A DNA stretch of 64,000 bases from Candidatus Aminicenantota bacterium (GTDB taxonomy: Bacteria; Acidobacteriota; Aminicenantia; Aminicenantales; UBA4085). The position numbers and the translations under genes are program-made. Positions 1-64,000 of this stretch are shown piece by piece (the stretch's first letter is position 1; each line of letters opens with the position of its first letter). Under the pieces are notes generated by a model. The model worked only from the letters and a program-made list of their open reading frames with translations, was not told the origin of the DNA and ran no database searches. The stretch lies in contig PLMN01000016.1 of NCBI GenBank assembly GCA_003141555.1, positions 1 to 64,000 of the forward strand, given 5' to 3'.

Positions 1-55
1 GCTATCATGCTACCTTTTTCAAGCCCCCCTCTTCCCCAACCCCCCGCCCTTTCCC

Positions 56-61
56 TATAAT
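56..61 (+). promoter_or_regulatory. -10-like box upstream of epimerase gene
   Basis: TATAAT lies 27 bases before the epimerase start codon, placing a transcription start near base 68. No convincing -35 hexamer is visible at the expected distance, so this is a partial promoter match. Confidence 0.35.
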
Positions 62-88
62 AAGCGAGCCCCCGGGAGGGGCATCGCC

Positions 89-508
89 ATGATCAACCGC
101 ATCGAACACATCGGGATCGCCGTGAAGAACCTGGAGGAACGGATCGCGTTCTACCGCGATGTCCTGGGGCTGACGTTGGAGAGGCGTGAGGAGCTGCCGA
201 AGCGGAACCTCCGGATCGCCGTCTTCAACCTGAACGGCGTCCATATCGAGCTTCTCGAGTCCACCTCCCCCGAATCCGACATCGCCGTGTTCATCGAGAA
301 GAGGGGAGAAGGGCTGCACCACATCGCCTTCGGCGACGACGACTTGAAAGGGACGCTCGCCCGGCTGTCGGCGTCGGGCGTCGCGCTCCTCGACCCTGAG
401 CCGCGCCCGGGAGCGGGCGGGGCGAAGATCGCTTTCGTCGATCCGAAGAGCACCTTCCGGGTGCTGATGGAGCTGTGCGAGATGCCTCCCGCCGGGTCTA
501 AGCCCTGA
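89..508 (+). CDS. mce: methylmalonyl-CoA epimerase
   Basis: A 139-aa single-domain vicinal-oxygen-chelate (glyoxalase-fold) protein. It opens with the family pattern RIEHIGIAVKN and a second metal-ligand region at GLHHIAFG near residue 72, with the closing glutamate in LMELCE near residue 131. Known family members interconvert (2R)- and (2S)-methylmalonyl-CoA, linking propionyl-CoA or branched-chain amino acid catabolism to the cobalamin-dependent mutase; the mutase itself is not in this window. A GGGAGGGG ribosome site precedes the ATG. It is first in a + operon with a transporter pair, an amidohydrolase and MntP; the B12 receptor nearby fits a cobalamin-using metabolism. Length and motifs are typical, so confidence is high. 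Confidence 0.93.
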   Translation: MINRIEHIGIAVKNLEERIAFYRDVLGLTLERREELPKRNLRIAVFNLNGVHIELLESTSPESDIAVFIEKRGEGLHHIAFGDDDLKGTLARLSASGVALLDPEPRPGAGGAKIAFVDPKSTFRVLMELCEMPPAGSKP

Positions 509-524
509 CGGGAAGGGAAGGCCC

Positions 525-788
525 ATGGGCCGAGGTACAAAGCGGGCGCTGCTTTTCGGCGCCGTCCCCTTCCTGACCCTGGTCCTCGCCCTGCCCTTCG
601 TCAATCGGGTCGAGCCCCTGGTTTTCGGCCTGCCCTTCGTCCTGTTCTGGATCCTGCTCTGGGTCGCCCTCACCCCGGTCGCCCTGTTCCTCGCCTACAG
701 GGTCGAAAAGAAATACAACCCGCCTGAGCCTGATCCCGACTCCGAGCCCGCTCCCCTCCCTGCTAAGCCCGACGAGGAGCGCCGGTGA
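525..788 (+). CDS. small membrane protein, DUF3311-type symporter partner
   Basis: An 87-aa protein with two hydrophobic segments (about residues 8-27 and 33-56) and a charged, proline-rich cytoplasmic tail. Proteins of this size and pattern (DUF3311) are commonly encoded directly before sodium:solute symporters. That is the arrangement here: the next gene starts inside this one's stop codon, a four-base overlap, so the two are probably translated together. A GGGAAGG ribosome site lies before the ATG. Its exact role is not known; stabilising or assisting the symporter is inference from context. Confidence 0.8.
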   Translation: MGRGTKRALLFGAVPFLTLVLALPFVNRVEPLVFGLPFVLFWILLWVALTPVALFLAYRVEKKYNPPEPDPDSEPAPLPAKPDEERR

Positions 789-2218
789 ACGCGGCCCTCC
801 TCATCATCTTCGGCACGGTCCTCGCCGCGGGCGGCCTCGGGGTCTTGGCTGGCCGCCGGGTGAAGATGGACCTCGAGAACTGGACCGTGGGCGGCCGCCG
901 CTTCGGCACCGTCCTCATCTGGCTGCTCATGGCCGGCGAAGCCTACACGACGTTCACCTTTCTCGGGGCGAGCGGCTGGGCCTACGCCAAGGGCGCGCCG
1001 GTCTATTACATCCTGATCTACGGGACGCTGGCTTATACCGTGTCCTTCTTTATCCTGCCCCCGATCTGGCGGATCGGGAAGCGCCTGGGCCTCCAGACCC
1101 AGCCCGATTTCTTCGCCGCCGTCTACGGCAGCCGCGGCCTGGGGATCTTCGTCGCCGGCGTCGGCGTCCTGTCCATCCTCCCCTACCTCCAACTCCAGCT
1201 CGCCGGCCTGGGGTTCATCGTCGAGACCGCGAGCGGGGGAGCGATCGCCGCCCGGACGGCGATCGTCCTGGCCTTCTTCCTGACATGCGCCTTCGTCTAC
1301 ACGAGCGGTATCCGGGGGACCGCCTGGGTCTCGGTCCTCAAGGACGCGATGATGATCGCCGCCGTCGGGATCGCCGGCTTCGGCATCCCGGCCGCCCGCT
1401 TCGGCGGCATCGGGAAGATGTTTAAGACCGTCCTCGCCCGCAGCCCGGGGCATCTCGTTTTTCCGGGGGCGGTCCCCTCGATGAACGTCCCGTGGGTCAT
1501 GACCACCGTCCTCGTGACCGGACTGGGCTTCTACATGTGGCCCCACATGTTCGGTTCGGCTTTCGCCGCCCGGAGCGAGAAGATCATCCGGCGCAACGCG
1601 ATCGTCATGCCTCTCTACCAGCTCCCGATCGTCCTCGTGATCCTGGTCGGGTTCACGGCTTTCCTCGTCCTGCCCGGCCTGAAGAACCCGGACACGTCGT
1701 TCCTGGCCCTGGTCAAGGCGACGTATCCGTCCTGGTTCCTGGGATTCATCGGCGCGGCCGGGGCGGTGACGGCCATGGTGCCCGCCTCGATCCTCCTCCT
1801 CTTCGCCTCGACGCTCCTGGTGAAGAACATCTACCAGGCGGGCTTCAATCCCGGCGCGGGCGACGAACGGGTCATGCTGCTTTCGCGGCGGATGGTTGTC
1901 CTCATCGCCGCCGTCGCCCTAGCCCTGGCCCTCTACGTCCCGAACGCCCTGGTCAACCTCCTGCTTATCGGCTACGACGGCGTGTCGCAGCTTTTCCCCG
2001 GCGTCGTCCTCGGCCTGTTCTGGAAGCGCGCGACGAAGGCGGGCGTCGCCTGCGGACTGGCGGCCGGGCTCGGCGTAGCGGCGGTCCTCGTCTTCGGCGG
2101 GTTCGACCCGATCCTGGGCATGAACGCGGGGTTTGTCGCCCTGGCCGTGAACGCGGCGCTGGCCGTGGCCGTGAGCCTGCTCACCTGGCCCCGGCCGTCT
2201 CTCGTCCGGAATTCATAA
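785..2218 (+). CDS. sodium:solute symporter (SSS family)
   Basis: A 477-aa polytopic inner-membrane protein with about 13 hydrophobic helices, the normal size and pattern for the SSS (PanF/PutP) family. These carriers use the sodium gradient to import organic solutes. The substrate cannot be read from sequence. The DUF3311 partner upstream is typical, and the M20 amidohydrolase 11 bases downstream suggests that the transported compound may be an N-acylated amino acid or short peptide, but this is inference. The ATG overlaps the preceding stop codon. Confidence 0.88.
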   Translation: MNAALLIIFGTVLAAGGLGVLAGRRVKMDLENWTVGGRRFGTVLIWLLMAGEAYTTFTFLGASGWAYAKGAPVYYILIYGTLAYTVSFFILPPIWRIGKRLGLQTQPDFFAAVYGSRGLGIFVAGVGVLSILPYLQLQLAGLGFIVETASGGAIAARTAIVLAFFLTCAFVYTSGIRGTAWVSVLKDAMMIAAVGIAGFGIPAARFGGIGKMFKTVLARSPGHLVFPGAVPSMNVPWVMTTVLVTGLGFYMWPHMFGSAFAARSEKIIRRNAIVMPLYQLPIVLVILVGFTAFLVLPGLKNPDTSFLALVKATYPSWFLGFIGAAGAVTAMVPASILLLFASTLLVKNIYQAGFNPGAGDERVMLLSRRMVVLIAAVALALALYVPNALVNLLLIGYDGVSQLFPGVVLGLFWKRATKAGVACGLAAGLGVAAVLVFGGFDPILGMNAGFVALAVNAALAVAVSLLTWPRPSLVRNS

Positions 2219-2229
2219 GAGGTGCTCGC

Positions 2230-3390
2230 ATGGAAGAAGATCTCAAAACCTCGATCGACGCGCTCGGCGGGCGGATCGTAGCTTGGCGGCGCGACCTCCA
2301 TCGCCATCCCGAAGTCGCCCATTGCGAGAAATGGACCTCGGACTTCCTGCGCGCCCATTTCCGGCGGCTGGGGATTCCGGTCCGGAAGATGGCGGGCACG
2401 GGGTTGCGGGCCGTCCTTAAAGGCCGGCCGGGCGGCCGGATGGTCGCCCTCCGGACGGACATGGACGCTTTGCCCCTCCGGGAAGAAGGAGACAAGCCCT
2501 ATCTCTCCCGTAACCCCGGCGCGGCGCACGCCTGCGCCCATGACGGCCATATGGCCGCGCTCATGGCCGCGGCGGAGTGCCTCGCCGCCCGCCGGAAGGA
2601 TTTTCGCGGGACGGTCGTCTTCCTCTGCCAGCCGGCCGAGGAGCTGCCGCCCGGCGGGGCGAAGCGGATGATCGAGGAGGGCGCGCTCGCCGGCGTGGAC
2701 GCCATCTTCGGGCTCCACCTCTGGCAGGGCATGCCCACCGGGACGGTGGGCGCGGTGTCCGGGCCGATGATGGCCCAGTCCGACAATTTCCGGATCACGG
2801 TCAAGGGCAAGGGCGGCCACGCGTCGATGCCCCACACGGCCGTGGACCCCATCCTTGTTGCGGCCGAGCTCGTCACGGTCCTCCAGAGCGTCGTCAGCCG
2901 GAGCGTGGACCCCCTCAAGCCGGCCGTGCTCTCGTTCGGGTCCGTCCACGGCGGCGCGGCCTACAACATCATTCCCGGCGAAGTGAAGCTCGCGGGCACG
3001 GTCCGGACGTTCGACCTCAAGGTCCAGGCCCTGATCAAAGCGAGGATGCGGGAGATCATCGACGGGACGTGCCGGGCGCAGGGGGCGGAGGCCGATTTTG
3101 AATACGAAGACGGCTATCCGCCGCTCGTCAACGACCCGGCCTCGGTCGATTTCGCCCTCCGCGTGGCGGGCGAGGCGCTCGGCGAGGAGAGCCTCCTCGC
3201 CCTGGAGCCGGTGATGGGCGGCGAGGACTTCGCCTGCTACCTGCAGGAGGTCCCGGGCGCGTTCCTCTTCGTGGGCGCGGGCGACGGGACGAAGTTCCCG
3301 CACCATCACCCGGCTTTCGACTTCGACGAGCGGGCCCTGGCCCCGGCCGCGTATCTTCTGGCTTCGCTGGCCCTGAAGTTCCTCGGATGA
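2230..3390 (+). CDS. M20-family amidohydrolase
   Basis: A 386-aa metal-dependent hydrolase of the M20D group (IAA-amino acid, hippurate or N-acyl-amino acid hydrolases). It begins with the usual LHRHPE stretch near residue 22; metal-site patterns include DMDALPL, HACAHDGHMA (a cysteine-histidine ligand pair) and QPAEE. The dimerisation insert KGKGGHASMPH follows. The open frame extends far upstream, but this start is preferred: the frame 5' of it is antisense-like within the symporter, AAGAGGTG precedes the ATG, and the family N-terminus begins here. It probably works in the cytoplasm on the compound imported by the adjacent symporter (inference). Confidence 0.92.
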   Translation: MEEDLKTSIDALGGRIVAWRRDLHRHPEVAHCEKWTSDFLRAHFRRLGIPVRKMAGTGLRAVLKGRPGGRMVALRTDMDALPLREEGDKPYLSRNPGAAHACAHDGHMAALMAAAECLAARRKDFRGTVVFLCQPAEELPPGGAKRMIEEGALAGVDAIFGLHLWQGMPTGTVGAVSGPMMAQSDNFRITVKGKGGHASMPHTAVDPILVAAELVTVLQSVVSRSVDPLKPAVLSFGSVHGGAAYNIIPGEVKLAGTVRTFDLKVQALIKARMREIIDGTCRAQGAEADFEYEDGYPPLVNDPASVDFALRVAGEALGEESLLALEPVMGGEDFACYLQEVPGAFLFVGAGDGTKFPHHHPAFDFDERALAPAAYLLASLALKFLG

Positions 3391-3950
3391 GTTTCCTCGT
3401 CCTCCTCGGCATCGCGGTCGCCATGGCCATGGACACGTTCGCCGTGGCCGTGGGGCTCAGCTGTTCGGCCCGCGGCCTCGACCGGCGCCGGAGCTTCCGC
3501 ATCGCCTTCCATTTCGGCCTGTTCCAGCTCCTGATGCCCATCGCGGGCTGGGCGGCCGGAGAGGTCTCGCTCAAGCGCATCCAGGCCTACGACCACTGGA
3601 TCGCCGCCGGGTTGCTCGTGTTCGTCGGGGGGAAGATGCTTTTGGAATTCCTCCGGGGCGGCGAGGGGCCCCGGGCGCGGGAGAGCGATGTGACGCGCGG
3701 CGCCCCGCTCATCCTCCTCTCCCTGACAACCAGCATGGACGCCTTGGCCGTCGGCCTGGGCTTCGGAGCGCTCGACACGCCGATCCTGTTCCCGGCTTTC
3801 GTCATCGGCCTGGTGACCTTCCTCATCACCCTGGCCGGGACGAAGATCGGCCCGGCGCTGGGCCGGTGGGCCGGGCGCTGGGCCGAGCTTGCGGGAAGCC
3901 TGGTGCTGCTCGGGATCGCGGCCAAGATCCTCGTCGATCGCATCACCTGA
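3387..3950 (+). CDS. mntP: MntP-type manganese efflux pump
   Basis: A 187-aa protein with six predicted membrane helices built as two homologous halves. Each half carries the conserved aspartate-containing motif: AMAMDTFAVAVG near residue 11 and TSMDALAVGLGFG near residue 112. Members of this family (MntP, formerly DUF204/YebN) export Mn(II). The ATG overlaps the stop of the amidohydrolase by four bases, so it is the last gene of the operon. Its 3' end overlaps the 3' end of the convergent TonB-dependent receptor by eight bases, with no terminator between them. No Mn riboswitch is visible. Confidence 0.9.
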   Translation: MSFLVLLGIAVAMAMDTFAVAVGLSCSARGLDRRRSFRIAFHFGLFQLLMPIAGWAAGEVSLKRIQAYDHWIAAGLLVFVGGKMLLEFLRGGEGPRARESDVTRGAPLILLSLTTSMDALAVGLGFGALDTPILFPAFVIGLVTFLITLAGTKIGPALGRWAGRWAELAGSLVLLGIAAKILVDRIT

Positions 3951-5907
3951 TCAGCCCGAGCTTGATTCCCCCATAGACCGAGAATCGAGCGGTCCCATAG
4001 CCGTAGACCGTCTCGTACCTTGCGTCGAGGATGTTGTCCAGCCGGACGAAAAGCCGCGCCGCCGGGCCGAGGCTGTAGGAAAGCGACGCGTCGACAAGGA
4101 GGTAGGGCGCGAGGACGACATCGCGTCCCGTTCCTTCCGAGAAGTCCTTATCGTGGCGCGCGCCGGTCCACGCGGCCGATACGCCGGCGGTGAAGAGACG
4201 CAGAAACGGGACGTCGAGCCGGGCCGTCAGCCGGGCGTTCGGCCGCCGCAGGAGGGCGGTCCCACTGTCGAGGTCCCGGGCGTCGAGGCTCGTGTAGGTC
4301 AGCCGCCCGAGGACGCCGTCCGCCGGCTTCGTCTCGGCGAAGATCTCCACGCCCCGCGTCCGGGCCCGCCCGATGTTGACGTAGCCCCGGGTAAAGTCGT
4401 AATCGATCAGATTCCGGAAGTCGTCCCGGAAATAGGTGAGCCCGGCGGTCAGGGCGCCGCCGAGGAGCATCTGTTCGACCCCGGCGTCCCAGCCGAGGCT
4501 CTCTTCGGGCTTGAGCCCGGCGTTGCCGATCGGTCCCCAGAATGTCCCTGGGGCGTAGAGCTGGTAGAGCGACGGCGACTTGAAGCCCGTGCCGAGGGTC
4601 GCCTTGATCCGGGTCTGGGTCGCTTCGATGAAATACGCCGGCGCGATCCGGTAGGTCAGGGCCGTCCCGGCGCTGCTGTGGCGGTCGAGGCGGGCGCCGA
4701 CCGTGGCGAAGAAGCGCTCATCGATCCGGAGCCGGTCCTGGAAATAGATCCCGGCCTGGTCGGCCGTCCTGCGGGGGAAGGGGCTGTCGTACTCTCCGTA
4801 AGCGCTCCAGGACGCGTAGCTGGATTCGCCCTGCTCGCGGGCGAGGTCGGTCCCGAAGGTGAGCGTGTTGGAAGGCCCGAGGAAAATGTTGTTCTGCCAG
4901 TCGACTGCGGCCCGGCCGCTCCGATACGTTCCCTGCTCCGAGTCGAAGGGATGGAGGACGTCGGCGGGATTATCGAGATCGCGCGTCGAGCCCACGTAGG
5001 ACAAGCCGAGCTTCTGCTCCCAGCGGCCGCCGGCGAGAAGCGCGCGAGCCTGGCCGCGAAGGAAGAGCGAATCGTAGCGCTGGGTGCTGTTCGGGTCGTC
5101 GCCGCCCGGGCCGCCGAAGCCGTCGAGGCTGGTCTTCGCCGACACGGCCCGGACGATGAGGTCGGCCTCGAATCCGGAGGGCAGGGCGAGTCCCAGGCGC
5201 CCGGCGAGGCCGAGGTTCCAGTACCCGTCCTTCTCGGTGTTCCCGGCGTAAGTGGAGGAGGCGGCTGAAAAGCCCCGGGTCAAGAATTGTGAGAGGCCGA
5301 GCGAATAATGGAAAGCCCCCGTCGACCCGCCGAAGTCCAGGCCGTTGGACACGGTCCCGTACGACCCGCCCTGGGTCGTGAGGGAGAGGCTCGGCCGGCC
5401 CTCGCCTCTCCGGGTCAGGATGCTGATCACGCCGCCGAGCGCGTCCGACCCGTAGAGCGTACTCTGCGGGCCGCGCAGCACTTCCACCCGCTCGACGTTC
5501 TCCAGCCCGAGATGGGCGAAGTCGAACGAGCGCGAGGGATTCATCGGATCGTTGAGCTCCACGCCGTCGAGCATGACGAGGACGTGCTCGGAATTGGCCC
5601 CGCGGAGCAGGATGGAGGAGGCCGATCCCGGGCCGCCGTTGGCGTTGACCGACAGCCCGACGGCGTCGCGGAGCGCTTCGAAGACGGAGGAGACCTTCGT
5701 CCGGTCGAGGTCGGCTCCGGCCACCACGGTCACGGAGCTGGCGACTTCGCGGGCGGGCGTTTCGAGGCGGGACGCGGTGACCACCACCTCGTGTTGCGGG
5801 TTGGGGGGCGGCGCGGAGGGGTTCTTTTGATCGGAGGGGGGATGGAAGCGGGGGACGGCGGTAAGGAACGCGACGAGGGCGAGTCCGGTGAACGACGGTT
5901 TCCACAT
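3943..5907 (-). CDS. TonB-dependent outer-membrane receptor, BtuB-like
   Basis: A 654-aa receptor: N-terminal signal peptide (about residues 1-20), a proline-rich linker, a TonB-box-like HEVVVTASR near residue 39, a plug domain to about residue 165 with the usual LRGPQSTLYGSDALGGVI motif, then a beta barrel ending in aromatic-rich strands. The family moves cobalamin or other large cofactors across the outer membrane using TonB energy. The cobalamin riboswitch directly upstream makes corrinoid uptake by far the best call. No BtuF or BtuCD genes are adjacent, so the rest of the uptake system is elsewhere. Confidence 0.9.
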   Translation of the reverse strand: MWKPSFTGLALVAFLTAVPRFHPPSDQKNPSAPPPNPQHEVVVTASRLETPAREVASSVTVVAGADLDRTKVSSVFEALRDAVGLSVNANGGPGSASSILLRGANSEHVLVMLDGVELNDPMNPSRSFDFAHLGLENVERVEVLRGPQSTLYGSDALGGVISILTRRGEGRPSLSLTTQGGSYGTVSNGLDFGGSTGAFHYSLGLSQFLTRGFSAASSTYAGNTEKDGYWNLGLAGRLGLALPSGFEADLIVRAVSAKTSLDGFGGPGGDDPNSTQRYDSLFLRGQARALLAGGRWEQKLGLSYVGSTRDLDNPADVLHPFDSEQGTYRSGRAAVDWQNNIFLGPSNTLTFGTDLAREQGESSYASWSAYGEYDSPFPRRTADQAGIYFQDRLRIDERFFATVGARLDRHSSAGTALTYRIAPAYFIEATQTRIKATLGTGFKSPSLYQLYAPGTFWGPIGNAGLKPEESLGWDAGVEQMLLGGALTAGLTYFRDDFRNLIDYDFTRGYVNIGRARTRGVEIFAETKPADGVLGRLTYTSLDARDLDSGTALLRRPNARLTARLDVPFLRLFTAGVSAAWTGARHDKDFSEGTGRDVVLAPYLLVDASLSYSLGPAARLFVRLDNILDARYETVYGYGTARFSVYGGIKLGLIR

Positions 5908-5991
5908 GGCGGGTCAGCCTCCTCATCCAAGGCCCCCGCCGTTTCCGCCGAGAAATGCCCTCGGTCTTCCACCCGAAGACGGGCAACGAGG

Positions 5992-6140
5992 CCCGATCAA
6001 GGTTTCCTGACTCTCGGATCGCTCTCCTCCCGGGCCTTCCCGCCCTCTCGCCGAGAGGACCGTGGCATCGTCCGGGATTCGTCCCCGATTACAGTAGCGG
6101 GGGCTGTGTCCGTATCTCACGGACTTCCCTTGTCTCGTGA
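5992..6140 (-). promoter_or_regulatory. cobalamin riboswitch
   Basis: Read on the - strand, this stretch carries the hallmark cobalamin-aptamer blocks in order: GGGAAGTCCGTGAGA, a GCCCCCGCTACTGTAA core, CGGGGACGAATCC, GCCAC, GGGAAGGC and the B12 box GAGTCAGGAAACC near base 6000. After the B12 box a hairpin (CCTCG...CGAGG, about 5957-5991) could be the kissing-loop/expression stem before the receptor start codon. Known members bind adenosylcobalamin or related corrinoids and shut off transport genes when cofactor is plentiful. Confidence 0.93.
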
Positions 6141-6151
6141 CCTGAGACTTA

Positions 6152-6181
6152 TTTATAGACCAGAGAGAAGGGGGGTGTCAA
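6152..6181 (-). promoter_or_regulatory. sigma-70-type promoter of riboswitch/receptor
   Basis: On the - strand TTGACA, an 18-base spacer and TATAAA sit directly upstream of the cobalamin aptamer. Transcription would start near base 6145, a few bases before the aptamer. Confidence 0.75.
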
Positions 6182-6242
6182 CACCCGTGCCTTGTCCAAG
6201 GGCGCCGTATCGGGCGCCGACGCAATAAAAGTGCCGGACAAG

Positions 6243-6278
6243 AAAAAGGCCGCCTGCTCGAGGAGAGAGGAGGCGGCC
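6243..6278 (-). terminator. intrinsic terminator
   Basis: On the - strand GGCCGCCT pairs perfectly with AGGCGGCC around a 15-base loop and is followed by a T tract (TTTTT). It would end transcription coming from the promoter at 6522-6551, before the riboswitch promoter. Confidence 0.7.
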
Positions 6279-6515
6279 GGTCGAAAGGAAAGGATTAAGG
6301 GAGATATACGCGGTATATGTTGAACTCCCTTATAGGAGGAGAGAAGAAAAGGAGGTGCTTGGGAAGTCCGTTCATCATCGTGCCCGCATTTCTCATTTCA
6401 CTTATATATACGCCCCGGGCCGCGGATTGGTTGCAGGATTTTGGAGCGAACCTGCCGGATAGACTTCAAAATTTTTTTGATTTCGGGAATTTTTCGTGGG
6501 GGAAACTTTTAAGTT
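6243..6515 (-). ncRNA. candidate small RNA or short-peptide transcript
   Basis: A strong - strand promoter (6522-6551) and an intrinsic terminator (6243-6278) bracket about 270 nt of AT-rich DNA with no long gene. I do not recognise the RNA: it lacks signatures of SRP RNA, RNase P RNA, tmRNA or riboswitches. Near its 3' end it contains a 33-codon frame (MRNAGTMMNGLPK..., about 6297-6398) that stops just before the terminator, but no good ribosome site precedes it. It could be a regulatory RNA, a short-peptide gene, or decayed DNA that kept its signals. Confidence 0.4.
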
Positions 6516-6521
6516 GCTGTT

Positions 6522-6551
6522 ATTATACCATAGGTTCTCTCCATTGTGCAA
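6522..6551 (-). promoter_or_regulatory. sigma-70-type promoter of the candidate small RNA
   Basis: On the - strand TTGCAC, an 18-base spacer and a perfect TATAAT. It is one of the best promoter matches in the window, yet no recognisable gene lies between it and the terminator at 6243-6278. Confidence 0.65.
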
Positions 6552-6680
6552 CATGTTTTTGAAAAATAATCAAATTTTCTTTTCCTGGCCCCCGGGAAGC
6601 GCATTCATGGCAGGAAAGCAAGCCGATCCTGCGTTTTTTGGGGGTCAAGCGGTGGAAAACGAGGGGGGAGAAGGCCCCTT

Positions 6681-6709
6681 TTGACTCGAAACGGCCCGCT
6701 GGCTAGAAT
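6681..6709 (+). promoter_or_regulatory. sigma-70-type promoter of the decarboxylase gene
   Basis: TTGACT, a 17-base spacer and TAGAAT; the start point would be near 6716, upstream of both candidate start codons of the decarboxylase. Confidence 0.65.
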
Positions 6710-6804
6710 AATCGAGGTCGATAGCCCGTTTTTCGGGGGTCATAAGAGGGCCCATGAAAAAGCCCGAAACTGAGCCCCTGCGGCCCGGGCGGAGGAGGAT
6801 CGGC

Positions 6805-8226
6805 ATGGACAAGGAGATTTTCCGGCGGCACGGTCACGAGCTCGTCGATTGGATCGCGGACTACTTCGAGAATGTTGAGAGCTTCCCGGTGATGTCCCGG
6901 GTCAAGCCGGGCGAGATCCGGTCGCGGATCCCTTCGGTCCCGCCGGAGTCGCCCGAGGCCATGGACCGGATCTTCGAGGACTTCAAGACGGTCATTCTCC
7001 CCGGGATCACCCATTGGCAGCATCCCAACTGGCATGCCTATTTCCCGGCGAACAACAGCCCAGAATCCGTCCTGGGCGAGCTCCTGACGGCCGGCCTGGG
7101 CGTCCAGGGCATGGTCTGGCAGACGTCGCCGGCGGCGGCCGAGCTCGAGGACGCGGTCCTCGAATGGATGCGGAGGCTCCTCGGGCTCCCCGAAGGGCTC
7201 GCCGGCGTCATCCAGGACACGGCCTCGACGGCCACGCTCTGCGCCCTGCTCTCGGCCCGGGAGCGGGCCACGGATTTCCAGTCGAATGAGAGAGGCCTGA
7301 AAAAGCCCCTCATTGTCTATGCCTCCGAGGAGGCGCATTCGAGCGTCGAAAAGGGGGTCAAGATCGCCGGCTTCGGCCGCGAAAACCTGCGGCTCATCCC
7401 CTCCGGGCCCGATTTCGCCATGCTCCCCGGACAGCTCGAGGAGGCGATCCTGCGAGACAAGGCCGCCGGGCTCGAGCCCTGTTGCGCGGTGGCGACCCTC
7501 GGCACGACCTCGTCCGGGGCGGTGGACCCCCTGCCTGAGATCGGGCCGATCGCCCGCCGCCACGGCCTCTGGCTCCACGTGGACGCGGCCTACGCCGGCT
7601 CAGCCGCCCTCCTCCCCGAGAAGCGATGGATCCTTGACGGCGCCGAGCACATCGATTCCCTCGTCTTCAACCCCCACAAATGGCTGCTGACGAATTTCGA
7701 CTGCTCGCTGTACTTCGTCAAGGATCCCGGCTCGCTCGTCCGGACGTTCGAGATCCATCCCGAGTATCTCAAGACGGGGGCCGACCCGTACGTCAAGAAC
7801 TATCGGGACTGGGGCATCCAGCTCGGGCGCCGCTTCCGGGCTCTCAAGCTATGGTTCGTGGTGCGCTCGTACGGCGCGGAGGGGCTCCGGGCCTTCGTCC
7901 GGGAGCACATCCGCCTGGCGCAGCTCTTCAAGGGATGGGTGGCCGCCGACCCGCGCTTTGAGGTCATGGCTCCCGCACACTTCGGCCTGGTCTGTTTCCG
8001 GTTGAACGACGGCCGGGGCGAGGCCGAGCTCGCCGCGCTCAACAAGGCCCTGATGGACCGGCTGAACGCGACGGGCCGGGCCTATTTCACTCATACCGTC
8101 CTGCACGGGAAATTCACCCTGCGGATGGTCATCGGCCAGCGGACGACCCGGGAACGTCACGTCCGGGCCGCCTGGGCCCTGATCCAAGAGACGGCCGCCG
8201 GGCTCGAGGTCAAACCTTCGGCTTGA
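6805..8226 (+). CDS. PLP-dependent aromatic-L-amino-acid decarboxylase family protein
   Basis: A 473-aa group II decarboxylase. The N-terminus (DKEIFRRHGHELVDWIADY) is the classic opening of DOPA/tryptophan decarboxylases. The PLP-binding lysine sits in NPHKW near residue 292, and HVDAAYAGSA carries the cofactor-contacting aspartate. Enzymes of this family make tryptamine, tyramine, phenylethylamine or dopamine; the actual substrate is not readable. An in-frame ATG at 6754 would add 17 residues, but the start at 6805 is preferred because GGAGGAGG lies directly before it and the family N-terminus begins here. It is monocistronic; its 3' end overlaps the convergent next gene by 17 bases. Confidence 0.9.
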   Translation: MDKEIFRRHGHELVDWIADYFENVESFPVMSRVKPGEIRSRIPSVPPESPEAMDRIFEDFKTVILPGITHWQHPNWHAYFPANNSPESVLGELLTAGLGVQGMVWQTSPAAAELEDAVLEWMRRLLGLPEGLAGVIQDTASTATLCALLSARERATDFQSNERGLKKPLIVYASEEAHSSVEKGVKIAGFGRENLRLIPSGPDFAMLPGQLEEAILRDKAAGLEPCCAVATLGTTSSGAVDPLPEIGPIARRHGLWLHVDAAYAGSAALLPEKRWILDGAEHIDSLVFNPHKWLLTNFDCSLYFVKDPGSLVRTFEIHPEYLKTGADPYVKNYRDWGIQLGRRFRALKLWFVVRSYGAEGLRAFVREHIRLAQLFKGWVAADPRFEVMAPAHFGLVCFRLNDGRGEAELAALNKALMDRLNATGRAYFTHTVLHGKFTLRMVIGQRTTRERHVRAAWALIQETAAGLEVKPSA

Positions 8227-8842
8227 ACAGTCCTTTGATTTTGGCCCCCATAAGGCCGGCCTTGACGAGGTCCGGGTCCGTCCTCTGCAGCCCCTTGATC
8301 TGAAAGGGCGTCAGGACGGGATAGTGGCGCGCCCGGTCCAGGGCGCCGCCGATATGGCTCACATCCTCCCCGGTCGTCATCCAGCTTTCCGCGTCGAACC
8401 GGGAAAGGTCGAACGGCGCGGAATACGCCCGCAGGGTCTTCTGGCCGATCGGGTTGAAGTACACGTCGAAGTACGACATCATGAGCTCCCGGATCGAGCG
8501 ATAAACCGGCTCGCGGAAGCGGAGGACCGTGTAGTTGGACTTCGCGACGCAGCCCCACGCCCCGTCGCGGCGGAAGACCGCCAGGACGTGGTCGTCGTCG
8601 TTCCAGGAGCGCATGTCGACGACGAGCGGCGGACGGCCGTGGAACCGGAGGGCGGCCGCGGCGAACAGGGCGCCTTCGAAGCAATTCGCCTTCCTCTCCC
8701 GCATGACCCGCCGGGGCGAGGCCGTGCCGGGCTCGGGATCGTAGGCGATGGCGTTGAGCCAGCGCTGGACCTCGATGGGCGCGTCGAGGGCCGCGAGGAT
8801 TTTGCGTTCCGCGGGAGTCCAACGCGCTTGCGGCTTCGTCAT
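8210..8842 (-). CDS. transglutaminase-like domain protein
   Basis: A 210-aa protein with no signal peptide. A papain/transglutaminase-like arrangement is visible: the cysteine in KANCFEGALF (near residue 54), the histidine in DDDHVLAVF (near residue 83) and, where transglutaminases have an aspartate, an asparagine in VAKSNYTVL (near residue 103). The spacing suits a compact transglutaminase-like core, so a cysteine protease, amidase or transferase role is possible. The C-terminal 90 residues are not recognised. It is followed by the palindromic repeat at 8894-8964 on its upstream side and converges with the decarboxylase. Confidence 0.65.
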   Translation of the reverse strand: MTKPQARWTPAERKILAALDAPIEVQRWLNAIAYDPEPGTASPRRVMRERKANCFEGALFAAAALRFHGRPPLVVDMRSWNDDDHVLAVFRRDGAWGCVAKSNYTVLRFREPVYRSIRELMMSYFDVYFNPIGQKTLRAYSAPFDLSRFDAESWMTTGEDVSHIGGALDRARHYPVLTPFQIKGLQRTDPDLVKAGLMGAKIKGLFKPKV

Positions 8843-8893
8843 GTTAGCCTGTCCTTAATGCCCATGAGATTGCTTCGCCCTTCGGGCCCGCAA

Positions 8894-8964
8894 TGAAAAA
8901 GGGGACACAGAACCCCGATTGACTATCGGTGATGGCAAGCTAGCGTTCTGTGTCCCCTTTTTCA
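8894..8964. repeat. GGGGACA palindromic repeat, copy 1 (possible bidirectional terminator)
   Basis: Two perfect 20-base inverted arms (8894-8913 and 8945-8964) share the core AAAAAGGGGACACAGAAC / GTTCTGTGTCCCCTTTTT. An inner small hairpin (CCGAT/ATCGG) lies in the loop. The arm ends in a run of T on either strand, so it would work as an intrinsic terminator in both directions. The right arm covers the stop codon of the GH172 gene. Related copies are at 17663-17733 and 37618-37689. Confidence 0.75.
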
Positions 8965-10971
8965 TTTCTTATCCGTCGTCCATTTCAGCTTGCCGTCCGG
9001 GTCGGCGAAGCGGGCATAGTAACCCCAGCCGCCGTCGCCCTGCAAGACCTTCAACATCACCTTGTTCCAGCCCTTCCGAAGCCGGACCGGGATCGTGTCC
9101 AGGTCGGGATAGGCGCCCCGGTAGGCGGGATTGGAGTGGACCAGGCGGTCGTTGATCCAGACCCGCACTCCGTCGTCGCTCCCGACGAGCATCACCGCGG
9201 CCATGTCGGCCGGCGCGGAAAGCCAGCCGAGGGCGTAGACCACCGCCTGCACGTTCGGCGTGACGAGCTCGTTGAGGCGGACATAGCCCGTTGCATCGGC
9301 CCGGACCCTGCGCCAGCCGACGGGAACGTTCCCCTTGCCGGCATAGGATTTGGCCAGATCGATTTCCGTTTCGGGAGGGTACGGCGTCGCGAGATAGTCC
9401 ATATCGGGGGCGTCGAACGGACCGATGAGGTTCCAGTCGAGGAGGAAATTCCGGGCGGAAGGCGCGAGGCTGATCCCCAGGAACCCAAGGTCCATGCCCG
9501 CCGCGGCTTCGTCCTTGCCCGTGATCCGGAGGCGGATCGCATTCTCCCCCGATTCGAGGCGGACGCCTTTCAAGGTCAGGGTGCCCCACTCCTTCTCTTT
9601 CGCATAGCCGTCGAACTCGGCCCGGATGGGCTCGGCGGCGCCGGAAGGCGTCCGGACCGAAAGGACCTCGAACCGGCCCATCGCCGGCCCCTTGAGGAAA
9701 TGGATCGCCGCGTCGTAGCTCTCACCGGTCTCGACCGGAAAGGAGATCTCCGCGCCGCTTCCCGGCTTGGACCGTTCGGTCGTCAGGACGGGATAGCGCT
9801 CGCCCGTCGGTCCGTAATACGAGGTCAGAGACGGGGTCGCCCTTTCCGCCGCGAAGCGGAGCTTCCGCTCGGCGTCCCGGAATTCCGCCCCGGGTGTCGC
9901 CCCCGCGTCCTTCCACGCGGGCCGGACGAAGCCGTCCGGAGGCTCGAGGGCGAACGGCAGCCGGGCCGCGACGGGCGGGAGAGGCGGGAAGGGCTTGTGC
10001 GGCTCGACCTGATACCAGTAGGCCGTGGAGGAGTCGTAGTCCGAGCGGTCGTTGCCGTCCCCATGCTCGATCGTCACCCGGATTGATTTCTTGAAGGGGA
10101 TCGGATCGGGGACATGGAAGCGATAGACGGTGGCTTTCGATCCGACCTGGAAGTCCTCCTCCTGAAGAGGGCAGCCGTAAAACGGGCGGGCGCTTTCCCG
10201 CATGCCCCAGCCGTCGGAGAAATAGTCCTCCGATCCCGTCCCGTGGAGGGAGGGGGCCGCCTCGCCGTCGACGTAGATCATGTCGTCGCCCTCGCCCCAC
10301 CAGCCCATCGACCGCTGGAGGATGCTGAGGTTGCAGCCGACGTAGTGGCCTCGGCCTTCGGCCTCGAGGAGGAGATAGTTCTTCCCGGCGGCGGGCGGCA
10401 TCTCCTGGCGGTACTGGGCGTGGAAATAGGCGGCGTCCGACGGAAGCGAGACGAGCTCGCGGTAATCGATGTAATAATAGAACGCGGGGATGTCGCCCGT
10501 CCCCTCGTTGGTCGCGGTCACCCGGGCGGACGCGCGGAACGGCATCTGCCAGTAGCAGTTCCGCGCCCGGCCTTCCGACGAGCAGGAGATCGGGATCGAA
10601 TCGACGTTCCGGTCGAGGCCGTGGCCGACGCCGAAGAAGTCGCCGATCGGGGCTTCGACCGAGGGCGACGACTCGCCGTCCCAATACATGCGAAGGACGA
10701 TCTTCCGGCCGTAGAAGGCCTCGGCCGAGATTGTCACCCAGATATGATGGAGGATGCCCGGCCCCTTAAGGTCGGCCAGGACGGCCGTTTCGCCGGCCTT
10801 GATGGTCAGGGAGTCCTTGTTGCCGCCCGTCCGGTCGTAGGAGGAGGCGCGCTTGCTCACATAATCCTGCGTCCTGGCGAGCGGGGACAGCCCGTCCCGC
10901 GCTTCCGGCCTGCCGCACGCCGCAGCCAGGAGCGCGGCGGCGGCGATTGTGATCAACGCCGTTTTTTTCAT
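8962..10971 (-). CDS. GH172-family (DUF2961) lipoprotein-like glycoside hydrolase
   Basis: A 669-aa protein with a lipoprotein-type signal (LLAAACGR, cysteine near residue 19). The DUF2961 core (about residues 30-380) contains GTGSEDYFSDGW near residue 244, the signature of GH172 enzymes, which include difructose-anhydride and alpha-D-arabinofuranoside hydrolases. A C-terminal region (about 470-660) looks like a jelly-roll/PA14-type sugar-binding domain. It probably acts in the periplasm or at the cell surface on furanose glycans. The ATG overlaps the stop of the M16-like gene by four bases, so the two are coupled. Confidence 0.85.
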   Translation of the reverse strand: MKKTALITIAAAALLAAACGRPEARDGLSPLARTQDYVSKRASSYDRTGGNKDSLTIKAGETAVLADLKGPGILHHIWVTISAEAFYGRKIVLRMYWDGESSPSVEAPIGDFFGVGHGLDRNVDSIPISCSSEGRARNCYWQMPFRASARVTATNEGTGDIPAFYYYIDYRELVSLPSDAAYFHAQYRQEMPPAAGKNYLLLEAEGRGHYVGCNLSILQRSMGWWGEGDDMIYVDGEAAPSLHGTGSEDYFSDGWGMRESARPFYGCPLQEEDFQVGSKATVYRFHVPDPIPFKKSIRVTIEHGDGNDRSDYDSSTAYWYQVEPHKPFPPLPPVAARLPFALEPPDGFVRPAWKDAGATPGAEFRDAERKLRFAAERATPSLTSYYGPTGERYPVLTTERSKPGSGAEISFPVETGESYDAAIHFLKGPAMGRFEVLSVRTPSGAAEPIRAEFDGYAKEKEWGTLTLKGVRLESGENAIRLRITGKDEAAAGMDLGFLGISLAPSARNFLLDWNLIGPFDAPDMDYLATPYPPETEIDLAKSYAGKGNVPVGWRRVRADATGYVRLNELVTPNVQAVVYALGWLSAPADMAAVMLVGSDDGVRVWINDRLVHSNPAYRGAYPDLDTIPVRLRKGWNKVMLKVLQGDGGWGYYARFADPDGKLKWTTDKK

Positions 10972-12509
10972 CGGTCCGTCCTTCCTTGTTCCCAGGGGAG
11001 CCCGGCCTTCCGGAAAAACTCGGCGGCCGGCGCGGTCCTGACCTTGTCGGCCGTCACGGCCAGGGGATAGGCCTGGATTGCCGTGTCCTCATCGAGGACT
11101 TCCCGGGGCATGTTCGGGTTGGCGTATTTAATGGGCGAAGGCGAATCGGCCGCGAGATCGGACTTGAAAGCTTCGGCGTCCTGGGTCACGACGGCCACGA
11201 AGGCGTTTGCGAAATTCAGGTATTTGCGGATCGCCTTGTTCACGTCCGCCCGGGTGAGCTTGGGCAGGACGGCCTCCGCCGCGGCCAGGATGTCGTCCGT
11301 CCCGTAATAGTGCGCGTCCATCTGCCAACCGAGACGCTCGTCGAGAGTCTGGGCGGTAAGCTTCGTGGAGCGCAGGAGGTAGGACCGGGCGAGCTGGAAG
11401 CGCTCCTCGGAGAGGCCGTCCTCGACGAGCTTCTTCAGCTCCCGGAGCGCCTGCCGAAGGACGAAGTGGCGGTCGGCGTTGGCCAGCGGCCGGATCCAGA
11501 TCGAGAAATACTGCTGCTGGCGGCCGTGGTTTGGCGCCGGAAACTTATCGCGGCCTTGGACGAAATGCTCGATGTAGGCATAGTCGCCCGTATTCCGGCC
11601 CCGCTCCTCGCGGATCTTCTGGGTGAGGAGCGAGAGGCTTTGCCGGTGCTCGCCGAAATGGGCCTGGGCGATCCAGAGAGCGAAGAAGTCCTTGTCGGCC
11701 CGGGTGAGGGCGATGGGGAAGCCCAGGGAGATCGCGGTCGCGGGCGTGGGCTTGTCCGCGATCGCGAACTCCAGGCCCCGCGCTGCCCGCGCCGGCGGAA
11801 GGACTAAGCGCGGGGTGAAGGTCTGCGGGAGGCGGGCGAAGTCGGCGGCGATCCTGTCCGGGAACTCCCGTGGATACCCGCCCGCAAGCCCGAGGACGAT
11901 GTTCCCCTGGACGAAATATTCCCGGTAGAACGCCTTCGCGTCGTCGAGGGTCAGGCCCGCCACCGATTCGAGCGTGCCGGCCTCATGGTGGCCGTAGGGG
12001 TGGCCGTCGTAAAGCATCAGGTTCAGGATTTCCTTCCCGAGCTGCTCATCCATGTCGCCGACGAGCGTCTTTTCGAGGAAGGCGAGCTGGTCGGCCTTGA
12101 CCCGGGCGAAGTCGTCCTCGCGGAAGCCGGGGTCGAGGAGCATGTCCTTGACGACGGCGTAGTAGCGTTCCAAGTTGTCGCGGTGGACCGTGCCGGAGAA
12201 TGCCGACAGCTCCTTGTCCACGCTCAGGGAGAGGTCCGCGGCCAGGGGATAGAGCTTTTCGGCGATGTCCCGGACGCTCATCGACCGGGAGCCGCCTTCG
12301 GCGAGCAGGCTCCACGTGAGCCGGGCGAGGCCCTCCTTGCCGGACGGATCGTGGGCCGAGCCGACCCGGACCAGGATCCGGAAGCAGACGAGAGGGCTCC
12401 CTTCGAGAGGGAGAAGGTCCCGGCCGAGCTTCAAGGGGGCCGCCCTGCCGCAAGAAACGGACAGGACCGCGGCGGCGAGAAGCGCGCGGGCGAGGGCCCG
12501 GACCTTCAT
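10968..12509 (-). CDS. M16-family protease subunit with degenerate active site
   Basis: A 513-aa M16 (pitrilysin/insulinase-type) protein with an N-terminal signal (possible lipoprotein, cysteine near residue 20). In the position of the zinc motif HxxEH it has GLARLTWSLL, so both histidines and the glutamate are missing. In paired bacterial M16 systems the second subunit is often such an inactive partner that forms half of the clam-shell chamber. The active partner is encoded immediately upstream with a four-base overlap (ATGA). Substrate unknown; periplasmic location is predicted. Confidence 0.85.
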   Translation of the reverse strand: MKVRALARALLAAAVLSVSCGRAAPLKLGRDLLPLEGSPLVCFRILVRVGSAHDPSGKEGLARLTWSLLAEGGSRSMSVRDIAEKLYPLAADLSLSVDKELSAFSGTVHRDNLERYYAVVKDMLLDPGFREDDFARVKADQLAFLEKTLVGDMDEQLGKEILNLMLYDGHPYGHHEAGTLESVAGLTLDDAKAFYREYFVQGNIVLGLAGGYPREFPDRIAADFARLPQTFTPRLVLPPARAARGLEFAIADKPTPATAISLGFPIALTRADKDFFALWIAQAHFGEHRQSLSLLTQKIREERGRNTGDYAYIEHFVQGRDKFPAPNHGRQQQYFSIWIRPLANADRHFVLRQALRELKKLVEDGLSEERFQLARSYLLRSTKLTAQTLDERLGWQMDAHYYGTDDILAAAEAVLPKLTRADVNKAIRKYLNFANAFVAVVTQDAEAFKSDLAADSPSPIKYANPNMPREVLDEDTAIQAYPLAVTADKVRTAPAAEFFRKAGLPWEQGRTDR

Positions 12510-13951
12510 GGGGTTTCTCCCTTCGCCGCTTCCCCGGTCAGGGTGACGGTCGCGGAGTTCGATGGCTTGAAATACTTCCGGGCCGCGTCCTGGATGTCCC
12601 GGGGCGAGACCCTGTCGCGGAGGTTGAAGATCCTGTTCACCGTGCCGGGATCGCCCGTAAGGTTGAGGTAGAAGGCCAGGGTGGCGGCCGCCCCATCCGT
12701 GGTCTCGAGGGCTCGGGCCAGGGCGTACTTCCGGCGGGATTTGACGTCGGCCAGGCGCGCGGCCGGCGCGGGCTCGGCTTTGACCCGCTCGAGCTCCTTC
12801 AGGATCTCGGCTTCAACGGTGGGGAGATCGCCCTCGTTGTTCACCACGGCGCTGATGACGAAAAGCGACGGGTCGCGCGTGTCCGGGAAATCCGCGGTCA
12901 GCGAGCGGCAGGTCCGGTCCTTGTTGACGAGCTTCTGGTAGAGCGGCGAGGCCGAGGCGAACGAGAGCTCGGCCAGCAGATCGAGCGCGGCCTTGTCGGC
13001 CGCCGTGTCGGAAAACGCGGGTCCGTGGAAGCCGACGGCGATCCGGGCCGGCGCGCCGGCCGGCCCCGCGATGCGGGCCCTCCGGGCCTTCTCCTGCGGC
13101 GGTTCGACCGGCGTCTGGAGGTCGTAGTTCGATATCTTCCAGGCGCCGTAGTATTTCCGGACGAAGGCCGCGAGCTGGGCGGGATCGAAGTCCCCGGCCA
13201 CGAGGAGAATGGTGTTGTCGGGGGCGAAGAAGCGTTTCTTATAGAGGAGGCTGTATTCATACTGGTTGGGCAGTTCCTGGATGTCCTTCAGGGAGCCCAG
13301 GGTCGTGTGCTTGTAGGGATGGCGCTCGAAAGCCGTGTCGCGGAGCGTCTCGATCAGGCGCCGGGCGGGATCCGAGGCGCCGGCATAGTACTCGCTCTCG
13401 ATGACCGCGGCCTCGGTCCTGAGCATGTCTTCCGAGGGAGCAAGGTTGATGAACCGGTCGGCTTCGGTCCGGACGACATTCTCCAGGCTGTCGCGTCCGG
13501 CGAAGACGACGGAATAGCAGGTGAAGTCGTCGGTCGTGGCGCTGTTCGTTCCGGCGCCAAGGCGCGCCAGGAAATCGCCGTAGGCGGCTCGCGGGACCTG
13601 CTTCGTCCCCTTGGACATCATATGCTCGAAGAAGTGGGCGAAACCGGATTTCCCGGGCTCGATCTCGTTCCGCGATCCGGAACGGACGATCGTGTAGTAC
13701 GAAATGATGTTCGGGTTGGAGAGCGGCAGGGAGACGACCTTCAAGCCGTTTTCGAGCGTCTCGACTTTGACCGCAAAGGGGAAGATGCCGCCCTGCGGGG
13801 CTGCGGTCGTCGTGCCTCCGGCACCTGCAGCGCCGCCCTGCGGGGCCGCCGTGGTCGTGCCTGCGGCACCTGCGGCTCCGCCCCGCGGAGCGGCCAGCCC
13901 CAGTCCCAGGCACAGGCACAGGACGAGGGTTCGGGCGATGATTCCAGTCAT
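12506..13951 (-). CDS. M16-family zinc metalloprotease, active subunit
   Basis: A 481-aa secreted M16 peptidase. A signal peptide (about residues 1-22) is followed by two low-complexity 15-residue repeats (GAAGAAGTTTAAPQG and GAAGAGGTTTAAPQG, residues about 24-53), then the catalytic domain with HFFEH in GFAHFFEHMM near residue 106 and the downstream glutamate region. The repeats are encoded by the 45-nt hairpin module described at 13788-13880, read in antisense, and are not part of the normal family fold. RBS AGGAGGG precedes the ATG. It pairs with the inactive M16 gene downstream. Confidence 0.9.
   Translation of the reverse strand: MTGIIARTLVLCLCLGLGLAAPRGGAAGAAGTTTAAPQGGAAGAGGTTTAAPQGGIFPFAVKVETLENGLKVVSLPLSNPNIISYYTIVRSGSRNEIEPGKSGFAHFFEHMMSKGTKQVPRAAYGDFLARLGAGTNSATTDDFTCYSVVFAGRDSLENVVRTEADRFINLAPSEDMLRTEAAVIESEYYAGASDPARRLIETLRDTAFERHPYKHTTLGSLKDIQELPNQYEYSLLYKKRFFAPDNTILLVAGDFDPAQLAAFVRKYYGAWKISNYDLQTPVEPPQEKARRARIAGPAGAPARIAVGFHGPAFSDTAADKAALDLLAELSFASASPLYQKLVNKDRTCRSLTADFPDTRDPSLFVISAVVNNEGDLPTVEAEILKELERVKAEPAPAARLADVKSRRKYALARALETTDGAAATLAFYLNLTGDPGTVNRIFNLRDRVSPRDIQDAARKYFKPSNSATVTLTGEAAKGETP
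13788..13880 (+). repeat. 45-nt hairpin module, copies A and B
   Basis: Two tandem 45-base units. Copy A: outer stem GCTGC (13800-13804)/GCAGC (13827-13831), inner stem GTGCC/GGCAC with a TCC loop. Copy B: outer GCCGC (13845-13849)/GCGGC (13872-13876), inner GTGCC/GGCAC with a TGC loop. Both have a 7-base/2-base internal loop and a CCGCCCTGCGG-like tail. Differences from the copies at 17.6 and 44.4 kb are compensatory. Here it encodes the repeats near the N-terminus of the M16 protease. Confidence 0.8.
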
Positions 13952-14035
13952 GGGTCAGCCCTCCTCGTCTCCCCTCGGGTCTCGATCCATCCGGGTCCGA
14001 TCCGCGAAACGCCGGGGGGACGGCGGGGGCCGGCG

Positions 14036-15001
14036 TCAGTCATTCACATACGTGAGCCACTTCTTGAAACGCGGCACCTTGCCGGTGATGGCCTCGAAGA
14101 AGCGGGCCCTGAGCTTCGCCGTCAGGGCTCCCGCTTGCCCCGTCCCCAACGTATACTCGCGGCGCCCGGCCTTCGGGTCGGACCCGTCGATGACCTTGAC
14201 GACGGGGATGATCTCGACTGCGGTCCCCGTGAAGAAGGCCTCGTCGGCGGCCAGAAAATCCGCCTTGGTGATGGGGCCGACCGCGGTCTTGATCCCCATG
14301 TCGGCCGCAATCTCCAGGATGCTCGTCCGGGTGATGCCTTCGAGGATGGACTCCGAGCGGTCGTTCGTCTTCACGACGCCGTTCTTGACGATGAAGATGT
14401 TCTCGCCGGGGCCTTCGGCCACGCGGCCTTCGATATTCAGGAAAAGGGCCTCGTCGCACCCCTGGGCCCGGGCCTCCAGGCCGCCGATCGTGGAGAGCAT
14501 ATATAGGCCGCCGAGCTTGGCCTTCATGTCGACCTGGGTGTGGTGGATCCGCCGGGTGGGAAGGATATAGACGGATGTCCCGGCCCCGGCGTTTTCCCCG
14601 AGGTAAGCGCCCCATTCCCAGGCGGAGCAGAGGAATTCCACGGGCGAGGCCTTGGGGACGAGCCCCAGGTTGCCGTAAGAATAGAAGAACAGGGGCCGGA
14701 TGTAGCACGAGGCGAGCTTGTTTTCGCGCACGACCTGCTTGATGACGTCGTTGACCTTGGCCGCGTCGTAGGGCGGGACCATCTTGGCCACGCCCGCGGA
14801 ATAGAAGAACCGGTTCGTGTGCTCGGGAAGGCGGAAGACGGCCGTCCCCTTGGACGTGGGATAGGCCCGGATGCCCTCGAAAACGATGGTCCCGTAGTGG
14901 AGGCCGTGGGACATCGGATGGATTATGAGCTCGGACCAGTCGTAGAACTTCCCCATGTACCAGTATTTCGAAGCTTTGGGAAAGTTTTCCATGTTGATCA
15001 T
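14036..15001 (-). CDS. ilvE: branched-chain amino acid aminotransferase
   Basis: A 321-aa class IV PLP aminotransferase. It has the typical opening (YMGKFYDW... HGLHYGTIVFEGIRAY), the lysine region KAKLGGLYMLSTI near residue 162, the EGPGENIF motif near residue 194 and the GTAVEI motif near residue 255. It transaminates 2-oxo acids of leucine, isoleucine and valine with glutamate. An AGGAG ribosome site precedes the first ATG; the second ATG three codons later is a poorer choice. The M16/GH172 genes follow after 84 bases on the same strand, so partial co-transcription is possible. A GC-rich hairpin lies in its leader, but no leader peptide is apparent. Confidence 0.93.
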   Translation of the reverse strand: MINMENFPKASKYWYMGKFYDWSELIIHPMSHGLHYGTIVFEGIRAYPTSKGTAVFRLPEHTNRFFYSAGVAKMVPPYDAAKVNDVIKQVVRENKLASCYIRPLFFYSYGNLGLVPKASPVEFLCSAWEWGAYLGENAGAGTSVYILPTRRIHHTQVDMKAKLGGLYMLSTIGGLEARAQGCDEALFLNIEGRVAEGPGENIFIVKNGVVKTNDRSESILEGITRTSILEIAADMGIKTAVGPITKADFLAADEAFFTGTAVEIIPVVKVIDGSDPKAGRREYTLGTGQAGALTAKLRARFFEAITGKVPRFKKWLTYVND

Positions 15002-15144
15002 GGGGCGCTCCTTTGGGCTCCCTCCGCGCCGCCGGCCGTCCGGCGCGGCGAACCGGGCTGAGAATTCGGTTCAGGGGAATAGCGTTTTAAGGATATTTGT
15101 TACCACAATTGAACGAAAAAGGGAAGATGCAGGGGGCGCCCCGC

Positions 15145-16092
15145 TCAGGGCGTCTCGTAGTAGACCGCGTCGTTGTGGGGGACGGCCTTGATTTTTCCCG
15201 CGGCGGCCAGGCGGTCGACGAGGGCGGCGATCTCCGCGGACGGCCGGCCGAGCGAGAGGGAGAGGTCGGCGAGGGTGACGGGGCGCCTCCCGGCGACGGC
15301 CAGGATGCCCGCCTCGGCGTCGCCGGCCGCTGGGGAAGGGACTTGGGAAAGAGTCTTGAAATCGGCGATGATCTCCGCGCCTTCGCCGAAGAAATCTCGG
15401 ATCCGCTCGAGCTCGTCCCGCCCGAGCGGCCGGGCCCGGCGGTCGGCGGGCGGCCGAACGACGGTGTTCAACTGGATCCGGTCCGGCCGGATGAGCGCGG
15501 CCGCGGCCCGGAGCTTCTTCAGGTGGCCCGGCCCGTCGTTCACGCCCCGGACGAGCATGATTTCGAGCCAGATCCGCCCCCGGAATTCGCGGCGGAAGGC
15601 GGCGAGTCCGGCGATGATCCCCGCCGCGGTCAGGCCGGGGTGGGGACGGTTGATCTTGCGGAACACGGCGTCCGTGGCGGCATCGAGCGACGGGACGACG
15701 ATGTCGGCCCGGAGGAGCTCGCGCCGCGCTTCGGGCTGCGTCAGGCAGGAGCTGTTGGTCAGGACCACGACCGGGATCCGGGTCGAGCGCTTGATCCCGC
15801 GGATGATCGTCCCGATCCCCGCGTTCAGCGTCGGCTCGCCCGAGCCGGAAAATGTGACGGCCTCGATGCGCCGGTCCGAGGCGAGGGCCTTTCGGATCTG
15901 GGCGAGCACCGTCCGGGCGGATACGTAGTTTCGGCGCCGGACGGTCGTCTTCGCCGACGCCCCGAGCTGGCAATAGATGCAGTCCATGGAACAGGTCTTG
16001 AAGGGGATGATGTCCACCCCGAGCGAAAAGCCCAGGCGGCGCGACGGCACGGGGCCGTAGAGCACGTTGGACGGGATCGGGCGTTCGGACAT
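15145..16092 (-). CDS. radical SAM protein (COG0731-type)
   Basis: A 315-aa enzyme with the CxxxCxxC iron-sulfur motif in CSMDCIYC near residue 34, preceded by YGPVPSRRLGFSLGVD, the characteristic opening of a radical SAM group related to wyosine-type tRNA enzymes. The SAM-binding GSGEPTLN motif follows near residue 88. The last 70 residues look like a winged-helix domain. Function of the group is not established. It diverges from queF, 94 bases away. Confidence 0.85.
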   Translation of the reverse strand: MSERPIPSNVLYGPVPSRRLGFSLGVDIIPFKTCSMDCIYCQLGASAKTTVRRRNYVSARTVLAQIRKALASDRRIEAVTFSGSGEPTLNAGIGTIIRGIKRSTRIPVVVLTNSSCLTQPEARRELLRADIVVPSLDAATDAVFRKINRPHPGLTAAGIIAGLAAFRREFRGRIWLEIMLVRGVNDGPGHLKKLRAAAALIRPDRIQLNTVVRPPADRRARPLGRDELERIRDFFGEGAEIIADFKTLSQVPSPAAGDAEAGILAVAGRRPVTLADLSLSLGRPSAEIAALVDRLAAAGKIKAVPHNDAVYYETP

Positions 16093-16127
16093 GTTCGGGC
16101 TCCTCGCGGGACGCGTCCGGCCGCGTC

Positions 16128-16156
16128 TGGCAATTCGGGCCGGACCGCACTATACT
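16128..16156 (+). promoter_or_regulatory. probable promoter of queF
   Basis: TGGCAA, a 17-base spacer and TATACT, with a start point near 16163 and the queF ATG at 16187. The -35 hexamer is a moderate match. Confidence 0.45.
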
Positions 16157-16186
16157 ATAGCCGAACTTCCGCGAGAGAAAAAGATC

Positions 16187-16603
16187 ATGAACCGCTACGG
16201 CGCCAAGGAAGCAAAGGCCGGGCTCGCCGCCCGCCTGCCAGGGCTCGAAACGTTCCCCAACCAGTTCCCCGATTACGAGATCGCGATCGAGATCCCCGAG
16301 TTCACGTCGGTCTGCCCCAAGACGGGGCTGCCCGACTTCGGGACGATCGTCATCCGCTATGTCCCCCGCGGACGCTGCCTCGAGCTCAAGTCCCTGAAGG
16401 AATACCTGCTGGCCTACCGCAATCTCGGGATCTTCTACGAGAACGCAGTCAACCGCATCCTCGAGGACGTGGCCAAGGCCTGCCGGCCCGTCCGGGCGTC
16501 CGTGACGGGCTCATTCCGCCCCCGAGGAGGCCTCTCGTCCGTCATCGAAGCGCGCTACCCCCGCTCCCGCAAGGCGGTGGGCTCCGCGGGGGTGACGAAG
16601 TAG
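16187..16603 (+). CDS. queF: NADPH-dependent 7-cyano-7-deazaguanine reductase
   Basis: A 138-aa unimodular QueF (T-fold). The nucleophilic cysteine lies in EFTSVCPKTGLPDFG near residue 43, and the family signature ELKSLKEYLLAYRN follows near residue 65. QueF reduces preQ0 to preQ1 in queuosine biosynthesis. The frame is open further upstream, but this ATG begins the family N-terminus and lies 24 bases after the predicted transcription start. queE, queD and queC are 5 kb away on the other strand, so the pathway is split into two transcription units. Confidence 0.93.
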   Translation: MNRYGAKEAKAGLAARLPGLETFPNQFPDYEIAIEIPEFTSVCPKTGLPDFGTIVIRYVPRGRCLELKSLKEYLLAYRNLGIFYENAVNRILEDVAKACRPVRASVTGSFRPRGGLSSVIEARYPRSRKAVGSAGVTK

Positions 16604-16643
16604 GCCGCGCCGGTCCCGATCCCCGATCGTCCCGACCCCGCCC

Positions 16644-17690
16644 ATGACCGCCCCGACCCCGCGCGCCGCGAACGGCAACGGGCCGGCCTTCGGCTCGAGC
16701 GACGCCCTCATGCTGGCGGCGGTGGTGATGTGGGGGATCAATTTCGCCATCATCAAGTTCGCCCTCCGGGACATGGCTCCTGGCGGATTCAACGGCTTGC
16801 GGCTCATCCTCACCTCGGTCCTCTTTCTGATCGTGGTTTTGGTGAGCCGCGAGCGCTTCCGCTTCGAGCGGGGCGATCTCCTCAAGCTGGCCGCGGTCGG
16901 GATCGTGGGCAACGCCCTCTACCAGATCGTCTTCATCCGCGGGGTCAGCCTGACCTCGGCCTCAAACACGTCGTTCATCCTCTCGACCTCGCCCCTGTTC
17001 GTCGCCCTGCTGAGCGCCGTGCTCCGGATCGAGCGAATCCACTGGGCGGCCTGGCTCGGGATCCTGGTTTCGGTCGGCGGGCTGTACCTGGTCATCGCCG
17101 GGCGCGCCGGCGGGCTCGATGTCGCATCCGGCCACTTCCGGGGCGACCTTCTCGTCTTCAGCGGCGCCCTCTTCTGGGCGTCCTACACCGTGTTCTCCAA
17201 GCCCTTCCTCGACCGGATGTCCCCCCTCCAGTTCTCGGCCGTCACCGTCTGGGCCGGAGCCCTGGTCTATGTCCCCTATGCGGCTCCGGACATTCGGGCC
17301 GTCGATTGGTCGGCGCTTACGGCGCTCGACGCGCTCCTGATCCTGCTCTCGGCCCTTTTCGGCTTCGTGCTCGGGTACTTGATCTGGTACAACTCGGTGA
17401 AGAAGGTGGGGAACGCCAAGACCGCGATCTACAGCAACCTCACGCCCGTCTTCACCGCCTTGTTCGCGGCCCTGCTGTTGGGCGAGAACTTCCGGGCCGT
17501 CCAGATCGCCGGCGCGGCGGTCATCCTGGCGGGCGTGTACTTGACGCGGTCCGGGTATCGGTATTTCGTGCGGTCCCTCCCGGCGGGTCCTGTCGCCGAC
17601 CAGCGGGGTCGCGATCGTCGCGCCTCCGGCGCATGCGACGCCGCCCTGCCCCGCCGGCCTCCGGAAAAAGGGGACACAGAACCCCGATGA
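16644..17690 (+). CDS. EamA-family (drug/metabolite superfamily) transporter
   Basis: A 348-aa membrane protein with ten predicted helices arranged as two EamA repeats (about residues 22-150 and 165-300). Such proteins export or import metabolites; the substrate is unknown. The gene follows queF by 40 bases. The true domain ends near residue 305 (YLTRSGYRYFVRSL). The remaining tail is translated from two unrelated repeats: the 45-nt hairpin module (17608-17650) and the left arm of the GGGGACA palindrome, which supplies the stop codon. The tail is therefore likely a by-product of repeat insertion. Confidence 0.85.
   Translation: MTAPTPRAANGNGPAFGSSDALMLAAVVMWGINFAIIKFALRDMAPGGFNGLRLILTSVLFLIVVLVSRERFRFERGDLLKLAAVGIVGNALYQIVFIRGVSLTSASNTSFILSTSPLFVALLSAVLRIERIHWAAWLGILVSVGGLYLVIAGRAGGLDVASGHFRGDLLVFSGALFWASYTVFSKPFLDRMSPLQFSAVTVWAGALVYVPYAAPDIRAVDWSALTALDALLILLSALFGFVLGYLIWYNSVKKVGNAKTAIYSNLTPVFTALFAALLLGENFRAVQIAGAAVILAGVYLTRSGYRYFVRSLPAGPVADQRGRDRRASGACDAALPRRPPEKGDTEPR
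17608..17650 (+). repeat. 45-nt hairpin module, copy C
   Basis: Outer stem GTCGC (17608-17612)/GCGAC (17635-17639); inner stem GCGCC/GGCGC with a TCC loop; 7-base and 2-base internal-loop strands; tail GCCGCCCTGCC. The outer stem differs from the consensus GCCGC/GCGGC by a paired C-to-T and G-to-A change. It lies within the 3' end of the EamA gene. Confidence 0.75.
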
Positions 17691-17733
17691 TGACCTGCTA
17701 AGAGTTGGCTGGCGTTCTATGCCCCCTTTTTCC
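17663..17733. repeat. GGGGACA palindromic repeat, copy 2
   Basis: Left arm 17663-17682 and right arm 17714-17733 match each other at 18 of 20 positions; the left arm is identical to copy 1 in its 18-base core. It lies between the convergent EamA and PAP2 genes and includes the EamA stop codon, a position suited to a bidirectional terminator. The rest of the gap to 18007 shows no gene. Confidence 0.7.
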
Positions 17734-18007
17734 GTCCCATTCGCTTGGGCCGGCGGGGCGAATTCGTTATCCGGGAGGCGAGGGGGAGAGGGCAAGGAGA
17801 CCGTGCCGACGGCCCTCCCCCCGAGCCTCGCGGTTTTCCGGAGGCCGGTGGGGCTGGTCGGCGCACTTGACCGCGATCTTATACGCGGTCAAGCACAGGC
17901 GTAACATGACCCCCAGGCCAGAGCCTGGGGCCCCCAACGCCGACAGGACCCGCCGGACCCGCCGGGCGAGGCAGTGTGTTTTCGTCCCGTACCCCCGAAG
18001 CCGCCCG

Positions 18008-19213
18008 CTATTTCCCGAGCAGCCCCCGGCACTGCTTGATCCTCATCTCGGCGTTTTTTCGCTCGGTGAAGTCCCGACTGAGCGGCCGGGCCTTCTCGAA
18101 GTAGCCCAGCGCGCGCGACGTATCGCCGTGGACGAGGTAATAGCTCCCGAAATAATACTGGGCGCCGTAGTTGTCGCCGAAGTCGGCTTCGCGGGCGAAG
18201 ATGTCGGCGAAGCGCGGCCCCGCGCCGTAGTGGAAGGCCTCGGGCGCGCTCCGGAAGCCGTTGCGGGTGAACATGCCGACGCCGATGCCGAGCGCGAACA
18301 GGATGCAGCCCAGGGCGATCGTCCGCGTTCGCGATGCCGGGGCAAGAGTTTCGGGCTTGGCGAGCCGGAACGCGAGGACGTAGGCCACGGCGGCGAGGAG
18401 GACGCCGGCGGCGATGTCGAGCGTGTAGTGGTCGCCCGTGGCGATGATCATGAAGAAGACGAGAAGGGTGTACAAGTGGAAGGGGAGGGATTTCCACCGG
18501 CCGAGCCGCCACAGGATCAGGCTGCACAGCATCGGAAAGGCGGCATGGAGCGAGGGCATGGCCGCGATGGGGTTCGTGTTGAAGCTCGTGGTCAGGGCGG
18601 GGGCTGCGGTGTTGTAGAGAGCCACGTTGAAATGGAGAAGTTTGGGGACGAGCCCGAACAGCTCCGAGGCCATCCAGGGCGGAGCGGTCGGGACGAGGAG
18701 ATAACCGAGGAGCCCCATCGAAAAGAGAATGTAGAACGACGCCTTGTAGGCTCGGAAGAACCGGGACCGGCGGAGCCAGAGGACGAGGCCGATCAGGAGG
18801 AACACGACGAAATGGCTGCCGTGGATGATGGTCAGGAACTTTTGCAGGACGGTGAAATCGCCCGCCGCCGCGCCGGGCGCCAGGACCGCGCGTTGGATCG
18901 CCACCGAGGGGATGGTCGGGCCGTAGATCGCCTGTTCGCCGCGGAGGACGTAGAGGACGCGAACCGGCAGGCTGAGCTTGCAGATGACGTAGTAGATAAG
19001 GCCGCGGAGGCTGTCGGTCAAGTAGACGAAGGCCAGGAAGACGAACCAGTTCCGGACCAAGTCGTCGAGCTTGTTGAAGACGGCGGCCGCCCCGAGGATG
19101 AAGACGAAGATGAGCAGCTTGGGCATGAACAATACGTCGCTGTTATAGAGAGCCAGGAGGAAGATCCCGGCGAGGAGGATGACGATCAGGCTCCGGGTCT
19201 TCGGCCTAAGCAT
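18008..19213 (-). CDS. PAP2-superfamily membrane phosphatase/phosphotransferase with C-terminal TPR-like tail
   Basis: A 401-aa protein with about eight to nine membrane helices. The PAP2 motifs are AMPSLHAAFP (near residue 217) and GDHYTLDIAAG (near residue 260), the arrangement of the Aur1/inositol-phosphotransferase-like group. After the last helix a soluble tail (about residues 318-401) has tetratricopeptide-like spacing. Such enzymes act on lipid phosphates or transfer phospho-head groups at the membrane. The ATG overlaps the stop region of the GT87-like gene by eight bases. A lipid-linked glycan role is inferred from that neighbour. Confidence 0.8.
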   Translation of the reverse strand: MLRPKTRSLIVILLAGIFLLALYNSDVLFMPKLLIFVFILGAAAVFNKLDDLVRNWFVFLAFVYLTDSLRGLIYYVICKLSLPVRVLYVLRGEQAIYGPTIPSVAIQRAVLAPGAAAGDFTVLQKFLTIIHGSHFVVFLLIGLVLWLRRSRFFRAYKASFYILFSMGLLGYLLVPTAPPWMASELFGLVPKLLHFNVALYNTAAPALTTSFNTNPIAAMPSLHAAFPMLCSLILWRLGRWKSLPFHLYTLLVFFMIIATGDHYTLDIAAGVLLAAVAYVLAFRLAKPETLAPASRTRTIALGCILFALGIGVGMFTRNGFRSAPEAFHYGAGPRFADIFAREADFGDNYGAQYYFGSYYLVHGDTSRALGYFEKARPLSRDFTERKNAEMRIKQCRGLLGK

Positions 19214-20495
19214 GGCTTGCCTCGATCCGGGGCCTGGCGAACGCGAGAAGCCCGGCGAAGAAGGCCAGCGCGGCGAGAAGCCGCGCCTGGTTGAACGGGA
19301 ATCCGCCGCCCACGGGATAATAGAGAATGACCGCCCCCAGGAGGGCGAACGGCAGGAAGGCCGCGTAGCGGCGTTCCCGGACCGCCCGCTCGAAGGCGTA
19401 GGCCAGGGGAAACATCATGATGGTGTAGTGATGGGACCAGGTCAGGGGCGCCAGGATGAGCGTCGCGATCAAGAGGAGAGCGCCCTGGAGGGGGATGTCG
19501 GCTTTCAGGCCGGTTTTCCGGGCCGCGGCGGCCATCATGAGGAACAGCCCTGCGGCCGCCAGGACGTAGGCGACCGGCGCGAGCCCGGCCGGAAGGCGGA
19601 AGAGGGAGGCGGCCTGGCCGAGCATGCCCTTGAGCGACAGGTTGTTGGGCGAGCTCTGGAAACCCCGGATGAACACGGAGGCGGGTTTCCCGAGGAACAC
19701 GTCGATCGTCGAGCGGATGAAACTCGCCCAGATCGCCGTCCCCGATGCCGCCAGCGAAGCCAGCCCGAGGCCGGCCGACGCCACGGCGAAGGCCAGCACG
19801 GATTTCCATTTCCGGGTGAAGGCCGAAGGGAGGATCAGGAGCACGGGATAGATCTTGATGAAGACCGCCAGGGCCAGGAACAGTCCCGCGGCGCTCGCCT
19901 TCCCGGATTTTTGGAATTTCAGGAAGAGGAGGACGAATGCCAGGACGAGCATGTTGATCTGCCCGTGGTGGATGGTGATCTCGAGCGGGTGATTGGCCAC
20001 GAGGAGGACGAAAAGAAACAGGGCGGGCAGGGCCGATCCCGACCTCTTCAAATCCAGGACGTCGGCCATGAGGTAGAGGCAATAAAGGGTCAGCAGCAGG
20101 TTGATGACGTACAGGACCAGGAAATACGTCTCGTAGGGCAGGGCGCTCAGGGGGAGGATGATCTGGGCGAGGAGCGGCGGATAGATATAAGGATAGACGA
20201 TGATGCTCTTGCCGAAGACCTCGGCGCTCAGGTCCTGGAACGCGCGGTCGTCGTAGATGTTGACGTGGCGGCGGAGCCCCTGGGCGGCGATGTAATAGGA
20301 CGGGGAATCCGTGTCCCAGAGAAAAACGAACGAGATCGTCTGGAGGATGAACACCGCCAGGCACAGGGCGGCGACCGTGCCCGCCAGGATCTTGTTTCGC
20401 GAGACGGGGCCGAAGGCGATCCGGTCGAGGACGGCGCGCACCGCGGGCCCGTCGATCCGCCGCCGGGCGAGCGTCCCGAAGCCCGCCCCGCTCAC
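19206..20495 (-). CDS. GT87-like (DUF2029) polyprenyl-phosphate-dependent glycosyltransferase
   Basis: A 429-aa GT-C fold membrane protein with about ten to eleven helices. The first periplasmic loop has an acidic motif (WDTDSPSYY) near residue 51, and the region HHGQINMLVLAF near residue 170 is typical of DUF2029/GT87 mannosyl- or arabinosyl-type transferases. The open frame extends upstream to 20732, but that part overlaps the preceding gene. A GTG at 20495 that overlaps its stop codon (GTGA) is the most economical start. Operon order is pilin-like protein, this gene, PAP2. Confidence 0.8.
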   Translation of the reverse strand: MSGAGFGTLARRRIDGPAVRAVLDRIAFGPVSRNKILAGTVAALCLAVFILQTISFVFLWDTDSPSYYIAAQGLRRHVNIYDDRAFQDLSAEVFGKSIIVYPYIYPPLLAQIILPLSALPYETYFLVLYVINLLLTLYCLYLMADVLDLKRSGSALPALFLFVLLVANHPLEITIHHGQINMLVLAFVLLFLKFQKSGKASAAGLFLALAVFIKIYPVLLILPSAFTRKWKSVLAFAVASAGLGLASLAASGTAIWASFIRSTIDVFLGKPASVFIRGFQSSPNNLSLKGMLGQAASLFRLPAGLAPVAYVLAAAGLFLMMAAAARKTGLKADIPLQGALLLIATLILAPLTWSHHYTIMMFPLAYAFERAVRERRYAAFLPFALLGAVILYYPVGGGFPFNQARLLAALAFFAGLLAFARPRIEASHA

Positions 20496-21070
20496 CGGGC
20501 CCCCTTCGGGCCCCGGACGAGGCGGCCGTTCCAGATGACGATGTCCTTTTCGTAGTCCTCGGCGGCCTCGAGGGCGTAGAGCCCCGCCTCCGGGCGGCCG
20601 GAATCGTAAGTCCACGTTTCGCGAACGCCGCCCTTGCCTGTCGAGACCAGCAGGTAATCGGCGGCGCCGTCCAGCCGGATGCCGTATTCGAAGTTGCCCG
20701 GCCCCGTCCAGACCTGATAGTTGAAGCCCCACCAGTCCAGGGTCCGGAACTGGTCCATGTAAGGCGCCAGCTCCTCGACGATCGGCTTTTTGAAGATGAT
20801 CGGCCCCTTGGGGTTGGCCGGGGCGGCGCCCTTGGCGGCGACATAGGCCCCAAGCGCCCGGTCCCAGCTCCGGATGTCCGCGAGCGTGGACCTGAGCGCC
20901 GCCGTGTTCCGGGCGCTCTCATGGAGCGGGACGGCGAGCGCGGCTAAAAGGGCGGCCGCGGCCAGGCAGAGGACGAGGCCGGCGGCTGTCACCCCGGATG
21001 AGGTCGTCATCCGGGACGACAGGGTCGTACCGGACGGGCATCCGATCCGCGGAGTGCGAGGATATCTCAT
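20492..21070 (-). CDS. membrane-anchored homologue of the window's pilins, lacking a prepilin cleavage site
   Basis: A 192-aa protein with one N-terminal hydrophobic helix (about residues 27-48). Its C-terminal half clearly matches the pilins at 59.7-61.5 kb: ETWTYDSGRPEAGLYAL against ESWTYNSSTPESGLYTI, and EKDIVIWNGRLVRGP against NKDIVNYNGSFIRGP. The prepilin-peptidase motif GFTLIE is absent, so it would stay in the membrane and not enter a fibre. Codon 21 (ATG at 21010) is an alternative start that would place the helix nearer the N-terminus. It is coupled to a GT87-like transferase gene. Function unknown. Confidence 0.75.
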   Translation of the reverse strand: MRYPRTPRIGCPSGTTLSSRMTTSSGVTAAGLVLCLAAAALLAALAVPLHESARNTAALRSTLADIRSWDRALGAYVAAKGAAPANPKGPIIFKKPIVEELAPYMDQFRTLDWWGFNYQVWTGPGNFEYGIRLDGAADYLLVSTGKGGVRETWTYDSGRPEAGLYALEAAEDYEKDIVIWNGRLVRGPKGAR

Positions 21071-21172
21071 CGGCTCCCATTCTGCCCGAGGCGCAGGACG
21101 GGGGCAATCCTCTCCGCCGATGAGCGCCGGGGTGATTTTCCCCCGCGGGCTTCATCCGCGGGGGTGAGATGC

Positions 21173-21802
21173 TTAGGGCAGGCCATAGATCTTGTGGAGC
21201 TGGACGGTCAGCCGGATATTACCGAGCCCCGCCCGCGCCGCCCGCTCCAGCAGGCGGCGTCCCTTGGCCATGCTCCAAGGGGCGTTCGATTCCGGCTGGA
21301 GGAGGACGGGGACCGACGGCGGGAATTCCCGGCGGATGCGGGCCAGGATGGGCAAGGTCAGCGATTTCGCGACGACGAGCTTGACCTCGTCCGCCGCGCG
21401 GCGGGAGCGCGGGTCGCAGCCGTAGCTCCGGGGCTTGGGCGAAACCGTCAGCCGATCGACCTTCCAGGGCCGGAAGATCGTCCCATTGGTCTCGACCTGG
21501 ACCTTCAGCCCCTTGCGCCGCAGGAGGCGGATCAGGCCCCCGAGATCCTGGGCGTACGGCTCGCCTCCCGTCAGGGCTACCCAGGAGGCCGGGAACCGCC
21601 GGCGCAAGGCGTCGATCCGGGCCGCGAGGAGGGCGGCCGTCGTTTCGGTCCCGCCCTCCCAGGCGTATTTCGTGTCGCAGAACGCGCAGCGGAGATTGCA
21701 GCCCGCGAAGCGGATGAACAGGGTCGGCTCGCCCTGGCGGAGGCCTTCCCCCTGGATTGAGGCGAAGACCTCAACGGTCTTCAGAATAGGTGGCCGAGGC
21801 AT
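21173..21802 (-). CDS. queE: 7-carboxy-7-deazaguanine synthase
   Basis: A 209-aa radical SAM enzyme. The iron-sulfur motif is in FAGCNLRCAFCDTKYAW near residue 33, preceded by FASIQGEGLRQGEPTLFIR, the substrate-binding opening of QueE; ALTGGEPYAQD follows near residue 76. It converts CPH4 to CDG in the preQ0/queuosine pathway. The ATG lies 32 bases inside the end of queD, an overlap consistent with translational coupling in the queC-queD-queE operon. Confidence 0.93.
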   Translation of the reverse strand: MPRPPILKTVEVFASIQGEGLRQGEPTLFIRFAGCNLRCAFCDTKYAWEGGTETTAALLAARIDALRRRFPASWVALTGGEPYAQDLGGLIRLLRRKGLKVQVETNGTIFRPWKVDRLTVSPKPRSYGCDPRSRRAADEVKLVVAKSLTLPILARIRREFPPSVPVLLQPESNAPWSMAKGRRLLERAARAGLGNIRLTVQLHKIYGLP

Positions 21803-22118
21803 CTTCGGACTCCCAGACCGTGACGCTCTGGACCGGGAAGGACGCGCTCAGGATCTCGTACAGCCGGCGGGCCAGGTTTTCGGCCGAGGGATTGAAGTCG
21901 TAGATGTCGTTGAGGAGGGTGTGGTCGGGCAGCGCTTCGGCCAGCGTCTTTTTGATCAGGGTGAAGTCGATCCCGAGCCCGATGTCGTCGAGCTCGCGGA
22001 CCTTGATCGCGACCTCGACCTGGAAGGTGTGGCCGTGGATGTTCTCGCACCGGCCCTCGTAGCCCTTCAGGAAATGGGCGGCCTGGAATTTGTCCCGGAC
22101 GCGTAGGATCCAGCTCAT
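21771..22118 (-). CDS. queD: 6-carboxy-5,6,7,8-tetrahydropterin synthase
   Basis: A 115-aa PTPS-fold protein with zinc-ligand histidines in DKFQAAHFLKGY (near residue 15) and NIHGHTFQV (near residue 29), and the catalytic-type ending WESEDASATY. It forms CPH4 from dihydroneopterin triphosphate. A longer frame is open upstream inside queC, but this ATG is preceded by GGAGG and overlaps the queC stop by four bases (ATGA). No GTP cyclohydrolase I gene is nearby. Confidence 0.93.
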   Translation of the reverse strand: MSWILRVRDKFQAAHFLKGYEGRCENIHGHTFQVEVAIKVRELDDIGLGIDFTLIKKTLAEALPDHTLLNDIYDFNPSAENLARRLYEILSASFPVQSVTVWESEDASATYSEDR

Positions 22119-22810
22119 CGGCGGCCTCCTTGATTCAGGCGCACGAGCAGCGGGTCCGGGACGCCGGCCTCGGCGAAGGCCCGGGCCCGCAGCAGACAGG
22201 CCGAGCATGTCCCGCAGGGCCGCTCCGCGCCCGCGTAGCATGTGACCGAATGCGAATAGTCCGCTCCGAGCCGAAGGCCGAGGCGGATGATCTCGGATTT
22301 CCTCAGGCGGACGAACGGGGCCTTGATCCGGAGGCCCGGGCCGCCGAACGCCGCCGTCGTCCCGGCGTTGATCGCCTTCTGCATCGCCCGGACGAACTCC
22401 GGGCGCGTGTCCGGGTATTCGGGCGAGTCGATGACGTTGAAGCCGCAGACGATCTCCGTGCCGCCGTGCGCCTCGGCCCAGGCCGCGGTGACGGCGATCA
22501 GGATCCCGTTCCTGAACGGGACGTAGGTCGCGGGCGGGCCGGAGGCGAGCGGCGGGATTTTCCGGTAGCGAGGCAGCGCGATCCCGGCGTCGGTCAGGGC
22601 CGAGCCGCCGATCGGGGTCATGTCAATCTTCAGGACCGTGTGCGGGACGCCGAGCCGCCGGGCCGTCCGGCGGGCCATCCGCACCTCGACCTTATGGCGC
22701 TGGCCGTAGTCGAAGGTCAGGGCATGCACCTTATCCGCCCGCGCCCTAGCCCAGTAAAGGGCCGTCGTGGAATCGATGCCCCCCGAAAAGAGGACGATGC
22801 TGTGCTTCAT
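22115..22810 (-). CDS. queC: 7-cyano-7-deazaguanine synthase
   Basis: A 231-aa PP-loop ATPase: SGGIDSTTAL near residue 9, GFNVIDSPEYPDTRPEF near residue 123, and four zinc-binding cysteines in TCYAGAERPCGTCSAC near residue 190. It makes preQ0 from CDG, ammonia and ATP. It lies 22 bases downstream of the MetF-type fusion gene and is followed by queD and queE with short overlaps, so the whole block is probably one transcript from the promoter at 25362-25390. Confidence 0.94.
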   Translation of the reverse strand: MKHSIVLFSGGIDSTTALYWARARADKVHALTFDYGQRHKVEVRMARRTARRLGVPHTVLKIDMTPIGGSALTDAGIALPRYRKIPPLASGPPATYVPFRNGILIAVTAAWAEAHGGTEIVCGFNVIDSPEYPDTRPEFVRAMQKAINAGTTAAFGGPGLRIKAPFVRLRKSEIIRLGLRLGADYSHSVTCYAGAERPCGTCSACLLRARAFAEAGVPDPLLVRLNQGGRR

Positions 22811-22832
22811 GGCCCGCTCCGGCGCCCCGGCG

Positions 22833-25331
22833 TCACCCGCAGGGGATGCCCTTGGCCTTGCGGTTGGCCTTGCAGAAATTCATCATGGCCGCGATGGCCG
22901 CCTGTCCCGCCTCGGCCGATCCGTCCTGCGCGGCGAATGCCTCGACGAACGCCAGCAGGTCGCGCGCCGCCGGCCGCTTGTCGAAGTCGTGCATGACGTT
23001 GACGATCCCGGCATCCAGTCCGTACTCCATCGCCTTGGCCAGGTAAGCCCGGCAGGCGCCCGTCCGGCGGCCCGGCAGGTCGCGGACGGCGTTGGTGATG
23101 CCCAGGGAAAAATGGACGCCCCTCAGGGCCGGGTCGGATTTGAGCCGGCGGATGGTCTCGAACGTGCGGTAGGTGTAGCCCGGCGTGTCGGGGGCCATGG
23201 GCAGGTCGATGGCCAGGGGGAAGACCGTGGAATCGAAGAAGATGTCGCCGGGCTTGAAACCGTAACGGGCCGTGGCCGCCTCGAAGATCGTCCCGGCCAT
23301 GGCCGCGAGCTCGTCGATGCCGTAATAGGAGCCTTCCGAGCCCGTGGAATGGATGTCCACGAGGAGGCCGATGAATTTGAAGGGATGGTCCTTGCGGAGC
23401 GGCAGGACGTCGTCCATCGTGTACGTCTTGACGGAGTTGAGAAGCGGGACGGCGAGGCCGGGCGGCGCGTCCTCATACCAGGCTTCGAGGCCGGCCTTCA
23501 GCACCGCGGGCGCGCCGCTGTCGACGCAGACCGGCACGCCGTCGCCGTGGCGGCGGACGAGACGGACGTAGTCCCGGATCATCCGCCGGGTGAGGGCGGG
23601 ATCAGCCTCGCCGAAGGCGTCGACGTTGACCTCGATGTAGTCCGCCCCGTGGCGGACCTGGGAAGTGACGAGGGAGACGAGGTAGTCGAGCGCCGCGCTC
23701 GGCCGCTCGAAAGCGTCCGGGCCGGCGGCCAGGAGGTCCTTCATCGCCGCGGCGGGCCGGGGGATGCTGGCGTGGATGTTCTCTCCGATCTGGATCAGGG
23801 GGAATGTCCAGGCATGGTCCTTTTCGAAGAGAAAATTCAGGATCGAGGACGTGCCGGCGAGCGCGGCGTCGCGCGGGGGATTGATCCGGCGGGCGAGCGT
23901 AGCGATTCCCCGCGCGCCTTCGGAAGCGGCCGCGTCGTAGATGAGCTCGCCGACGCACGTCCGGCTCCGGTCGTGGCCGCAGCGGCCGTCGGGGTCGGCG
24001 TCGCCGCAGGGCGGATTGGGCAGCCCCTTGGCGCACTTGCCGAGGGTGCACAATCCGAAGTTCTCGGGGAGGAAGCAGTCGCCGCACTCCTCGCATTCGT
24101 AGAGGAAGGTCTTGGCCGCCTTCTCGGCGCCGAAGAACCCCCGGTAAAGGCCGCCCTCTCCCGCGCGGAGCCGGCGGCTCGATCCGAGGGCCCGCTTCGC
24201 GGCCGGGTGGAGGCCCCGCCCGGGCGTCAGGAGCGATCTGTGCATGGCGTCGAACAAGCGCTTTCCCTTCGGCGGCGCGGTCGGCGGGCCGGGGCGGCGC
24301 ACCCCGCTCTCGTCGTAGAGATAGAAGCCCGGCTTTCCGTCGGGATGGCTCTTCACGCCGAAATCCAGGTTGGACGCCGACCGGCGCCAGCCGGGGCCGA
24401 TCTCCCCCGCCCGGTTCATGATTCTGACCAGGGTCTCGAAGTCGACGAGCCCGCCGACGTCGACGCCGGCCGCCCCAAGGTCCCGGTACATGGCCACCTG
24501 TTGGGCGGCGCGCTCCACGTGGTCGGCGAACGTCTCGCGCGTCAGCTTTTCGAACAGGGCGTCGGTGACCACGCAGCCGAAGAGCTTCCCCTCGTGCATC
24601 AGGCGGGGTGCTGGGGTGGCCGTGGTGAGGAGGTAGACGTTGCCGAAGACCGGAACGCGGAGGCCCTCGTCGCGCAGGACGCGGAACAGCTCCTCGCTCT
24701 TGCGCCAATCCCAGCCGAGCTGGGTGACGAGCGCGCCCGCGCCGGTCCGGATCTTCTTGGTCATCTTGAGATACTGCTGCCGCGCTGCGCCCTCGGTGTA
24801 TTTGAAGGGGGAGACCGCGGCCAGGGCGAAGAGCTGCGGGACGCGGCCGTAAGCCCCCGGAGCGGCGCGCTGGTAGGCCTCGGCGTTCAGCTCCTGGATG
24901 AGCTCGAGCAGGCCGATGGAGTCCAAGTCGAAGACGCCGGTACCCGAGGCGGGCTTGTCGCCGGTGAGGGCGAGCACGGATTCGAGGCCGAGCTTGGCCA
25001 GGCCGAGGAGATAGGTCCTGAGGCCTTCGAGGTTGTGGTCCTTGGCCGTGGCGTGGGGCACGACGTCCAGATCCTCCCAGAAGCCCCCGTTCTTGAGAAT
25101 CGCAAAGATATCGGCCGGGCTGAGCGAGGCCGTCCCGTTCGGGCTCTGGGGGATCGTGACGCCGGCCAGGGCGACGTCGGGCGGGAGGGCGCCGCGCTTT
25201 TCGCGATATCCGGTCAAAAACCGTTCGATATTCTTCAGATCGTGGCCGGGGCCCGGCAGGAATTCGGCCAGGACGAGGAACGGACGCCGGCCGGCGTCAC
25301 CGCCGTTTTTCAAAGCCTCGCGGAGCCTCAT
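22833..25331 (-). CDS. MTHFR / Cys-rich MetV-like / pterin-dependent methyltransferase fusion
   Basis: An 832-aa cytoplasmic protein with three parts. Residues about 15-320 form a methylenetetrahydrofolate-reductase barrel (LAEFLPGPG, ALTGDKP, PVFGNVYLLT). Residues about 405-465 hold eight cysteines (413, 416, 419, 428, 433, 442, 451, 459) like the MTHFR_C/MetV subunit of acetogens, presumably an Fe-S or zinc site. Residues about 510-810 resemble the pterin-binding methyltransferase (AcsE/MetH middle domain; IGENIHASIP, ADYIEVNVDAFG). The fusion would join CH2-THF reduction to methyl transfer to a corrinoid protein. It heads an operon with queC-queD-queE. Confidence 0.85.
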   Translation of the reverse strand: MRLREALKNGGDAGRRPFLVLAEFLPGPGHDLKNIERFLTGYREKRGALPPDVALAGVTIPQSPNGTASLSPADIFAILKNGGFWEDLDVVPHATAKDHNLEGLRTYLLGLAKLGLESVLALTGDKPASGTGVFDLDSIGLLELIQELNAEAYQRAAPGAYGRVPQLFALAAVSPFKYTEGAARQQYLKMTKKIRTGAGALVTQLGWDWRKSEELFRVLRDEGLRVPVFGNVYLLTTATPAPRLMHEGKLFGCVVTDALFEKLTRETFADHVERAAQQVAMYRDLGAAGVDVGGLVDFETLVRIMNRAGEIGPGWRRSASNLDFGVKSHPDGKPGFYLYDESGVRRPGPPTAPPKGKRLFDAMHRSLLTPGRGLHPAAKRALGSSRRLRAGEGGLYRGFFGAEKAAKTFLYECEECGDCFLPENFGLCTLGKCAKGLPNPPCGDADPDGRCGHDRSRTCVGELIYDAAASEGARGIATLARRINPPRDAALAGTSSILNFLFEKDHAWTFPLIQIGENIHASIPRPAAAMKDLLAAGPDAFERPSAALDYLVSLVTSQVRHGADYIEVNVDAFGEADPALTRRMIRDYVRLVRRHGDGVPVCVDSGAPAVLKAGLEAWYEDAPPGLAVPLLNSVKTYTMDDVLPLRKDHPFKFIGLLVDIHSTGSEGSYYGIDELAAMAGTIFEAATARYGFKPGDIFFDSTVFPLAIDLPMAPDTPGYTYRTFETIRRLKSDPALRGVHFSLGITNAVRDLPGRRTGACRAYLAKAMEYGLDAGIVNVMHDFDKRPAARDLLAFVEAFAAQDGSAEAGQAAIAAMMNFCKANRKAKGIPCG

Positions 25332-25361
25332 CTTTTCCTTTTCTTTCGATATGATTAATCC

Positions 25362-25390
25362 GTTATAGCGGTTTTAGCCCCTGTTTTCAA
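25362..25390 (-). promoter_or_regulatory. sigma-70-type promoter of the MTHFR-fusion/que operon
   Basis: On the - strand TTGAAA, a 17-base spacer and TATAAC, with the start point near 25355 and the gene start at 25331. It is divergent from the promoter at 25419-25447. Confidence 0.65.
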
Positions 25391-25418
25391 GCGGCGGCGC
25401 GCGAGATTCGCGCGCGGC

Positions 25419-25447
25419 TTGACTTATGACGGCCTTGGCGCTAGTAT
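25419..25447 (+). promoter_or_regulatory. sigma-70-type promoter of the 285-aa hypothetical gene
   Basis: TTGACT, a 17-base spacer and TAGTAT. It overlaps an in-frame ATG at 25426, which therefore cannot be the start codon if this promoter is used. Confidence 0.55.
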
Positions 25448-25503
25448 TTATCGGATTTTGCGCCAGGGCATCGGTCCTCGACGGCGCGAATCGTTCGTTT
25501 CAA

Positions 25504-26361
25504 ATGGACTCGTCAAGCGATCTCGGCTCCGGAAGTCCCGCTGACGCGGGAGGCGCCGGCGTCCGCCAGGATTCGGCCTTCTCCGAAGGTGAGTCCGTCC
25601 CCTCCGACCTCGTGGTCCGGGATGACGCGGCCGATTTTCCCGCCCTGCGCGACGCGGCCAAATCGCGCCGCGGGTCTGGCTCTCCCCTCAAGGTCATCGA
25701 CGCCGGCAAGCTCCCCGCGCCCGAGCTCGAATGGCTGGGCCGGGCCGGCGCGGCCATCTATTCCTCCGACGCCGCGGGCCGGACCGCGCGCGAGCTCGTC
25801 CTCGTGAGCGACGCCGCGAAGAAGGGCGGCGCGTCGGTCTCCTATTTCCATCACGGCCCGTTCGCCGAAGGCGAAGGCGGAACGCTCCTTCCCTTCACCG
25901 ACCTGCTCGAGCTCGGGCGGAGCGGGCTCCATCTCTACGTCTCCAACGCGAAAATCCCGCGCGACTCCGCGGCCCTCGACACGCTCGCCTACGCCTGCGA
26001 GAAGGGCGGCTCGAAGTTCGGGTATTACCATGACGGCACCCTCGAGCCCGGACTCGAGGACCTCGCCCGACGCGGCGCCTGGATCCATGTCCACGTCCGA
26101 AGCGTCGCTTCGGATGCCGACGCCGTTTTTCTCGCCGACTGCGCCCGGGCCGGGCGCCCGTCCGGCGCGGGCGTCGTCCTTCACGTGGACGTGCCCATCG
26201 ACGCCGCCCGGATCGCCGACCTGATGGCGGCCGGCGTCCATTTCCTGTTCCTGACCCCGCCGTGCGATTACCGGTCGCCCGTCCGGCCGTTGGAGGAGAA
26301 AGCCCGCCGCCGGCCGCTCGACCCCCGCGCGTATTTCCTCTACCCCGACTTCATGCTTTGA
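25504..26361 (+). CDS. hypothetical protein, TIM-barrel-like alternation
   Basis: Not recognised. From this ATG the product is 285 aa, soluble, alanine/aspartate-rich. It shows a regular alternation of short hydrophobic strands (PLKVIDAG, AAIYSSD, ARELVLVSD, GLHLYVSN, WIHVHVRS, GVVLHVDV, GVHFLFLTPP) with helices, as in alpha/beta repeats. The first 70 residues are low complexity. The frame is open 26 codons further up, but that start lies inside the promoter at 25419-25447; no strong ribosome site precedes either. It stands alone between divergent promoters and the ATP-grasp cluster. Confidence 0.55.
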   Translation: MDSSSDLGSGSPADAGGAGVRQDSAFSEGESVPSDLVVRDDAADFPALRDAAKSRRGSGSPLKVIDAGKLPAPELEWLGRAGAAIYSSDAAGRTARELVLVSDAAKKGGASVSYFHHGPFAEGEGGTLLPFTDLLELGRSGLHLYVSNAKIPRDSAALDTLAYACEKGGSKFGYYHDGTLEPGLEDLARRGAWIHVHVRSVASDADAVFLADCARAGRPSGAGVVLHVDVPIDAARIADLMAAGVHFLFLTPPCDYRSPVRPLEEKARRRPLDPRAYFLYPDFML

Positions 26362-26446
26362 CATGTCCATTAATGCGACAGGCCAAGTGCTGGGGGGTAA
26401 AAACCCCGTTTCCCCCCACTCATTGTATTTTTTAGAGTAAAAACTA

Positions 26447-26476
26447 TTGACATTTGAAGAAAACGATATATATATA
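26447..26476 (+). promoter_or_regulatory. promoter of the ATP-grasp/aminomutase cluster
   Basis: TTGACA followed at 16-18 bases by an alternating TATATATATA run, in a local AT-rich block (26430-26530). It is the only good promoter before the cluster; start point near 26483. Confidence 0.6.
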
Positions 26477-26523
26477 CAACAAGGATTGAAATCGAATTTC
26501 CGAAATGAGTTGGCCGAAATAAC

Positions 26524-26583
26524 ATGTTGACGCCGTTGGGAACCTACGAATTTCTCAGGCGGGCCCGAGAAAGCCTGCGATGA
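26524..26583 (+). CDS. possible 19-codon upstream ORF coupled to the ATP-grasp gene
   Basis: ATG at 26524 opens a 19-residue frame (MLTPLGTYEFLRRARESLR) whose TGA overlaps the next gene's ATG as ATGA. Two later junctions of the cluster (27641 and 28660) use the same overlap. No strong ribosome site is visible. It could be a leader for coupling, a short peptide substrate, or chance. Confidence 0.3.
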   Translation: MLTPLGTYEFLRRARESLR

Positions 26584-27644
26584 AGATCGCGCTCGTCTAC
26601 AGCTCCAAAGCAGGCATGGCGTCTTCGGCCGCTGGACGTCTTCCCGTCGAACAGAGAGACGAGGAAGACGAACCCCCACCCGATTATTTTGCCGAGTGCG
26701 ATTCCGACGAAACGATCGAGGCGGTCCGATCCGCCCTCGCCGCCCGGCATGAGGTCATTCCCATCGAATCCGACGTGCGGGCCTTCGACCGCCTGCGCGG
26801 CGCCGCGCCCGATCTGGTCTTCAACATCTCCGAGCGGCTGGTCGGCCCCAACCGCGAATCCCACATCCCCACGCTCTGCGAAATCCTCGAATTGCCCTAC
26901 ACCGGCTCCGATCCGCTGACCCTCGGCCTCTGCCTCGACAAATCGCGGGCCAAGGAGATCCTGTCTTTCTACAAGGTCCCCAACCCCGGGTTCTGGATCG
27001 TCGAGCCCGGCGCCGGCGTGCCGGAGGACGTCGCTCTGCCGGCCATCGTCAAGCCGCTCTACGAGGGATCGAGCAAGGGCATCCGGGACAATTCGGTCGT
27101 CGACCGTCGCGAGGACCTGATCGCGCGCGTCCGCGAGGTGACCGGGCTCTACCATCAGCCGGTCATCATCGAGCGCTTCCTTGCCGGCCGCGAGTTCACG
27201 GTCGGCGTCCTGGGCAACGCCCCGCGCTACGAGGTCCTGCCGATCGTCGAGATCGACCACGGGCTCCTGCCGCCGGGCGCCCGTCCGGTCTATTCCTACG
27301 AGGCCAAGTGGATCTGGGACACGCCCGACAAGCCGCTCGAGATCTTCAAGTGCCCGGCTTCCATTTCGGCCGAGTTGAAGGCGAAGATCGAGGCGGTCGT
27401 GGTCGAGACCTGCCGCATCCTCCGGATCAAGGATTGGTGCCGAATCGACGTCCGGCTCGACGAGCGCGGCGAGCCGAACATCCTCGAGGTCAACCCCCTG
27501 CCGGGGATCCTCCCTAAGCCCGAAGACAATTCCTGCCTTCCCAAGGCGGCCCGGACCGCGGGATATACCTACGGCGATCTCATTCTCCGGGTCGCGGACG
27601 AAGCCTCGGCCCGGTGGAACCTGGCGGGCGGAGGACGGGCATGA
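26580..27644 (+). CDS. D-alanine-D-alanine ligase-like ATP-grasp protein (1)
   Basis: A 354-aa ATP-grasp ligase related to Ddl. Visible features are LPYTGSDPLTLGLCLDK (near residue 105), PAIVKPLYEGSSKGI (ATP-binding lysine and glycine loop, near residue 157), EVLPIVEID, and the metal-binding C-terminal EVNPLPGILP near residue 302. An acidic insert (RDEEDEPPPDYFAECDSDE) follows the first strand. Such enzymes join a carboxylate to an amine with ATP. With a paralogue, GNAT and lysine 2,3-aminomutase in one coupled unit, a peptide-like product other than D-Ala-D-Ala seems likely (inference). No mur genes are near. Confidence 0.85.
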   Translation: MKIALVYSSKAGMASSAAGRLPVEQRDEEDEPPPDYFAECDSDETIEAVRSALAARHEVIPIESDVRAFDRLRGAAPDLVFNISERLVGPNRESHIPTLCEILELPYTGSDPLTLGLCLDKSRAKEILSFYKVPNPGFWIVEPGAGVPEDVALPAIVKPLYEGSSKGIRDNSVVDRREDLIARVREVTGLYHQPVIIERFLAGREFTVGVLGNAPRYEVLPIVEIDHGLLPPGARPVYSYEAKWIWDTPDKPLEIFKCPASISAELKAKIEAVVVETCRILRIKDWCRIDVRLDERGEPNILEVNPLPGILPKPEDNSCLPKAARTAGYTYGDLILRVADEASARWNLAGGGRA

Positions 27645-28663
27645 CGACCGCGAAGGAAAAGAACACCCTGGTCGGCATCGCCTACAACGCCTACGATCCG
27701 CTCACCGCGCGGAAGCAGGAGCGGGCTTCGGAGGAGTCGGTCGAGCAGACGGCCAAGGAGGTCCTGACCGCCGTCACCGAGCTCGGCTACACGGCCTTCA
27801 TCCTCCCCCTGCACAAAAGCTTCATGAGCTTTCTCAACCGTCTCAAGGATCTCAACGCCGACGCGATCATCAACCTCTGCGAGGCCTTTGCCGGCCATCC
27901 CCAGCTCGAGGCCAACGTCGCGGCGGCTTACGAGCTCCTGGGCGTAGCGTTCACCGGGAACGACTCCCGGACGCTGGCCCTCTGCCTGAACAAGTTCAAG
28001 ACCAAGGCCGTCCTCAAGTCGTGCGGCCTGACCACCGCGCCGGCCAAGCTGATCGATACGCCGGACGGGAAGCTCGATTTCCCGTTCCCGGCGATCGTCA
28101 AGCCGAACACCGAAGACGCGAGCCTCGGAGTCAGTCCCGAATCCGTCGTCACCGACGCGGAGGGATTGGCCAAGCAGGTCCAGCGGATCCTCGATATCTA
28201 CGAGCAGCCGGCCCTCGTCGAGGCCTATATCGAAGGCCGCGAGTTCAACGTGGCCGTCTTCGACGACGCCAAGCCCGAGGCCCTGCCGGTCTCGGAAATC
28301 GATTTCTCGAAGATGCCCGAGGGCCAAAGCCACATCCTGTGCTACGAGGCCAAATGGCTGACCGACGACATCCTCTATACGTCCACGCCGCCGATCTGTC
28401 CGGCCCCGATCGAGGACGGGCTGAAAGCGAAGCTCCAGGAAGCCGCGGTCAAGGCTTTCATGGCCGTCGGCTGCCGCGACTACGCCCGGGTCGATTTCCG
28501 GATGGACAAGAAGGGCAAGATTTTCGTCCTCGAGGTCAACCCCAACCCCGACATCAGCCTCAACGCGGGCTATGCCCGGGCCCTGGCCGCGGCCGGCATC
28601 GAATACAAGGCGTTTTGGCAGAAGCTGATCGACAAAACTTTGGCCCGGAAGGTGAAGAAATGA
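27641..28663 (+). CDS. D-alanine-D-alanine ligase-like ATP-grasp protein (2)
   Basis: A 340-aa paralogue of the preceding ligase. It shows GVAFTGNDSRTLALCLNK, FPAIVKPNTEDASLGV, ALPVSEIDFS and the terminal metal site FVLEVNPNPDIS. The ATG at 27641 overlaps the stop of the first ligase (ATGA), which is why the upstream in-frame ATG at 27614 is not used. The N-terminal region (YNAYDPLTARKQERASEESVEQ) differs from typical Ddl, so substrate choice has diverged. Two unlike ligases in tandem suggest two successive amide bonds or a two-substrate pathway. Confidence 0.85.
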   Translation: MTTAKEKNTLVGIAYNAYDPLTARKQERASEESVEQTAKEVLTAVTELGYTAFILPLHKSFMSFLNRLKDLNADAIINLCEAFAGHPQLEANVAAAYELLGVAFTGNDSRTLALCLNKFKTKAVLKSCGLTTAPAKLIDTPDGKLDFPFPAIVKPNTEDASLGVSPESVVTDAEGLAKQVQRILDIYEQPALVEAYIEGREFNVAVFDDAKPEALPVSEIDFSKMPEGQSHILCYEAKWLTDDILYTSTPPICPAPIEDGLKAKLQEAAVKAFMAVGCRDYARVDFRMDKKGKIFVLEVNPNPDISLNAGYARALAAAGIEYKAFWQKLIDKTLARKVKK

Positions 28664-29133
28664 TCCGGCCCATGTCCCGGTCCGACAAGAGCTTCGTGAT
28701 GGAGCTCATCGCCGCGACGGACTTTTTCCGGCCGGAAGAAGTCGAAGTCGCCGAAGAACTGATCGACATCTACCTCACCCACCCCGACCAGAAGGACTAT
28801 GACGTCGTGGTCATCGAGAGCGACGAGCATGAGGTCGCCGGCTACCTGACCTGGGGGGGGACGGCGATGGCCGTCGGGACCTACGACCTCTACTGGATGG
28901 CCGTCTCGCCGCACCACCAGGGCCACGGCTACGGCCGGCAGCTCGTCGCCTGGCTCGAGGCCCGCGTCAAGGAGCTCGGCGGCCGGCTGATCATCATCGA
29001 GACCTCGTCGTCGCCCAAGTACGAGCCGACCCGCCGGTTCTACCTGGGCCTGAAATATCGAGAGATCGCCCGCATCCCGGACTATTATCAGGACGGGGAT
29101 GACCGGGTCATATACATCAAACGGATGGATTGA
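28660..29133 (+). CDS. GNAT-family N-acetyltransferase
   Basis: A 157-aa RimI-like acetyltransferase. The acetyl-CoA loop is in HHQGHGYGRQLVAWLE near residue 87 and the final family strand in PTRRFYLGLKYREIARIPDYY. The ATG overlaps the second ligase stop (ATGA). In archaea, lysine 2,3-aminomutase works with an acetyltransferase (AblB) to make N-epsilon-acetyl-beta-lysine; this protein is much shorter than AblB, so that role is only one option. Acetylation of beta-lysine or a ligase product is the natural inference. Confidence 0.88.
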   Translation: MIRPMSRSDKSFVMELIAATDFFRPEEVEVAEELIDIYLTHPDQKDYDVVVIESDEHEVAGYLTWGGTAMAVGTYDLYWMAVSPHHQGHGYGRQLVAWLEARVKELGGRLIIIETSSSPKYEPTRRFYLGLKYREIARIPDYYQDGDDRVIYIKRMD

Positions 29134-29146
29134 AGGAGTCAGGACG

Positions 29147-30295
29147 ATGGACGAATGGCCGCAAATATTAAGGGGCAGCTTGAGGACGCCGGAGGAGATC
29201 TCCGCGCGCTTCGGCCTGGAGGTCGAGGACGTCCGCAAGGTTGCCCGCCAGTTCAAGGCGCAGATCACTCCGTATTACGCGAGCCTGATCAAGCATAAGG
29301 ACGATCCCATCTACCGCCAGATCGTGCCCGACAAGGCCGAGCTCAAGGGGAGCGCCGGCGTCGCCGACCCCCTCCTCGAGGACCAGGATTCGCCCGTGCC
29401 GAGCATCGTCCACCGCTATCCCGACCGGCTGCTGTTCCTGGTCTCGCACAGCTGCGCCTCGTACTGCCGGTTCTGCACCCGCAAGCGGAAGGTCGGCGAC
29501 CCGAGCAAGATCAACCCCCGCTACATCGAGGACGGGCTCGACTACATCCGCAACCATCCGGAGGTCCGCGACGTCATCGTCTCGGGCGGCGACCCGCTGA
29601 TGCTGAGCGACGACCGCCTCGAGTCGATCCTGGCCTCGCTCCGGGCCATCCCCCATCTCGAGATCCTGCGCGTCGGCACCCGCGTGCCGTGCTTCCTGCC
29701 GCAGCGCGTAACGCCGAAGCTCGCGGCCATGCTCAAGAAGTTCCATCCGCTCTATGTCAACGTCCATTTCAACCACCCCGACGAGCTCACGCCCGAGGCG
29801 AACACGGCCCTGGGCCTGCTGGCCGACGCCGGCATCCCGCTCGGCTGCCAGACCGTGCTCCTCAAGGGCGTCAACGACGACCCGCTGGTCATGCGGCGGC
29901 TCATGCAGAAGCTCCTCTACGCCCGCGTCCGGCCGTACTATATCTACCAGACGGACTTCGTCCAGGGCACGGACCACCTCCGGACCACGGTCGAGAAGGG
30001 CATCGAGATCATGGACGCCCTCCGCGGCTGGACCTCGGGCATGGCCGTGCCGTACTTCGTCATCGACGCCCCGGGCGGCGGCGGGAAGATCCCCGTTTTG
30101 CCGAAGTACATCCAGACGATGAACGACGACCAGGTCGTCATGCGGAATTTCCAGAACGAGATGTACGCCTATCCCCAGGTCCAGACCCCGGCCCCCGGGA
30201 ACGGCAACGGCAACGGGAAGAAGAAGTCCCGCAAGGAGAAGCAGCCTTACGTCGATCCCTGCTTCGGCGTGACGAACGTCCCGCCGATCGGCTGA
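29147..30295 (+). CDS. lysine 2,3-aminomutase family protein (KamA-like)
   Basis: A 382-aa radical SAM, PLP-dependent aminomutase. The cluster motif is CASYCRFCTRKRKVG near residue 106, and the PLP lysine is in VIDAPGGGGKIPVLPKY near residue 307. Two aspartates that in the clostridial enzyme hold the lysine side chain have counterparts here (QTDFVQG and VIDAPGG), favouring lysine over glutamate as substrate. The C-terminus has an N/G/K linker and a cysteine near the end (YVDPCFGVTN). The start at 29147 has AGGAG upstream; the open frame before it overlaps the GNAT gene. It is the last gene of the cluster, with a terminator after it. Confidence 0.88.
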   Translation: MDEWPQILRGSLRTPEEISARFGLEVEDVRKVARQFKAQITPYYASLIKHKDDPIYRQIVPDKAELKGSAGVADPLLEDQDSPVPSIVHRYPDRLLFLVSHSCASYCRFCTRKRKVGDPSKINPRYIEDGLDYIRNHPEVRDVIVSGGDPLMLSDDRLESILASLRAIPHLEILRVGTRVPCFLPQRVTPKLAAMLKKFHPLYVNVHFNHPDELTPEANTALGLLADAGIPLGCQTVLLKGVNDDPLVMRRLMQKLLYARVRPYYIYQTDFVQGTDHLRTTVEKGIEIMDALRGWTSGMAVPYFVIDAPGGGGKIPVLPKYIQTMNDDQVVMRNFQNEMYAYPQVQTPAPGNGNGNGKKKSRKEKQPYVDPCFGVTNVPPIG

Positions 30296-30325
30296 GGCCT
30301 TCGAGGCCTCCTTCATTTTCTTCCT
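30294..30325 (+). terminator. intrinsic terminator after the aminomutase gene
   Basis: GAGGCC (30294-30299) pairs with GGCCTC (30305-30310) over a five-base loop, followed by a T/C-rich tract (CTTCATTTTCTTCC). It overlaps the stop codon of the aminomutase gene. Confidence 0.5.
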
Positions 30326-30370
30326 CTCTTTCCGGGATTCTGTTAAAATCAGGCCGGTTGGAGCAAGAGA

Positions 30371-30799
30371 ATGAAGCTCGATTTGACGGTTTTGGAAAAG
30401 GCGCTCGGCCAGCTCGAACAGAGCCTGTCCTACCTCCGCTCCGATCTGGCGGCGCGCGATTCCGGCCTCCGCGCCCAGTTCCGCGCGGCCGCCATCCAGG
30501 CTTTCGAATTCACATACGAGCTCTCCGTAAAAATGATCCGCCGCCAGCTGGCCCAGATTTCGGCGGTTCCAGCCGAGCTTGCGGAGATGGCCTACCGGGA
30601 TCTCATCCGGGAAGCCGCCGATGCGGGCCTGGTCGTCGACCCCGAAAGCTTCTTTCTCTATCGGGAAATCAGGAATATCACCGCCCACACATATGACGAG
30701 GCCAAGGCCGAGCGTGTCCTGAGCGTCCTCGAGGGATTCCGCAAGGATGTTCTCGTCCTCGTGAAGGAACTGAAGCGGCGGAACCATGCCGGCGATTGA
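30371..30799 (+). CDS. HEPN-type protein, HI0074-like nucleotidyltransferase partner
   Basis: A 142-aa all-helical protein of the HI0074/HEPN group. The FRAAAIQAFEFTYELSVKMIRR segment and the terminal NITAHTYDEAKAERV motif, a version of the family's RN..HTYDE signature, are characteristic. The next gene encodes its minimal nucleotidyltransferase (MNT) partner, overlapping by 14 bases. HEPN/MNT pairs behave as toxin-antitoxin systems in which MNT nucleotidylates the HEPN RNase. A TTAAAAT -10-like box lies about 25 bases before the ATG. Confidence 0.85.
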   Translation: MKLDLTVLEKALGQLEQSLSYLRSDLAARDSGLRAQFRAAAIQAFEFTYELSVKMIRRQLAQISAVPAELAEMAYRDLIREAADAGLVVDPESFFLYREIRNITAHTYDEAKAERVLSVLEGFRKDVLVLVKELKRRNHAGD

Positions 30800-31130
30800 C
30801 GTTCTTCCCAGGGATCTCGAAATCGTCCGCTCCATCCTGGCCCGGTTCGTGCCGGGCAGGGAAGTCCGGATGTTCGGATCGCGGACGGGCGCAAAAGCGC
30901 GCCGCCACTCGGATCTCGATCTCGTCGTGATGACCGACCGCCAGCTCGAGCTGGACGTCTACGCCGGTCTGAAAAGGGCGTTTTCGGAGTCGGCGCTGCC
31001 GTTCAAGGTCGACGTCCTCGATGGGGCGGTTTTGGCTGAGGACTTCCGGCGCCGGATTCTTGAGGGATCGGTCGTGGTCCAGGATGCCGCGGCTATTTCC
31101 CGGCCTCCTTCGAGGCATCATATTTCTTGA
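30786..31130 (+). CDS. minimal nucleotidyltransferase (MNT) domain protein
   Basis: A 114-aa MNT-type nucleotidyltransferase. The catalytic pattern is RMFGSRTGAKARRHSDLDLVVM (near residues 28-49), with two metal-binding aspartates in SDLDL and a third in FKVDVLDG. It is the probable antitoxin or modifier of the upstream HEPN protein. The last dozen residues (SRPPSRHHIS) are outside the fold. Confidence 0.85.
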   Translation: MPAIDVLPRDLEIVRSILARFVPGREVRMFGSRTGAKARRHSDLDLVVMTDRQLELDVYAGLKRAFSESALPFKVDVLDGAVLAEDFRRRILEGSVVVQDAAAISRPPSRHHIS

Positions 31131-31352
31131 TCCCTTCCGCGCTGAACGCGAGAGGCTCTGCTTTTTTCGAAGAGCGCGGCAGCCGTATATATTTCTTACT
31201 TTCGGAGCATCTTTCCCTTTTTCGGGAGGCTCCCGTCCGGTTGTCGGAGGACACACGTCCCATATCGAGGGCGAAGATAGCCGGCGTCAGATGAATGATC
31301 TGGAGGGGAGATTGGCATATTATTTGCTGGAATGACGCCGAGGGGGATTCAA

Positions 31353-33107
31353 ATGAGGAAAGCTGCCCTCGTGTGGATTCTTCTTGTCGCGATAGCGCAA
31401 GCGGGAGCGGCTCAGGAAGCGCTCATCCAGGCCCGTTTCTTTCGAGCGTCGCCGTCGGCTGAAAAATCGAGTTTAGTCGGTCCCGAGATCCTCTCGGCGA
31501 GCTCCGATCCCCGGCTCTCGCCCCTTCTGGAGAAAGTCGACGCACCGGAAAGCGAACTTAGGGCCGCCGCGCTCGAGTCGCTGACGAAAATCTATGCCCT
31601 CGATACGACACAATTTCTTTTTTCTCAAGTGCTGTCTTGGGATGGGAGGGCCGAGATCCGAGGCGAGCCTGTATTTCAGCCGCCGGCCGTTTTCCGCCTG
31701 GATGCCTTTCCTTCCTGGCATTTCGTCGCCGAGATAAGCCTCCGTCTCGACCTTTATCTCAAGGAGCTGCCGACCTGGCCGTTCTCGGGCTCTCCGGAGG
31801 AGGCGGCCGCGCTCAGAACCCTCCGGGGAGCGGCGGCTCCGGATTCCTACCGAAAGAAAATGAACAAGATTTTCGGGGCCGACTTCCCTCTCCGGATCAT
31901 GGATCCGACCGTCGTGGCCGTTCCCGTGCGGGGTAAGATCATTTTCCTGGTGCTGATGGCCGCGGAACGGCCCCAGCCCACAAAAATCATCCTTCCCACG
32001 TACCCGGATGAATTGATCCGGCGCGGCGTATCGGGCAAAGCCCGGTTCCGGATATCCATCGATGAAACAGGCGCTGTCCATAATGTCCGCGTCTTGACAT
32101 CCGTCCACCCCTATCTGGACGATGCGGCCTGCCGGGCGATCAGGCAATGGACGTTCGAACCCGTCGTCCAGGACCGGAGCGCCGTCCCCGTTTCCTTCGA
32201 CTGGACGATCGATTTCGATCCCGCCCGTTGGCCCGGCCTCGCGAGCAAACCGGAGCTTCCTGCGGGAGGGCCGTATTCGCCGGAATTGAAAAAGATCCTC
32301 GAACAAGGGGCCGCCTATGCCGAGCGTCTGTCCGGAGCGGCGATGGATTTCGTCTGCGAGGAGACGATCAAGACGACGAATTATGCGATGTATCTCCCCG
32401 AGAAGGCCGTGGTGGACAAACGCAAAACGACCGTCTCTTCGTCAGGCGCTGGAGAGTTGATTATGGTTTCCCCCTTTCCGCGAATCCTGCCCCGGAATCC
32501 TTATGATACAAGAACGAATCGGTTCGTCTGCGATTGCCAAATGATCAAGAAAGGGGAGCGCATCGAAGAGAGGCGGATCCTTCTCAAGGAAAACGGGACA
32601 TCCGTCGAAAGCGGGCATAAGTCCCTCGATGACAAGCAATACACCGCGCTCCGGCCCCTGTTCGCCCCGCTCGCCGTGCTGACCGCCGACCGCCAGAAAT
32701 ATTATGATTTCCGTTTCGCGGGCGAAGAGACAATGGGCGGCAAACCCGCCGCCGTGATTGAGGCCGTCGCCAAACCGGGGGCTGTGACGGCGACTCCGGC
32801 CGCCAAGATATGGATCGACCGCGAGTCCTTTCGAATCCTCCAATGCGAAACGGAGGGGTTGCCCCTCGAGGGCTACGAATCCGTCTTCGAAGAGGCTTCA
32901 AAGATCGGCATCAGCCCCGTGAGCACCATGACGACGATCTTCGGGGAAGCGAAAAACGGAGTCTTGTTCCCCACCCGCGTCTCTCTTCGAATCGATTATC
33001 CGGTCAATGTCTGGGGGATCGGCAAGCGGGCCAAGATCGAAACCGATATCCGCTACGACAAATACAAATTCTTCACGGTGGATACGGAGAACAAGATCAT
33101 CAAGTAA
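31353..33107 (+). CDS. exported protein with a TonB C-terminal-like domain
   Basis: A 584-aa protein: signal peptide (about residues 1-20, ending AGAAQ), a region of unknown fold (30-200), a TonB C-terminal/energy-transducer-type domain (about 209-290, PDELIRRGVSGKARFRISID... DDAACRAIRQWTFEP), and a C-terminal half of about 270 residues that looks like an outer-membrane or LolA-like beta-rich domain. The ATG at 31353 is preferred because the signal peptide starts there and AGGGGGA precedes it; an ATG seven codons upstream has none. Without an N-terminal TonB anchor it is more likely a periplasmic protein that reuses the domain. It is monocistronic. Confidence 0.7.
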   Translation: MRKAALVWILLVAIAQAGAAQEALIQARFFRASPSAEKSSLVGPEILSASSDPRLSPLLEKVDAPESELRAAALESLTKIYALDTTQFLFSQVLSWDGRAEIRGEPVFQPPAVFRLDAFPSWHFVAEISLRLDLYLKELPTWPFSGSPEEAAALRTLRGAAAPDSYRKKMNKIFGADFPLRIMDPTVVAVPVRGKIIFLVLMAAERPQPTKIILPTYPDELIRRGVSGKARFRISIDETGAVHNVRVLTSVHPYLDDAACRAIRQWTFEPVVQDRSAVPVSFDWTIDFDPARWPGLASKPELPAGGPYSPELKKILEQGAAYAERLSGAAMDFVCEETIKTTNYAMYLPEKAVVDKRKTTVSSSGAGELIMVSPFPRILPRNPYDTRTNRFVCDCQMIKKGERIEERRILLKENGTSVESGHKSLDDKQYTALRPLFAPLAVLTADRQKYYDFRFAGEETMGGKPAAVIEAVAKPGAVTATPAAKIWIDRESFRILQCETEGLPLEGYESVFEEASKIGISPVSTMTTIFGEAKNGVLFPTRVSLRIDYPVNVWGIGKRAKIETDIRYDKYKFFTVDTENKIIK

Positions 33108-33146
33108 CCGAAGGGGGTCCCTCGGCAAGGCCTCGGGATGACGGCC

Positions 33147-35315
33147 TTATTTTAAGCCCGCGAGATATTCCGCCAGGCCCGGCTTCTTGACGATCTCCAG
33201 CGCTTCGTCGGCCGTTAGGCCGCGCCTTTGCCGGATCGACTCCAGGATGCGGACGATCGAGAGCGGCACCTCGGCCGCTTGGCCCACGTCCTCCGTCCGC
33301 TCCTTCATATAGGCGATGGCGTCGAACAGGACCGCGTTCGCTTCGCCGTACGAGATCGGCTTGCGGACGCCGTTCTGCCGGACCCAGCCCGGCGCGGCCA
33401 GGATGTCGTTCACGTGGAGCTGGACGAGATACGTCGCCCGGCCGATGAGCTTGAGGTTCGAGGGGCTGACGTTGGTCATGGTGTTGCCCACGACCTTGCC
33501 CAGCTTGGCCATGACCGCCGTCGAATGGGCGTTGAGGACCATCTTTAGGGCGATCTGCCGATCGAGGCCGAAAGGATCGTCGTCGCCCGCGATCTCGAGG
33601 CGGACCGCGGCGACGGGCGTTTTAGCCGGGCCCAGGGCCGTGGCCGGGTCGGGCGCGGGCGGGGTGCCCTTCGATGGCCGGTCGGCGAGGAGGATGAGCC
33701 CCAGGCCCGCGCCGGCGTGCAGCGCCATGTCCGCGAACCTGCGGAAGGCCGAGCCCGGGTCCTTGAGGGCCGCGATTTCACTTCCCAGCAGGGCGGCGAC
33801 CGCCGCGTCGCCGGCCTTAGGGGCGCGCGTCTTGAGGTTGGTCCCTCCGAAGGAAAAATCGTAGAGCAGCGCCTGGCCGTCGCCGGCTTTCTCGAGGCTG
33901 GCCAGGGCCTTTTCGCCGAGATAGGGGTCGCCGATCTCGTCCTCGAACGGCTTCCGGTAGAGGCTCGGATTCAGCCCCCGGAACGGACGTCCGAGGAAGG
34001 CCAGCCAGGCGGACTTCGCGTCGGCCGCGTCGGTCCAAACCTGGATCCAGCACTTGCGGGCGGGCTCGGCGACGGTATCCAACGGATACAGCCGGAAGGT
34101 GGGGCTCCGCTCGGTGCTGTCGATGAAGACCGTGATCAGCCCCGCCTTAGCGAAATACGTCGCGAAGCGGCCGCCGGCGTAGGCCTTGGCCTCGAGATCC
34201 GTCAGCCGGGCGATTTCCGGGACGCTTTTCTTGATCTCCTGGAGGATCGCCGGGAACCTCCGCAGCCGGCCGTCGAGGCCCGTCTCCGCGGCGAAGCCCA
34301 GGCGGGTCATCTCCTTCTTGCCGAGCGACCGGCGCAGGACGCGCTCGACCGCCGTTTCGAGAGCGGCGGCGATGACGTAGGTCTCGATCGTCGCGGCCTG
34401 CATCCGGGTCGAGCCGGCGATGGCCTGCGGCCCGGTGGTCAGGTTGATCTTGGTGATGCCGTCGGCCTCGAGCACCTTGCGGCTGCGCTCGAACGGGGCC
34501 AGCTTGTCGTCCGGATTGTTGTAGACGAAGTAGAGGCGCTTGCGGCTCTCGCGCGGGTCGAACCCCGGCTCGGCCCGCCACTCGTCGAGCGCCGCGAGGA
34601 TGGTCCCGATGACCGATGACGTCTCTCCGCCCTCGGTGACGGCGATGATGAGGTCGCCCTTCTTCACCCCGCGGTCCTGAAGCTGGAGCCGGCCGATGAG
34701 GGGCAGGTCCTCGAAGCCCTCGAGCGAGCTGATGAGCGCCCGGTCGGCGCCGGTCATCTCGCCGACGAGTCCCTCGCCGACCGCCTGGCCGACCGCGGGC
34801 CGGACCTTGGCCCAGAGGTCGACCTCGGCCTGGACCTTCCTCCAGAAGGGGCGCCAGAACGAGCTCTCCATCTGTTTGGCCAGCCGGCCCGTGGCCCCGC
34901 AGCCGTAGATGTAGATCTTTTTCTTCCCGAGGAGGGCGTATTCGATTTCGGAGACGAGCGGGTCGAGGAGAGCTTTCTCCCCGGCCAGGGTTTCGAGGCG
35001 GGCGGCCACGTCCTCGTCCACGGCGAAGAGCATTCGCAGGCCGGCTTCGGTGTCGGAGGCGATCTTCTCGCTCAGGGTCCAGGTCTTGGGGTGGCGCTGT
35101 TCGGTCAGGAGCGTGTGGAGCTGGAATGGCACCTTGGCCACGACGTAGTCGAGCGATTCGGGCGAGGCGGTGATTCCGAGGAGCTTCAGCAGCCCGACGT
35201 CGCCCTGGCCTCCGGCGGCGGGAGAGAGAACGGCCGCGAGCGCGGCGGCGGCGAGAAGGAGGCGGAAGGCGGTCGGCCTTGCCCCCGCTTCAAGACCCGT
35301 ACTGGTGCGTGTCAT
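33147..35315 (-). CDS. SIS-domain protein resembling MurQ/glucokinase-regulator, with signal peptide
   Basis: A 722-aa protein. Residues about 120-330 are a SIS sugar-phosphate-binding domain (YIYGCGATGRLAKQMESSFW, AVTEGGETSSVIGT, STRMQAATIETYVIAAALE), like MurNAc-6-phosphate etherase. A second SIS-like half continues to about residue 640 and ends with KMVLNAHSTAVMAKLGKVVGN, another MurQ-type motif; this two-SIS layout recalls the glucokinase regulatory protein. The N-terminus has a hydrophobic, signal-like segment (about 18-35), unexpected for a family that works on cytoplasmic sugar phosphates. Its start overlaps the end of the deaminase gene by 26 bases. Confidence 0.75.
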   Translation of the reverse strand: MTRTSTGLEAGARPTAFRLLLAAAALAAVLSPAAGGQGDVGLLKLLGITASPESLDYVVAKVPFQLHTLLTEQRHPKTWTLSEKIASDTEAGLRMLFAVDEDVAARLETLAGEKALLDPLVSEIEYALLGKKKIYIYGCGATGRLAKQMESSFWRPFWRKVQAEVDLWAKVRPAVGQAVGEGLVGEMTGADRALISSLEGFEDLPLIGRLQLQDRGVKKGDLIIAVTEGGETSSVIGTILAALDEWRAEPGFDPRESRKRLYFVYNNPDDKLAPFERSRKVLEADGITKINLTTGPQAIAGSTRMQAATIETYVIAAALETAVERVLRRSLGKKEMTRLGFAAETGLDGRLRRFPAILQEIKKSVPEIARLTDLEAKAYAGGRFATYFAKAGLITVFIDSTERSPTFRLYPLDTVAEPARKCWIQVWTDAADAKSAWLAFLGRPFRGLNPSLYRKPFEDEIGDPYLGEKALASLEKAGDGQALLYDFSFGGTNLKTRAPKAGDAAVAALLGSEIAALKDPGSAFRRFADMALHAGAGLGLILLADRPSKGTPPAPDPATALGPAKTPVAAVRLEIAGDDDPFGLDRQIALKMVLNAHSTAVMAKLGKVVGNTMTNVSPSNLKLIGRATYLVQLHVNDILAAPGWVRQNGVRKPISYGEANAVLFDAIAYMKERTEDVGQAAEVPLSIVRILESIRQRRGLTADEALEIVKKPGLAEYLAGLK

Positions 35316-35802
35316 CGAGGATGTCTCCCTCGCGCCAGGCCCGGGCCCAGTCCTCGATGAGGAAGACCGAGGGCGTCCCCGCGGCGGTCGAGCAGATCAC
35401 GCGGGTCAGGCCGGCGTTGATGATCATCTTCTTGCAGATGAAGCAGGGGAAGGCGTCGATGACCGACCCGCCGTCCACGGACGTCCCGAAGATGTACATG
35501 TCCCCGCCGAGGAGGCTCACCCCCGCCCGGGCGGCGTTGATGATCGCGTTCTGCTCGGCGTGGACGCTGCGGCAGAGCTCGTAGCGCTGGCCGTGGGGGA
35601 TGCCCAGCCGGTCGCGGAGGCAGAAGCCGTGCTCGACGCTGTCGCGCGTCTTGCGGGGCGCGCCGACGTAGCCCGCCGAGATGATCTGGTCGTCGCGGAC
35701 GATGATCGCCCCGATCGACCGGCGCCAGCACGTGCTCCGGCGGGCGACCTCCCGGGCGATGCCCAGGTAGTAATCTTCCTTCGTCGTGCGCGGCGCGGTC
35801 AT
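35290..35802 (-). CDS. dCMP deaminase family protein
   Basis: A 170-aa zinc deaminase of the ComEB/dCMP deaminase group. Zinc ligands are the histidine in SVHAEQNAI (with the proton-shuttle glutamate) and the two cysteines in FPCFICKKM. A cysteine-rich N-terminal loop (RRSTCWRRS) is typical of the family. It deaminates dCMP to dUMP for thymidylate synthesis. The ATG at 35802 overlaps the stop of the P-loop kinase gene (ATGA); an open frame further upstream is inside that gene. Confidence 0.88.
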   Translation of the reverse strand: MTAPRTTKEDYYLGIAREVARRSTCWRRSIGAIIVRDDQIISAGYVGAPRKTRDSVEHGFCLRDRLGIPHGQRYELCRSVHAEQNAIINAARAGVSLLGGDMYIFGTSVDGGSVIDAFPCFICKKMIINAGLTRVICSTAAGTPSVFLIEDWARAWREGDILDDTHQYGS

Positions 35803-36344
35803 AGCAGATCCTCCAGCTTGCGGAACAGGTCGTCGAGCGGGCCGTCGTTGATCACCGTCGCGTCGGCCAGGGCCATGCACCGGCCGATCTGCTGGGCGCC
35901 CGGGTCGGCGCCGTTCTCCTCGGCCTCCTTGCGGAGGAACGCGGCGAGGTCGGGCGCGGATTCGTTCCGGCCGCGCCTCGCGGCGCGCTCGAACCGGAGC
36001 GCGGGCGGGGCGTCGAGGGCGACGAGGAAGAACCCCTCCTGCGTCCGCAAGAACGCGATCTCGCTCGGGTTGCGGATGCTATCGATAACGGCCCGGCCGC
36101 GGATCTTCTCCGCGATCCGCCGGGCGAGGACGTCGGGGCCGCCCTCGCGGCGGAGGTCGTTGCCTTTGAGGATGAGGTTGTCCCGGCTCGGCTCCAGGCC
36201 GTCGGCCGCGAGGGCATCCCGGATGGCGTCGGACAGGGAGTGGTGCTCGTAGCCTCTTCGGACGAGGAACGTCGCGGCCTCGCCTTTGCCGGCGCCGTTC
36301 GTCCCGGTCAGACCGATCAGGTGATGACGGAAGGAGACGGCCAT
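35799..36344 (-). CDS. P-loop nucleotide kinase-like protein
   Basis: A 181-aa P-loop protein with Walker A GLTGTNGAGKGE near residue 11 and an arginine-rich lid-like stretch (ALRFERAARRGRNES) near residue 116. It resembles dephospho-CoA or nucleoside monophosphate kinases and archaeal-type adenylate/dNMP kinases. Coupling to dCMP deaminase makes a deoxynucleotide-kinase role plausible, but it is not proven from sequence. It starts 6 bases after tatC ends, in the same operon. Confidence 0.7.
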   Translation of the reverse strand: MAVSFRHHLIGLTGTNGAGKGEAATFLVRRGYEHHSLSDAIRDALAADGLEPSRDNLILKGNDLRREGGPDVLARRIAEKIRGRAVIDSIRNPSEIAFLRTQEGFFLVALDAPPALRFERAARRGRNESAPDLAAFLRKEAEENGADPGAQQIGRCMALADATVINDGPLDDLFRKLEDLL

Positions 36345-36350
36345 GGGCGC

Positions 36351-37148
36351 TCAGGCCGCGGGGGCCGCGGCTTTGGCCGTCTTGCGGGCCTGCCGTTTCT
36401 CCTTGCGCTCCGTCCTCTCCTTGCCGAAGAAGAAAGCGATCAAGATGCCCAGCGAATAGAGGGCCACCATGGGCAGGGCCAGGATGGTCTGGTTGATGGG
36501 ATCGGGCGTGGGGGTGATGAACGCGGCGATGATGAAGATGATCAGAAAGGCATACTTGAAGTTCTTCAGCATCCAGCGGGAGTTGATGACCCCGATCTTG
36601 GAGAGGAAAAAGATCAGGATCGGCGTCTCGAAGACGGCCCCGATGCCCAGGAGCAGCTTCACCATCAGGCTGAAGTACTCGTCGATGGTGATGACGGCCT
36701 GAAAATCCTGGCCGATCTGGAGGAAGAAGCGGCAGGCGTAGGGGAAGACGATGAAGTAGCCGAACAGCGCGCCTAGGGCGAAGAAAAGGGAGCTGAAGAT
36801 GACGAACGGCCAGACATATTTCTTCTCCTTCTGGTAGAGGCCGGGGGCCACGAAATACCAGACCTGGAGGAGGATGAGCGGGATGGCCACGAAGAGGGCG
36901 ATCAGGAAGGCGACCTTCATGTAGACCATGAAGGGCGAGGTCAGCTTGAAGTAGGCGAGCCTGTTCTGGCCCTTGGGGAGCCATTGGGTGACGGGCTTGG
37001 TCAGGATGTTGAAGACATCGCTGGCCCAGATCCCGCCCGGGATGAGGCCCACGAACAGGGCGATCAACGAATAGATGAGACGCTTGCGCAGGTCCTCGAG
37101 GTGCTCGAGGAAGGTCATCTCATCGGGAGATTTTTTAACCTTCCCCAT
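36351..37148 (-). CDS. tatC: twin-arginine translocase subunit TatC
   Basis: A 265-aa membrane protein with six helices. It has the N-terminal EMTFLEHLEDLRKRL motif used for signal-peptide recognition and the conserved YFIVFPYACRFF region near residue 140, and ends with a basic tail. TatC recognises RR-signal peptides; a clear client, the superoxide reductase at 51.9 kb, is in this window. The start overlaps the end of tatA/B by 14 bases. Confidence 0.95.
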   Translation of the reverse strand: MGKVKKSPDEMTFLEHLEDLRKRLIYSLIALFVGLIPGGIWASDVFNILTKPVTQWLPKGQNRLAYFKLTSPFMVYMKVAFLIALFVAIPLILLQVWYFVAPGLYQKEKKYVWPFVIFSSLFFALGALFGYFIVFPYACRFFLQIGQDFQAVITIDEYFSLMVKLLLGIGAVFETPILIFFLSKIGVINSRWMLKNFKYAFLIIFIIAAFITPTPDPINQTILALPMVALYSLGILIAFFFGKERTERKEKRQARKTAKAAAPAA

Positions 37149-37536
37149 GCTGGCTCGCGGGCTTGGAGGGATCAGAAGGCGCGGGCGGAGCCGGCGTTGC
37201 GTCCGGCGCCACGCTTGCGTCCTTGGCGAGGTCCTTGGTTTCGGCGGGCGCTGCGCCCATCCCGGTAGCTTCCGTTTCGGATTGCGCTGGGATCGGCATC
37301 TCCACGACCGACTTGATCTCGGTCTTGATGTCGTCGAAGCCGCTCTTGATATCCTTGAATTCCTCGGCGTTGATCTGTTCCTCGAACTTGCCCTTGATGT
37401 CCTCGGTCGTGCGTTTGAACTCGCGCATGGCCTTGCCGAGCGACCGCCCGACCTCGGGCAGCTTCTTGGGGCCGAAGACGATGAGGGCGATGACTAGAAT
37501 CAGGAGCAATTCCGGCATGCCTAAGCTTCCGAACAT
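37135..37536 (-). CDS. Sec-independent translocase protein TatA/TatB
   Basis: A 133-aa protein with a short N-terminal membrane helix (MPELLLILVIALIVFGPKKLPEVGRSLG, about residues 7-34), the FGPKKLPE hinge, an amphipathic helix and a proline/alanine-rich acidic tail. TatA and TatB are hard to tell apart here: the E at position 9 and long tail favour TatB-like, the compact FGPKKLPE hinge TatA. The frame is open far upstream antisense to ctpA, but the family N-terminus fixes the start at 37536. First gene of the tat-kinase-deaminase-SIS operon. Confidence 0.92.
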   Translation of the reverse strand: MFGSLGMPELLLILVIALIVFGPKKLPEVGRSLGKAMREFKRTTEDIKGKFEEQINAEEFKDIKSGFDDIKTEIKSVVEMPIPAQSETEATGMGAAPAETKDLAKDASVAPDATPAPPAPSDPSKPASQHGEG

Positions 37537-37575
37537 ATGTCTAACCTGCCTTTTTTCGATGGATGAGCTCATGGA

Positions 37576-37604
37576 AATATACGCCCCGATTCGGATGGAG
37601 TCAA
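37576..37604 (-). promoter_or_regulatory. sigma-70-type promoter of the tat operon
   Basis: On the - strand TTGACT, a 17-base spacer and TATATT, 39 bases before the tatA/B start codon. Confidence 0.65.
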
Positions 37605-37617
37605 GGTCATTGCAAGC

Positions 37618-37689
37618 GGGAAAAAGGGGACACGGAGCACTCAATTTCCTTCTGCGGACGATCATCGGGGCTTTCTGCCCCCTTTTCCC
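37618..37689. repeat. GGGGACA palindromic repeat, copy 3 (degenerate)
   Basis: Left arm GGGAAAAAGGGGACACGGAG (from 37618) matches copies 1 and 2; the right arm (37671-37689, CTTTCTGCCCCCTTTTCCC) is an imperfect inverse. It sits between the divergent promoters of tatA/B and ctpA. Confidence 0.55.
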
Positions 37690-37696
37690 GGCGTCC

Positions 37697-37725
37697 TTTA
37701 CTTTGCCCACCCCCTCTGATAAAAT
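37697..37725 (+). promoter_or_regulatory. sigma-70-type promoter of ctpA
   Basis: TTTACT, a 17-base spacer and TAAAAT. The start point would be near 37732, only about 12 bases before the ctpA ATG, with no Shine-Dalgarno sequence between. Confidence 0.6.
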
Positions 37726-37743
37726 CTCTTTCCTCGAAACGCC

Positions 37744-39318
37744 ATGAAAAGAAAGACGATCGCCCTCCTCCTGTTCATCCTTCTCTTCGCCGCCGGCCGG
37801 CCGCGGCTCGGCGCCCGGGACGACGAAATCTGGGATCAGTCCCTCGAGAAGCTGTCCGCCATGGCGGCCCTCGTGGACCAGAACTATTTCCAGCCCGTCG
37901 AGACCAATAAGATGGCCCAGGAGTCGATCAAGGGAATGCTCCAGACGCTGGACCCGCATTCCTACTTCCTCGACCCCGACGGCTTTTCCCGGATGTTCGA
38001 GGAGCAGAAGGGCAAATACTTCGGGATCGGGACCCAGATCCAGAAACAGGAGGATCGGCTGGTCGTGATCGCCCCGATCGAGGGTGGGCCGTGCTGGCGC
38101 CTCGGCGTCCTGCCGGGCGACGTCATCTCCCACATCAACGGGGAGAGCACCAAGCCGATCACGTCCCAGGACGCCCTCGACAAGCTGCGCGGCCCCAAGG
38201 GATCGAAAGTCAACATCACGATCGCCCGGGCAGGGCTGGACAAGCCCCTCGAGCTGACGATCACCCGCGAGGAGATCCCCCTCTTCAGCGTCCCCTATGC
38301 CTTCCTCCTCGAGGGAGACGTGGGCTACATCTTCATCCGCAATTTCGCCGAGACCACGGGGGACGAGTTCAAGGAAAAGCTGGACGGCCTGGTGAAGCAA
38401 GGGATGAAAAGCCTTGTCCTCGATCTGCGCGGCAACCCCGGCGGGGCCCTCATCCCCTCGATCGAGGTCGTCGACGAGTTCCTGCCCAAGGGGGACCTCG
38501 TCGTCTCGGTCAGGGGCCGGAACCGGATCTACGACCGCGAATACCGGGCCCAGGCCAACAACCAATATGAGAAGATGCCCGTCGTCGTCCTCATCAACCA
38601 GGGCAGCGCCAGCGCCTCGGAGATCGTGGCCGGGGCCATCATGGACCACGACCGGGGCCTCGTCCTCGGGGAGGACTCGTGGGGCAAGGGGCTCGTCCAG
38701 ACGATGTTCCCCGTCGCCTCGAACATGGCCGTGGCCCTGACCATCGCCAAGTACTACACGCCGAGCGGACGGTGCATCCAGCGCGACTACAGCCGGCTCG
38801 ATGATTACCTCCTGGACAAGGTCGCCGCCGACAAGCCGCGCGAAGTGAAGTTCACCTCCAAGGGTCGGAAGGTCCTGGGCGAGGGCGGCATCACGCCCGA
38901 CATCGAGGTCAAGGCCACGATCCGGGGTTACACGGTCGAGCTGCGCGCCCAGGGGGCCTACTTCACCTATGCCCGCAAGTTCTTCACCCACCAGACGCCC
39001 CTCTCCCAAAAGTTCGTCTTCCCCCAGGAAGCCGCGGGCTCCGGCCCCGTTCCGGCGGGCAAGATCCAGATCGGGAAGGTCTTCGTCGCGGACGCGGCCG
39101 TCCTGTCCGATTTCCGGGACTACGTCCAGGCGAACAAGCTGGCCTTTGAGGCCGAGGCATTCAAGATGTGCGAGCCCGAGATCAAGCGCGAGCTCGAGCG
39201 CGAGGTCGCGTCGGCCGTCTGGGGCCTCGAGCTGGGCTGGCGGGCCTTCGAGCTGTCCGACGTCGTCATCCGGAAGGCCCTCGAAGCCATGCCGGACTCG
39301 GCCAAGCTCCTGAACTGA
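37744..39318 (+). CDS. C-terminal processing peptidase, S41 family
   Basis: A 524-aa periplasmic protease of the CtpA/Prc type: signal peptide (1-24), N-terminal cap, PDZ domain (about 95-175; KYFGIGTQIQ, VLPGDVISHINGE), then the S41 core with the catalytic serine in INQGSASASEIVAGA (near residue 298) and lysine in SWGKGLVQTMF (near residue 323). The C-terminal 130 residues are less conserved. These enzymes trim C-termini of envelope proteins. It appears to be transcribed with rpiB, whose ATG follows its stop codon directly. Confidence 0.92.
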   Translation: MKRKTIALLLFILLFAAGRPRLGARDDEIWDQSLEKLSAMAALVDQNYFQPVETNKMAQESIKGMLQTLDPHSYFLDPDGFSRMFEEQKGKYFGIGTQIQKQEDRLVVIAPIEGGPCWRLGVLPGDVISHINGESTKPITSQDALDKLRGPKGSKVNITIARAGLDKPLELTITREEIPLFSVPYAFLLEGDVGYIFIRNFAETTGDEFKEKLDGLVKQGMKSLVLDLRGNPGGALIPSIEVVDEFLPKGDLVVSVRGRNRIYDREYRAQANNQYEKMPVVVLINQGSASASEIVAGAIMDHDRGLVLGEDSWGKGLVQTMFPVASNMAVALTIAKYYTPSGRCIQRDYSRLDDYLLDKVAADKPREVKFTSKGRKVLGEGGITPDIEVKATIRGYTVELRAQGAYFTYARKFFTHQTPLSQKFVFPQEAAGSGPVPAGKIQIGKVFVADAAVLSDFRDYVQANKLAFEAEAFKMCEPEIKRELEREVASAVWGLELGWRAFELSDVVIRKALEAMPDSAKLLN

Positions 39319-39771
39319 ATGAACATCGCGCTCGCATCCGACCACGCCGGCTACGATCTCAAGGCCGGCATCGCCCGTTATCTCGCCGGCCGCGAAATCC
39401 CTTTCGAGGACCTCGGCTGCGGGCCCGGGGAAACCGTCGATTATCCCGATTACGCGGCGCGCGCGGCGGAGCGCGTCCAATCGGGCGGCTGCGACCGGGC
39501 GATTCTCTGCTGCGGGACCGGGATCGGCATGGCCCTTGCGGCCAACAAGTTCAAGGGCCTGCGGGCTACGCCCTGCTGGACGCCGTTTACCGCCGACGTT
39601 TCGCGCCGACACAACGATTCGAACTGCCTGACCCTCGGCGGCCGGACGCTCATCCTCGACGAGGCCCTGGCGATCGTCCGGGTCTGGCTCGAGGCGCCGT
39701 TCGAGGGCGGCCGCCATGCCCGCCGCCTCGACCGGATCAAGGACTTCGAAGCGCGCAATTTCAAGCCCTAG
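39319..39771 (+). CDS. rpiB: ribose-5-phosphate isomerase B (RpiB/LacAB family)
   Basis: A 150-aa sugar-phosphate isomerase. The N-terminal ALASDHAGYDLK holds the substrate-binding aspartate and histidine; the catalytic cysteine is in ILCCGTGIGMALAANKFKG near residue 69, and SRRHNDSNCLTLGGR follows near residue 94. It interconverts ribose-5-P and ribulose-5-P. The gene directly abuts ctpA (no gap) and precedes the SHMT gene. Confidence 0.93.
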   Translation: MNIALASDHAGYDLKAGIARYLAGREIPFEDLGCGPGETVDYPDYAARAAERVQSGGCDRAILCCGTGIGMALAANKFKGLRATPCWTPFTADVSRRHNDSNCLTLGGRTLILDEALAIVRVWLEAPFEGGRHARRLDRIKDFEARNFKP

Positions 39772-39774
39772 AGC

Positions 39775-39806
39775 GGGCCGATCCGGACGTCGTCCGGATC
39801 GGGCCC
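39775..39806 (+). repeat. long GC-rich hairpin in the rpiB-SHMT gap
   Basis: GATCCGGAC and GTCCGGATC pair perfectly around a three-base loop, extended by GGGCC/GGCCC with one bulged G. No T run follows, so it is not a standard terminator; it may affect mRNA stability between rpiB and the SHMT gene. Confidence 0.5.
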
Positions 39807-39834
39807 GGGAAATACATAACAGGAGATCATCACC

Positions 39835-41271
39835 ATGGCCTCATTCCCGGAAAAGGTCCGAACGCTCTGCGACAAGCTGGAGCGCAACAACACCTGGCGT
39901 CAGAAGGAATCCTTCAACCTCATCCCGTCCGAATCCACTCCCTCGCTCCTCGTCAAGATGTGCGAGATCTCGGACCCGGCCGGTCGCTACGCCGAACACC
40001 GGTCGATGAAGGGTGAGGAAATCTATTTCTACCAGGGCATCGACTTCATCCGCGAGGTCGAAACCGAAGCCCAGAAGGAGCTGGGGAAATACTTCGCCTG
40101 CTCCGAGGTCGAGCTCCGGCCGGTGAGCGGCCAGATGGCCAATGAGGTCGTCTTCAAGGGCGTGGTCAAGTTCCTCAACCGGGGCAAGGCCCCCCTCCAG
40201 CCCTCCCGCCGGATGCGGCTGGTCATGAACAACGACCTGAACATGGGCGGCCACTTGAGCTCCCAGCCCATGGGCGCCCTGTTCAACTTCGTGGAGGAGG
40301 ACCCGGCCACGGGCAAGGAGAGGGTCGTCCACCTGCCTCTGCTCAAGGACAACCCCTACAAGCCCGACGTCGCCGCGCTCCCGGACCTTTTCGAGCAGAA
40401 CCGGCCCGAGCTCGTCGTCTTCGGCAAGAGCATGTTCCTCTACCCCGAGCCGGTGAAAGCCGTGGCCGACATCGTGAAGTCCTGGCCGCAGCGCCCGATC
40501 CTGATGTTCGACATGGCCCACGTCCTCGGCCTCTACGGCGCCTTCCAGGAGCCGCTGAAGGAAGGGGCGGACGTCGTGACGGGCAGCACTCACAAGACCT
40601 TTTTCGGAACCCAGCGGGGCGTCATCGCCGGCAGCTTCCCCAAGGACAGCCCGTTCCGGCCGCTGTGGCTCGAGATCCGGTCGCGGGCTTTCCCGGGCTC
40701 GACGAGCAACCACCACCTCGCGACGCTCGTCGGCTTGCTCATGGCGACCTACGAGATGAACGAGTTCAAGGCCGCATTCCAGGCCCAGGTCCGGGCCAAC
40801 GCCAAGGCCTTCGCCAGGGCGCTCAAGGCCGCCGGCATCCCCGTCGAGGGCGACGAGCGCGACGGGTACACCGAGACGCACCAGGTCATCATCCGGGTCA
40901 AGGCCTACGGCCCCGGCCAGGTCATCGCCCGCCGCCTCGAGGACAATAACATCGTCACCAACTACCAGGCCCTGCCCGACGACACGACCTTCCTCGAATC
41001 GAGCGGCGTCCGGATCGGCGTCCAGGAGATGACCCGCTTCGGGATGAAGGAGAAGGACTTCGGCGAGCTGGCCGGCTACCTGGCCGACGTCGTGATCCGG
41101 AACAAGAACGTCAAGGACGCGGTCAAAGCCTACCGCCGGAACTTCCTGGAGATGGGCTATTGCCTGCCGAAGGACGAGGCCGTCGCCCTCGCGGCGCGCG
41201 TCTTCGCCAGCGCCATCCCGTCCCCGGATTTCGTCGGTCGGTTCACGGATAACTTACGGAAATTCGCGTGA
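39835..41271 (+). CDS. serine hydroxymethyltransferase family protein
   Basis: A 478-aa fold-type I PLP enzyme. The PLP lysine is in VTGSTHKTFFGTQRGV near residue 248, matching the TTHKTLRGPRGG motif of SHMT, and FNLIPSESTPS near residue 26 matches the LIASEN opening. It is about 50-60 residues longer than typical GlyA and differs in several signature positions, so a divergent SHMT or related aldolase cannot be excluded. The expected reaction is serine plus THF to glycine plus CH2-THF. AGGAGA precedes the ATG. Context: rpiB upstream, purD and purE downstream (purines use glycine and formyl-THF). Confidence 0.82.
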   Translation: MASFPEKVRTLCDKLERNNTWRQKESFNLIPSESTPSLLVKMCEISDPAGRYAEHRSMKGEEIYFYQGIDFIREVETEAQKELGKYFACSEVELRPVSGQMANEVVFKGVVKFLNRGKAPLQPSRRMRLVMNNDLNMGGHLSSQPMGALFNFVEEDPATGKERVVHLPLLKDNPYKPDVAALPDLFEQNRPELVVFGKSMFLYPEPVKAVADIVKSWPQRPILMFDMAHVLGLYGAFQEPLKEGADVVTGSTHKTFFGTQRGVIAGSFPKDSPFRPLWLEIRSRAFPGSTSNHHLATLVGLLMATYEMNEFKAAFQAQVRANAKAFARALKAAGIPVEGDERDGYTETHQVIIRVKAYGPGQVIARRLEDNNIVTNYQALPDDTTFLESSGVRIGVQEMTRFGMKEKDFGELAGYLADVVIRNKNVKDAVKAYRRNFLEMGYCLPKDEAVALAARVFASAIPSPDFVGRFTDNLRKFA

Positions 41272-41322
41272 CGGACGGCCTCCTCGGCGGGAACGGGCCC
41301 GGCGCGGGATGAGGAGGGGTGG

Positions 41323-42606
41323 ATGAACGTCCTGGTCGTCGGCTCCGGCGGGCGTGAGCACGCCCTTGCCTGGAAATTGGCCCGGAGCCCCCGCGTGTCC
41401 AAGGTCTTTTGCGCCCCCGGTAACGGCGGCACCCGGCTGGTCGCGGAAAACGTCCCCGTCGCGGACACCGACATCGCCGCCCTGGCCGAGCTCGCCGTCC
41501 AACGGAAGATCGGCCTGACCGTCGTCGGGCCCGAAATGCCCCTGGCCCTCGGGATCGTCGACGAGTTCGAGAAGCGCGGCCTGCCCGTCTTCGGCCCGTC
41601 GCGGAAGGCGGCCGAGCTCGAGTCGAGCAAGATCTTCGCCAAGCAGTTCATGGAGCGCCACGGGATCCCGACCGGGCGGTTCCGGGTCGCGGACTCGCCC
41701 GAGGCGGCCCTCCGGATCGTACGCTCGGGCGAGTTCGGCTATCCGTTCGTCATCAAGGCCGACGGTCTGGCCGCGGGCAAGGGCGTCCTCATCTGCAAGA
41801 CGGGGGAGGAGGCCGAGCGGGCCGTCGCCGCGATCATGGTTGAGCGGCGTTTCGGCGAGGCGGGCGGGCGGCTCCTCGTCGAGGAGTTCCTGAGGGGCAA
41901 GGAAGTTTCGTTCATCGTCATCGCCGACGGCGTCCGGGCGCTGCCCCTGGTGACGGCGATGGACCACAAAGCCGTCTTCGACGGCGACGAGGGGCCGAAT
42001 ACGGGCGGCATGGGGACGATCTCGCCCTCACCCTTCCTGACCGGCCCGATGTTCGAGGGCGTCATGCGGACGATCATCCTACCCACGATCGCCCACCTCC
42101 GCGAGGAGGGCCGGCCCTACAAGGGCGCCCTCTATGCCGGCCTGATGCTGACCGAGGCCGGGCCGAAGGTCCTCGAGTACAATTGCCGCTTCGGGGACCC
42201 CGAGACCCAGCCCCAGATGCTCCGCCTCGAAAGCGACCTGGCCGAGATCCTGCTCGCGGCCGTCGGGGGCGATGTGTCGGCCGACGAGGTCCGGTGGAGC
42301 GGCGCGCCCGCGGCCTGCGTCATCCTCGCCTCGGGCGGCTATCCGGGGAGCTACGAGAAGGGGAAGGTCATCTCCGGCCTGGACGATGCGGGCCGCTCTC
42401 CGGGCGTGGCCGTGTTCCACGCCGGGACGAAATTCGAGGGAGGCCGGTATCTCACCAGCGGGGGCCGGGTGCTCGGCGTCTGCGCCTCGGAGCGGACGCT
42501 CCCCGAGACGATGGCCGCCATCTACGGCGCCGCGGCCGGGATCCGGTTCGACGGCGTCCATTACCGGCGGGACATCGGCACGGCCCGGATGGATGTCAGG
42601 GGCTGA
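41323..42606 (+). CDS. purD: phosphoribosylamine-glycine ligase
   Basis: A 427-aa GARS. It opens with MNVLVVGSGGREHALAWKL; the ATP-grasp domain has YPFVIKADGLAAGKGV near residue 141 and GPNTGGMGTISPSP near residue 225, and the metal-binding EYNCRFGDPETQ near residue 285. It catalyses the second step of purine synthesis. A GAGGAGG ribosome site precedes the ATG. It lies between SHMT and purE in one operon. Confidence 0.96.
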   Translation: MNVLVVGSGGREHALAWKLARSPRVSKVFCAPGNGGTRLVAENVPVADTDIAALAELAVQRKIGLTVVGPEMPLALGIVDEFEKRGLPVFGPSRKAAELESSKIFAKQFMERHGIPTGRFRVADSPEAALRIVRSGEFGYPFVIKADGLAAGKGVLICKTGEEAERAVAAIMVERRFGEAGGRLLVEEFLRGKEVSFIVIADGVRALPLVTAMDHKAVFDGDEGPNTGGMGTISPSPFLTGPMFEGVMRTIILPTIAHLREEGRPYKGALYAGLMLTEAGPKVLEYNCRFGDPETQPQMLRLESDLAEILLAAVGGDVSADEVRWSGAPAACVILASGGYPGSYEKGKVISGLDDAGRSPGVAVFHAGTKFEGGRYLTSGGRVLGVCASERTLPETMAAIYGAAAGIRFDGVHYRRDIGTARMDVRG

Positions 42607-42630
42607 CGCGCCGGGACAGGGAGAATCGAC

Positions 42631-43122
42631 ATGGATGTCATGATGTTCATCGGCAGCGACTCCGACTCCGAGATCGCGAAGGACGCGATCGAGATCCTCA
42701 AGAAGTTCGAGGTGCCGTTCGCCCTAGAGATCGCCTCGGCCCATCGCTCGCCAGAGCGGACGTTGCGGCTTGTGCGCCAGGCCGAAACCGAGGGGGCCGA
42801 GGTCTTCATCGCCGTGGCCGGCAAGGCCGCCCATCTCGCCGGCGTCGTGGCCTCGCACACCGTCCGGCCCGTCATCGGCGTGCCCGCGGAGAGCGGCGGG
42901 CTGGGCGGCCTGGACGCCCTCCTTTCGACGGTCCAGATGCCCAAGGGCGTCCCCGTGGCGACCATGGGCATGGGCAGGACCGGCGCCGCGAATGCGGCCC
43001 TGCTCGCGATCGAGATCCTAGGCCTGAAACAAGCCGGCCTCCGCGAGAAGCTGGCCGACCACAGGAAAAAGATGGCCGCCCAGATCGAAGCCGACTCCGA
43101 AAAGCTCAAGAAATCCCTCTGA
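42631..43122 (+). CDS. purE: N5-carboxyaminoimidazole ribonucleotide mutase / AIR carboxylase
   Basis: A 163-aa PurE with GSDSDSEI at the start, the substrate loop ASAHRSPERT near residue 36, and AGKAAHLAGVVASHT near residue 68. It makes CAIR. No purK is adjacent, so whether this is the class I mutase or the class II carboxylase is not settled by context. GGGAGA precedes the ATG. Confidence 0.94.
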   Translation: MDVMMFIGSDSDSEIAKDAIEILKKFEVPFALEIASAHRSPERTLRLVRQAETEGAEVFIAVAGKAAHLAGVVASHTVRPVIGVPAESGGLGGLDALLSTVQMPKGVPVATMGMGRTGAANAALLAIEILGLKQAGLREKLADHRKKMAAQIEADSEKLKKSL

Positions 43123-43128
43123 GGGGCG

Positions 43129-44496
43129 ATGGATTCGTTCGCGATCCGGAACTTCGGCTGCCGGGTCAACCAGGCCGAGGCCTTCGCCTGGGCCGAGGAG
43201 CTCCAGCGCCGCGGCCTGCGCCTTGAGACCGACCCCGCGCGGAGCGGGATCGTGGTCGTCAATTCCTGCACCCTGACCGGCCGGGCCGACCGCGACGTGC
43301 GGAAGTTCGTTCGCCGCATCCTCCGCGAAAACCCCGGGGCGCGCCTTGTCGTCACGGGCTGCCTGGCTGAGCGCGACCCGGGTGGGTTCGATAGCCTGCC
43401 CGGCGTCTGGAAGGTCGTCCCCAACGGGGCGAAGGCGTCGCTCCCGGATCTCCTGGCCCCGGCCGGGCGATTTGCGGCCGGGGACGAACCGGCTGTCGGC
43501 GCGCGTTCCTTCCGGGCGCGGGCGATGCTCAAGGTCCAGGATGGCTGTGACCGTGCCTGTTGCTTCTGCGTCATCCCGAGCGTCCGGGGAAGGAGCGTCA
43601 GCCTGCCTCTCGCCGCGGCCGTCGACCGCGCCCGGGCGTTTGCCGCCCAAGGATTCAAGGAGATCGTCCTGACGGGCATCCACCTCTGTTCCTGGGGACA
43701 GGACTTGGAGCCGCGCCGAACGCTCGCGGACCTCCTCGCGGCCGTCGCCGCGGCGCCCGGGGATTTCCGGGTCCGGCTGAGCTCGCTCGATCCGCGGCTC
43801 ATGCCGGCGCCGCTCGTCGACCTCCTCGTCTCGTCCCCGCGGATCTGCCCCCATTTCCACCTTTCGCTCCAGCACGCTTCGGCCGGGATCCTGCGGGCCA
43901 TGGGCCGGAACAGCACGCCCGGGGAATACCGGGAAATTCTGGCCGCGCTCCACAGGAAGGCTCCCGAAGCCGCGCTCGGGGCCGACGTCATCGTCGGGTT
44001 CCCGGGCGAGACCGAGGAGGATTTCCGGGAGCTCGAGGCGTTCCTGACGGCGGCCCCGCTGGCATATATCCATGTCTTCGCTTATTCGCCCCGCCCGGGA
44101 ACGGCGGCCGAGGGCGAGACGGGCGTGCCGTCTAGGATCAAGGCCGGCCGCGCGATCCGCCTGCGCCGGCTTTCCAAGGAGAAATGGACGGCTTACCGGG
44201 AGGCGTTCGTCGGGCGAGTCCTCGACGGCATCGTCGTGAGGGCGGGCCGGCCGGAAGCGGAGGTCCTGACTTCGAACTACATCGACGTCCGCGCCCCGGG
44301 AGAGGGCGCGGCGCGGGGGAGCGCGGTCCGGGTGAAGATCACTCGGGTGGCGGATGGGGCCGCGGTGGTCGCGCCTGAGGCGCATGCGGCTCCACCCTGC
44401 GGTACCGCGGAGGTCGCGCCAAAGGCGCATGCGGCTCCGCCCTGCGCCGCGGCGTTCGGCGAGATCGTCGGGGACGGGCCCGGCGGGCGGTCTTGA
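43129..44496 (+). CDS. mtaB: MtaB-like tRNA methylthiotransferase with repeat-interrupted TRAM domain
   Basis: A 455-aa MiaB-family radical SAM enzyme. It has an N-terminal cluster with cysteines in NFGCRVNQAEA, NSCTLTG and TGCLAE, a radical SAM motif in CDRACCFC near residue 140, and a C-terminal TRAM region. The MtaB branch makes ms2t6A at tRNA position 37. The TRAM region reads VRVKITRVADG, then about 30 residues encoded by two 45-nt hairpin modules, then FGEIVGD, which is the expected last strand. The inserted repeats therefore split a conserved domain but keep the frame open. Operon with purE and mutL. Confidence 0.88.
   Translation: MDSFAIRNFGCRVNQAEAFAWAEELQRRGLRLETDPARSGIVVVNSCTLTGRADRDVRKFVRRILRENPGARLVVTGCLAERDPGGFDSLPGVWKVVPNGAKASLPDLLAPAGRFAAGDEPAVGARSFRARAMLKVQDGCDRACCFCVIPSVRGRSVSLPLAAAVDRARAFAAQGFKEIVLTGIHLCSWGQDLEPRRTLADLLAAVAAAPGDFRVRLSSLDPRLMPAPLVDLLVSSPRICPHFHLSLQHASAGILRAMGRNSTPGEYREILAALHRKAPEAALGADVIVGFPGETEEDFRELEAFLTAAPLAYIHVFAYSPRPGTAAEGETGVPSRIKAGRAIRLRRLSKEKWTAYREAFVGRVLDGIVVRAGRPEAEVLTSNYIDVRAPGEGAARGSAVRVKITRVADGAAVVAPEAHAAPPCGTAEVAPKAHAAPPCAAAFGEIVGDGPGGRS
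44359..44448 (+). repeat. 45-nt hairpin module, copies D and E
   Basis: Copy D: outer stem GCCGC (44359-44363)/GCGGC (44386-44390), inner GCGCC/GGCGC with a TGA loop. Copy E: outer ACCGC (44404-44408)/GCGGC (44431-44435), inner GCGCC/GGCGC with an AAA loop. Period is exactly 45 bases. They are homologous to copies A-C in the same orientation on the + strand. Confidence 0.8.
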
Positions 44497-44526
44497 GCGT
44501 CGCCACCGGCCCGGCGCCGTTTCAGG

Positions 44527-44532
44527 TATAAT
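44527..44532 (+). promoter_or_regulatory. -10 box directly before mutL
   Basis: TATAAT ends ten bases before the mutL ATG, so the transcript would have a leader of only a few bases. No -35 match at the usual distance. Confidence 0.4.
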
Positions 44533-44541
44533 AGGCGAGCC

Positions 44542-46317
44542 ATGAACCGCATTGCCGTCCTGCCCCGCGAAATCTCGCAGAAGATCGCCGCCGGCGAAGT
44601 CATCGAGCGCCCGGTCTCGGTGGTCAAGGAGCTCGTGGAGAATTCCCTGGATGCCGGCGCATCCGCGATCCGGGTCGAGCTCCTCGAGGGAGGGAAGCGC
44701 CTCATCCGCGTCCAGGACGACGGCCAGGGCATGAACCGGGCGGACGCCGAGCTGTGCTTCGTCCGCCACTCGACGAGCAAGATCGCCCGCGAGGAGGACC
44801 TCCTAGGGATTGCGACGCTCGGCTTCCGGGGCGAGGCCCTGCCGAGCATTTCCGCGGTTTCGCGGCTGACCCTCCGGACATCTGAGGGCGGGGACGCGGC
44901 CGCGGTCGAGATCGAGCGCGAGGGCGACGACGTCCGGTCGATCCGGGACATCGCCCTGCCGCGCGGGACGACGATCGAAGTCCGCGACCTGTTCTTCAAT
45001 CTGCCGGCCCGGCGGAAATTCCTCCGGAGCGACACGTCCGAGCTCAGCCAGATCGCCAAATACCTGACGAACGCCGCCCTCGCCTACCCGGGGCTCCGGC
45101 TGACGCTCGTTCACGGGGCGAGGACCGTCCTCGACTGCCCGCCCGTCGGCGGGTTGAGGGAGCGAATCTTCCAGCTTTTCGGCCGCGAGCTCCTCGACCG
45201 GCTGATGGAGATCGATCACGCCGAGAGTGGATTGCGGCTTTCCGGGTTCGGCTCCCGGCCGCCGCACGGCCGGGCGGACCGGAGCCGCCAGTATTTCTTC
45301 GTCAACTCGCGGCCGGTGAGGGACAAGATCCTGGCCTCGGCTCTGAACCAGGCCTACCGCGGGATCCTGGAAAAGGACCGGTCGCCGGAAGCGTTTCTGT
45401 TCCTGACTGTCCCCTACGGGGAGGTGGACGTCAACGTCCACCCGGCCAAGTCCGAAGTCCGGTTCCGGGATTCGTCGTCCGTGTTCAGGATCGTGCTGCG
45501 GGGCGTCGAGAGGTCCCGGCTGGGCGATGACGGCCTCAAGCAGATCGGGACGACGCCGGGGGAGGAGCGGCCCGTCGCCTCCTCTTTCCCGAACGGGGGC
45601 GCGGCTGTCGAATTGACGGCCGTCGAACAGATGTTCCTTGGACCGGGCATGCGATTTAAGGTCGCGGAACGGGCGGACGCCGGCGATTGGGAGCCGAGTA
45701 CTAAGGGCGACGAGGCGCGGGCTTCGGGAGCGGGCGAGCCCGCCGAGGCGAGCGCCGGCCCGCGCGTCCTGGGGCAGTTCGCGGACGCCTACATCGTCGT
45801 CGACGCCGGGGACGGCCTGCTCGTCGTGGACCAGCACAATGCCCACGAGCGGATCCTGTTCGACAAGTACGCGGAGATCGAGGCGGGCAAGACCTGGCCG
45901 GTCAAGATGAGCCTCATCCCGCTCCTCTTTGACCTCTCGCCCTCGCAGGCCGTGAGGCTCGAGGAGGAGCGCGAGGGCCTCGAGGCGTCGGGGTTCCGGA
46001 TCGAACCCATGGGCGGCCGGAGCTACGCCCTGCGCGAGTATCCCGACATCTTCAAGCCGCACGAAGCTTTGGATGTGGTGACGGGGCTTCTCGAGGAAGG
46101 CCGGGACGAATTCGGCGAGCGGAAGACGGACCGCCGGCTCGCGACCATGGCCTGCAAATCGGCCATCAAGGCCGGCGAGCCCCTGCCGCGGGAAAAGATG
46201 GAGTTCCTCGTGAGGGAGCTCTTCCGGACGTCGAATCCGGCCCTCTGCCCGCACGGCCGGCCGATTGTGATCAAGATCTCCCGGGCCCAGATCGAAAAGG
46301 GACTGGGGCGGCTCTGA
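44542..46317 (+). CDS. mutL: DNA mismatch repair protein MutL
   Basis: A 591-aa MutL. The GHKL ATPase motifs are KIAAGEVIERPVSVVKELVENSLDA (residues about 14-38), DDGQGM and TLGFRGEALPSIS; FFNLPARRKFL and VDVNVHPAKSEVRF follow. The C-terminal domain has DQHNAHERI near residue 432 and CPHGRP near the end, the zinc-site motif of endonuclease-type MutL; the DQHA-motif asparagine is a substitution. mutS is not in the window. The -10 box sits only 10 bases upstream of the ATG. Confidence 0.95.
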   Translation: MNRIAVLPREISQKIAAGEVIERPVSVVKELVENSLDAGASAIRVELLEGGKRLIRVQDDGQGMNRADAELCFVRHSTSKIAREEDLLGIATLGFRGEALPSISAVSRLTLRTSEGGDAAAVEIEREGDDVRSIRDIALPRGTTIEVRDLFFNLPARRKFLRSDTSELSQIAKYLTNAALAYPGLRLTLVHGARTVLDCPPVGGLRERIFQLFGRELLDRLMEIDHAESGLRLSGFGSRPPHGRADRSRQYFFVNSRPVRDKILASALNQAYRGILEKDRSPEAFLFLTVPYGEVDVNVHPAKSEVRFRDSSSVFRIVLRGVERSRLGDDGLKQIGTTPGEERPVASSFPNGGAAVELTAVEQMFLGPGMRFKVAERADAGDWEPSTKGDEARASGAGEPAEASAGPRVLGQFADAYIVVDAGDGLLVVDQHNAHERILFDKYAEIEAGKTWPVKMSLIPLLFDLSPSQAVRLEEEREGLEASGFRIEPMGGRSYALREYPDIFKPHEALDVVTGLLEEGRDEFGERKTDRRLATMACKSAIKAGEPLPREKMEFLVRELFRTSNPALCPHGRPIVIKISRAQIEKGLGRL

Positions 46318-46340
46318 ATGGACGGAATACGGGGGTGGAA

Positions 46341-46422
46341 TTCGGTGACGCGCAAAAATCGGTGACGTGGAAATCGGTGACGCGATCCCAATTCTCTTGA
46401 ATTGGGTTCGTGTCACCGATTT
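46341..46422. repeat. GGTGAC-type palindromic element
   Basis: Arms 46371-46394 and 46399-46422 (ends AAATCGGTGAC / GTCACCGATTT) match at 22 of 24 positions around a four-base loop. Two further partial copies of the left end (TCGGTGACG) precede it at 46342 and 46359. It resembles REP-type elements mobilised by RAYT transposases, but no transposase gene is present. It lies between mutL and the tRNA genes. Confidence 0.65.
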
Positions 46423-46533
46423 CCCGCTGGCGATTTCCCCTAAATTGACTTAATTAGATTCCGTCTGCTACTATGAACCCGCTTTTTAAACACGCGCAAG
46501 GGCTTTTCTCCCGCGTGTTTTCTCACACGTTCG

Positions 46534-46608
46534 CGGGGAGTGGCGCAGCCTGGTTAGCGCGCTTGCCTTGGGAGCAAGAGGTCGTCGGTTCAAATCCGAC
46601 CTCCCCGA
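46534..46608 (+). tRNA. tRNA-Pro (TGG)
   Basis: Acceptor arms CGGGGAG/CTCCCCG, D arm AGCCTGGTTAGCGC, anticodon loop CTTGGGA (anticodon TGG) and T arm GTCGGTTCAAATCCGAC fold normally. CCA is not encoded. Confidence 0.93.
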
Positions 46609-46637
46609 TTTGTCGACCCGGGGCATTTATCCTCGGC

Positions 46638-46711
<74 letters not shown>

Positions 46712-47104
46712 CTCCCCTTTCCCCTTATTTTTGAATCATTTTCATCGATTGTCCTTGTTAGCCCGAGTAAGCCGAACCGAGCCAATTTAAGCTGTTTTGT
46801 CCACACCGTGTCCACACGGCGATGCTGAAGGTCTACCTTAAAATGGGGAGGAGAAGCAAACATATTGGGCTAAAACCTCGGTCCAGAAAACTCACATTAT
46901 GTCTGGACCACTTTTAAGGGATGAGGTCCCCTGCATCTCGGTTCGTAGCTTCCTGCCATTCCATCGTTTCCACGTTATTCCGAGTCTTCTATCGCGTGCG
47001 TTCTAACCAACGGCTCAAGCTGACCGAAGGAGCTTTGGTGCGCTCATCAAGGTGAGTATACGTTCTGGTTTTTAACAATAATGTCGCGATAACTCCAATG
47101 TTCA
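46712..47104. other. gene-free AT-richer stretch after tRNA-Arg
   Basis: No convincing gene. It holds a tandem GTCCACAC pair (46799-46806 and 46810-46817) and an 8-base inverted repeat GGTCCAGA/TCTGGACC (46880-46887, 46902-46909). GC content is clearly below the window average, in keeping with acquired or decaying DNA. Confidence 0.5.
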
Positions 47105-47539
47105 TTACCTGGCTGGGGTTCTTTCGCAAGAATAGATCCATTTAAGTCCATCGTATAAAGAAGGGAACGGGACGTGCCCTTCGTCATCGTAGTACTTGCT
47201 CTTCAGCAATACAGACGCGGGAACGGTCTGTTGCAAAGACTCCAGAAACTTCTCTCCTCTTTTCGTTAATGACCCATCCGGATCGTATGCATCCTGTTTC
47301 CCGTTTGCTACAAAGAGATACTTCTTGCCGACCGTCTTTAGGTTCTGGTTTCTTTTCAGCTCACTTTCAAAGAGTGCGGCCAACTTTTCATTGTACAATC
47401 CAAAACTGCTCAGAATATATGCATCGAATAGAGCAGGTTCTCTTAGGAAGGAATAGAGTGCAAACAAAGCACTATATGATTGACCGCACAGGATTTTTAT
47501 ACCACTGGATCTGTAGTTCTGATCGATGAATGGAGTCAA
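47105..47539 (-). pseudogene. 5'-truncated alpha/beta-hydrolase (putative esterase family)
   Basis: About 144 codons encode the C-terminal part of an esterase-D-like hydrolase: the nucleophile elbow GQSYSALFALY near the start, VANGKQDAYDP, which probably contains the acid, and DDEGHVPFPSLYDGLKWIY with the catalytic histidine. The usual 120 or more N-terminal residues before the elbow are missing, and upstream DNA is the 3' end of the kinase-fusion gene. Base composition is much more AT-rich than the neighbours. A recombination breakpoint just above 47539 is the simplest explanation. Confidence 0.65.
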
Positions 47540-47546
47540 TTCAGTT

Positions 47547-50500
47547 TTACTCCCACGCGCAGAGCGAATCGACGTAATCCGCCGAGCCGTCGCGGAGCCA
47601 GCCGTCCAATTGCGCCTGTTCCTTGAGCTGCTGCCCTCGGAAGCGGGGCACGGCCACGAACTGACGGCTGACTTCGGCCAGACTCGTCATGTCGCTCCAG
47701 AGCTTTTCGAACTGGGCTACCGGGAACACATCTTCCTGGCCGTGGCCCCAGCGCTTTTTGACGTCCTTCAAGGTGATGTAGGTGGGCAGGCGAAGACTCA
47801 GCCGGCGCACGGCGGTCGTGACCGCGGCGGCGTCCGCCAGGCCGTTTCGTTCCAGCCCGAAGATCTCCAACAGCCGGTCGATCGAAATCCAGGTCGTCAT
47901 CGAGTTGTAATAGCTCAGGCGGAATTCATCTTCTTCCCGGGGCATGGCCAGCCCCTCGACCAGGCGCACGCGGCCGTCGACGCGGGCCAAGCCGCCGCCC
48001 CGATCTTCGATGCGGCGAGGAATCACCTCGTAGGTGAGGCAGGCCTCCCGCCGGATGTGCAAGCCCAGGAGCGCCGGATCGAGGTCGGCGCCGAGGGTGT
48101 CGATATTGTGCAACAAAAGATATTTCAATTGCGGCCGGACGGCCAGTAGCCGGGTCAGCGTGCCGTTGCGCAACAGGTTGGAAACTTCAAACCAGTGCCC
48201 GGTGGGGTGCAGGCACTGAAGTGGGGCGTTGTCCGTATAGTCGCTCCCTCCGCCGGCCGCTTCGGCCCAGCCGATCAGCGCGGCGCGCAGGCTCTCGCGG
48301 ACCTTTTGGGCCTGCAAGTCCAGGACCTGTTGGGGCATTTCCTCCCAGGCAAAGCGGAGATCGCGCGGCATCGGCACCATGCGCAACCCGACGGAACGGC
48401 CCGGCGACAGCATCAGCGGGCCCGGATAGCCGTGGTTGCCTGATGTTTGCAGGCTGCGGGCGATCGGCTCATGGGTCAGGTAGCTCGTCGCCACGATATG
48501 CGGCACATCCGTGCCGAACGCCCTGCCGGCGCGGCGGCTTTTGGCTAGGTGGACCTCGACGAAATCGCGGTATCTGCCGTGGAAACGGGCGAATGGATGG
48601 AGGGCCTTGACCACGCCCGCCCCCTGGGTCCAGCGGCTTCCGGAACCGCCGGCCAGAGTGAGAACGGCGACCTCGCCTTCGGCTAGGGCCGCCTCGCCCA
48701 GCCGGCGGACGTCGCGGTCCGCCAGGCCTCCGGGTGAGATTCCGTCGATCACGTCCTCGCGCGCCGCGTCCTCCACGGTCGCGCTGGCCGGCAGGCGGTT
48801 CTGGGCCAACCCCGTTCGCCCCGCGCGGAGATCCGCGCGGATCTCTTCATGGAGTTCCCCGTCGAACCCGTTCTCTTCCAGGATTTTTTTGAGATCCGCC
48901 CGTCCCGGCTGGTCTTCCGGGCTCCGCGGGAAGAGGGCGTCGAGGAGCAGGTCCGTCGATCCGGCCAGACGCGGATGGGACCGGCAGGACGCCGCGAAAC
49001 GGGTGATTTCATCCCGGACCGCCGGGCTGAGCCGACGGCTGTCCTGCCGCAGCCACTCCGGCCCGCAGACGGCATAGTAGCCCGGAGGCATGAACGCATC
49101 GTCGCCTTGCCGAAGCTCGGCCGTCGTCCCGAGGTCGTTGATCGCGAAATCGTAGACCACCGGCTCCATGGCGAACGGCAGCGCGCTTTGCAGCTCCCGC
49201 TTCGTGGCGCCCATCAGATCCTGGACGTAGTCCTGGGCTTCGGTCCTGCGCGCGGGATCAAAGGCGAAGCCCATCCCGCCTCCGGAGATTCCTCCGAGCA
49301 TCAAGAAGCCCCAGTACGCCGGACCGAACCTGGCCTGGATCCGGTCGATGAGCGTTTCGGTATAGAGGTTCGAGGCCCAAGGGATGATGGACTGGATGGG
49401 GCCGAAGAAATTCCGGGTCGTGTCGCGGGCGATGGCCCGAACGTCGCCCCGCTTCAAGGCCCCTTCGATCGAACCGAGGATGCCGATGGCTTCCCGGCGC
49501 GCGGTCCACTCGGGTTCCGAGCGGAGAAGATACTTCTCCGTCACCATTTCCAGGATCGGGCCGACGTTCTGGGCCATGCCGCCGTGGACCAATACGAAGC
49601 TTTCGCAGATCTGATGACGCGTGCGGAGGCCGACTTCGGACTCGTCGTAGATGTGATGATCCGGCAGCAGGCGTCCCCGGCTGATGCCGAATTCGGGGTC
49701 GCCGGATCCGGCGAGGCAGCCTTGAATCATCTTGATCCCCGGCCAGACGCCGCCGGAGTCCTGCCAGCCGCCGCCGGAACCGCCCAACCACTCGCCCAGG
49801 ATGGCCCGGGCGGCTACGATTTTTCGCTCGGGATCGGCGAGGGGGCCGGAGAGCGCCTGCGTCTGGTTCGTGGCCCGCATGCAGGCGGTGATGATCCCCG
49901 CCAGCAGGTTCGTGGAGACCGCCAAGCGCGAACCCTTGGGAATGTCGTTGACCTTGCTGACGATCTCCAAGCCCAGGCCGGGACCGACCAGCCGAGCCAG
50001 CACCTCGGCCAAGCCCTGGGCCGCGCCTTCCAGGCCCGGAGGCACGATCCCGGCGGCGATCACGGCGGCCTTGAGCAGGCCGAGGTAGTCCTTGGCGAAG
50101 TCGAACATTTCGGCTAGGTCGGTAATCTCGGCCTGGCATTTCAAGTCCACGCTCACGAGGCGCAGGACGGGCCGATCGATCACCCGCAGGTAAACTTCGA
50201 TGGGCGGCTGAGGCCGGGGATGCCGGCCGCGCACGGCCAGGTCCACGGAAATGTTCAGCACCCGCGCCCCTTCGGGAAAATCCATGCCCAGGAAAAAGAT
50301 GTCGCTCCAACCGCTGTGCGACAAGTCCATGCGCACGGGCGTGCGCTCGGCGAGGATGGGAAAGGGGCTGCCGGGACCGGCGCGGCGGACGAGCTCCGGG
50401 CGAAGCCGCAAGGGATGGTCCTCCGGGTGACCCACGCGGAACATCCACTGGTTGCCCCGCACCGACCGGACGCTCCGTCGGACCTGGTCGGCCAGGGATT

Positions 50501-50894
50501 GGAAGCCCAGATCATGGTAAGCGGCCGCCAGGGCGCTGGCCACGGCCTCGCTGGGGCCGTCGCGTTCCTGCACGGCGAGGAATGCGTCGACGGCCTCTTC
50601 GAAGCGTCGATTGAGCAAACGCAGGTAGCCTTTATACGGGACGCGGGCGCGCAATTCCGGGGAGAGCTTCGGCGGCAGGTGATATCGGTAGATCGCCGAA
50701 AGGAAGAAGGCCGCCCGGACGCGCTCATAGAGGTTTTCGCTCGTCCGGCGGAAGCGGTCCAGCTGCCGGGCCGCTTCGAGCAGGGCTTCCGCGCCGGCTC
50801 CGAGGCAATATTGGTCCAGGGAGCGGTTGCGGATTTCAAGGTCCGGGCTGGTGATGATGTCGACCAGATCGTGAGCCATTTCCCATCCTGTCAT
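47547..50894 (-). CDS. bifunctional GHMP sugar kinase / UDPGP-type nucleotidyltransferase
   Basis: A 1115-aa protein. Residues 1-150 are helical, TPR-like. A GHMP kinase follows: motif 1 in RMDLSHSGWSD (188-198), motif 2 in DIPKGSRLAVSTNLLAG (317-333), motif 3 in LGGISGGGMGF (533-543). Residues about 740-1115 resemble UDP-glucose/UDP-GlcNAc pyrophosphorylases: LAGGSGSRW (747-755), PTGHW (897-901), HNIDTLGADLD (929-939) and YYNSMTTWI. The protein could phosphorylate a sugar at C1 and then activate it to a nucleotide sugar. Bacterial Fkp has these activities in the opposite order. An ATG five codons later (50879) is an alternative start. Confidence 0.78.
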   Translation of the reverse strand: MTGWEMAHDLVDIITSPDLEIRNRSLDQYCLGAGAEALLEAARQLDRFRRTSENLYERVRAAFFLSAIYRYHLPPKLSPELRARVPYKGYLRLLNRRFEEAVDAFLAVQERDGPSEAVASALAAAYHDLGFQSLADQVRRSVRSVRGNQWMFRVGHPEDHPLRLRPELVRRAGPGSPFPILAERTPVRMDLSHSGWSDIFFLGMDFPEGARVLNISVDLAVRGRHPRPQPPIEVYLRVIDRPVLRLVSVDLKCQAEITDLAEMFDFAKDYLGLLKAAVIAAGIVPPGLEGAAQGLAEVLARLVGPGLGLEIVSKVNDIPKGSRLAVSTNLLAGIITACMRATNQTQALSGPLADPERKIVAARAILGEWLGGSGGGWQDSGGVWPGIKMIQGCLAGSGDPEFGISRGRLLPDHHIYDESEVGLRTRHQICESFVLVHGGMAQNVGPILEMVTEKYLLRSEPEWTARREAIGILGSIEGALKRGDVRAIARDTTRNFFGPIQSIIPWASNLYTETLIDRIQARFGPAYWGFLMLGGISGGGMGFAFDPARRTEAQDYVQDLMGATKRELQSALPFAMEPVVYDFAINDLGTTAELRQGDDAFMPPGYYAVCGPEWLRQDSRRLSPAVRDEITRFAASCRSHPRLAGSTDLLLDALFPRSPEDQPGRADLKKILEENGFDGELHEEIRADLRAGRTGLAQNRLPASATVEDAAREDVIDGISPGGLADRDVRRLGEAALAEGEVAVLTLAGGSGSRWTQGAGVVKALHPFARFHGRYRDFVEVHLAKSRRAGRAFGTDVPHIVATSYLTHEPIARSLQTSGNHGYPGPLMLSPGRSVGLRMVPMPRDLRFAWEEMPQQVLDLQAQKVRESLRAALIGWAEAAGGGSDYTDNAPLQCLHPTGHWFEVSNLLRNGTLTRLLAVRPQLKYLLLHNIDTLGADLDPALLGLHIRREACLTYEVIPRRIEDRGGGLARVDGRVRLVEGLAMPREEDEFRLSYYNSMTTWISIDRLLEIFGLERNGLADAAAVTTAVRRLSLRLPTYITLKDVKKRWGHGQEDVFPVAQFEKLWSDMTSLAEVSRQFVAVPRFRGQQLKEQAQLDGWLRDGSADYVDSLCAWE

Positions 50895-50967
50895 CGCAGC
50901 GCGATTCGGGGCATGACGGCGGCCGGGCGCCGGGCTAGGGGTGAATCCGAGCCAAGGCCGTGGGTCC

Positions 50968-51819
50968 TCAATCCCGGGAAGCGAGGAGCTCGACCAGCCG
51001 GGCGAGGACTTCCTCCCGGTCGCTGCCCCGCAGGGCCAGAGCCAGCTGGGCTATGAGCAGGCCGTACTTCACGCCCACGTTGAAGCGGGTCCCCGCCAGC
51101 TCTAGGGCCAGGTAGCGCTCCTGCTTGGCCAGCTTTTCCAGGGCCGGCGAGAGCATCACCGGCCGAGGGTCCCCGGTGGAACGGGATTCGGCGACCGCCT
51201 CCGCCAGCAGGTCCATCACGACCGGCGTCAGCACGTGCATCCCGAACAGACAGAGATAGTGCCCGGCCCGCAATCCCGGGACGACAAGCTGCTGCTCCGC
51301 CAGGGTTGGGGCGGGTTTTTCCAGGACACGCTCGATCTGGTAAAGCCCCGCCTTCCCGGCGACGGGGGTGCCGCCGACGGCGCCGTAATAAGAGAGCATG
51401 CTTTCCCGCGTCGCCTGAACGGCTGAAACCGCGCAGGATTCCCTCTTGGCCGCCTCGACGAGTTGCTCCGCGCAGCGACGCTGCTGGCGGCTGATATATA
51501 GGTGATCGCTGACGAGGTGGATGAACGGTTGATCGCCCACGAACGCCGCCGCGCGGTGGAGCGCATCGCCATAGCCCCGCGGCTCGGATTGTTCGACGAA
51601 TTCCAAGAGGCGGGCGTGCGGCCCGGCCGCCTCACGGTAGGCCGCCTGCGCGCCGCAACGCACCACCACGCAGACCTCCTCGATCCCCGCGGCGATGACT
51701 TCCTCCAGGATGATCTGGAGGGCGGTTTTTTCGACGCCGTTCAGGTCCACGAATCGTTGAAGGGGCAAGCGGTCCTGATGGGGCCCCGCGGCCGTTACAA
51801 CCGCCTTTCGAATGTTCAT
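50968..51819 (-). CDS. GalU-like nucleotidyltransferase with altered nucleotide-binding loop
   Basis: A 283-aa protein with the overall GalU (UTP-glucose-1-phosphate uridylyltransferase) plan: AIIPAAG-like start (AVVTAAG), EEVIAAGIEEVCVVVR, EPRGYGDALHRAAAFVGD and a C-terminal GVKYGLL segment. The signature loop GxGTRxLPxTKxxPKE is replaced by GPHQDRLPLQRFVD, and the DDL metal site reads SDHLYIS. It may use another nucleotide, or be a non-catalytic partner of the kinase/UGPase fusion encoded 73 bases downstream. GGGGGG precedes the ATG. Confidence 0.75.
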   Translation of the reverse strand: MNIRKAVVTAAGPHQDRLPLQRFVDLNGVEKTALQIILEEVIAAGIEEVCVVVRCGAQAAYREAAGPHARLLEFVEQSEPRGYGDALHRAAAFVGDQPFIHLVSDHLYISRQQRRCAEQLVEAAKRESCAVSAVQATRESMLSYYGAVGGTPVAGKAGLYQIERVLEKPAPTLAEQQLVVPGLRAGHYLCLFGMHVLTPVVMDLLAEAVAESRSTGDPRPVMLSPALEKLAKQERYLALELAGTRFNVGVKYGLLIAQLALALRGSDREEVLARLVELLASRD

Positions 51820-51878
51820 CGAACCCCCCGATCAATTCTTGGGCGCGTCATGGTAAGGGCACGGTCGTGTGCGGGCGC

Positions 51879-51900
51879 GAGTCCGGGCCTCTCCAGGCGC
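51879..51900 (+). repeat. putative attachment site, right copy
   Basis: Degenerate direct repeat of the tRNA-Arg 3' end (46689-46710), located between the GalU-like gene start and the superoxide reductase gene. It would mark the far end of a 5.2-kb inserted segment. Confidence 0.5.
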
Positions 51901-51928
51901 CGCCGGGCCCGGCGCCGCTCCTTCGATC

Positions 51929-52339
51929 TCAGACCGTGAATTCCGCGAGCCAGAGGTCGTGGATGTTGCAGAAGCTCGTGACCCAGAGAGCCCCCTTGAA
52001 CCCGTCGGGGAGCGGGAACGAGGATCCCGCGGCGGCGTCGGTCGGGGCGAACGTCTTCTCGCCGATCAGCTTGCCGTCGGGCGTCGTCACGGTGTGCTTG
52101 ACGATGTAGTGCTTCTCGCTCATCCCGTGCGGCGTCACGACCTTGAGCACCCCTGCCTCCAGCGTCGCCTTGGGGACGTGCGTGCCTTCCTTGCCCGCCC
52201 ATCGGCCGGGCGCTTCCTTGGTATAGATCAAGCCGGGAGGAAACTTGCCGGCAGCCTGGGCCCGGGCCGCGGTTCCGGCGAGCGAAACTCCCGCGGCCAC
52301 GATCGATCCCTTCAAGAAATCGCGTCGTCCTTGCATCAT
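51929..52339 (-). CDS. Tat-exported superoxide reductase (desulfoferrodoxin-like)
   Basis: A 136-aa protein with a twin-arginine signal (GRRDFLKGSIVAAG...ARAQA) followed by a class II superoxide-reductase (neelaredoxin) domain: GTHVPKATLE, MSEKHYIVKHTV and the iron-ligand ending SFCNIHDLW. It reduces superoxide to peroxide in anaerobes and microaerophiles. The N-terminal desulforedoxin iron site is absent. Most family members are cytoplasmic; this one should be folded and exported by Tat (tatA/B and tatC are at 36.4-37.5 kb). An ATG one codon later is equally possible. Confidence 0.88.
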   Translation of the reverse strand: MMQGRRDFLKGSIVAAGVSLAGTAARAQAAGKFPPGLIYTKEAPGRWAGKEGTHVPKATLEAGVLKVVTPHGMSEKHYIVKHTVTTPDGKLIGEKTFAPTDAAAGSSFPLPDGFKGALWVTSFCNIHDLWLAEFTV

Positions 52340-52711
52340 TATTCTCCTTTCGTGTGAATATAGGCGGGTAGCGGGGGCGTGTCAAGGAAGATGGGGACGA
52401 TTGCTTCGGCCAAGGGCCTCGGCAGGGCCGATTTTGACAAAAAATGGCAACTAGCCTTTAGGGGTGAGGACGGAGGAGGGAAAATCACCCTGGATATCCT
52501 CCCCCTTGGCGATTGACCCTCGAGGAAGCATCGCCGATGATGGAGCCCTGATGGAAGCAACAGCTTTGTCCGCTCGGAACAGGGAGAGAGAATAATACAG
52601 GATTTGGAGCGTCTATTACAATTAGGGGCAAACGTTGACAATAATTGTCAAATAGAATAGCGTAAGAACGTAAGAAGAAGAAGAAGAGAATAGGCGAGAA
52701 AAGGACAGGCA
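52340..52711. other. intergenic region before pilB
   Basis: No gene seen. The last 150 bases are AT-rich and contain the dyad TTGACAATAATTGTCAA (52635-52651). Upstream of that I see only GC-neutral sequence. Confidence 0.5.
52635..52651. promoter_or_regulatory. palindromic operator-like site before pilB
   Basis: TTGACAATAATTGTCAA is a perfect 8+1+8 dyad. It also contains a TTGACA -35 match. GTCA/TGAC arms recur in the region upstream of the first pilin gene (59490-59560), so a shared regulator such as PilR is possible. Confidence 0.45.
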
Positions 52712-54433
52712 ATGGGCTCGACAATCGGCGAAATCCTGATCAGGGAGAAGATTCTTACCCCGGAACAGCTCAAGTCCGCCCAGGAATTTCAAAAAAAGCA
52801 CGATGTTTCCCTGGCGAGCGCCATTATTTCCCAAGGCTTCATGTCGGCCGAGGAGATGGCCCAGGGCCTGAGCCGCCAGCTCGGGTATCCCTATATCGAC
52901 CTCGACCAGTTCGAGGTCTATCCCGACGTCATCGACCTCATCAAGGCCGATGCGGCCAAGCGCTACATGATCATGCCCATCCACCGGATCCGGTCGTTCC
53001 TGACCCTGGCCATGGTGGATCCCACGGATCTCGACATCATCGAGGATATCCGCTTCCGGACGGGGCTCAGCATCCAGCCCGTGATCGCTTCCGAAGCCGG
53101 CATCACGAACGCCATCCGGAAGTACTACGGCGGGGCGATCGCCGTCCGGCCGAAAAAGACGGTCGAGGACATCGCCCTGGCCGATGACTCGAAGGTGACG
53201 ATCGTCTCGGAGGAGGACGAGGAGCACGAGGAGGAGGGCGCCCCGATCGAGGACGAGGCGCCGATCATCACCCTCGTCAACAACATCTTCATCGAGGCGA
53301 TCAAGAAGGGCGCGAGCGACGTCCATTTCGAGCCCTACGAGCGCTCGTTCCGCGTCCGGTACCGGATCGACGGTATCCTGTACGAGACCATGAACCTGCC
53401 CATGAAATTCAGGGATCCCGTGACGAGCCGGATCAAAATCATGTCCAACATGAACATCGCCGAGAAGCGCCTGCCCCAGGACGGCCGGATCAAGATGCAG
53501 CTCCGGCTCGACAAGAACGCCCGCAAGGACGTCGATCTGCGCGTCTCGGCCCTGCCCACGATCTTCGGCGAGAAGATCGTCGCTCGAATCCTGGACCGGG
53601 ACATGCTCAAGATCGACCTCACCCAGCTCGGCTTCGAGCCCGAGACGCTCGACGTTTTCCGCCGGGCCATCCTCCGGCCGTGGGGGATCATCCTGGTCAC
53701 GGGGCCCACGGGGAGCGGCAAGACGAACACCCTGTACTCGGCCATCTCCACGCTGAACGCGATGGAGAAAAACATCATGACCGCGGAAGACCCCGTTGAG
53801 TTCTACATGCCCGGCATCAACCAGGTCAACATCCGCGACGAGATCAACCTCAACTTCGCCGCGGCCCTGCGGGCCTTCCTCCGCCAGGACCCCGACGTCA
53901 TGCTCGTCGGCGAGATCCGCGACCTCGAGACCGTAGACATCGCCATCAAGGCCGCCCTCACCGGCCACCTCGTCTTTTCCACGGTCCACACCAATGATTC
54001 GGCCAGCACCATCCACCGCCTGATGAACATGAACGTCGAGCCGTTCCTGATCGCCGACTCGGTGATCCAGATCGTGGCCCAGAGGCTGGTCCGCCGCCTC
54101 TGCAAGCGGTGCGCGACTCCCCAGAAGCTCTCCCCGAACGCCCTCCTCGAGATCGGATTCACGGCCGAGGAAGCCGAAACGACGGTCCCCCTGCAGGCCC
54201 GGGGATGCGACGCCTGCAACAACACCGGCTACAAGGGTCGGACGGGCCTGTTCGAAGTGTTGGAGATCACGCCGCCCATCCGCGAGCTCATCCTCGCCCG
54301 GGGCCAGGCCAAGGACATCAAGCGCAAGAGCATCGAGCAGGGCATGTTCTCCCTCCGCCGGAGCGGGCTGATCAAGATCAAGAACGGGACGACCAGCATC
54401 GAGGAAGTCCTCCGGGAAACGGTCAAGGACTAG
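52712..54433 (+). CDS. pilB: type IV pilus assembly ATPase PilB
   Basis: A 573-aa secretion ATPase. The N-terminal MshEN/GspE-N domain (about 1-150) is followed by an acidic linker (EEDEEHEEEGAP), Walker A GPTGSGKTNT near residue 331, Walker B LVGEIRD near residue 396, the histidine box VHTNDSAST, and a zinc site with cysteines in RLCKRCATP and GCDACNNTGYKG. It drives pilus extension at the inner membrane. First gene of pilB-pilT-pilC-pilS-pilR-pilA. Confidence 0.95.
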   Translation: MGSTIGEILIREKILTPEQLKSAQEFQKKHDVSLASAIISQGFMSAEEMAQGLSRQLGYPYIDLDQFEVYPDVIDLIKADAAKRYMIMPIHRIRSFLTLAMVDPTDLDIIEDIRFRTGLSIQPVIASEAGITNAIRKYYGGAIAVRPKKTVEDIALADDSKVTIVSEEDEEHEEEGAPIEDEAPIITLVNNIFIEAIKKGASDVHFEPYERSFRVRYRIDGILYETMNLPMKFRDPVTSRIKIMSNMNIAEKRLPQDGRIKMQLRLDKNARKDVDLRVSALPTIFGEKIVARILDRDMLKIDLTQLGFEPETLDVFRRAILRPWGIILVTGPTGSGKTNTLYSAISTLNAMEKNIMTAEDPVEFYMPGINQVNIRDEINLNFAAALRAFLRQDPDVMLVGEIRDLETVDIAIKAALTGHLVFSTVHTNDSASTIHRLMNMNVEPFLIADSVIQIVAQRLVRRLCKRCATPQKLSPNALLEIGFTAEEAETTVPLQARGCDACNNTGYKGRTGLFEVLEITPPIRELILARGQAKDIKRKSIEQGMFSLRRSGLIKIKNGTTSIEEVLRETVKD

Positions 54434-54442
54434 GAGAGCTCC

Positions 54443-55573
54443 ATGACGTGCACGATCCAGGATCTTTTGATGACGGCGGTCGAGGCCGACGCGAGCGATC
54501 TGCATATTTCGACCTACATCCCCCCGCGAGTGCGGGTGTACGGCGAGCTCCGGTCGCTGGATATGCCCCCCCTTTCTCCGACCGACACCAAGCAGCTCAT
54601 CTATAGCATCTTGACCGACAAGCAGAAGAAGCAATTCGAGGAGAAGCTCGAGCTGGATTTCTCGTTCGGGGTCAAGGACCTCGGCCGCTTCCGGGCCAAC
54701 GTCTTCATGCAGAAGGGGGCCGTGGCCGCGGCCATCCGCCGTTTCCTGCCCTCGATGTGGAGCTTCCAGAAGCTGGGGATTCCCCAGCGCGTCGCCCAGC
54801 TTTGCTATCTCCCTCGGGGCCTGGTCCTCGTCACGGGGCCGACCGGCTGCGGCAAATCGACCACCCTGGCCTGCATGATCGACCATATCAACACCGAGCG
54901 GAGCGTTCACATCGTCACGGTCGAAGACCCGATCGAGTATTATTTCATGCCCCAAAAGGCCCTGATCAACCAGCGCGAGCTCTTCGCCGACACGTTGTCC
55001 TATCAGAACGCGCTCCGCTCCGTCCTCCGCGAGGACCCGGACGTCGTGCTGGTGGGGGAGATGCGCGACACCGAGACCGTCGAAGCGACCCTCCGCGTGG
55101 CCGAGACCGGCCACCTGACCTTCTCGACCCTCCACACGAACTCCGCCCCGGAGACGATCTCCCGGATCATCGACATCTTCCCGAGCCAATATCAGGCTCA
55201 GGTCCGGATCATGCTCTCCATGAGCCTGGAGGCGATTCTGACCCAGGCTCTCCTCCCCCGGGCCGACGGCAAGGGCCGGGTGCTGGCCATGGAGATTCTC
55301 ATTCCCAACTCCGCCATCCGGAACCTCATCCGGGAAAACAAGCTCCACCAGATCGTCTCGGCGATGCAGCTTGGCCAGGAGAAGTACGGCATGCAGACGT
55401 TCAACCAATCCCTGGCCCAGCTTTATTTCAGCAAGCAGATCACGCTCGAGACGGCGATGTCCGTCACCTCGTTCCCCGAGGAGCTGACGGAGATCCTCCA
55501 GCGCCGGGAAGTGTTCCGGCCAGGCTTCCTGGCCGTCGGCCCGAAATCCGGCGCGAACGCGAAAAAACAATAA
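54443..55573 (+). CDS. pilT: type IV pilus retraction ATPase PilT
   Basis: A 376-aa PilT-type ATPase: Walker A GPTGCGKSTT near residue 133, Asp box VEDPIEYYF, Walker B VLVGEMRDTET, and the histidine box STLHTNSAPETISRIID. The short N-terminal PAS-like part and lack of the GspE-N domain separate it from PilB. It powers twitching motility. The C-terminus extends past the AIRNLIRE motif (here SAIRNLIREN). Confidence 0.95.
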   Translation: MTCTIQDLLMTAVEADASDLHISTYIPPRVRVYGELRSLDMPPLSPTDTKQLIYSILTDKQKKQFEEKLELDFSFGVKDLGRFRANVFMQKGAVAAAIRRFLPSMWSFQKLGIPQRVAQLCYLPRGLVLVTGPTGCGKSTTLACMIDHINTERSVHIVTVEDPIEYYFMPQKALINQRELFADTLSYQNALRSVLREDPDVVLVGEMRDTETVEATLRVAETGHLTFSTLHTNSAPETISRIIDIFPSQYQAQVRIMLSMSLEAILTQALLPRADGKGRVLAMEILIPNSAIRNLIRENKLHQIVSAMQLGQEKYGMQTFNQSLAQLYFSKQITLETAMSVTSFPEELTEILQRREVFRPGFLAVGPKSGANAKKQ

Positions 55574-55583
55574 GGGGAAGCCC

Positions 55584-56789
55584 ATGGCCGTATTCGTCTG
55601 GAAAGGGAAAAACCGTTACGGGGACTTGGTCCGCGGGGAGCGGGCGGCGAATTCTTCCGAGGAGGTCGCCCGCGCCCTCAAGCGGGAGCAGATCGCCGCG
55701 ATCTCGATCGGGCCCAAGTCCGCCGGCCTGTCCCTCCCCCACTTCAAACGGGAGAAGGTCAAGCTCAAGGATCTGTCCGTCTACAGCCGCCAGCTGTCCG
55801 TCCTCATCGACGCCGAGATGCCCCTCATCCAGAGCCTGAACATCCTGTCCGAGCAGGCCACCAGCCGCTACTTCAAGAAGGTCATCTCCAGCGTCCGCGA
55901 GGACGTCGAAGCCGGATCGAGCCTAAACCAGGCCAAGCGCAAGTTCCCCAAGGTATTCGACGACCTGTACTGTAACCTGATCGCCTCGGGCGAGCAAAGC
56001 GGCTCGCTCGACACCATGCTCCAGCGCCTGGCCGAGTACATCGAACGGTCGGTCAAGCTCCGGGGCCAGGTGCGGCAGGCCATGATCTATCCCTCGGCCA
56101 TCATGTCCTTCGCCCTGGTGGTCGCGATCTTCATGTTGTGGAAGGTCATCCCGATCTTCGGCGGGATCTTCACCGACCTCGGGGCCCAACTGCCCGGGCT
56201 GACCCAGGGGGTCATTGTCCTGAGCCATTTTGTCACGAACTACATCCTCTTCATCATTCTCGGCCTCATCGTAGCCTTCTTCCTCTTCCGCTATTACCGC
56301 AAAACGCCCCAGGGCCGCTTGACGACCGACCGGATCGCCCTGCGCCTCCCGATCATGGGCAAGCTCGCGTCCAAGGTGGCCATCTCGCGCGTCGTCCGGA
56401 CGCTCAGCACCCTGCTGTCGGGCGGCGTTTCGATGCTCGAGGCGCTCCGGATCACGTCCTCGACGTCCGGCAATTCGATCATCGAGAAGAGCGTCGTCGA
56501 CGTCCGGAAGCAGGTCGCGGAGGGGCGCAGTCTGACCGACGCCTTCAAGTCGACGGGCCGGTTCCCGTTCATGATGTGCCAGATGGTCAACGTCGGCGAG
56601 GCCACGGGAAAGCTCGATTCCCTGCTCAACAAGCTCGCCGATTTCTACGATGAAGAGGTGTCGGCCACCGTGGGCTCCCTCCTGTCCCTGCTCGAGCCGG
56701 TCATGATGGTCTTCGTCGGGGGAATCGTCGGGACGCTCGTCCTGTCGATGTACCTGCCGATCTTCAGCCTCATGGGCCAGATTCAATGA
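55584..56789 (+). CDS. pilC: type IV pilus inner-membrane platform protein PilC
   Basis: A 401-aa protein with two GspF-type domains (about 60-190 and 260-390) and three membrane helices. Conserved patterns include YSRQLSVLIDAEMPLIQSL and LSTLLSGGVSMLEALRI, and LNKLADFYDEEV near residue 350. It couples PilB/PilT to pilin assembly. Its stop overlaps the pilS start by four bases. Confidence 0.95.
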   Translation: MAVFVWKGKNRYGDLVRGERAANSSEEVARALKREQIAAISIGPKSAGLSLPHFKREKVKLKDLSVYSRQLSVLIDAEMPLIQSLNILSEQATSRYFKKVISSVREDVEAGSSLNQAKRKFPKVFDDLYCNLIASGEQSGSLDTMLQRLAEYIERSVKLRGQVRQAMIYPSAIMSFALVVAIFMLWKVIPIFGGIFTDLGAQLPGLTQGVIVLSHFVTNYILFIILGLIVAFFLFRYYRKTPQGRLTTDRIALRLPIMGKLASKVAISRVVRTLSTLLSGGVSMLEALRITSSTSGNSIIEKSVVDVRKQVAEGRSLTDAFKSTGRFPFMMCQMVNVGEATGKLDSLLNKLADFYDEEVSATVGSLLSLLEPVMMVFVGGIVGTLVLSMYLPIFSLMGQIQ

Positions 56790-58060
56790 TGCTCGAGAAG
56801 CGGAGCATCCGGACCCTGATCATCTCGCGGTTGATCATCGTCACGACGCTGGCCGTGGCGGCCATCGTCATCCAGCTGTCGACCAACTCTTTCCTCCCGC
56901 TCGAGCCCTTCTACCTCATCATCCTGATCTTGTACGGCCTGACCCTGTTCTACCTGGCGCTTTACCGCTGGAACACGCGCCTCCGCTTCCAGGCCTACGT
57001 CCAGATCGTGTTCGACCTGATCATCATCTCAATCATGGTCTATGTCTCCGGCGGCCTGAACAGCAACATGTACTTCCTCTACGTCTTCGCCATCGTCGCC
57101 GCGAGCCTCGTCATCGGAAAGCGGGCGGCCTACCTGACCGCTTCCCTGGCGGCCATCTTCTTCGGCGTCCTGGCCGACGGCATGTACTACGGCCTGATCC
57201 CGTATTTCCGCTCCGAGCCGCCCCCCGCCCTGTCCGCGGGCTACGTCCTCTACACGGTCTTCACCGCCTGGACGCTCTTCTTCGTCATCGCTCTCCTGGT
57301 CAACTATCTGGCCGTGAACCTCAACCGGACGCGCGCCGCCCTGGCGGCGGCCCGGCGGGACCTCGAGATCAAGGAGCGGCAGGCGGTCGCGGGCCGGATG
57401 TCGGCCCTCATCGCCCACGAGATCCGCAACCCGCTGGCCGCCATCTCGGGATCGATCCAGGTCCTCAAGGGCGAGCTGACCCTGACCGAGGAGCAGGGCC
57501 GGCTGATGGACATCATCGTCGGCGAGTCCCGGCGCGTGTCCCAGTCCATCGATCAGTTCCTGAACCTCGCCGCCCCCGGCAAGGACGTCGTCATGTCCTT
57601 CGACCTGGGCGAAATCTCCCGGGAGACGGCGACGATGCTCCGGATGAGCGGCGAGCTCACCGACCGGGTCGCCTTCAGCGTCCGGCCCGACGGCCCGCCG
57701 GTCGAGTTCTTCGGGAGCCCGAACCAGCTCAAACAGGTCTTCTGGAACCTGTTCCGCAACGCCCTCAGGGCCATGCCCGACGGCGGCGCGCTCACGGTCG
57801 ACCTCGGCCGGGACGGCCGGGGCACGGTCGAGGTCCGGGTCACCGACACCGGCAAGGGCATGTCCGCCGAGGAGCAGGCCCGGATGTTCGAGCCGTTTTA
57901 TTCGAAGTTCGAGGGCGGGCAGGGATTGGGCATGTCGGTCGTCGAAAGGATCGTCGCCGACCACGGCGGCCAGATCCGGATCACCTCGGAGCCGAGCCGG
58001 GGGACCGTGATCTCCCTGACTTTTCCCGCTCGGCCGGGGGACAAGCCCCGAAAGGAGTGA
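56786..58060 (+). CDS. pilS: PilS-type sensor histidine kinase
   Basis: A 424-aa sensor with six membrane helices (residues about 10-175), a short coiled coil, the HisKA domain with phospho-acceptor His211 in LIAHEIRNPLAAISG, and a HATPase domain (NQLKQVFWNLFRNALRA, DTGKGMSAEE, GQGLGMSVVERIV). In Pseudomonas, PilS senses membrane pilin and controls PilR. The gene order pilC-pilS-pilR-pilA and the sigma-54 promoter before pilA fit this. Confidence 0.92.
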   Translation: MMLEKRSIRTLIISRLIIVTTLAVAAIVIQLSTNSFLPLEPFYLIILILYGLTLFYLALYRWNTRLRFQAYVQIVFDLIIISIMVYVSGGLNSNMYFLYVFAIVAASLVIGKRAAYLTASLAAIFFGVLADGMYYGLIPYFRSEPPPALSAGYVLYTVFTAWTLFFVIALLVNYLAVNLNRTRAALAAARRDLEIKERQAVAGRMSALIAHEIRNPLAAISGSIQVLKGELTLTEEQGRLMDIIVGESRRVSQSIDQFLNLAAPGKDVVMSFDLGEISRETATMLRMSGELTDRVAFSVRPDGPPVEFFGSPNQLKQVFWNLFRNALRAMPDGGALTVDLGRDGRGTVEVRVTDTGKGMSAEEQARMFEPFYSKFEGGQGLGMSVVERIVADHGGQIRITSEPSRGTVISLTFPARPGDKPRKE

Positions 58061-58066
58061 CCCGCC

Positions 58067-59488
58067 ATGGAGACCGTGCTGATCATCGACGACGAGAAGA
58101 GTCTCCTGGAGCTCTTGAGCGTCGTCTTCAAGAAAGAGGGCTACGGGGTCAAGACGAACCCCGGCACGCCCAAGGCCTTCGAGCTCATCGACCAGGGCGA
58201 CTATGACCTCCTGATCTGCGACATCAAGATGCCCCAGGTCGACGGCATGGAGATCCTGAAGAGGGCGGCCCAGCGCAATCCGCTTTCGCCCGCGATCATG
58301 ATCACGGCCTACGGCAGCGTCAAGCAGGCCGTGGAAGCGCTCCGGATCGGGGCGCTCGACTATGTCGTGAAGCCCTTCGACATCGAGGAGCTCAAGATCC
58401 TCGTGGCCCATGGGTTGGAAGGCCGCCGGATTCGCGAAGAGAACACGCTCCTCAAGAAGACGTTCCACGCCGAGGCCAGCTTCGAGAACATGATCGGCAA
58501 GAGCAAGGCCATGCGCGAGATCTTCGGCCTCATCGAAAAGGTCGCTTCGACGGACTCCACGGTCCTCGTCATGGGCGAGAGCGGAACGGGCAAGGAGATG
58601 GCGGCCCGGGCCGTCCACGCCCTCAGCCGCCGCCGCGATGCGGCCTTCGTCTCGATCAACTGCGCGGCCCTCCCCGAAAGCCTCCTCGAAAGCGAGCTGT
58701 TCGGGCACATGAGGGGTTCGTTCACCGGGGCGGTGGCCGACAAGCGGGGCATGTTCGAGACGGCCCACCTGGGGACGATGTTCCTGGACGAGGTGGGTGA
58801 AATGGCGCCCTGGACCCAGGTCAAGCTCTTCCGGGTCCTCCAGGAGCGGAAGATCCGGCGTGTCGGCGGGACCGATGAGATCGCGGTCGACGTTCGGCTT
58901 ATCGCCGCCACCAACCAGGACCTCAAGAAGCGGATCGAAGAAGGCAAGTTCCGGGAAGAGCTGTTCTATCGGCTGAACGTCATCTCCTTCGAGGTTCCGT
59001 CCCTACGGAAGAGGGTCGAGGACATCCCCCTTCTCGTGGCTCATTTCCTCCGGAAGCACTGCGACCGCCTGGGAAAGAAGATGAAGCGGCTGACGCCGGA
59101 GGTCGTGGGTCTCCTCGAGACGTACTCCTGGCCCGGCAACGTCCGGGAGCTCGAGAACGTGATCGAGCGGATCGTCGCCGTGGAAGAAAGGGAGACGGTC
59201 ACGGCGAGCTGTCTGCCCGCGGAGATCATCGGATCGCGCCCCAAGGACGAGGATCCGGTCGCCCTGAAACCGGGATTCAAGCTCGAAGAGCATCTCGACC
59301 GGATTTCGCGGCTTTATCTCCAGGAAGCCGGCCAGGCGGCGGGCGGCAATATGCGGAAGATGGCCGACCTGTTAGGCCTGAGCTATCGGTCCCTGAGATA
59401 CCTGATGGACAAGTATCAAATCAAATCGTTCAAGAGAATCGAGTCCAAGGATGAGCGCAACGGGAACGGAATATCCCCGGAGAGATGA
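58067..59488 (+). CDS. pilR: PilR-type sigma-54-dependent response regulator
   Basis: A 473-aa NtrC-family activator. Receiver domain with phospho-acceptor Asp52 in LLICDIKMP, AAA+ domain with Walker A GESGTGKE near residue 170 and a sigma-54-contact loop GSFTGA near residue 217 (consensus GAFTGA, one conservative change), and a C-terminal Fis-type helix-turn-helix (MRKMADLLGLSYRSLRYLMDKY). It should activate the sigma-54 promoter 106 bases downstream of its stop codon. Confidence 0.93.
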   Translation: METVLIIDDEKSLLELLSVVFKKEGYGVKTNPGTPKAFELIDQGDYDLLICDIKMPQVDGMEILKRAAQRNPLSPAIMITAYGSVKQAVEALRIGALDYVVKPFDIEELKILVAHGLEGRRIREENTLLKKTFHAEASFENMIGKSKAMREIFGLIEKVASTDSTVLVMGESGTGKEMAARAVHALSRRRDAAFVSINCAALPESLLESELFGHMRGSFTGAVADKRGMFETAHLGTMFLDEVGEMAPWTQVKLFRVLQERKIRRVGGTDEIAVDVRLIAATNQDLKKRIEEGKFREELFYRLNVISFEVPSLRKRVEDIPLLVAHFLRKHCDRLGKKMKRLTPEVVGLLETYSWPGNVRELENVIERIVAVEERETVTASCLPAEIIGSRPKDEDPVALKPGFKLEEHLDRISRLYLQEAGQAAGGNMRKMADLLGLSYRSLRYLMDKYQIKSFKRIESKDERNGNGISPER

Positions 59489-59489
59489 C

Positions 59490-59560
59490 AAAATGTGTCA
59501 ACATTATCGAATATTTCGACATAAATTGTCAGTATTATTGGACGATGGATTACTATCATA
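59490..59560 (+). promoter_or_regulatory. TGTC/GACA repeats upstream of the pilin promoter
   Basis: Within 70 AT-rich bases there are TGACAAAATGTGTCA, a TTCGACA and AATTGTCA, that is, repeated TGTC/GACA half-sites. Pseudomonas PilR is known to bind clustered TGTC-type sites upstream of pilA, so these are candidate PilR sites; the link is inference. Confidence 0.5.
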
Positions 59561-59593
59561 TTCATTATGAAAGAGTTAATAACGTCTATTAGA

Positions 59594-59609
59594 TGGCACA
59601 CTTATTGCA
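59594..59609 (+). promoter_or_regulatory. sigma-54 promoter of the first pilin gene
   Basis: TGGCAC, then TTGCA, with the invariant GG and GC separated by exactly 10 bases. Start point near 59620; the pilin ATG is at 59691. A sigma-54 activator gene (pilR) lies directly upstream. Confidence 0.75.
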
Positions 59610-59690
59610 TAAGAATAAGACGCAATGCAAATTCACAAACACCTTGTAGGAGACGAAATGAATCCGCAAGGAAATTCAAGGAGGTTTTCA

Positions 59691-60215
59691 ATGATTAAGA
59701 AGCAGGAAGGCTTCACTCTCATCGAGCTGTTGATCGTTGTCGCGATCATCGGCATCCTGGCGGCGTTGCTGGTCCCGAACGCCATGACCGCGCTCCAGAA
59801 GGCCAAGGTCCGCGGTACGCAGAAAGACTTGCAGATGATTGCTACGTACATCACGGACTACGTCACCGACCACTCCAACCCCCCGGCGAACAATGGGGCC
59901 ATCAGCACGACGCTAAAGACGGCCCTCTCGCCCATGTATGTCAAGGTTCTCCCGCTCAATGACCAGTGGGGTACGAACTTCATGGTCTACACCGGCACGA
60001 ACGTAACGGTCTACGGGATTACCGGCGCCGCGGCGGACGACTACCTGGCTTCGTCCTACGGCCGGGACAAGACCGTCGAATCGTGGACCTACAACTCGTC
60101 CACGCCGGAATCGGGGCTGTACACGATCAGCACCACGGCCGATTTCAACAAGGACATCGTGAACTACAACGGGTCCTTCATCCGCGGTCCGCGGTCCGGC
60201 GTCTCCGGCTCCTGA
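59691..60215 (+). CDS. type IV pilin / GspG-like pilin 1
   Basis: A 174-aa prepilin: short basic leader MIKKQEG, cleavage site G-FTLIELLIVVAIIGILAALLVP with the fifth-residue glutamate, then a soluble domain with an NNGAIST stretch, DQWGTNF and ESWTYNSSTPESGLYTI. AAGGAGG six bases before ATG 59691 fixes the start; earlier in-frame ATGs at 59625 and 59658 would give an overlong leader. It is nearly identical to pilin 3 (60981-61505). A strong terminator follows. Confidence 0.92.
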   Translation: MIKKQEGFTLIELLIVVAIIGILAALLVPNAMTALQKAKVRGTQKDLQMIATYITDYVTDHSNPPANNGAISTTLKTALSPMYVKVLPLNDQWGTNFMVYTGTNVTVYGITGAAADDYLASSYGRDKTVESWTYNSSTPESGLYTISTTADFNKDIVNYNGSFIRGPRSGVSGS

Positions 60216-60238
60216 TAGCCTAGCAACGGATTTCGCGA

Positions 60239-60271
60239 GGGCGGTCCCGGCGTCGCCGGGGCCGCCCTTTT
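60239..60271 (+). terminator. intrinsic terminator after pilin 1
   Basis: GGGCGGTCCCGGCG and CGCCGGGGCCGCCC form a long GC stem with a TCG-type loop, followed by TTTT. It should end most sigma-54-driven transcripts after pilin 1, making it the major pilin message. Confidence 0.8.
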
Positions 60272-60324
60272 CATTGGCGGGAACCGGGCGGACGACGACT
60301 GGGAATCGGGAAGGAACGGCGTAG

Positions 60325-60849
60325 ATGTCATGCAAGCAAAGAGGCTTTACCCTGATCGAGCTGCTGGTCGCGGTCGCGATCATCGGGATCCTGGCGGCCC
60401 TGCTGGTCCCCGGTGCCGTGACCGCGCTCCAGAAAGCCAAGGTCCGCGGCAGCCAGAAGGATATCCAGCTGATTTCGACCTACATGCTGGATTACATCAC
60501 CGACAAAGTCGTCCCGCCGGCGAACAACGGGGCCATCAGCTCGACGCTGATGACCGCCCTGTCGCCCACCTATACCAAGGTCCTTCCCCTTTCGGACCAG
60601 TGGGGAACGGGCTACAAGGTTTACACCGGCGCGAACGTGACCGTCTACGGAATCACCGGCGCCGGGGCCGACGATTTCCTGATCGCGTCCTACGGCCGGG
60701 ACAAGACCGTCGAATCGTGGACGTACAATGCTTCGTTGCCCGAAGGGGGGCTCTATACCCTCTCCGGCCCCGTCGATTTCAACCGGGACCTCGTCGACTA
60801 CAACGGCCAGTTCATCCGCGGCCCGCGGGTCGGCACGTCCGGCTCCTAA
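60325..60849 (+). CDS. type IV pilin / GspG-like pilin 2
   Basis: A 174-aa prepilin (leader MSCKQRG, site G-FTLIELLVAVAIIG). The soluble domain has the same plan as pilins 1 and 3 but differs at many sites (KVVPPANNGAISSTLMTAL, DQWGTGYKVYTG, DDFLIASYGRD, LYTLSGPVDFNRD). It is the most diverged of the three. It lies beyond the terminator of pilin 1; no clear promoter of its own is seen. It may be a minor pilin or a silent variant. Confidence 0.88.
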   Translation: MSCKQRGFTLIELLVAVAIIGILAALLVPGAVTALQKAKVRGSQKDIQLISTYMLDYITDKVVPPANNGAISSTLMTALSPTYTKVLPLSDQWGTGYKVYTGANVTVYGITGAGADDFLIASYGRDKTVESWTYNASLPEGGLYTLSGPVDFNRDLVDYNGQFIRGPRVGTSGS

Positions 60850-60980
60850 GCGGCCGCCTTCGTCGACCCGGCAGATCCTCATCCGCCGGAGACAATCGAC
60901 TCTTTCCGTCCGGGGACCGTTTGATCCCTTGGTGGACATCTGTTATCATAGTCTTGGAATAATAAGAGGAAGGGGGAATC

Positions 60981-61505
60981 ATGCGTATCCATCGGAACGG
61001 CTTCACCCTGATTGAGCTTCTCATCGTGGTTGCCATCATCGGCATCCTGGCGGCGTTGCTTGTTCCGAACGCCATGACCGCGCTCCAGAAGGCCAAGGTC
61101 CGCGGTACGCAGAAAGACCTGCAGATGATTGCCACGTACATCACGGACTACGTCACCGACCACTCCAACCCCCCGGCGAACAATGGGGCCATCAGCACGA
61201 CGCTAAAGACCGCCCTCTCGCCCATGTACGTCAAGGTCCTCCCGCTAAGGGACCAGTGGGGCTCGTCCTTCATGGTGTACACCGGTACGTCCGTGACGGT
61301 CTACGGTATCACCGGCGCCGCGACGGACGACTACCTGGCTTCGTCCTACGGTCGGGACAAGACCGTCGAATCGTGGACCTACAACTCGTCCACGCCGGAA
61401 TCCGGGCTGTACACGATCAGCACGACGGCCGATTTCAACAAGGACATCGTGAACTACAACGGGTCCTTCATCCGCGGCCCGCGGTCCGGCGTCTCCGGCT
61501 CATAA
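60981..61505 (+). CDS. type IV pilin / GspG-like pilin 3
   Basis: A 174-aa prepilin (leader MRIHRNG). From the cleavage site on it is almost identical to pilin 1 in protein and DNA, with changes clustered around the DQWG loop (N to R, TN to SS, N to S). Such local clustering in otherwise identical DNA suggests recent duplication or gene conversion. GGAAGGGGG precedes the ATG and an AATAAT box is nearby, so it may have its own weak promoter. Confidence 0.9.
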   Translation: MRIHRNGFTLIELLIVVAIIGILAALLVPNAMTALQKAKVRGTQKDLQMIATYITDYVTDHSNPPANNGAISTTLKTALSPMYVKVLPLRDQWGSSFMVYTGTSVTVYGITGAATDDYLASSYGRDKTVESWTYNSSTPESGLYTISTTADFNKDIVNYNGSFIRGPRSGVSGS

Positions 61506-61616
61506 GGGCCTTTCGCCGGGCTTAGGATTCCCCAAGGGAGGCCGAGGCAAGACCCGGTTCCCTCTTTTCATTCGAGCCCCTCCTCCGCGGGCGGCATCCG
61601 CCGTCCCCGATTCGAG

Positions 61617-61622
61617 TATAAT
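61617..61622 (+). promoter_or_regulatory. -10 box directly before plsC-type gene
   Basis: TATAAT overlaps an ATG at 61621 and ends eight bases before the ATG at 61630, so the latter is the likely start of a leaderless message. Confidence 0.45.
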
Positions 61623-61629
61623 GAAGCCG

Positions 61630-62343
61630 ATGCGATTTCGAACCGCGCTCCTCGTCTTGATGTACGTCGTCCTCCTCGTGCTGGCGATCCCGTTTCTCCT
61701 CCTGTGCATGCTTGTCGGGACGCGCGACCCTCTCGTGGCCATCGGCAAGGGAACCATGCGTCTGTCGCGGCGCATCCTGGACATCCCCCTGGATGTCCGA
61801 GGCTTGGAGAGCGTGGATGCGGGCCAGCCGCTCGTGTTCATGGCCAATCACCTGAGCTTTCTGGACGGCCCGCTCCTCATCATGCTTATTCCCCATCCGG
61901 TCCGGGTGATCATGAAAAAGAGCCTCGGCCGCATCCCCATCCTGGGCTTGGGCATGCGGTTCGTCGGGTTCCTGACCGTGGACCGGAAGGGCGCCCGGGA
62001 AGGGATGGCGAGGATCGAGCTTGCCGCCCGGCTGATGAAGGAGAAGGGTTATTCCTTCCTGCTCTTTCCCGAAGGGACGCGGAGCCCTGACGGCCGGCTG
62101 GGCCCGCTCCGGCGGGGAGGATTCTTCCTCGCCCTGGAAGGCGGGGCGCCGATCGTCCCGATCGCCATCCGGGGCACGTACGAAATGATGCCCCGGGGAC
62201 GCTGGTACGTAGGCAAAGGGCGGATCGGGGTCGATTTCCTCGAGTCGATCCCGGTCCGGGATTACACCGTCGAGACGATGCCGGCCCTGATGGACCGGGT
62301 CGGCTCGGCCATCCGCGACAGTCTGGAGAAGGGGGACGCATGA
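61630..62343 (+). CDS. 1-acyl-sn-glycerol-3-phosphate acyltransferase-like (PlsC family)
   Basis: A 237-aa membrane-associated acyltransferase: N-terminal membrane helix (about 8-30), catalytic NHLSFLDGP (HX4D) near residue 75, and the phosphate-binding FPEGTRS near residue 147. It acylates lysophosphatidate or a related lysolipid. The ATG at 61621 lies inside the -10 box, so 61630 is chosen. It overlaps the next gene by four bases (ATGA). Confidence 0.88.
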   Translation: MRFRTALLVLMYVVLLVLAIPFLLLCMLVGTRDPLVAIGKGTMRLSRRILDIPLDVRGLESVDAGQPLVFMANHLSFLDGPLLIMLIPHPVRVIMKKSLGRIPILGLGMRFVGFLTVDRKGAREGMARIELAARLMKEKGYSFLLFPEGTRSPDGRLGPLRRGGFFLALEGGAPIVPIAIRGTYEMMPRGRWYVGKGRIGVDFLESIPVRDYTVETMPALMDRVGSAIRDSLEKGDA

Positions 62344-62900
62344 ATCACCTCGAGATCGCCCGGGAGTGGGCTCGTCTGCTTGATGAATTTTTCCGGACCC
62401 GGGGGGAGACGCTGGACGCGGCCGTCGCGGTCTCGGGGGGGGCCTTGGCCGCCGGGCGCAAGATCCTGGCGTTCGGCAACGGCGGGAGCGCGGCCGAGGC
62501 CCAGCATTTCGTCGCGGAGCTGGTGAACTCGTTCCGGCGGCCCCGGCCCGCCCTGCGGGCGGTGACGCTTTCGGCGGATACGTCCGTCCTGACGTCGATC
62601 GGCAACGATATCGACTTCGCCTCCGTTTTCAGCCGTCAGATCGAGGCGCTGGGCGATGCCGGGGACGTGGCCCTGGCTTTGTCGACGAGCGGCACATCGC
62701 CAAATGTGATCGCCGGGCTGAAGGCCGCCCGGGCGAGAGGGATGGTGACCATCGGCCTGACCGGCCGCGGCGGGGCGATGGCCGGGCTCTGCGACCATCT
62801 CCTGGCGGTGGCGTCGGACGAGACGCCGCGCATCCAGGAAATCCACCTCTTCCTGCTGCATCATCTCGCCGGCGAGATCGAGCGGCGAATGTTCCCCTAA
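62340..62900 (+). CDS. gmhA: D-sedoheptulose 7-phosphate isomerase-like SIS protein
   Basis: A 186-aa SIS-domain protein of the GmhA/DiaA group: FGNGGSAAEAQHFVAEL near residue 45, and LALSTSGTSPNVIAGLKAAR near residue 118. GmhA starts heptose synthesis for lipopolysaccharide. GmhA and DiaA are hard to separate; a zinc-site histidine (AQHF) and EIHLFLLHHLAGEIE favour GmhA. No other hld/waa genes are next to it. It is coupled to the acyltransferase. Confidence 0.82.
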   Translation: MNHLEIAREWARLLDEFFRTRGETLDAAVAVSGGALAAGRKILAFGNGGSAAEAQHFVAELVNSFRRPRPALRAVTLSADTSVLTSIGNDIDFASVFSRQIEALGDAGDVALALSTSGTSPNVIAGLKAARARGMVTIGLTGRGGAMAGLCDHLLAVASDETPRIQEIHLFLLHHLAGEIERRMFP

Positions 62901-63003
62901 TCGGCCGGCTGTCCTGCGCCGACGATTTTCCTGATTTTCTCCGCACCGGCCGTCCGGCCGTCGTAGAGACGGCCCCGGACGCCGGTCCCGGCCTCGGCGT
63001 CGC

Positions 63004-64000
63004 TCAGGACGTTGAGCTTCCCATTGCGGGCCGGCTTGAGAGGCGGGCCAGGGCGGCCGTAATCCGATCCATGCCCTTCTCCAGGTTCTCCATGGAGGTG
63101 GCGTAGGACAGCCGGATGTGGTCGTCGGCGCCGAAGGCCTCGCCGGGGACGATCGCCACACGGGCCTCGTTCAGGAGGTAATAGGCCATCTCGGTGGAAT
63201 TGCGGATGGGCGCCCCATTGAACTCCAGGCCGTAGTATGACCGGACGTTCGGGAAGAGATAGAAGGCGCCCTGGGGCTTGAAGCAGGACAGGCGCGGCGC
63301 GGCCCGGAGCTTCATGAGGCAGAAGTCGCGGCGGCGCTGGAACTCGGCCACCATCCGGGCGAGCTCGACCTGCGGCCCGGCCAGGGCTTCGATCGCCGCC
63401 CTCTGGGAGATCGAGGTCGGGTTCGAGGTCGTGTGGCTCTGGATCTTGTCCATGCCGTTGATCACGTCGGCCGGCCCGGCGGCGTAGCCGATGCGCCACC
63501 CGGTCATGGAATAGGATTTCGACACGCCGTTGACGATGATGGTCTTCTTCCGGATGTCCTCGCCGAGCTGGGAGAAGCTGACGCAAGGGAAGGAGTCGAA
63601 GACAAGCTTGTTGTAGATGTCGTCGGCGATGACGTATATGTCGACCTTGCGGATGACGTCGGCCAGGGCTTCGAGCTGGGCCCGGGAGTACGTCGCGCCC
63701 GTCGGGTTGGACGGCGAGTTGAGGAGGAATGCCTTGGTCGCGGGCGAGATATGGGCCTTGAGCTCCTCGGCCGTCAGGACGAAGCCGTTCTCCTCCTTGG
63801 TCGGGACGATGACCGATTTTCCCTTGGCCAGGGTCACGAGGTGGGGATACGTCACCCAGAACGGGGCGGGGATGATGACCTCTTCGCCCTCGTCGACCAG
63901 GGCCTGGATGAGGTGGAAAAGCGAGCTTTTGGCCCCGGCGGAGACGATAATCTCCTTAAGGCCGTAGGTCAGGCCGTAGTCCTCTTTGATCCGGTCGGCG
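63004..64000 (-). CDS. aspartate aminotransferase-type PLP enzyme (partial, runs off window)
   Basis: At least 331 residues of a class I/II aminotransferase; the N-terminus lies beyond base 64000. Visible motifs are AGAKSSLFHLIQAL, APFWVTYPH, NSPSNPTGATYSR (PLP aspartate region follows), the PLP lysine in GVSKSYSMTGWRIGY, and a C-terminal arginine in DHIRLSYATS. This is the aspC/prephenate-aminotransferase subgroup (Igamma). The 100 bases between its stop codon and gmhA show no gene. Confidence 0.9.
   Translation of the reverse strand, partial: ADRIKEDYGLTYGLKEIIVSAGAKSSLFHLIQALVDEGEEVIIPAPFWVTYPHLVTLAKGKSVIVPTKEENGFVLTAEELKAHISPATKAFLLNSPSNPTGATYSRAQLEALADVIRKVDIYVIADDIYNKLVFDSFPCVSFSQLGEDIRKKTIIVNGVSKSYSMTGWRIGYAAGPADVINGMDKIQSHTTSNPTSISQRAAIEALAGPQVELARMVAEFQRRRDFCLMKLRAAPRLSCFKPQGAFYLFPNVRSYYGLEFNGAPIRNSTEMAYYLLNEARVAIVPGEAFGADDHIRLSYATSMENLEKGMDRITAALARLSSRPAMGSSTS

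Follow-up and report, generated by a model that had tools for sequence, protein, structure and literature searches.

A 45-bp REP/RPE-like hairpin, probably mobile, in genes and intergenic repeats of an Aminicenantales genome

Background

The CGTC REPs, among them RPE-4 and RPE-6, have stems of 8-9 bp that start with A-T pairs, loops of 4-5 nt and CCA tails, and they occur mainly as head-head dimers, head-tail ones being negligible (PMC3733652). At the ends of IS200/IS605 elements, a guide tetranucleotide at the foot of a hairpin pairs both with the target tetranucleotide of the left flank and with the terminal tetranucleotide of the right end (PMC6006769). PARCELs consist of 25-residue units in variable arrays, located in ORFs of unknown function in many clades (PMC2996958). 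In-frame palindromic insertions have so far been known mainly as a curiosity of Rickettsia and mentioned in passing for other REPs.

Here we analyse a hairpin repeat in a 64,000-nt stretch of an Aminicenantales genome (contig PLMN01000016.1, positions 1 to 64,000; “the window”). Relatives of its MutL protein put the genome in Candidatus Aminicenantes. A preliminary description had reported five copies of a covarying module inserted in protein genes, likened them to the coding palindromes of Rickettsia, and knew of no described family like them.

Results

All five copies, at three window loci, are present as exact 45-bp units of a dispersed hairpin family. Read on the + strand, the unit is CGGRGYYGC-NNTNGTC-GCGCC-NNN-GGCGC-NT-GCRRCKCCG-CCCTG (45 bp). 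It folds with 9 bp in the outer stem and 5 bp in the inner one, the two separated by a 7/2 internal loop, and has a triloop and 5 nt of tail. The two stems, the internal loop and the triloop had been drawn correctly before, while the outer stem, previously given as 5 bp, extends to as many as 9 bp and is followed by the 3' CCCTG tail; in the unit at 44400-44444 two mismatches interrupt this stem in its lower part. An NGTC motif, which is CGTC in part of the copies, precedes the inner stem, and in the alignment the foot of the unit reads CGGR (CGGA or CGGC on the other strand). An Rfam scan of the window placed no family at the hairpin.

In an alignment of 22 distinct units, standard pairs were found in 93.5% of cells, five stem pairs changed on both sides, and double changes filled 18 cells, compared with 5.7 in shuffles. 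The covariation score was 0.205 (controls: 0.119 after shuffling, at most 0.067 after sliding); as relatedness among the copies raises such counts, the slid control carries the most weight. Covariation above both controls bears out the structure-preserving paired substitutions first seen among the window copies.

The preliminary description had placed the hairpin in protein genes throughout, which holds for the loci at 13.8 and 44.4 kb. At the former, two + strand units (13796-13840, covariance-model E 6.7e-9, boundaries taken from empty sites; and 13841-13885, E 9.1e-8) form a head-to-tail dimer in an M16 peptidase gene on the - strand (12506-13951; Pfam PF05193, 3.9e-24, and PF00675, 2.7e-17), so that on the host strand (-) the unit at 13841 comes first and that at 13796 second. 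The dimer lies directly behind a putative signal peptide (protein ...AAPRGGAAGAAGTTTAAPQGGAAGAGGTTTAAPQGG...). At the latter, the first (44355-44399, +, E 7.1e-9) and second (44400-44444, +, E 1.4e-7) units of a head-to-tail dimer stand near the C-terminus of an MtaB/MiaB-like radical SAM methylthiotransferase (43129-44496, +; TIGR00089, 1.6e-94, above cut-off), read opposite to the orientation in the M16 gene. Homologues of the host proteins checked in related species lack the segment: the M16 orthologues in genomes G001 and G003 are without the repeat, and MtaB/MiaB-like relatives end without it. The 17.6-kb copy (17604-17648, +, E 1.4e-9), on the other hand, is not clearly genic; it sits in an intergenic composite repeat (17581-17758, -; 94% identity to G000:C30:160620-160900) at the 3' end of an ORF.

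The window also contains a cobalamin riboswitch (5984-6169, -; Rfam RF00174, E 6.7e-20) and three tandem paralogous GspG-like pseudopilin genes (59625-61505; 196, 174 and 174 aa), which are 78 to 91% alike over 300 nt.

Genome-wide, a first covariance model detected 22 copies at E 0.012 or better, and a second, built from 22 units, detected 23 units at 18 loci (E up to 0.008), 22 of them at E 1.3e-6 or better. Each window unit scored about 1e-7 to 1e-10 in its own genome, far beyond chance; as the models were built partly from window copies, it is the copies found elsewhere in the genome that constitute independent evidence. Ten of the loci are genic and eight intergenic. Neither outcome that the preliminary description had named as refuting it, a lack of further genomic copies or the presence of the segment in homologues of all three proteins, was observed. 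The uniform + orientation reported earlier is true of the window only, both orientations occurring across the genome. Outside this genome, one good copy was found in G001, the one same-genus genome searched, in a gene whose orthologue here is empty. The covariance-model search returned no match in the other relatives searched or in 395 phylum members; these large searches scored limited candidates per genome, by which distant or degenerate copies may escape, although the own genome still yielded 16. The exact pattern was absent from the viral contigs searched.

Comparison of occupied with empty sites demonstrated insertion and its exact length. About 20 intergenic composite-repeat members end ...GGCCGGTGGGGC|TGGTCGGCGACAGGACCCGC and lack the unit, while two members (one being the window's 17.6-kb copy) carry exactly 45 bp at the bar. 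In a second composite, the unit stands at CGCCCG^CAGGGCGGCG in L019 and a 46-bp unit in L024, other members being empty there. Moreover, the joined flanks aligned without gaps to orthologues after removal of 90 bp (L011/L107, L023/L110) or 45 bp (L025/L122, L029/L115, L034/L116 and L021/L109, including the G001 gene); the regions of L014, L017, L026, L027 and L028 were too divergent to give an exact insertion length. No target-site duplication (AGGG, GC and CG were considered) was consistent over loci and none was present at any clean empty site; a MITE, which would combine terminal inverted repeats with such a duplication, was rejected on the latter ground.

The composites themselves (G000:C30:160620-160900, holding L012 and L035; about 20 relatives; window 17581-17758) are modular intergenic repeats assembled from several blocks, among them TGGTCGGCGACAGGACCCGC. 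Palindromic modules of the form GGAAAAAGGGGACACAGAAC...GTTCTGTGTCCCC, high-copy in the genome, occur in the window at 8894-8964, 17663-17733 and 37619-37686, and are built like the repeats flanking the genome's RAYT genes (GGAGACACAATACC...); no transposase cognate to these modules was found.

The sites of insertion look like the junction formed where the element meets itself end to end, CCCCG^CAGGGCGG. Joined empty sites matched this sequence at a mean of 8.5/13 positions against a window background of 4.1, and 9 of 18 scored 8 or more, as do 2.4% of positions; about half of the sites match it weakly. The motif also stands at sites in genomes or repeats without the element, and the unoccupied orthologue of the host gene in G001 (L116, G000:C9:85000-86300) already holds CCACAGGGTGGAGC, a near-copy of the junction.

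Such likeness, together with an insertion length that always equals the repeat period, might point to replication needing no dedicated enzyme, which would switch template at the short direct repeat CCGCAGGGCGG, copy one unit present elsewhere and return at the next repeat, leaving exactly 45 bp. At half of the sites, 8 to 12 of 13 bases agree with the junction, and hairpins favour template switching. Several clean insertions with poor homology, on the other hand (GGGG^CTGG in the composite repeat; CTA^AGGG and CCA^ATCGG in Mfd and YmdB, respectively), argue against such an origin, and we know of no genome-wide spread by template switching; we regard it as unlikely.

The five dimers are all head-to-tail and all genic (p 0.03 for genic only). 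Unit L011a differs from intergenic copies by 2 changes and from its dimer partner by 10; for L028a the distances are 2 to L027 and 8 to its partner. Both are far closer to copies elsewhere than to their partners, suggesting that the units were inserted one after the other; by this comparison of copies, at least two dimers evidently formed stepwise. As an edge of the element recreates the target, a second copy beside an existing one would follow naturally. Head-to-tail arrays, a junction-like target and the absence of target duplication would also suit a tyrosine recombinase, of which the genome encodes seven, inserting a small circle at a core site that resembles the element's junction, as happens with integron cassettes. 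The unit lacks attC boxes (RYYYAAC...GTTRRRY), the four of the seven recombinases that were checked all fall far below the integron-integrase (IntI) cut-off (one is XerD), and a double-stranded 45-bp circle is implausibly small. An integron cassette is not supported, and we consider the recombinase route improbable.

Every insertion at the ten genic loci is in frame. The hosts comprise an M16 peptidase, an MtaB-like protein, TonB, Mfd (TRCF) at its C-terminus, an M23 peptidase, XdhC and YmdB at its N-terminus, plus three proteins with no Pfam match, and the units follow putative signal peptides or occupy termini or linkers. Seven of the ten loci use the frame QGGAAxAxGATxAAP (p 0.0003 versus one in six); the opposite frame, GAAVVAPxAHAAPPC, is used by two (MtaB and Mfd) and a third frame by XdhC. 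The earlier proposal that frames stay open whichever strand is coding needs correction, and openness in all six frames was rejected: only QGGAA... and GAAVV... are stop-free in every copy, the other four having stops in some. These two frames share third codon positions, at which genic copies mainly vary (p 0.007) and intergenic copies do not (p 0.35); deviations in length (46 and 47 bp) are likewise confined to intergenic copies. Genic copies thus look translated and under purifying selection. A 45-bp unit adds whole codons, and two of its frames are free of stops throughout, so that insertions into permissive parts of genes would survive selection; we read the in-frame pattern as survivorship after insertion, not as frame-guided insertion.

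The predominance of one frame and the third-position variation could alternatively reflect a repeat at the protein level, under selection for the peptide QGGAAxAxGATxAAP and propagated by gene conversion, with the hairpin as a by-product. Several observations argue against this: i) eight intergenic loci carry the unit; ii) three frames on both strands are in use, L027 being in the third; iii) the hosts are unrelated and the stem pairs covary; iv) the third-position variation agrees with ordinary purifying selection acting once the unit was in place. Selection for the peptide as the origin of the repeat is therefore very improbable.

The dispersed, exactly inserted and covarying unit, in frame in its gene hosts and with a preferred target, is in our reading a non-autonomous, REP/RPE-like mobile 45-bp hairpin with junction-like targeting (probability about 0.8). 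The unit would be copied or moved into sites like its own junction without target duplication; permissive gene sites would gain 15 codons per unit, and such insertions would persist under selection; an existing copy would offer its edges as targets, a second copy landing head-to-tail.

The recombining form may be a folded single strand, on which a HUH (Y1; IS200/IS605/RAYT-like) transposase would act. Read in the CAGGG... orientation, CGGA or CGGC at the 5' hairpin foot pairs with the terminal YCCG, and the left flank of the target is often CCG. This is the guide and cleavage layout of IS200/IS605 ends and favours the single-strand route, although the likeness is only suggestive. Two Y1 transposase (RAYT) genes are present in the genome, at G000:C22:35308-35646 and C17:214420-214752; no transposase gene flanked by the unit was found there, both Y1/RAYT genes carrying other terminal repeats. 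Against a HUH enzyme stand the target likeness to the right of the cut, where IS200/IS605 elements need none, and the guide/terminus pairing, which intergenic copies show only in part (CGGC against CCCG). We hold the HUH step tentatively, at somewhat less than an even chance.

A retro-element or an IS110-type enzyme could also be proposed to move a hairpin that leaves no target duplication. Neither a PF00078 reverse transcriptase nor a PF02371 transposase was found in the 97% complete genome, while control genomes gave matches; thus this reading is largely refuted, short of an enzyme that is encoded where the assembly has gaps or has been lost, and its chances are the slightest of all those considered.

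Discussion

The exact unit, its empty sites, its target motif and the stepwise dimers can now be seen directly in another phylum, which bears on how CGTC-type hairpins move. Moreover, with only two candidate Y1 enzymes in the genome, the mobilising activity is testable. The insertions also document a route by which proteins gain 15-residue segments, and form a natural record of tiny-hairpin additions.

The mobile hairpin belongs to the broad known class of REP-like mobile hairpins able to land inside genes: it is a short imperfect palindrome (about 20-65 nt in the class) with many dispersed copies, and its exact empty sites document movement to new sites. To this extent a family like it was already known; the GTAG and CGTC features tested (tag, stem, loop, tail and dimers) were not found in it. 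A literature search for Aminicenantes palindromes returned nothing relevant. It is doubtful that the unit represents a lineage-specific minimal class of mobile DNA, which would recognise sites like its own junction on both sides of the cut, stack head-to-tail by inserting beside itself, use an unrecognised enzyme and be tolerated in genes through two opposed frames sharing third positions.

PARCELs (PMC2996958) likewise consist of repeated coding units that show dyad symmetry, occur in tandem within genes and are suspected of mobility; here the unit has 15 codons, comes as one or two units and is also intergenic. IS200/IS605 ends (PMC6006769) share with it a hairpin, foot guide/terminal tetranucleotide pairing, an end-like target flank and the absence of target duplication, whereas the present element is a single 45-bp hairpin without a transposase gene and with target likeness on both sides of the cut. 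GTAG REPs and REPINs with their RAYTs (PMC3733652, PMC6006769) have an internal-mismatch hairpin and a guide-like tetranucleotide at its foot as well, and for GTAG REPs frame-preserving genic insertions and, for GTAG-23 in T. roseum, palindromic targets have been reported. The unit was rejected as a GTAG REP: its 5' foot has no GTAG/GTRG, a GTAG/GTGG tag and inverted pairs are absent, and the RAYT genes are flanked by repeats other than the unit.

The RPE/CGTC REPs (PMC3733652) come closest. They too are short palindromes, in frame in unrelated genes and also intergenic, with no dedicated transposase known and an (N)GTC motif, placed before the inner stem here. Membership among the CGTC REPs (including RPE-4 and RPE-6) was rejected despite the in-frame genic copies at ten loci, as NGTC precedes a 5-bp GC stem with a triloop and the dimers are head-to-tail in 5/5 cases. 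Unlike those REPs, the present element combines stems of 9+5 bp with a 7/2 internal loop and a triloop, carries a CCCTG tail, forms dimers exclusively head-to-tail and occurs in a host phylum outside those listed in PMC3733652. The likeness to the Rickettsia coding palindromes drawn in the preliminary description is apt as an analogy, by which the element appears to work like an RPE.
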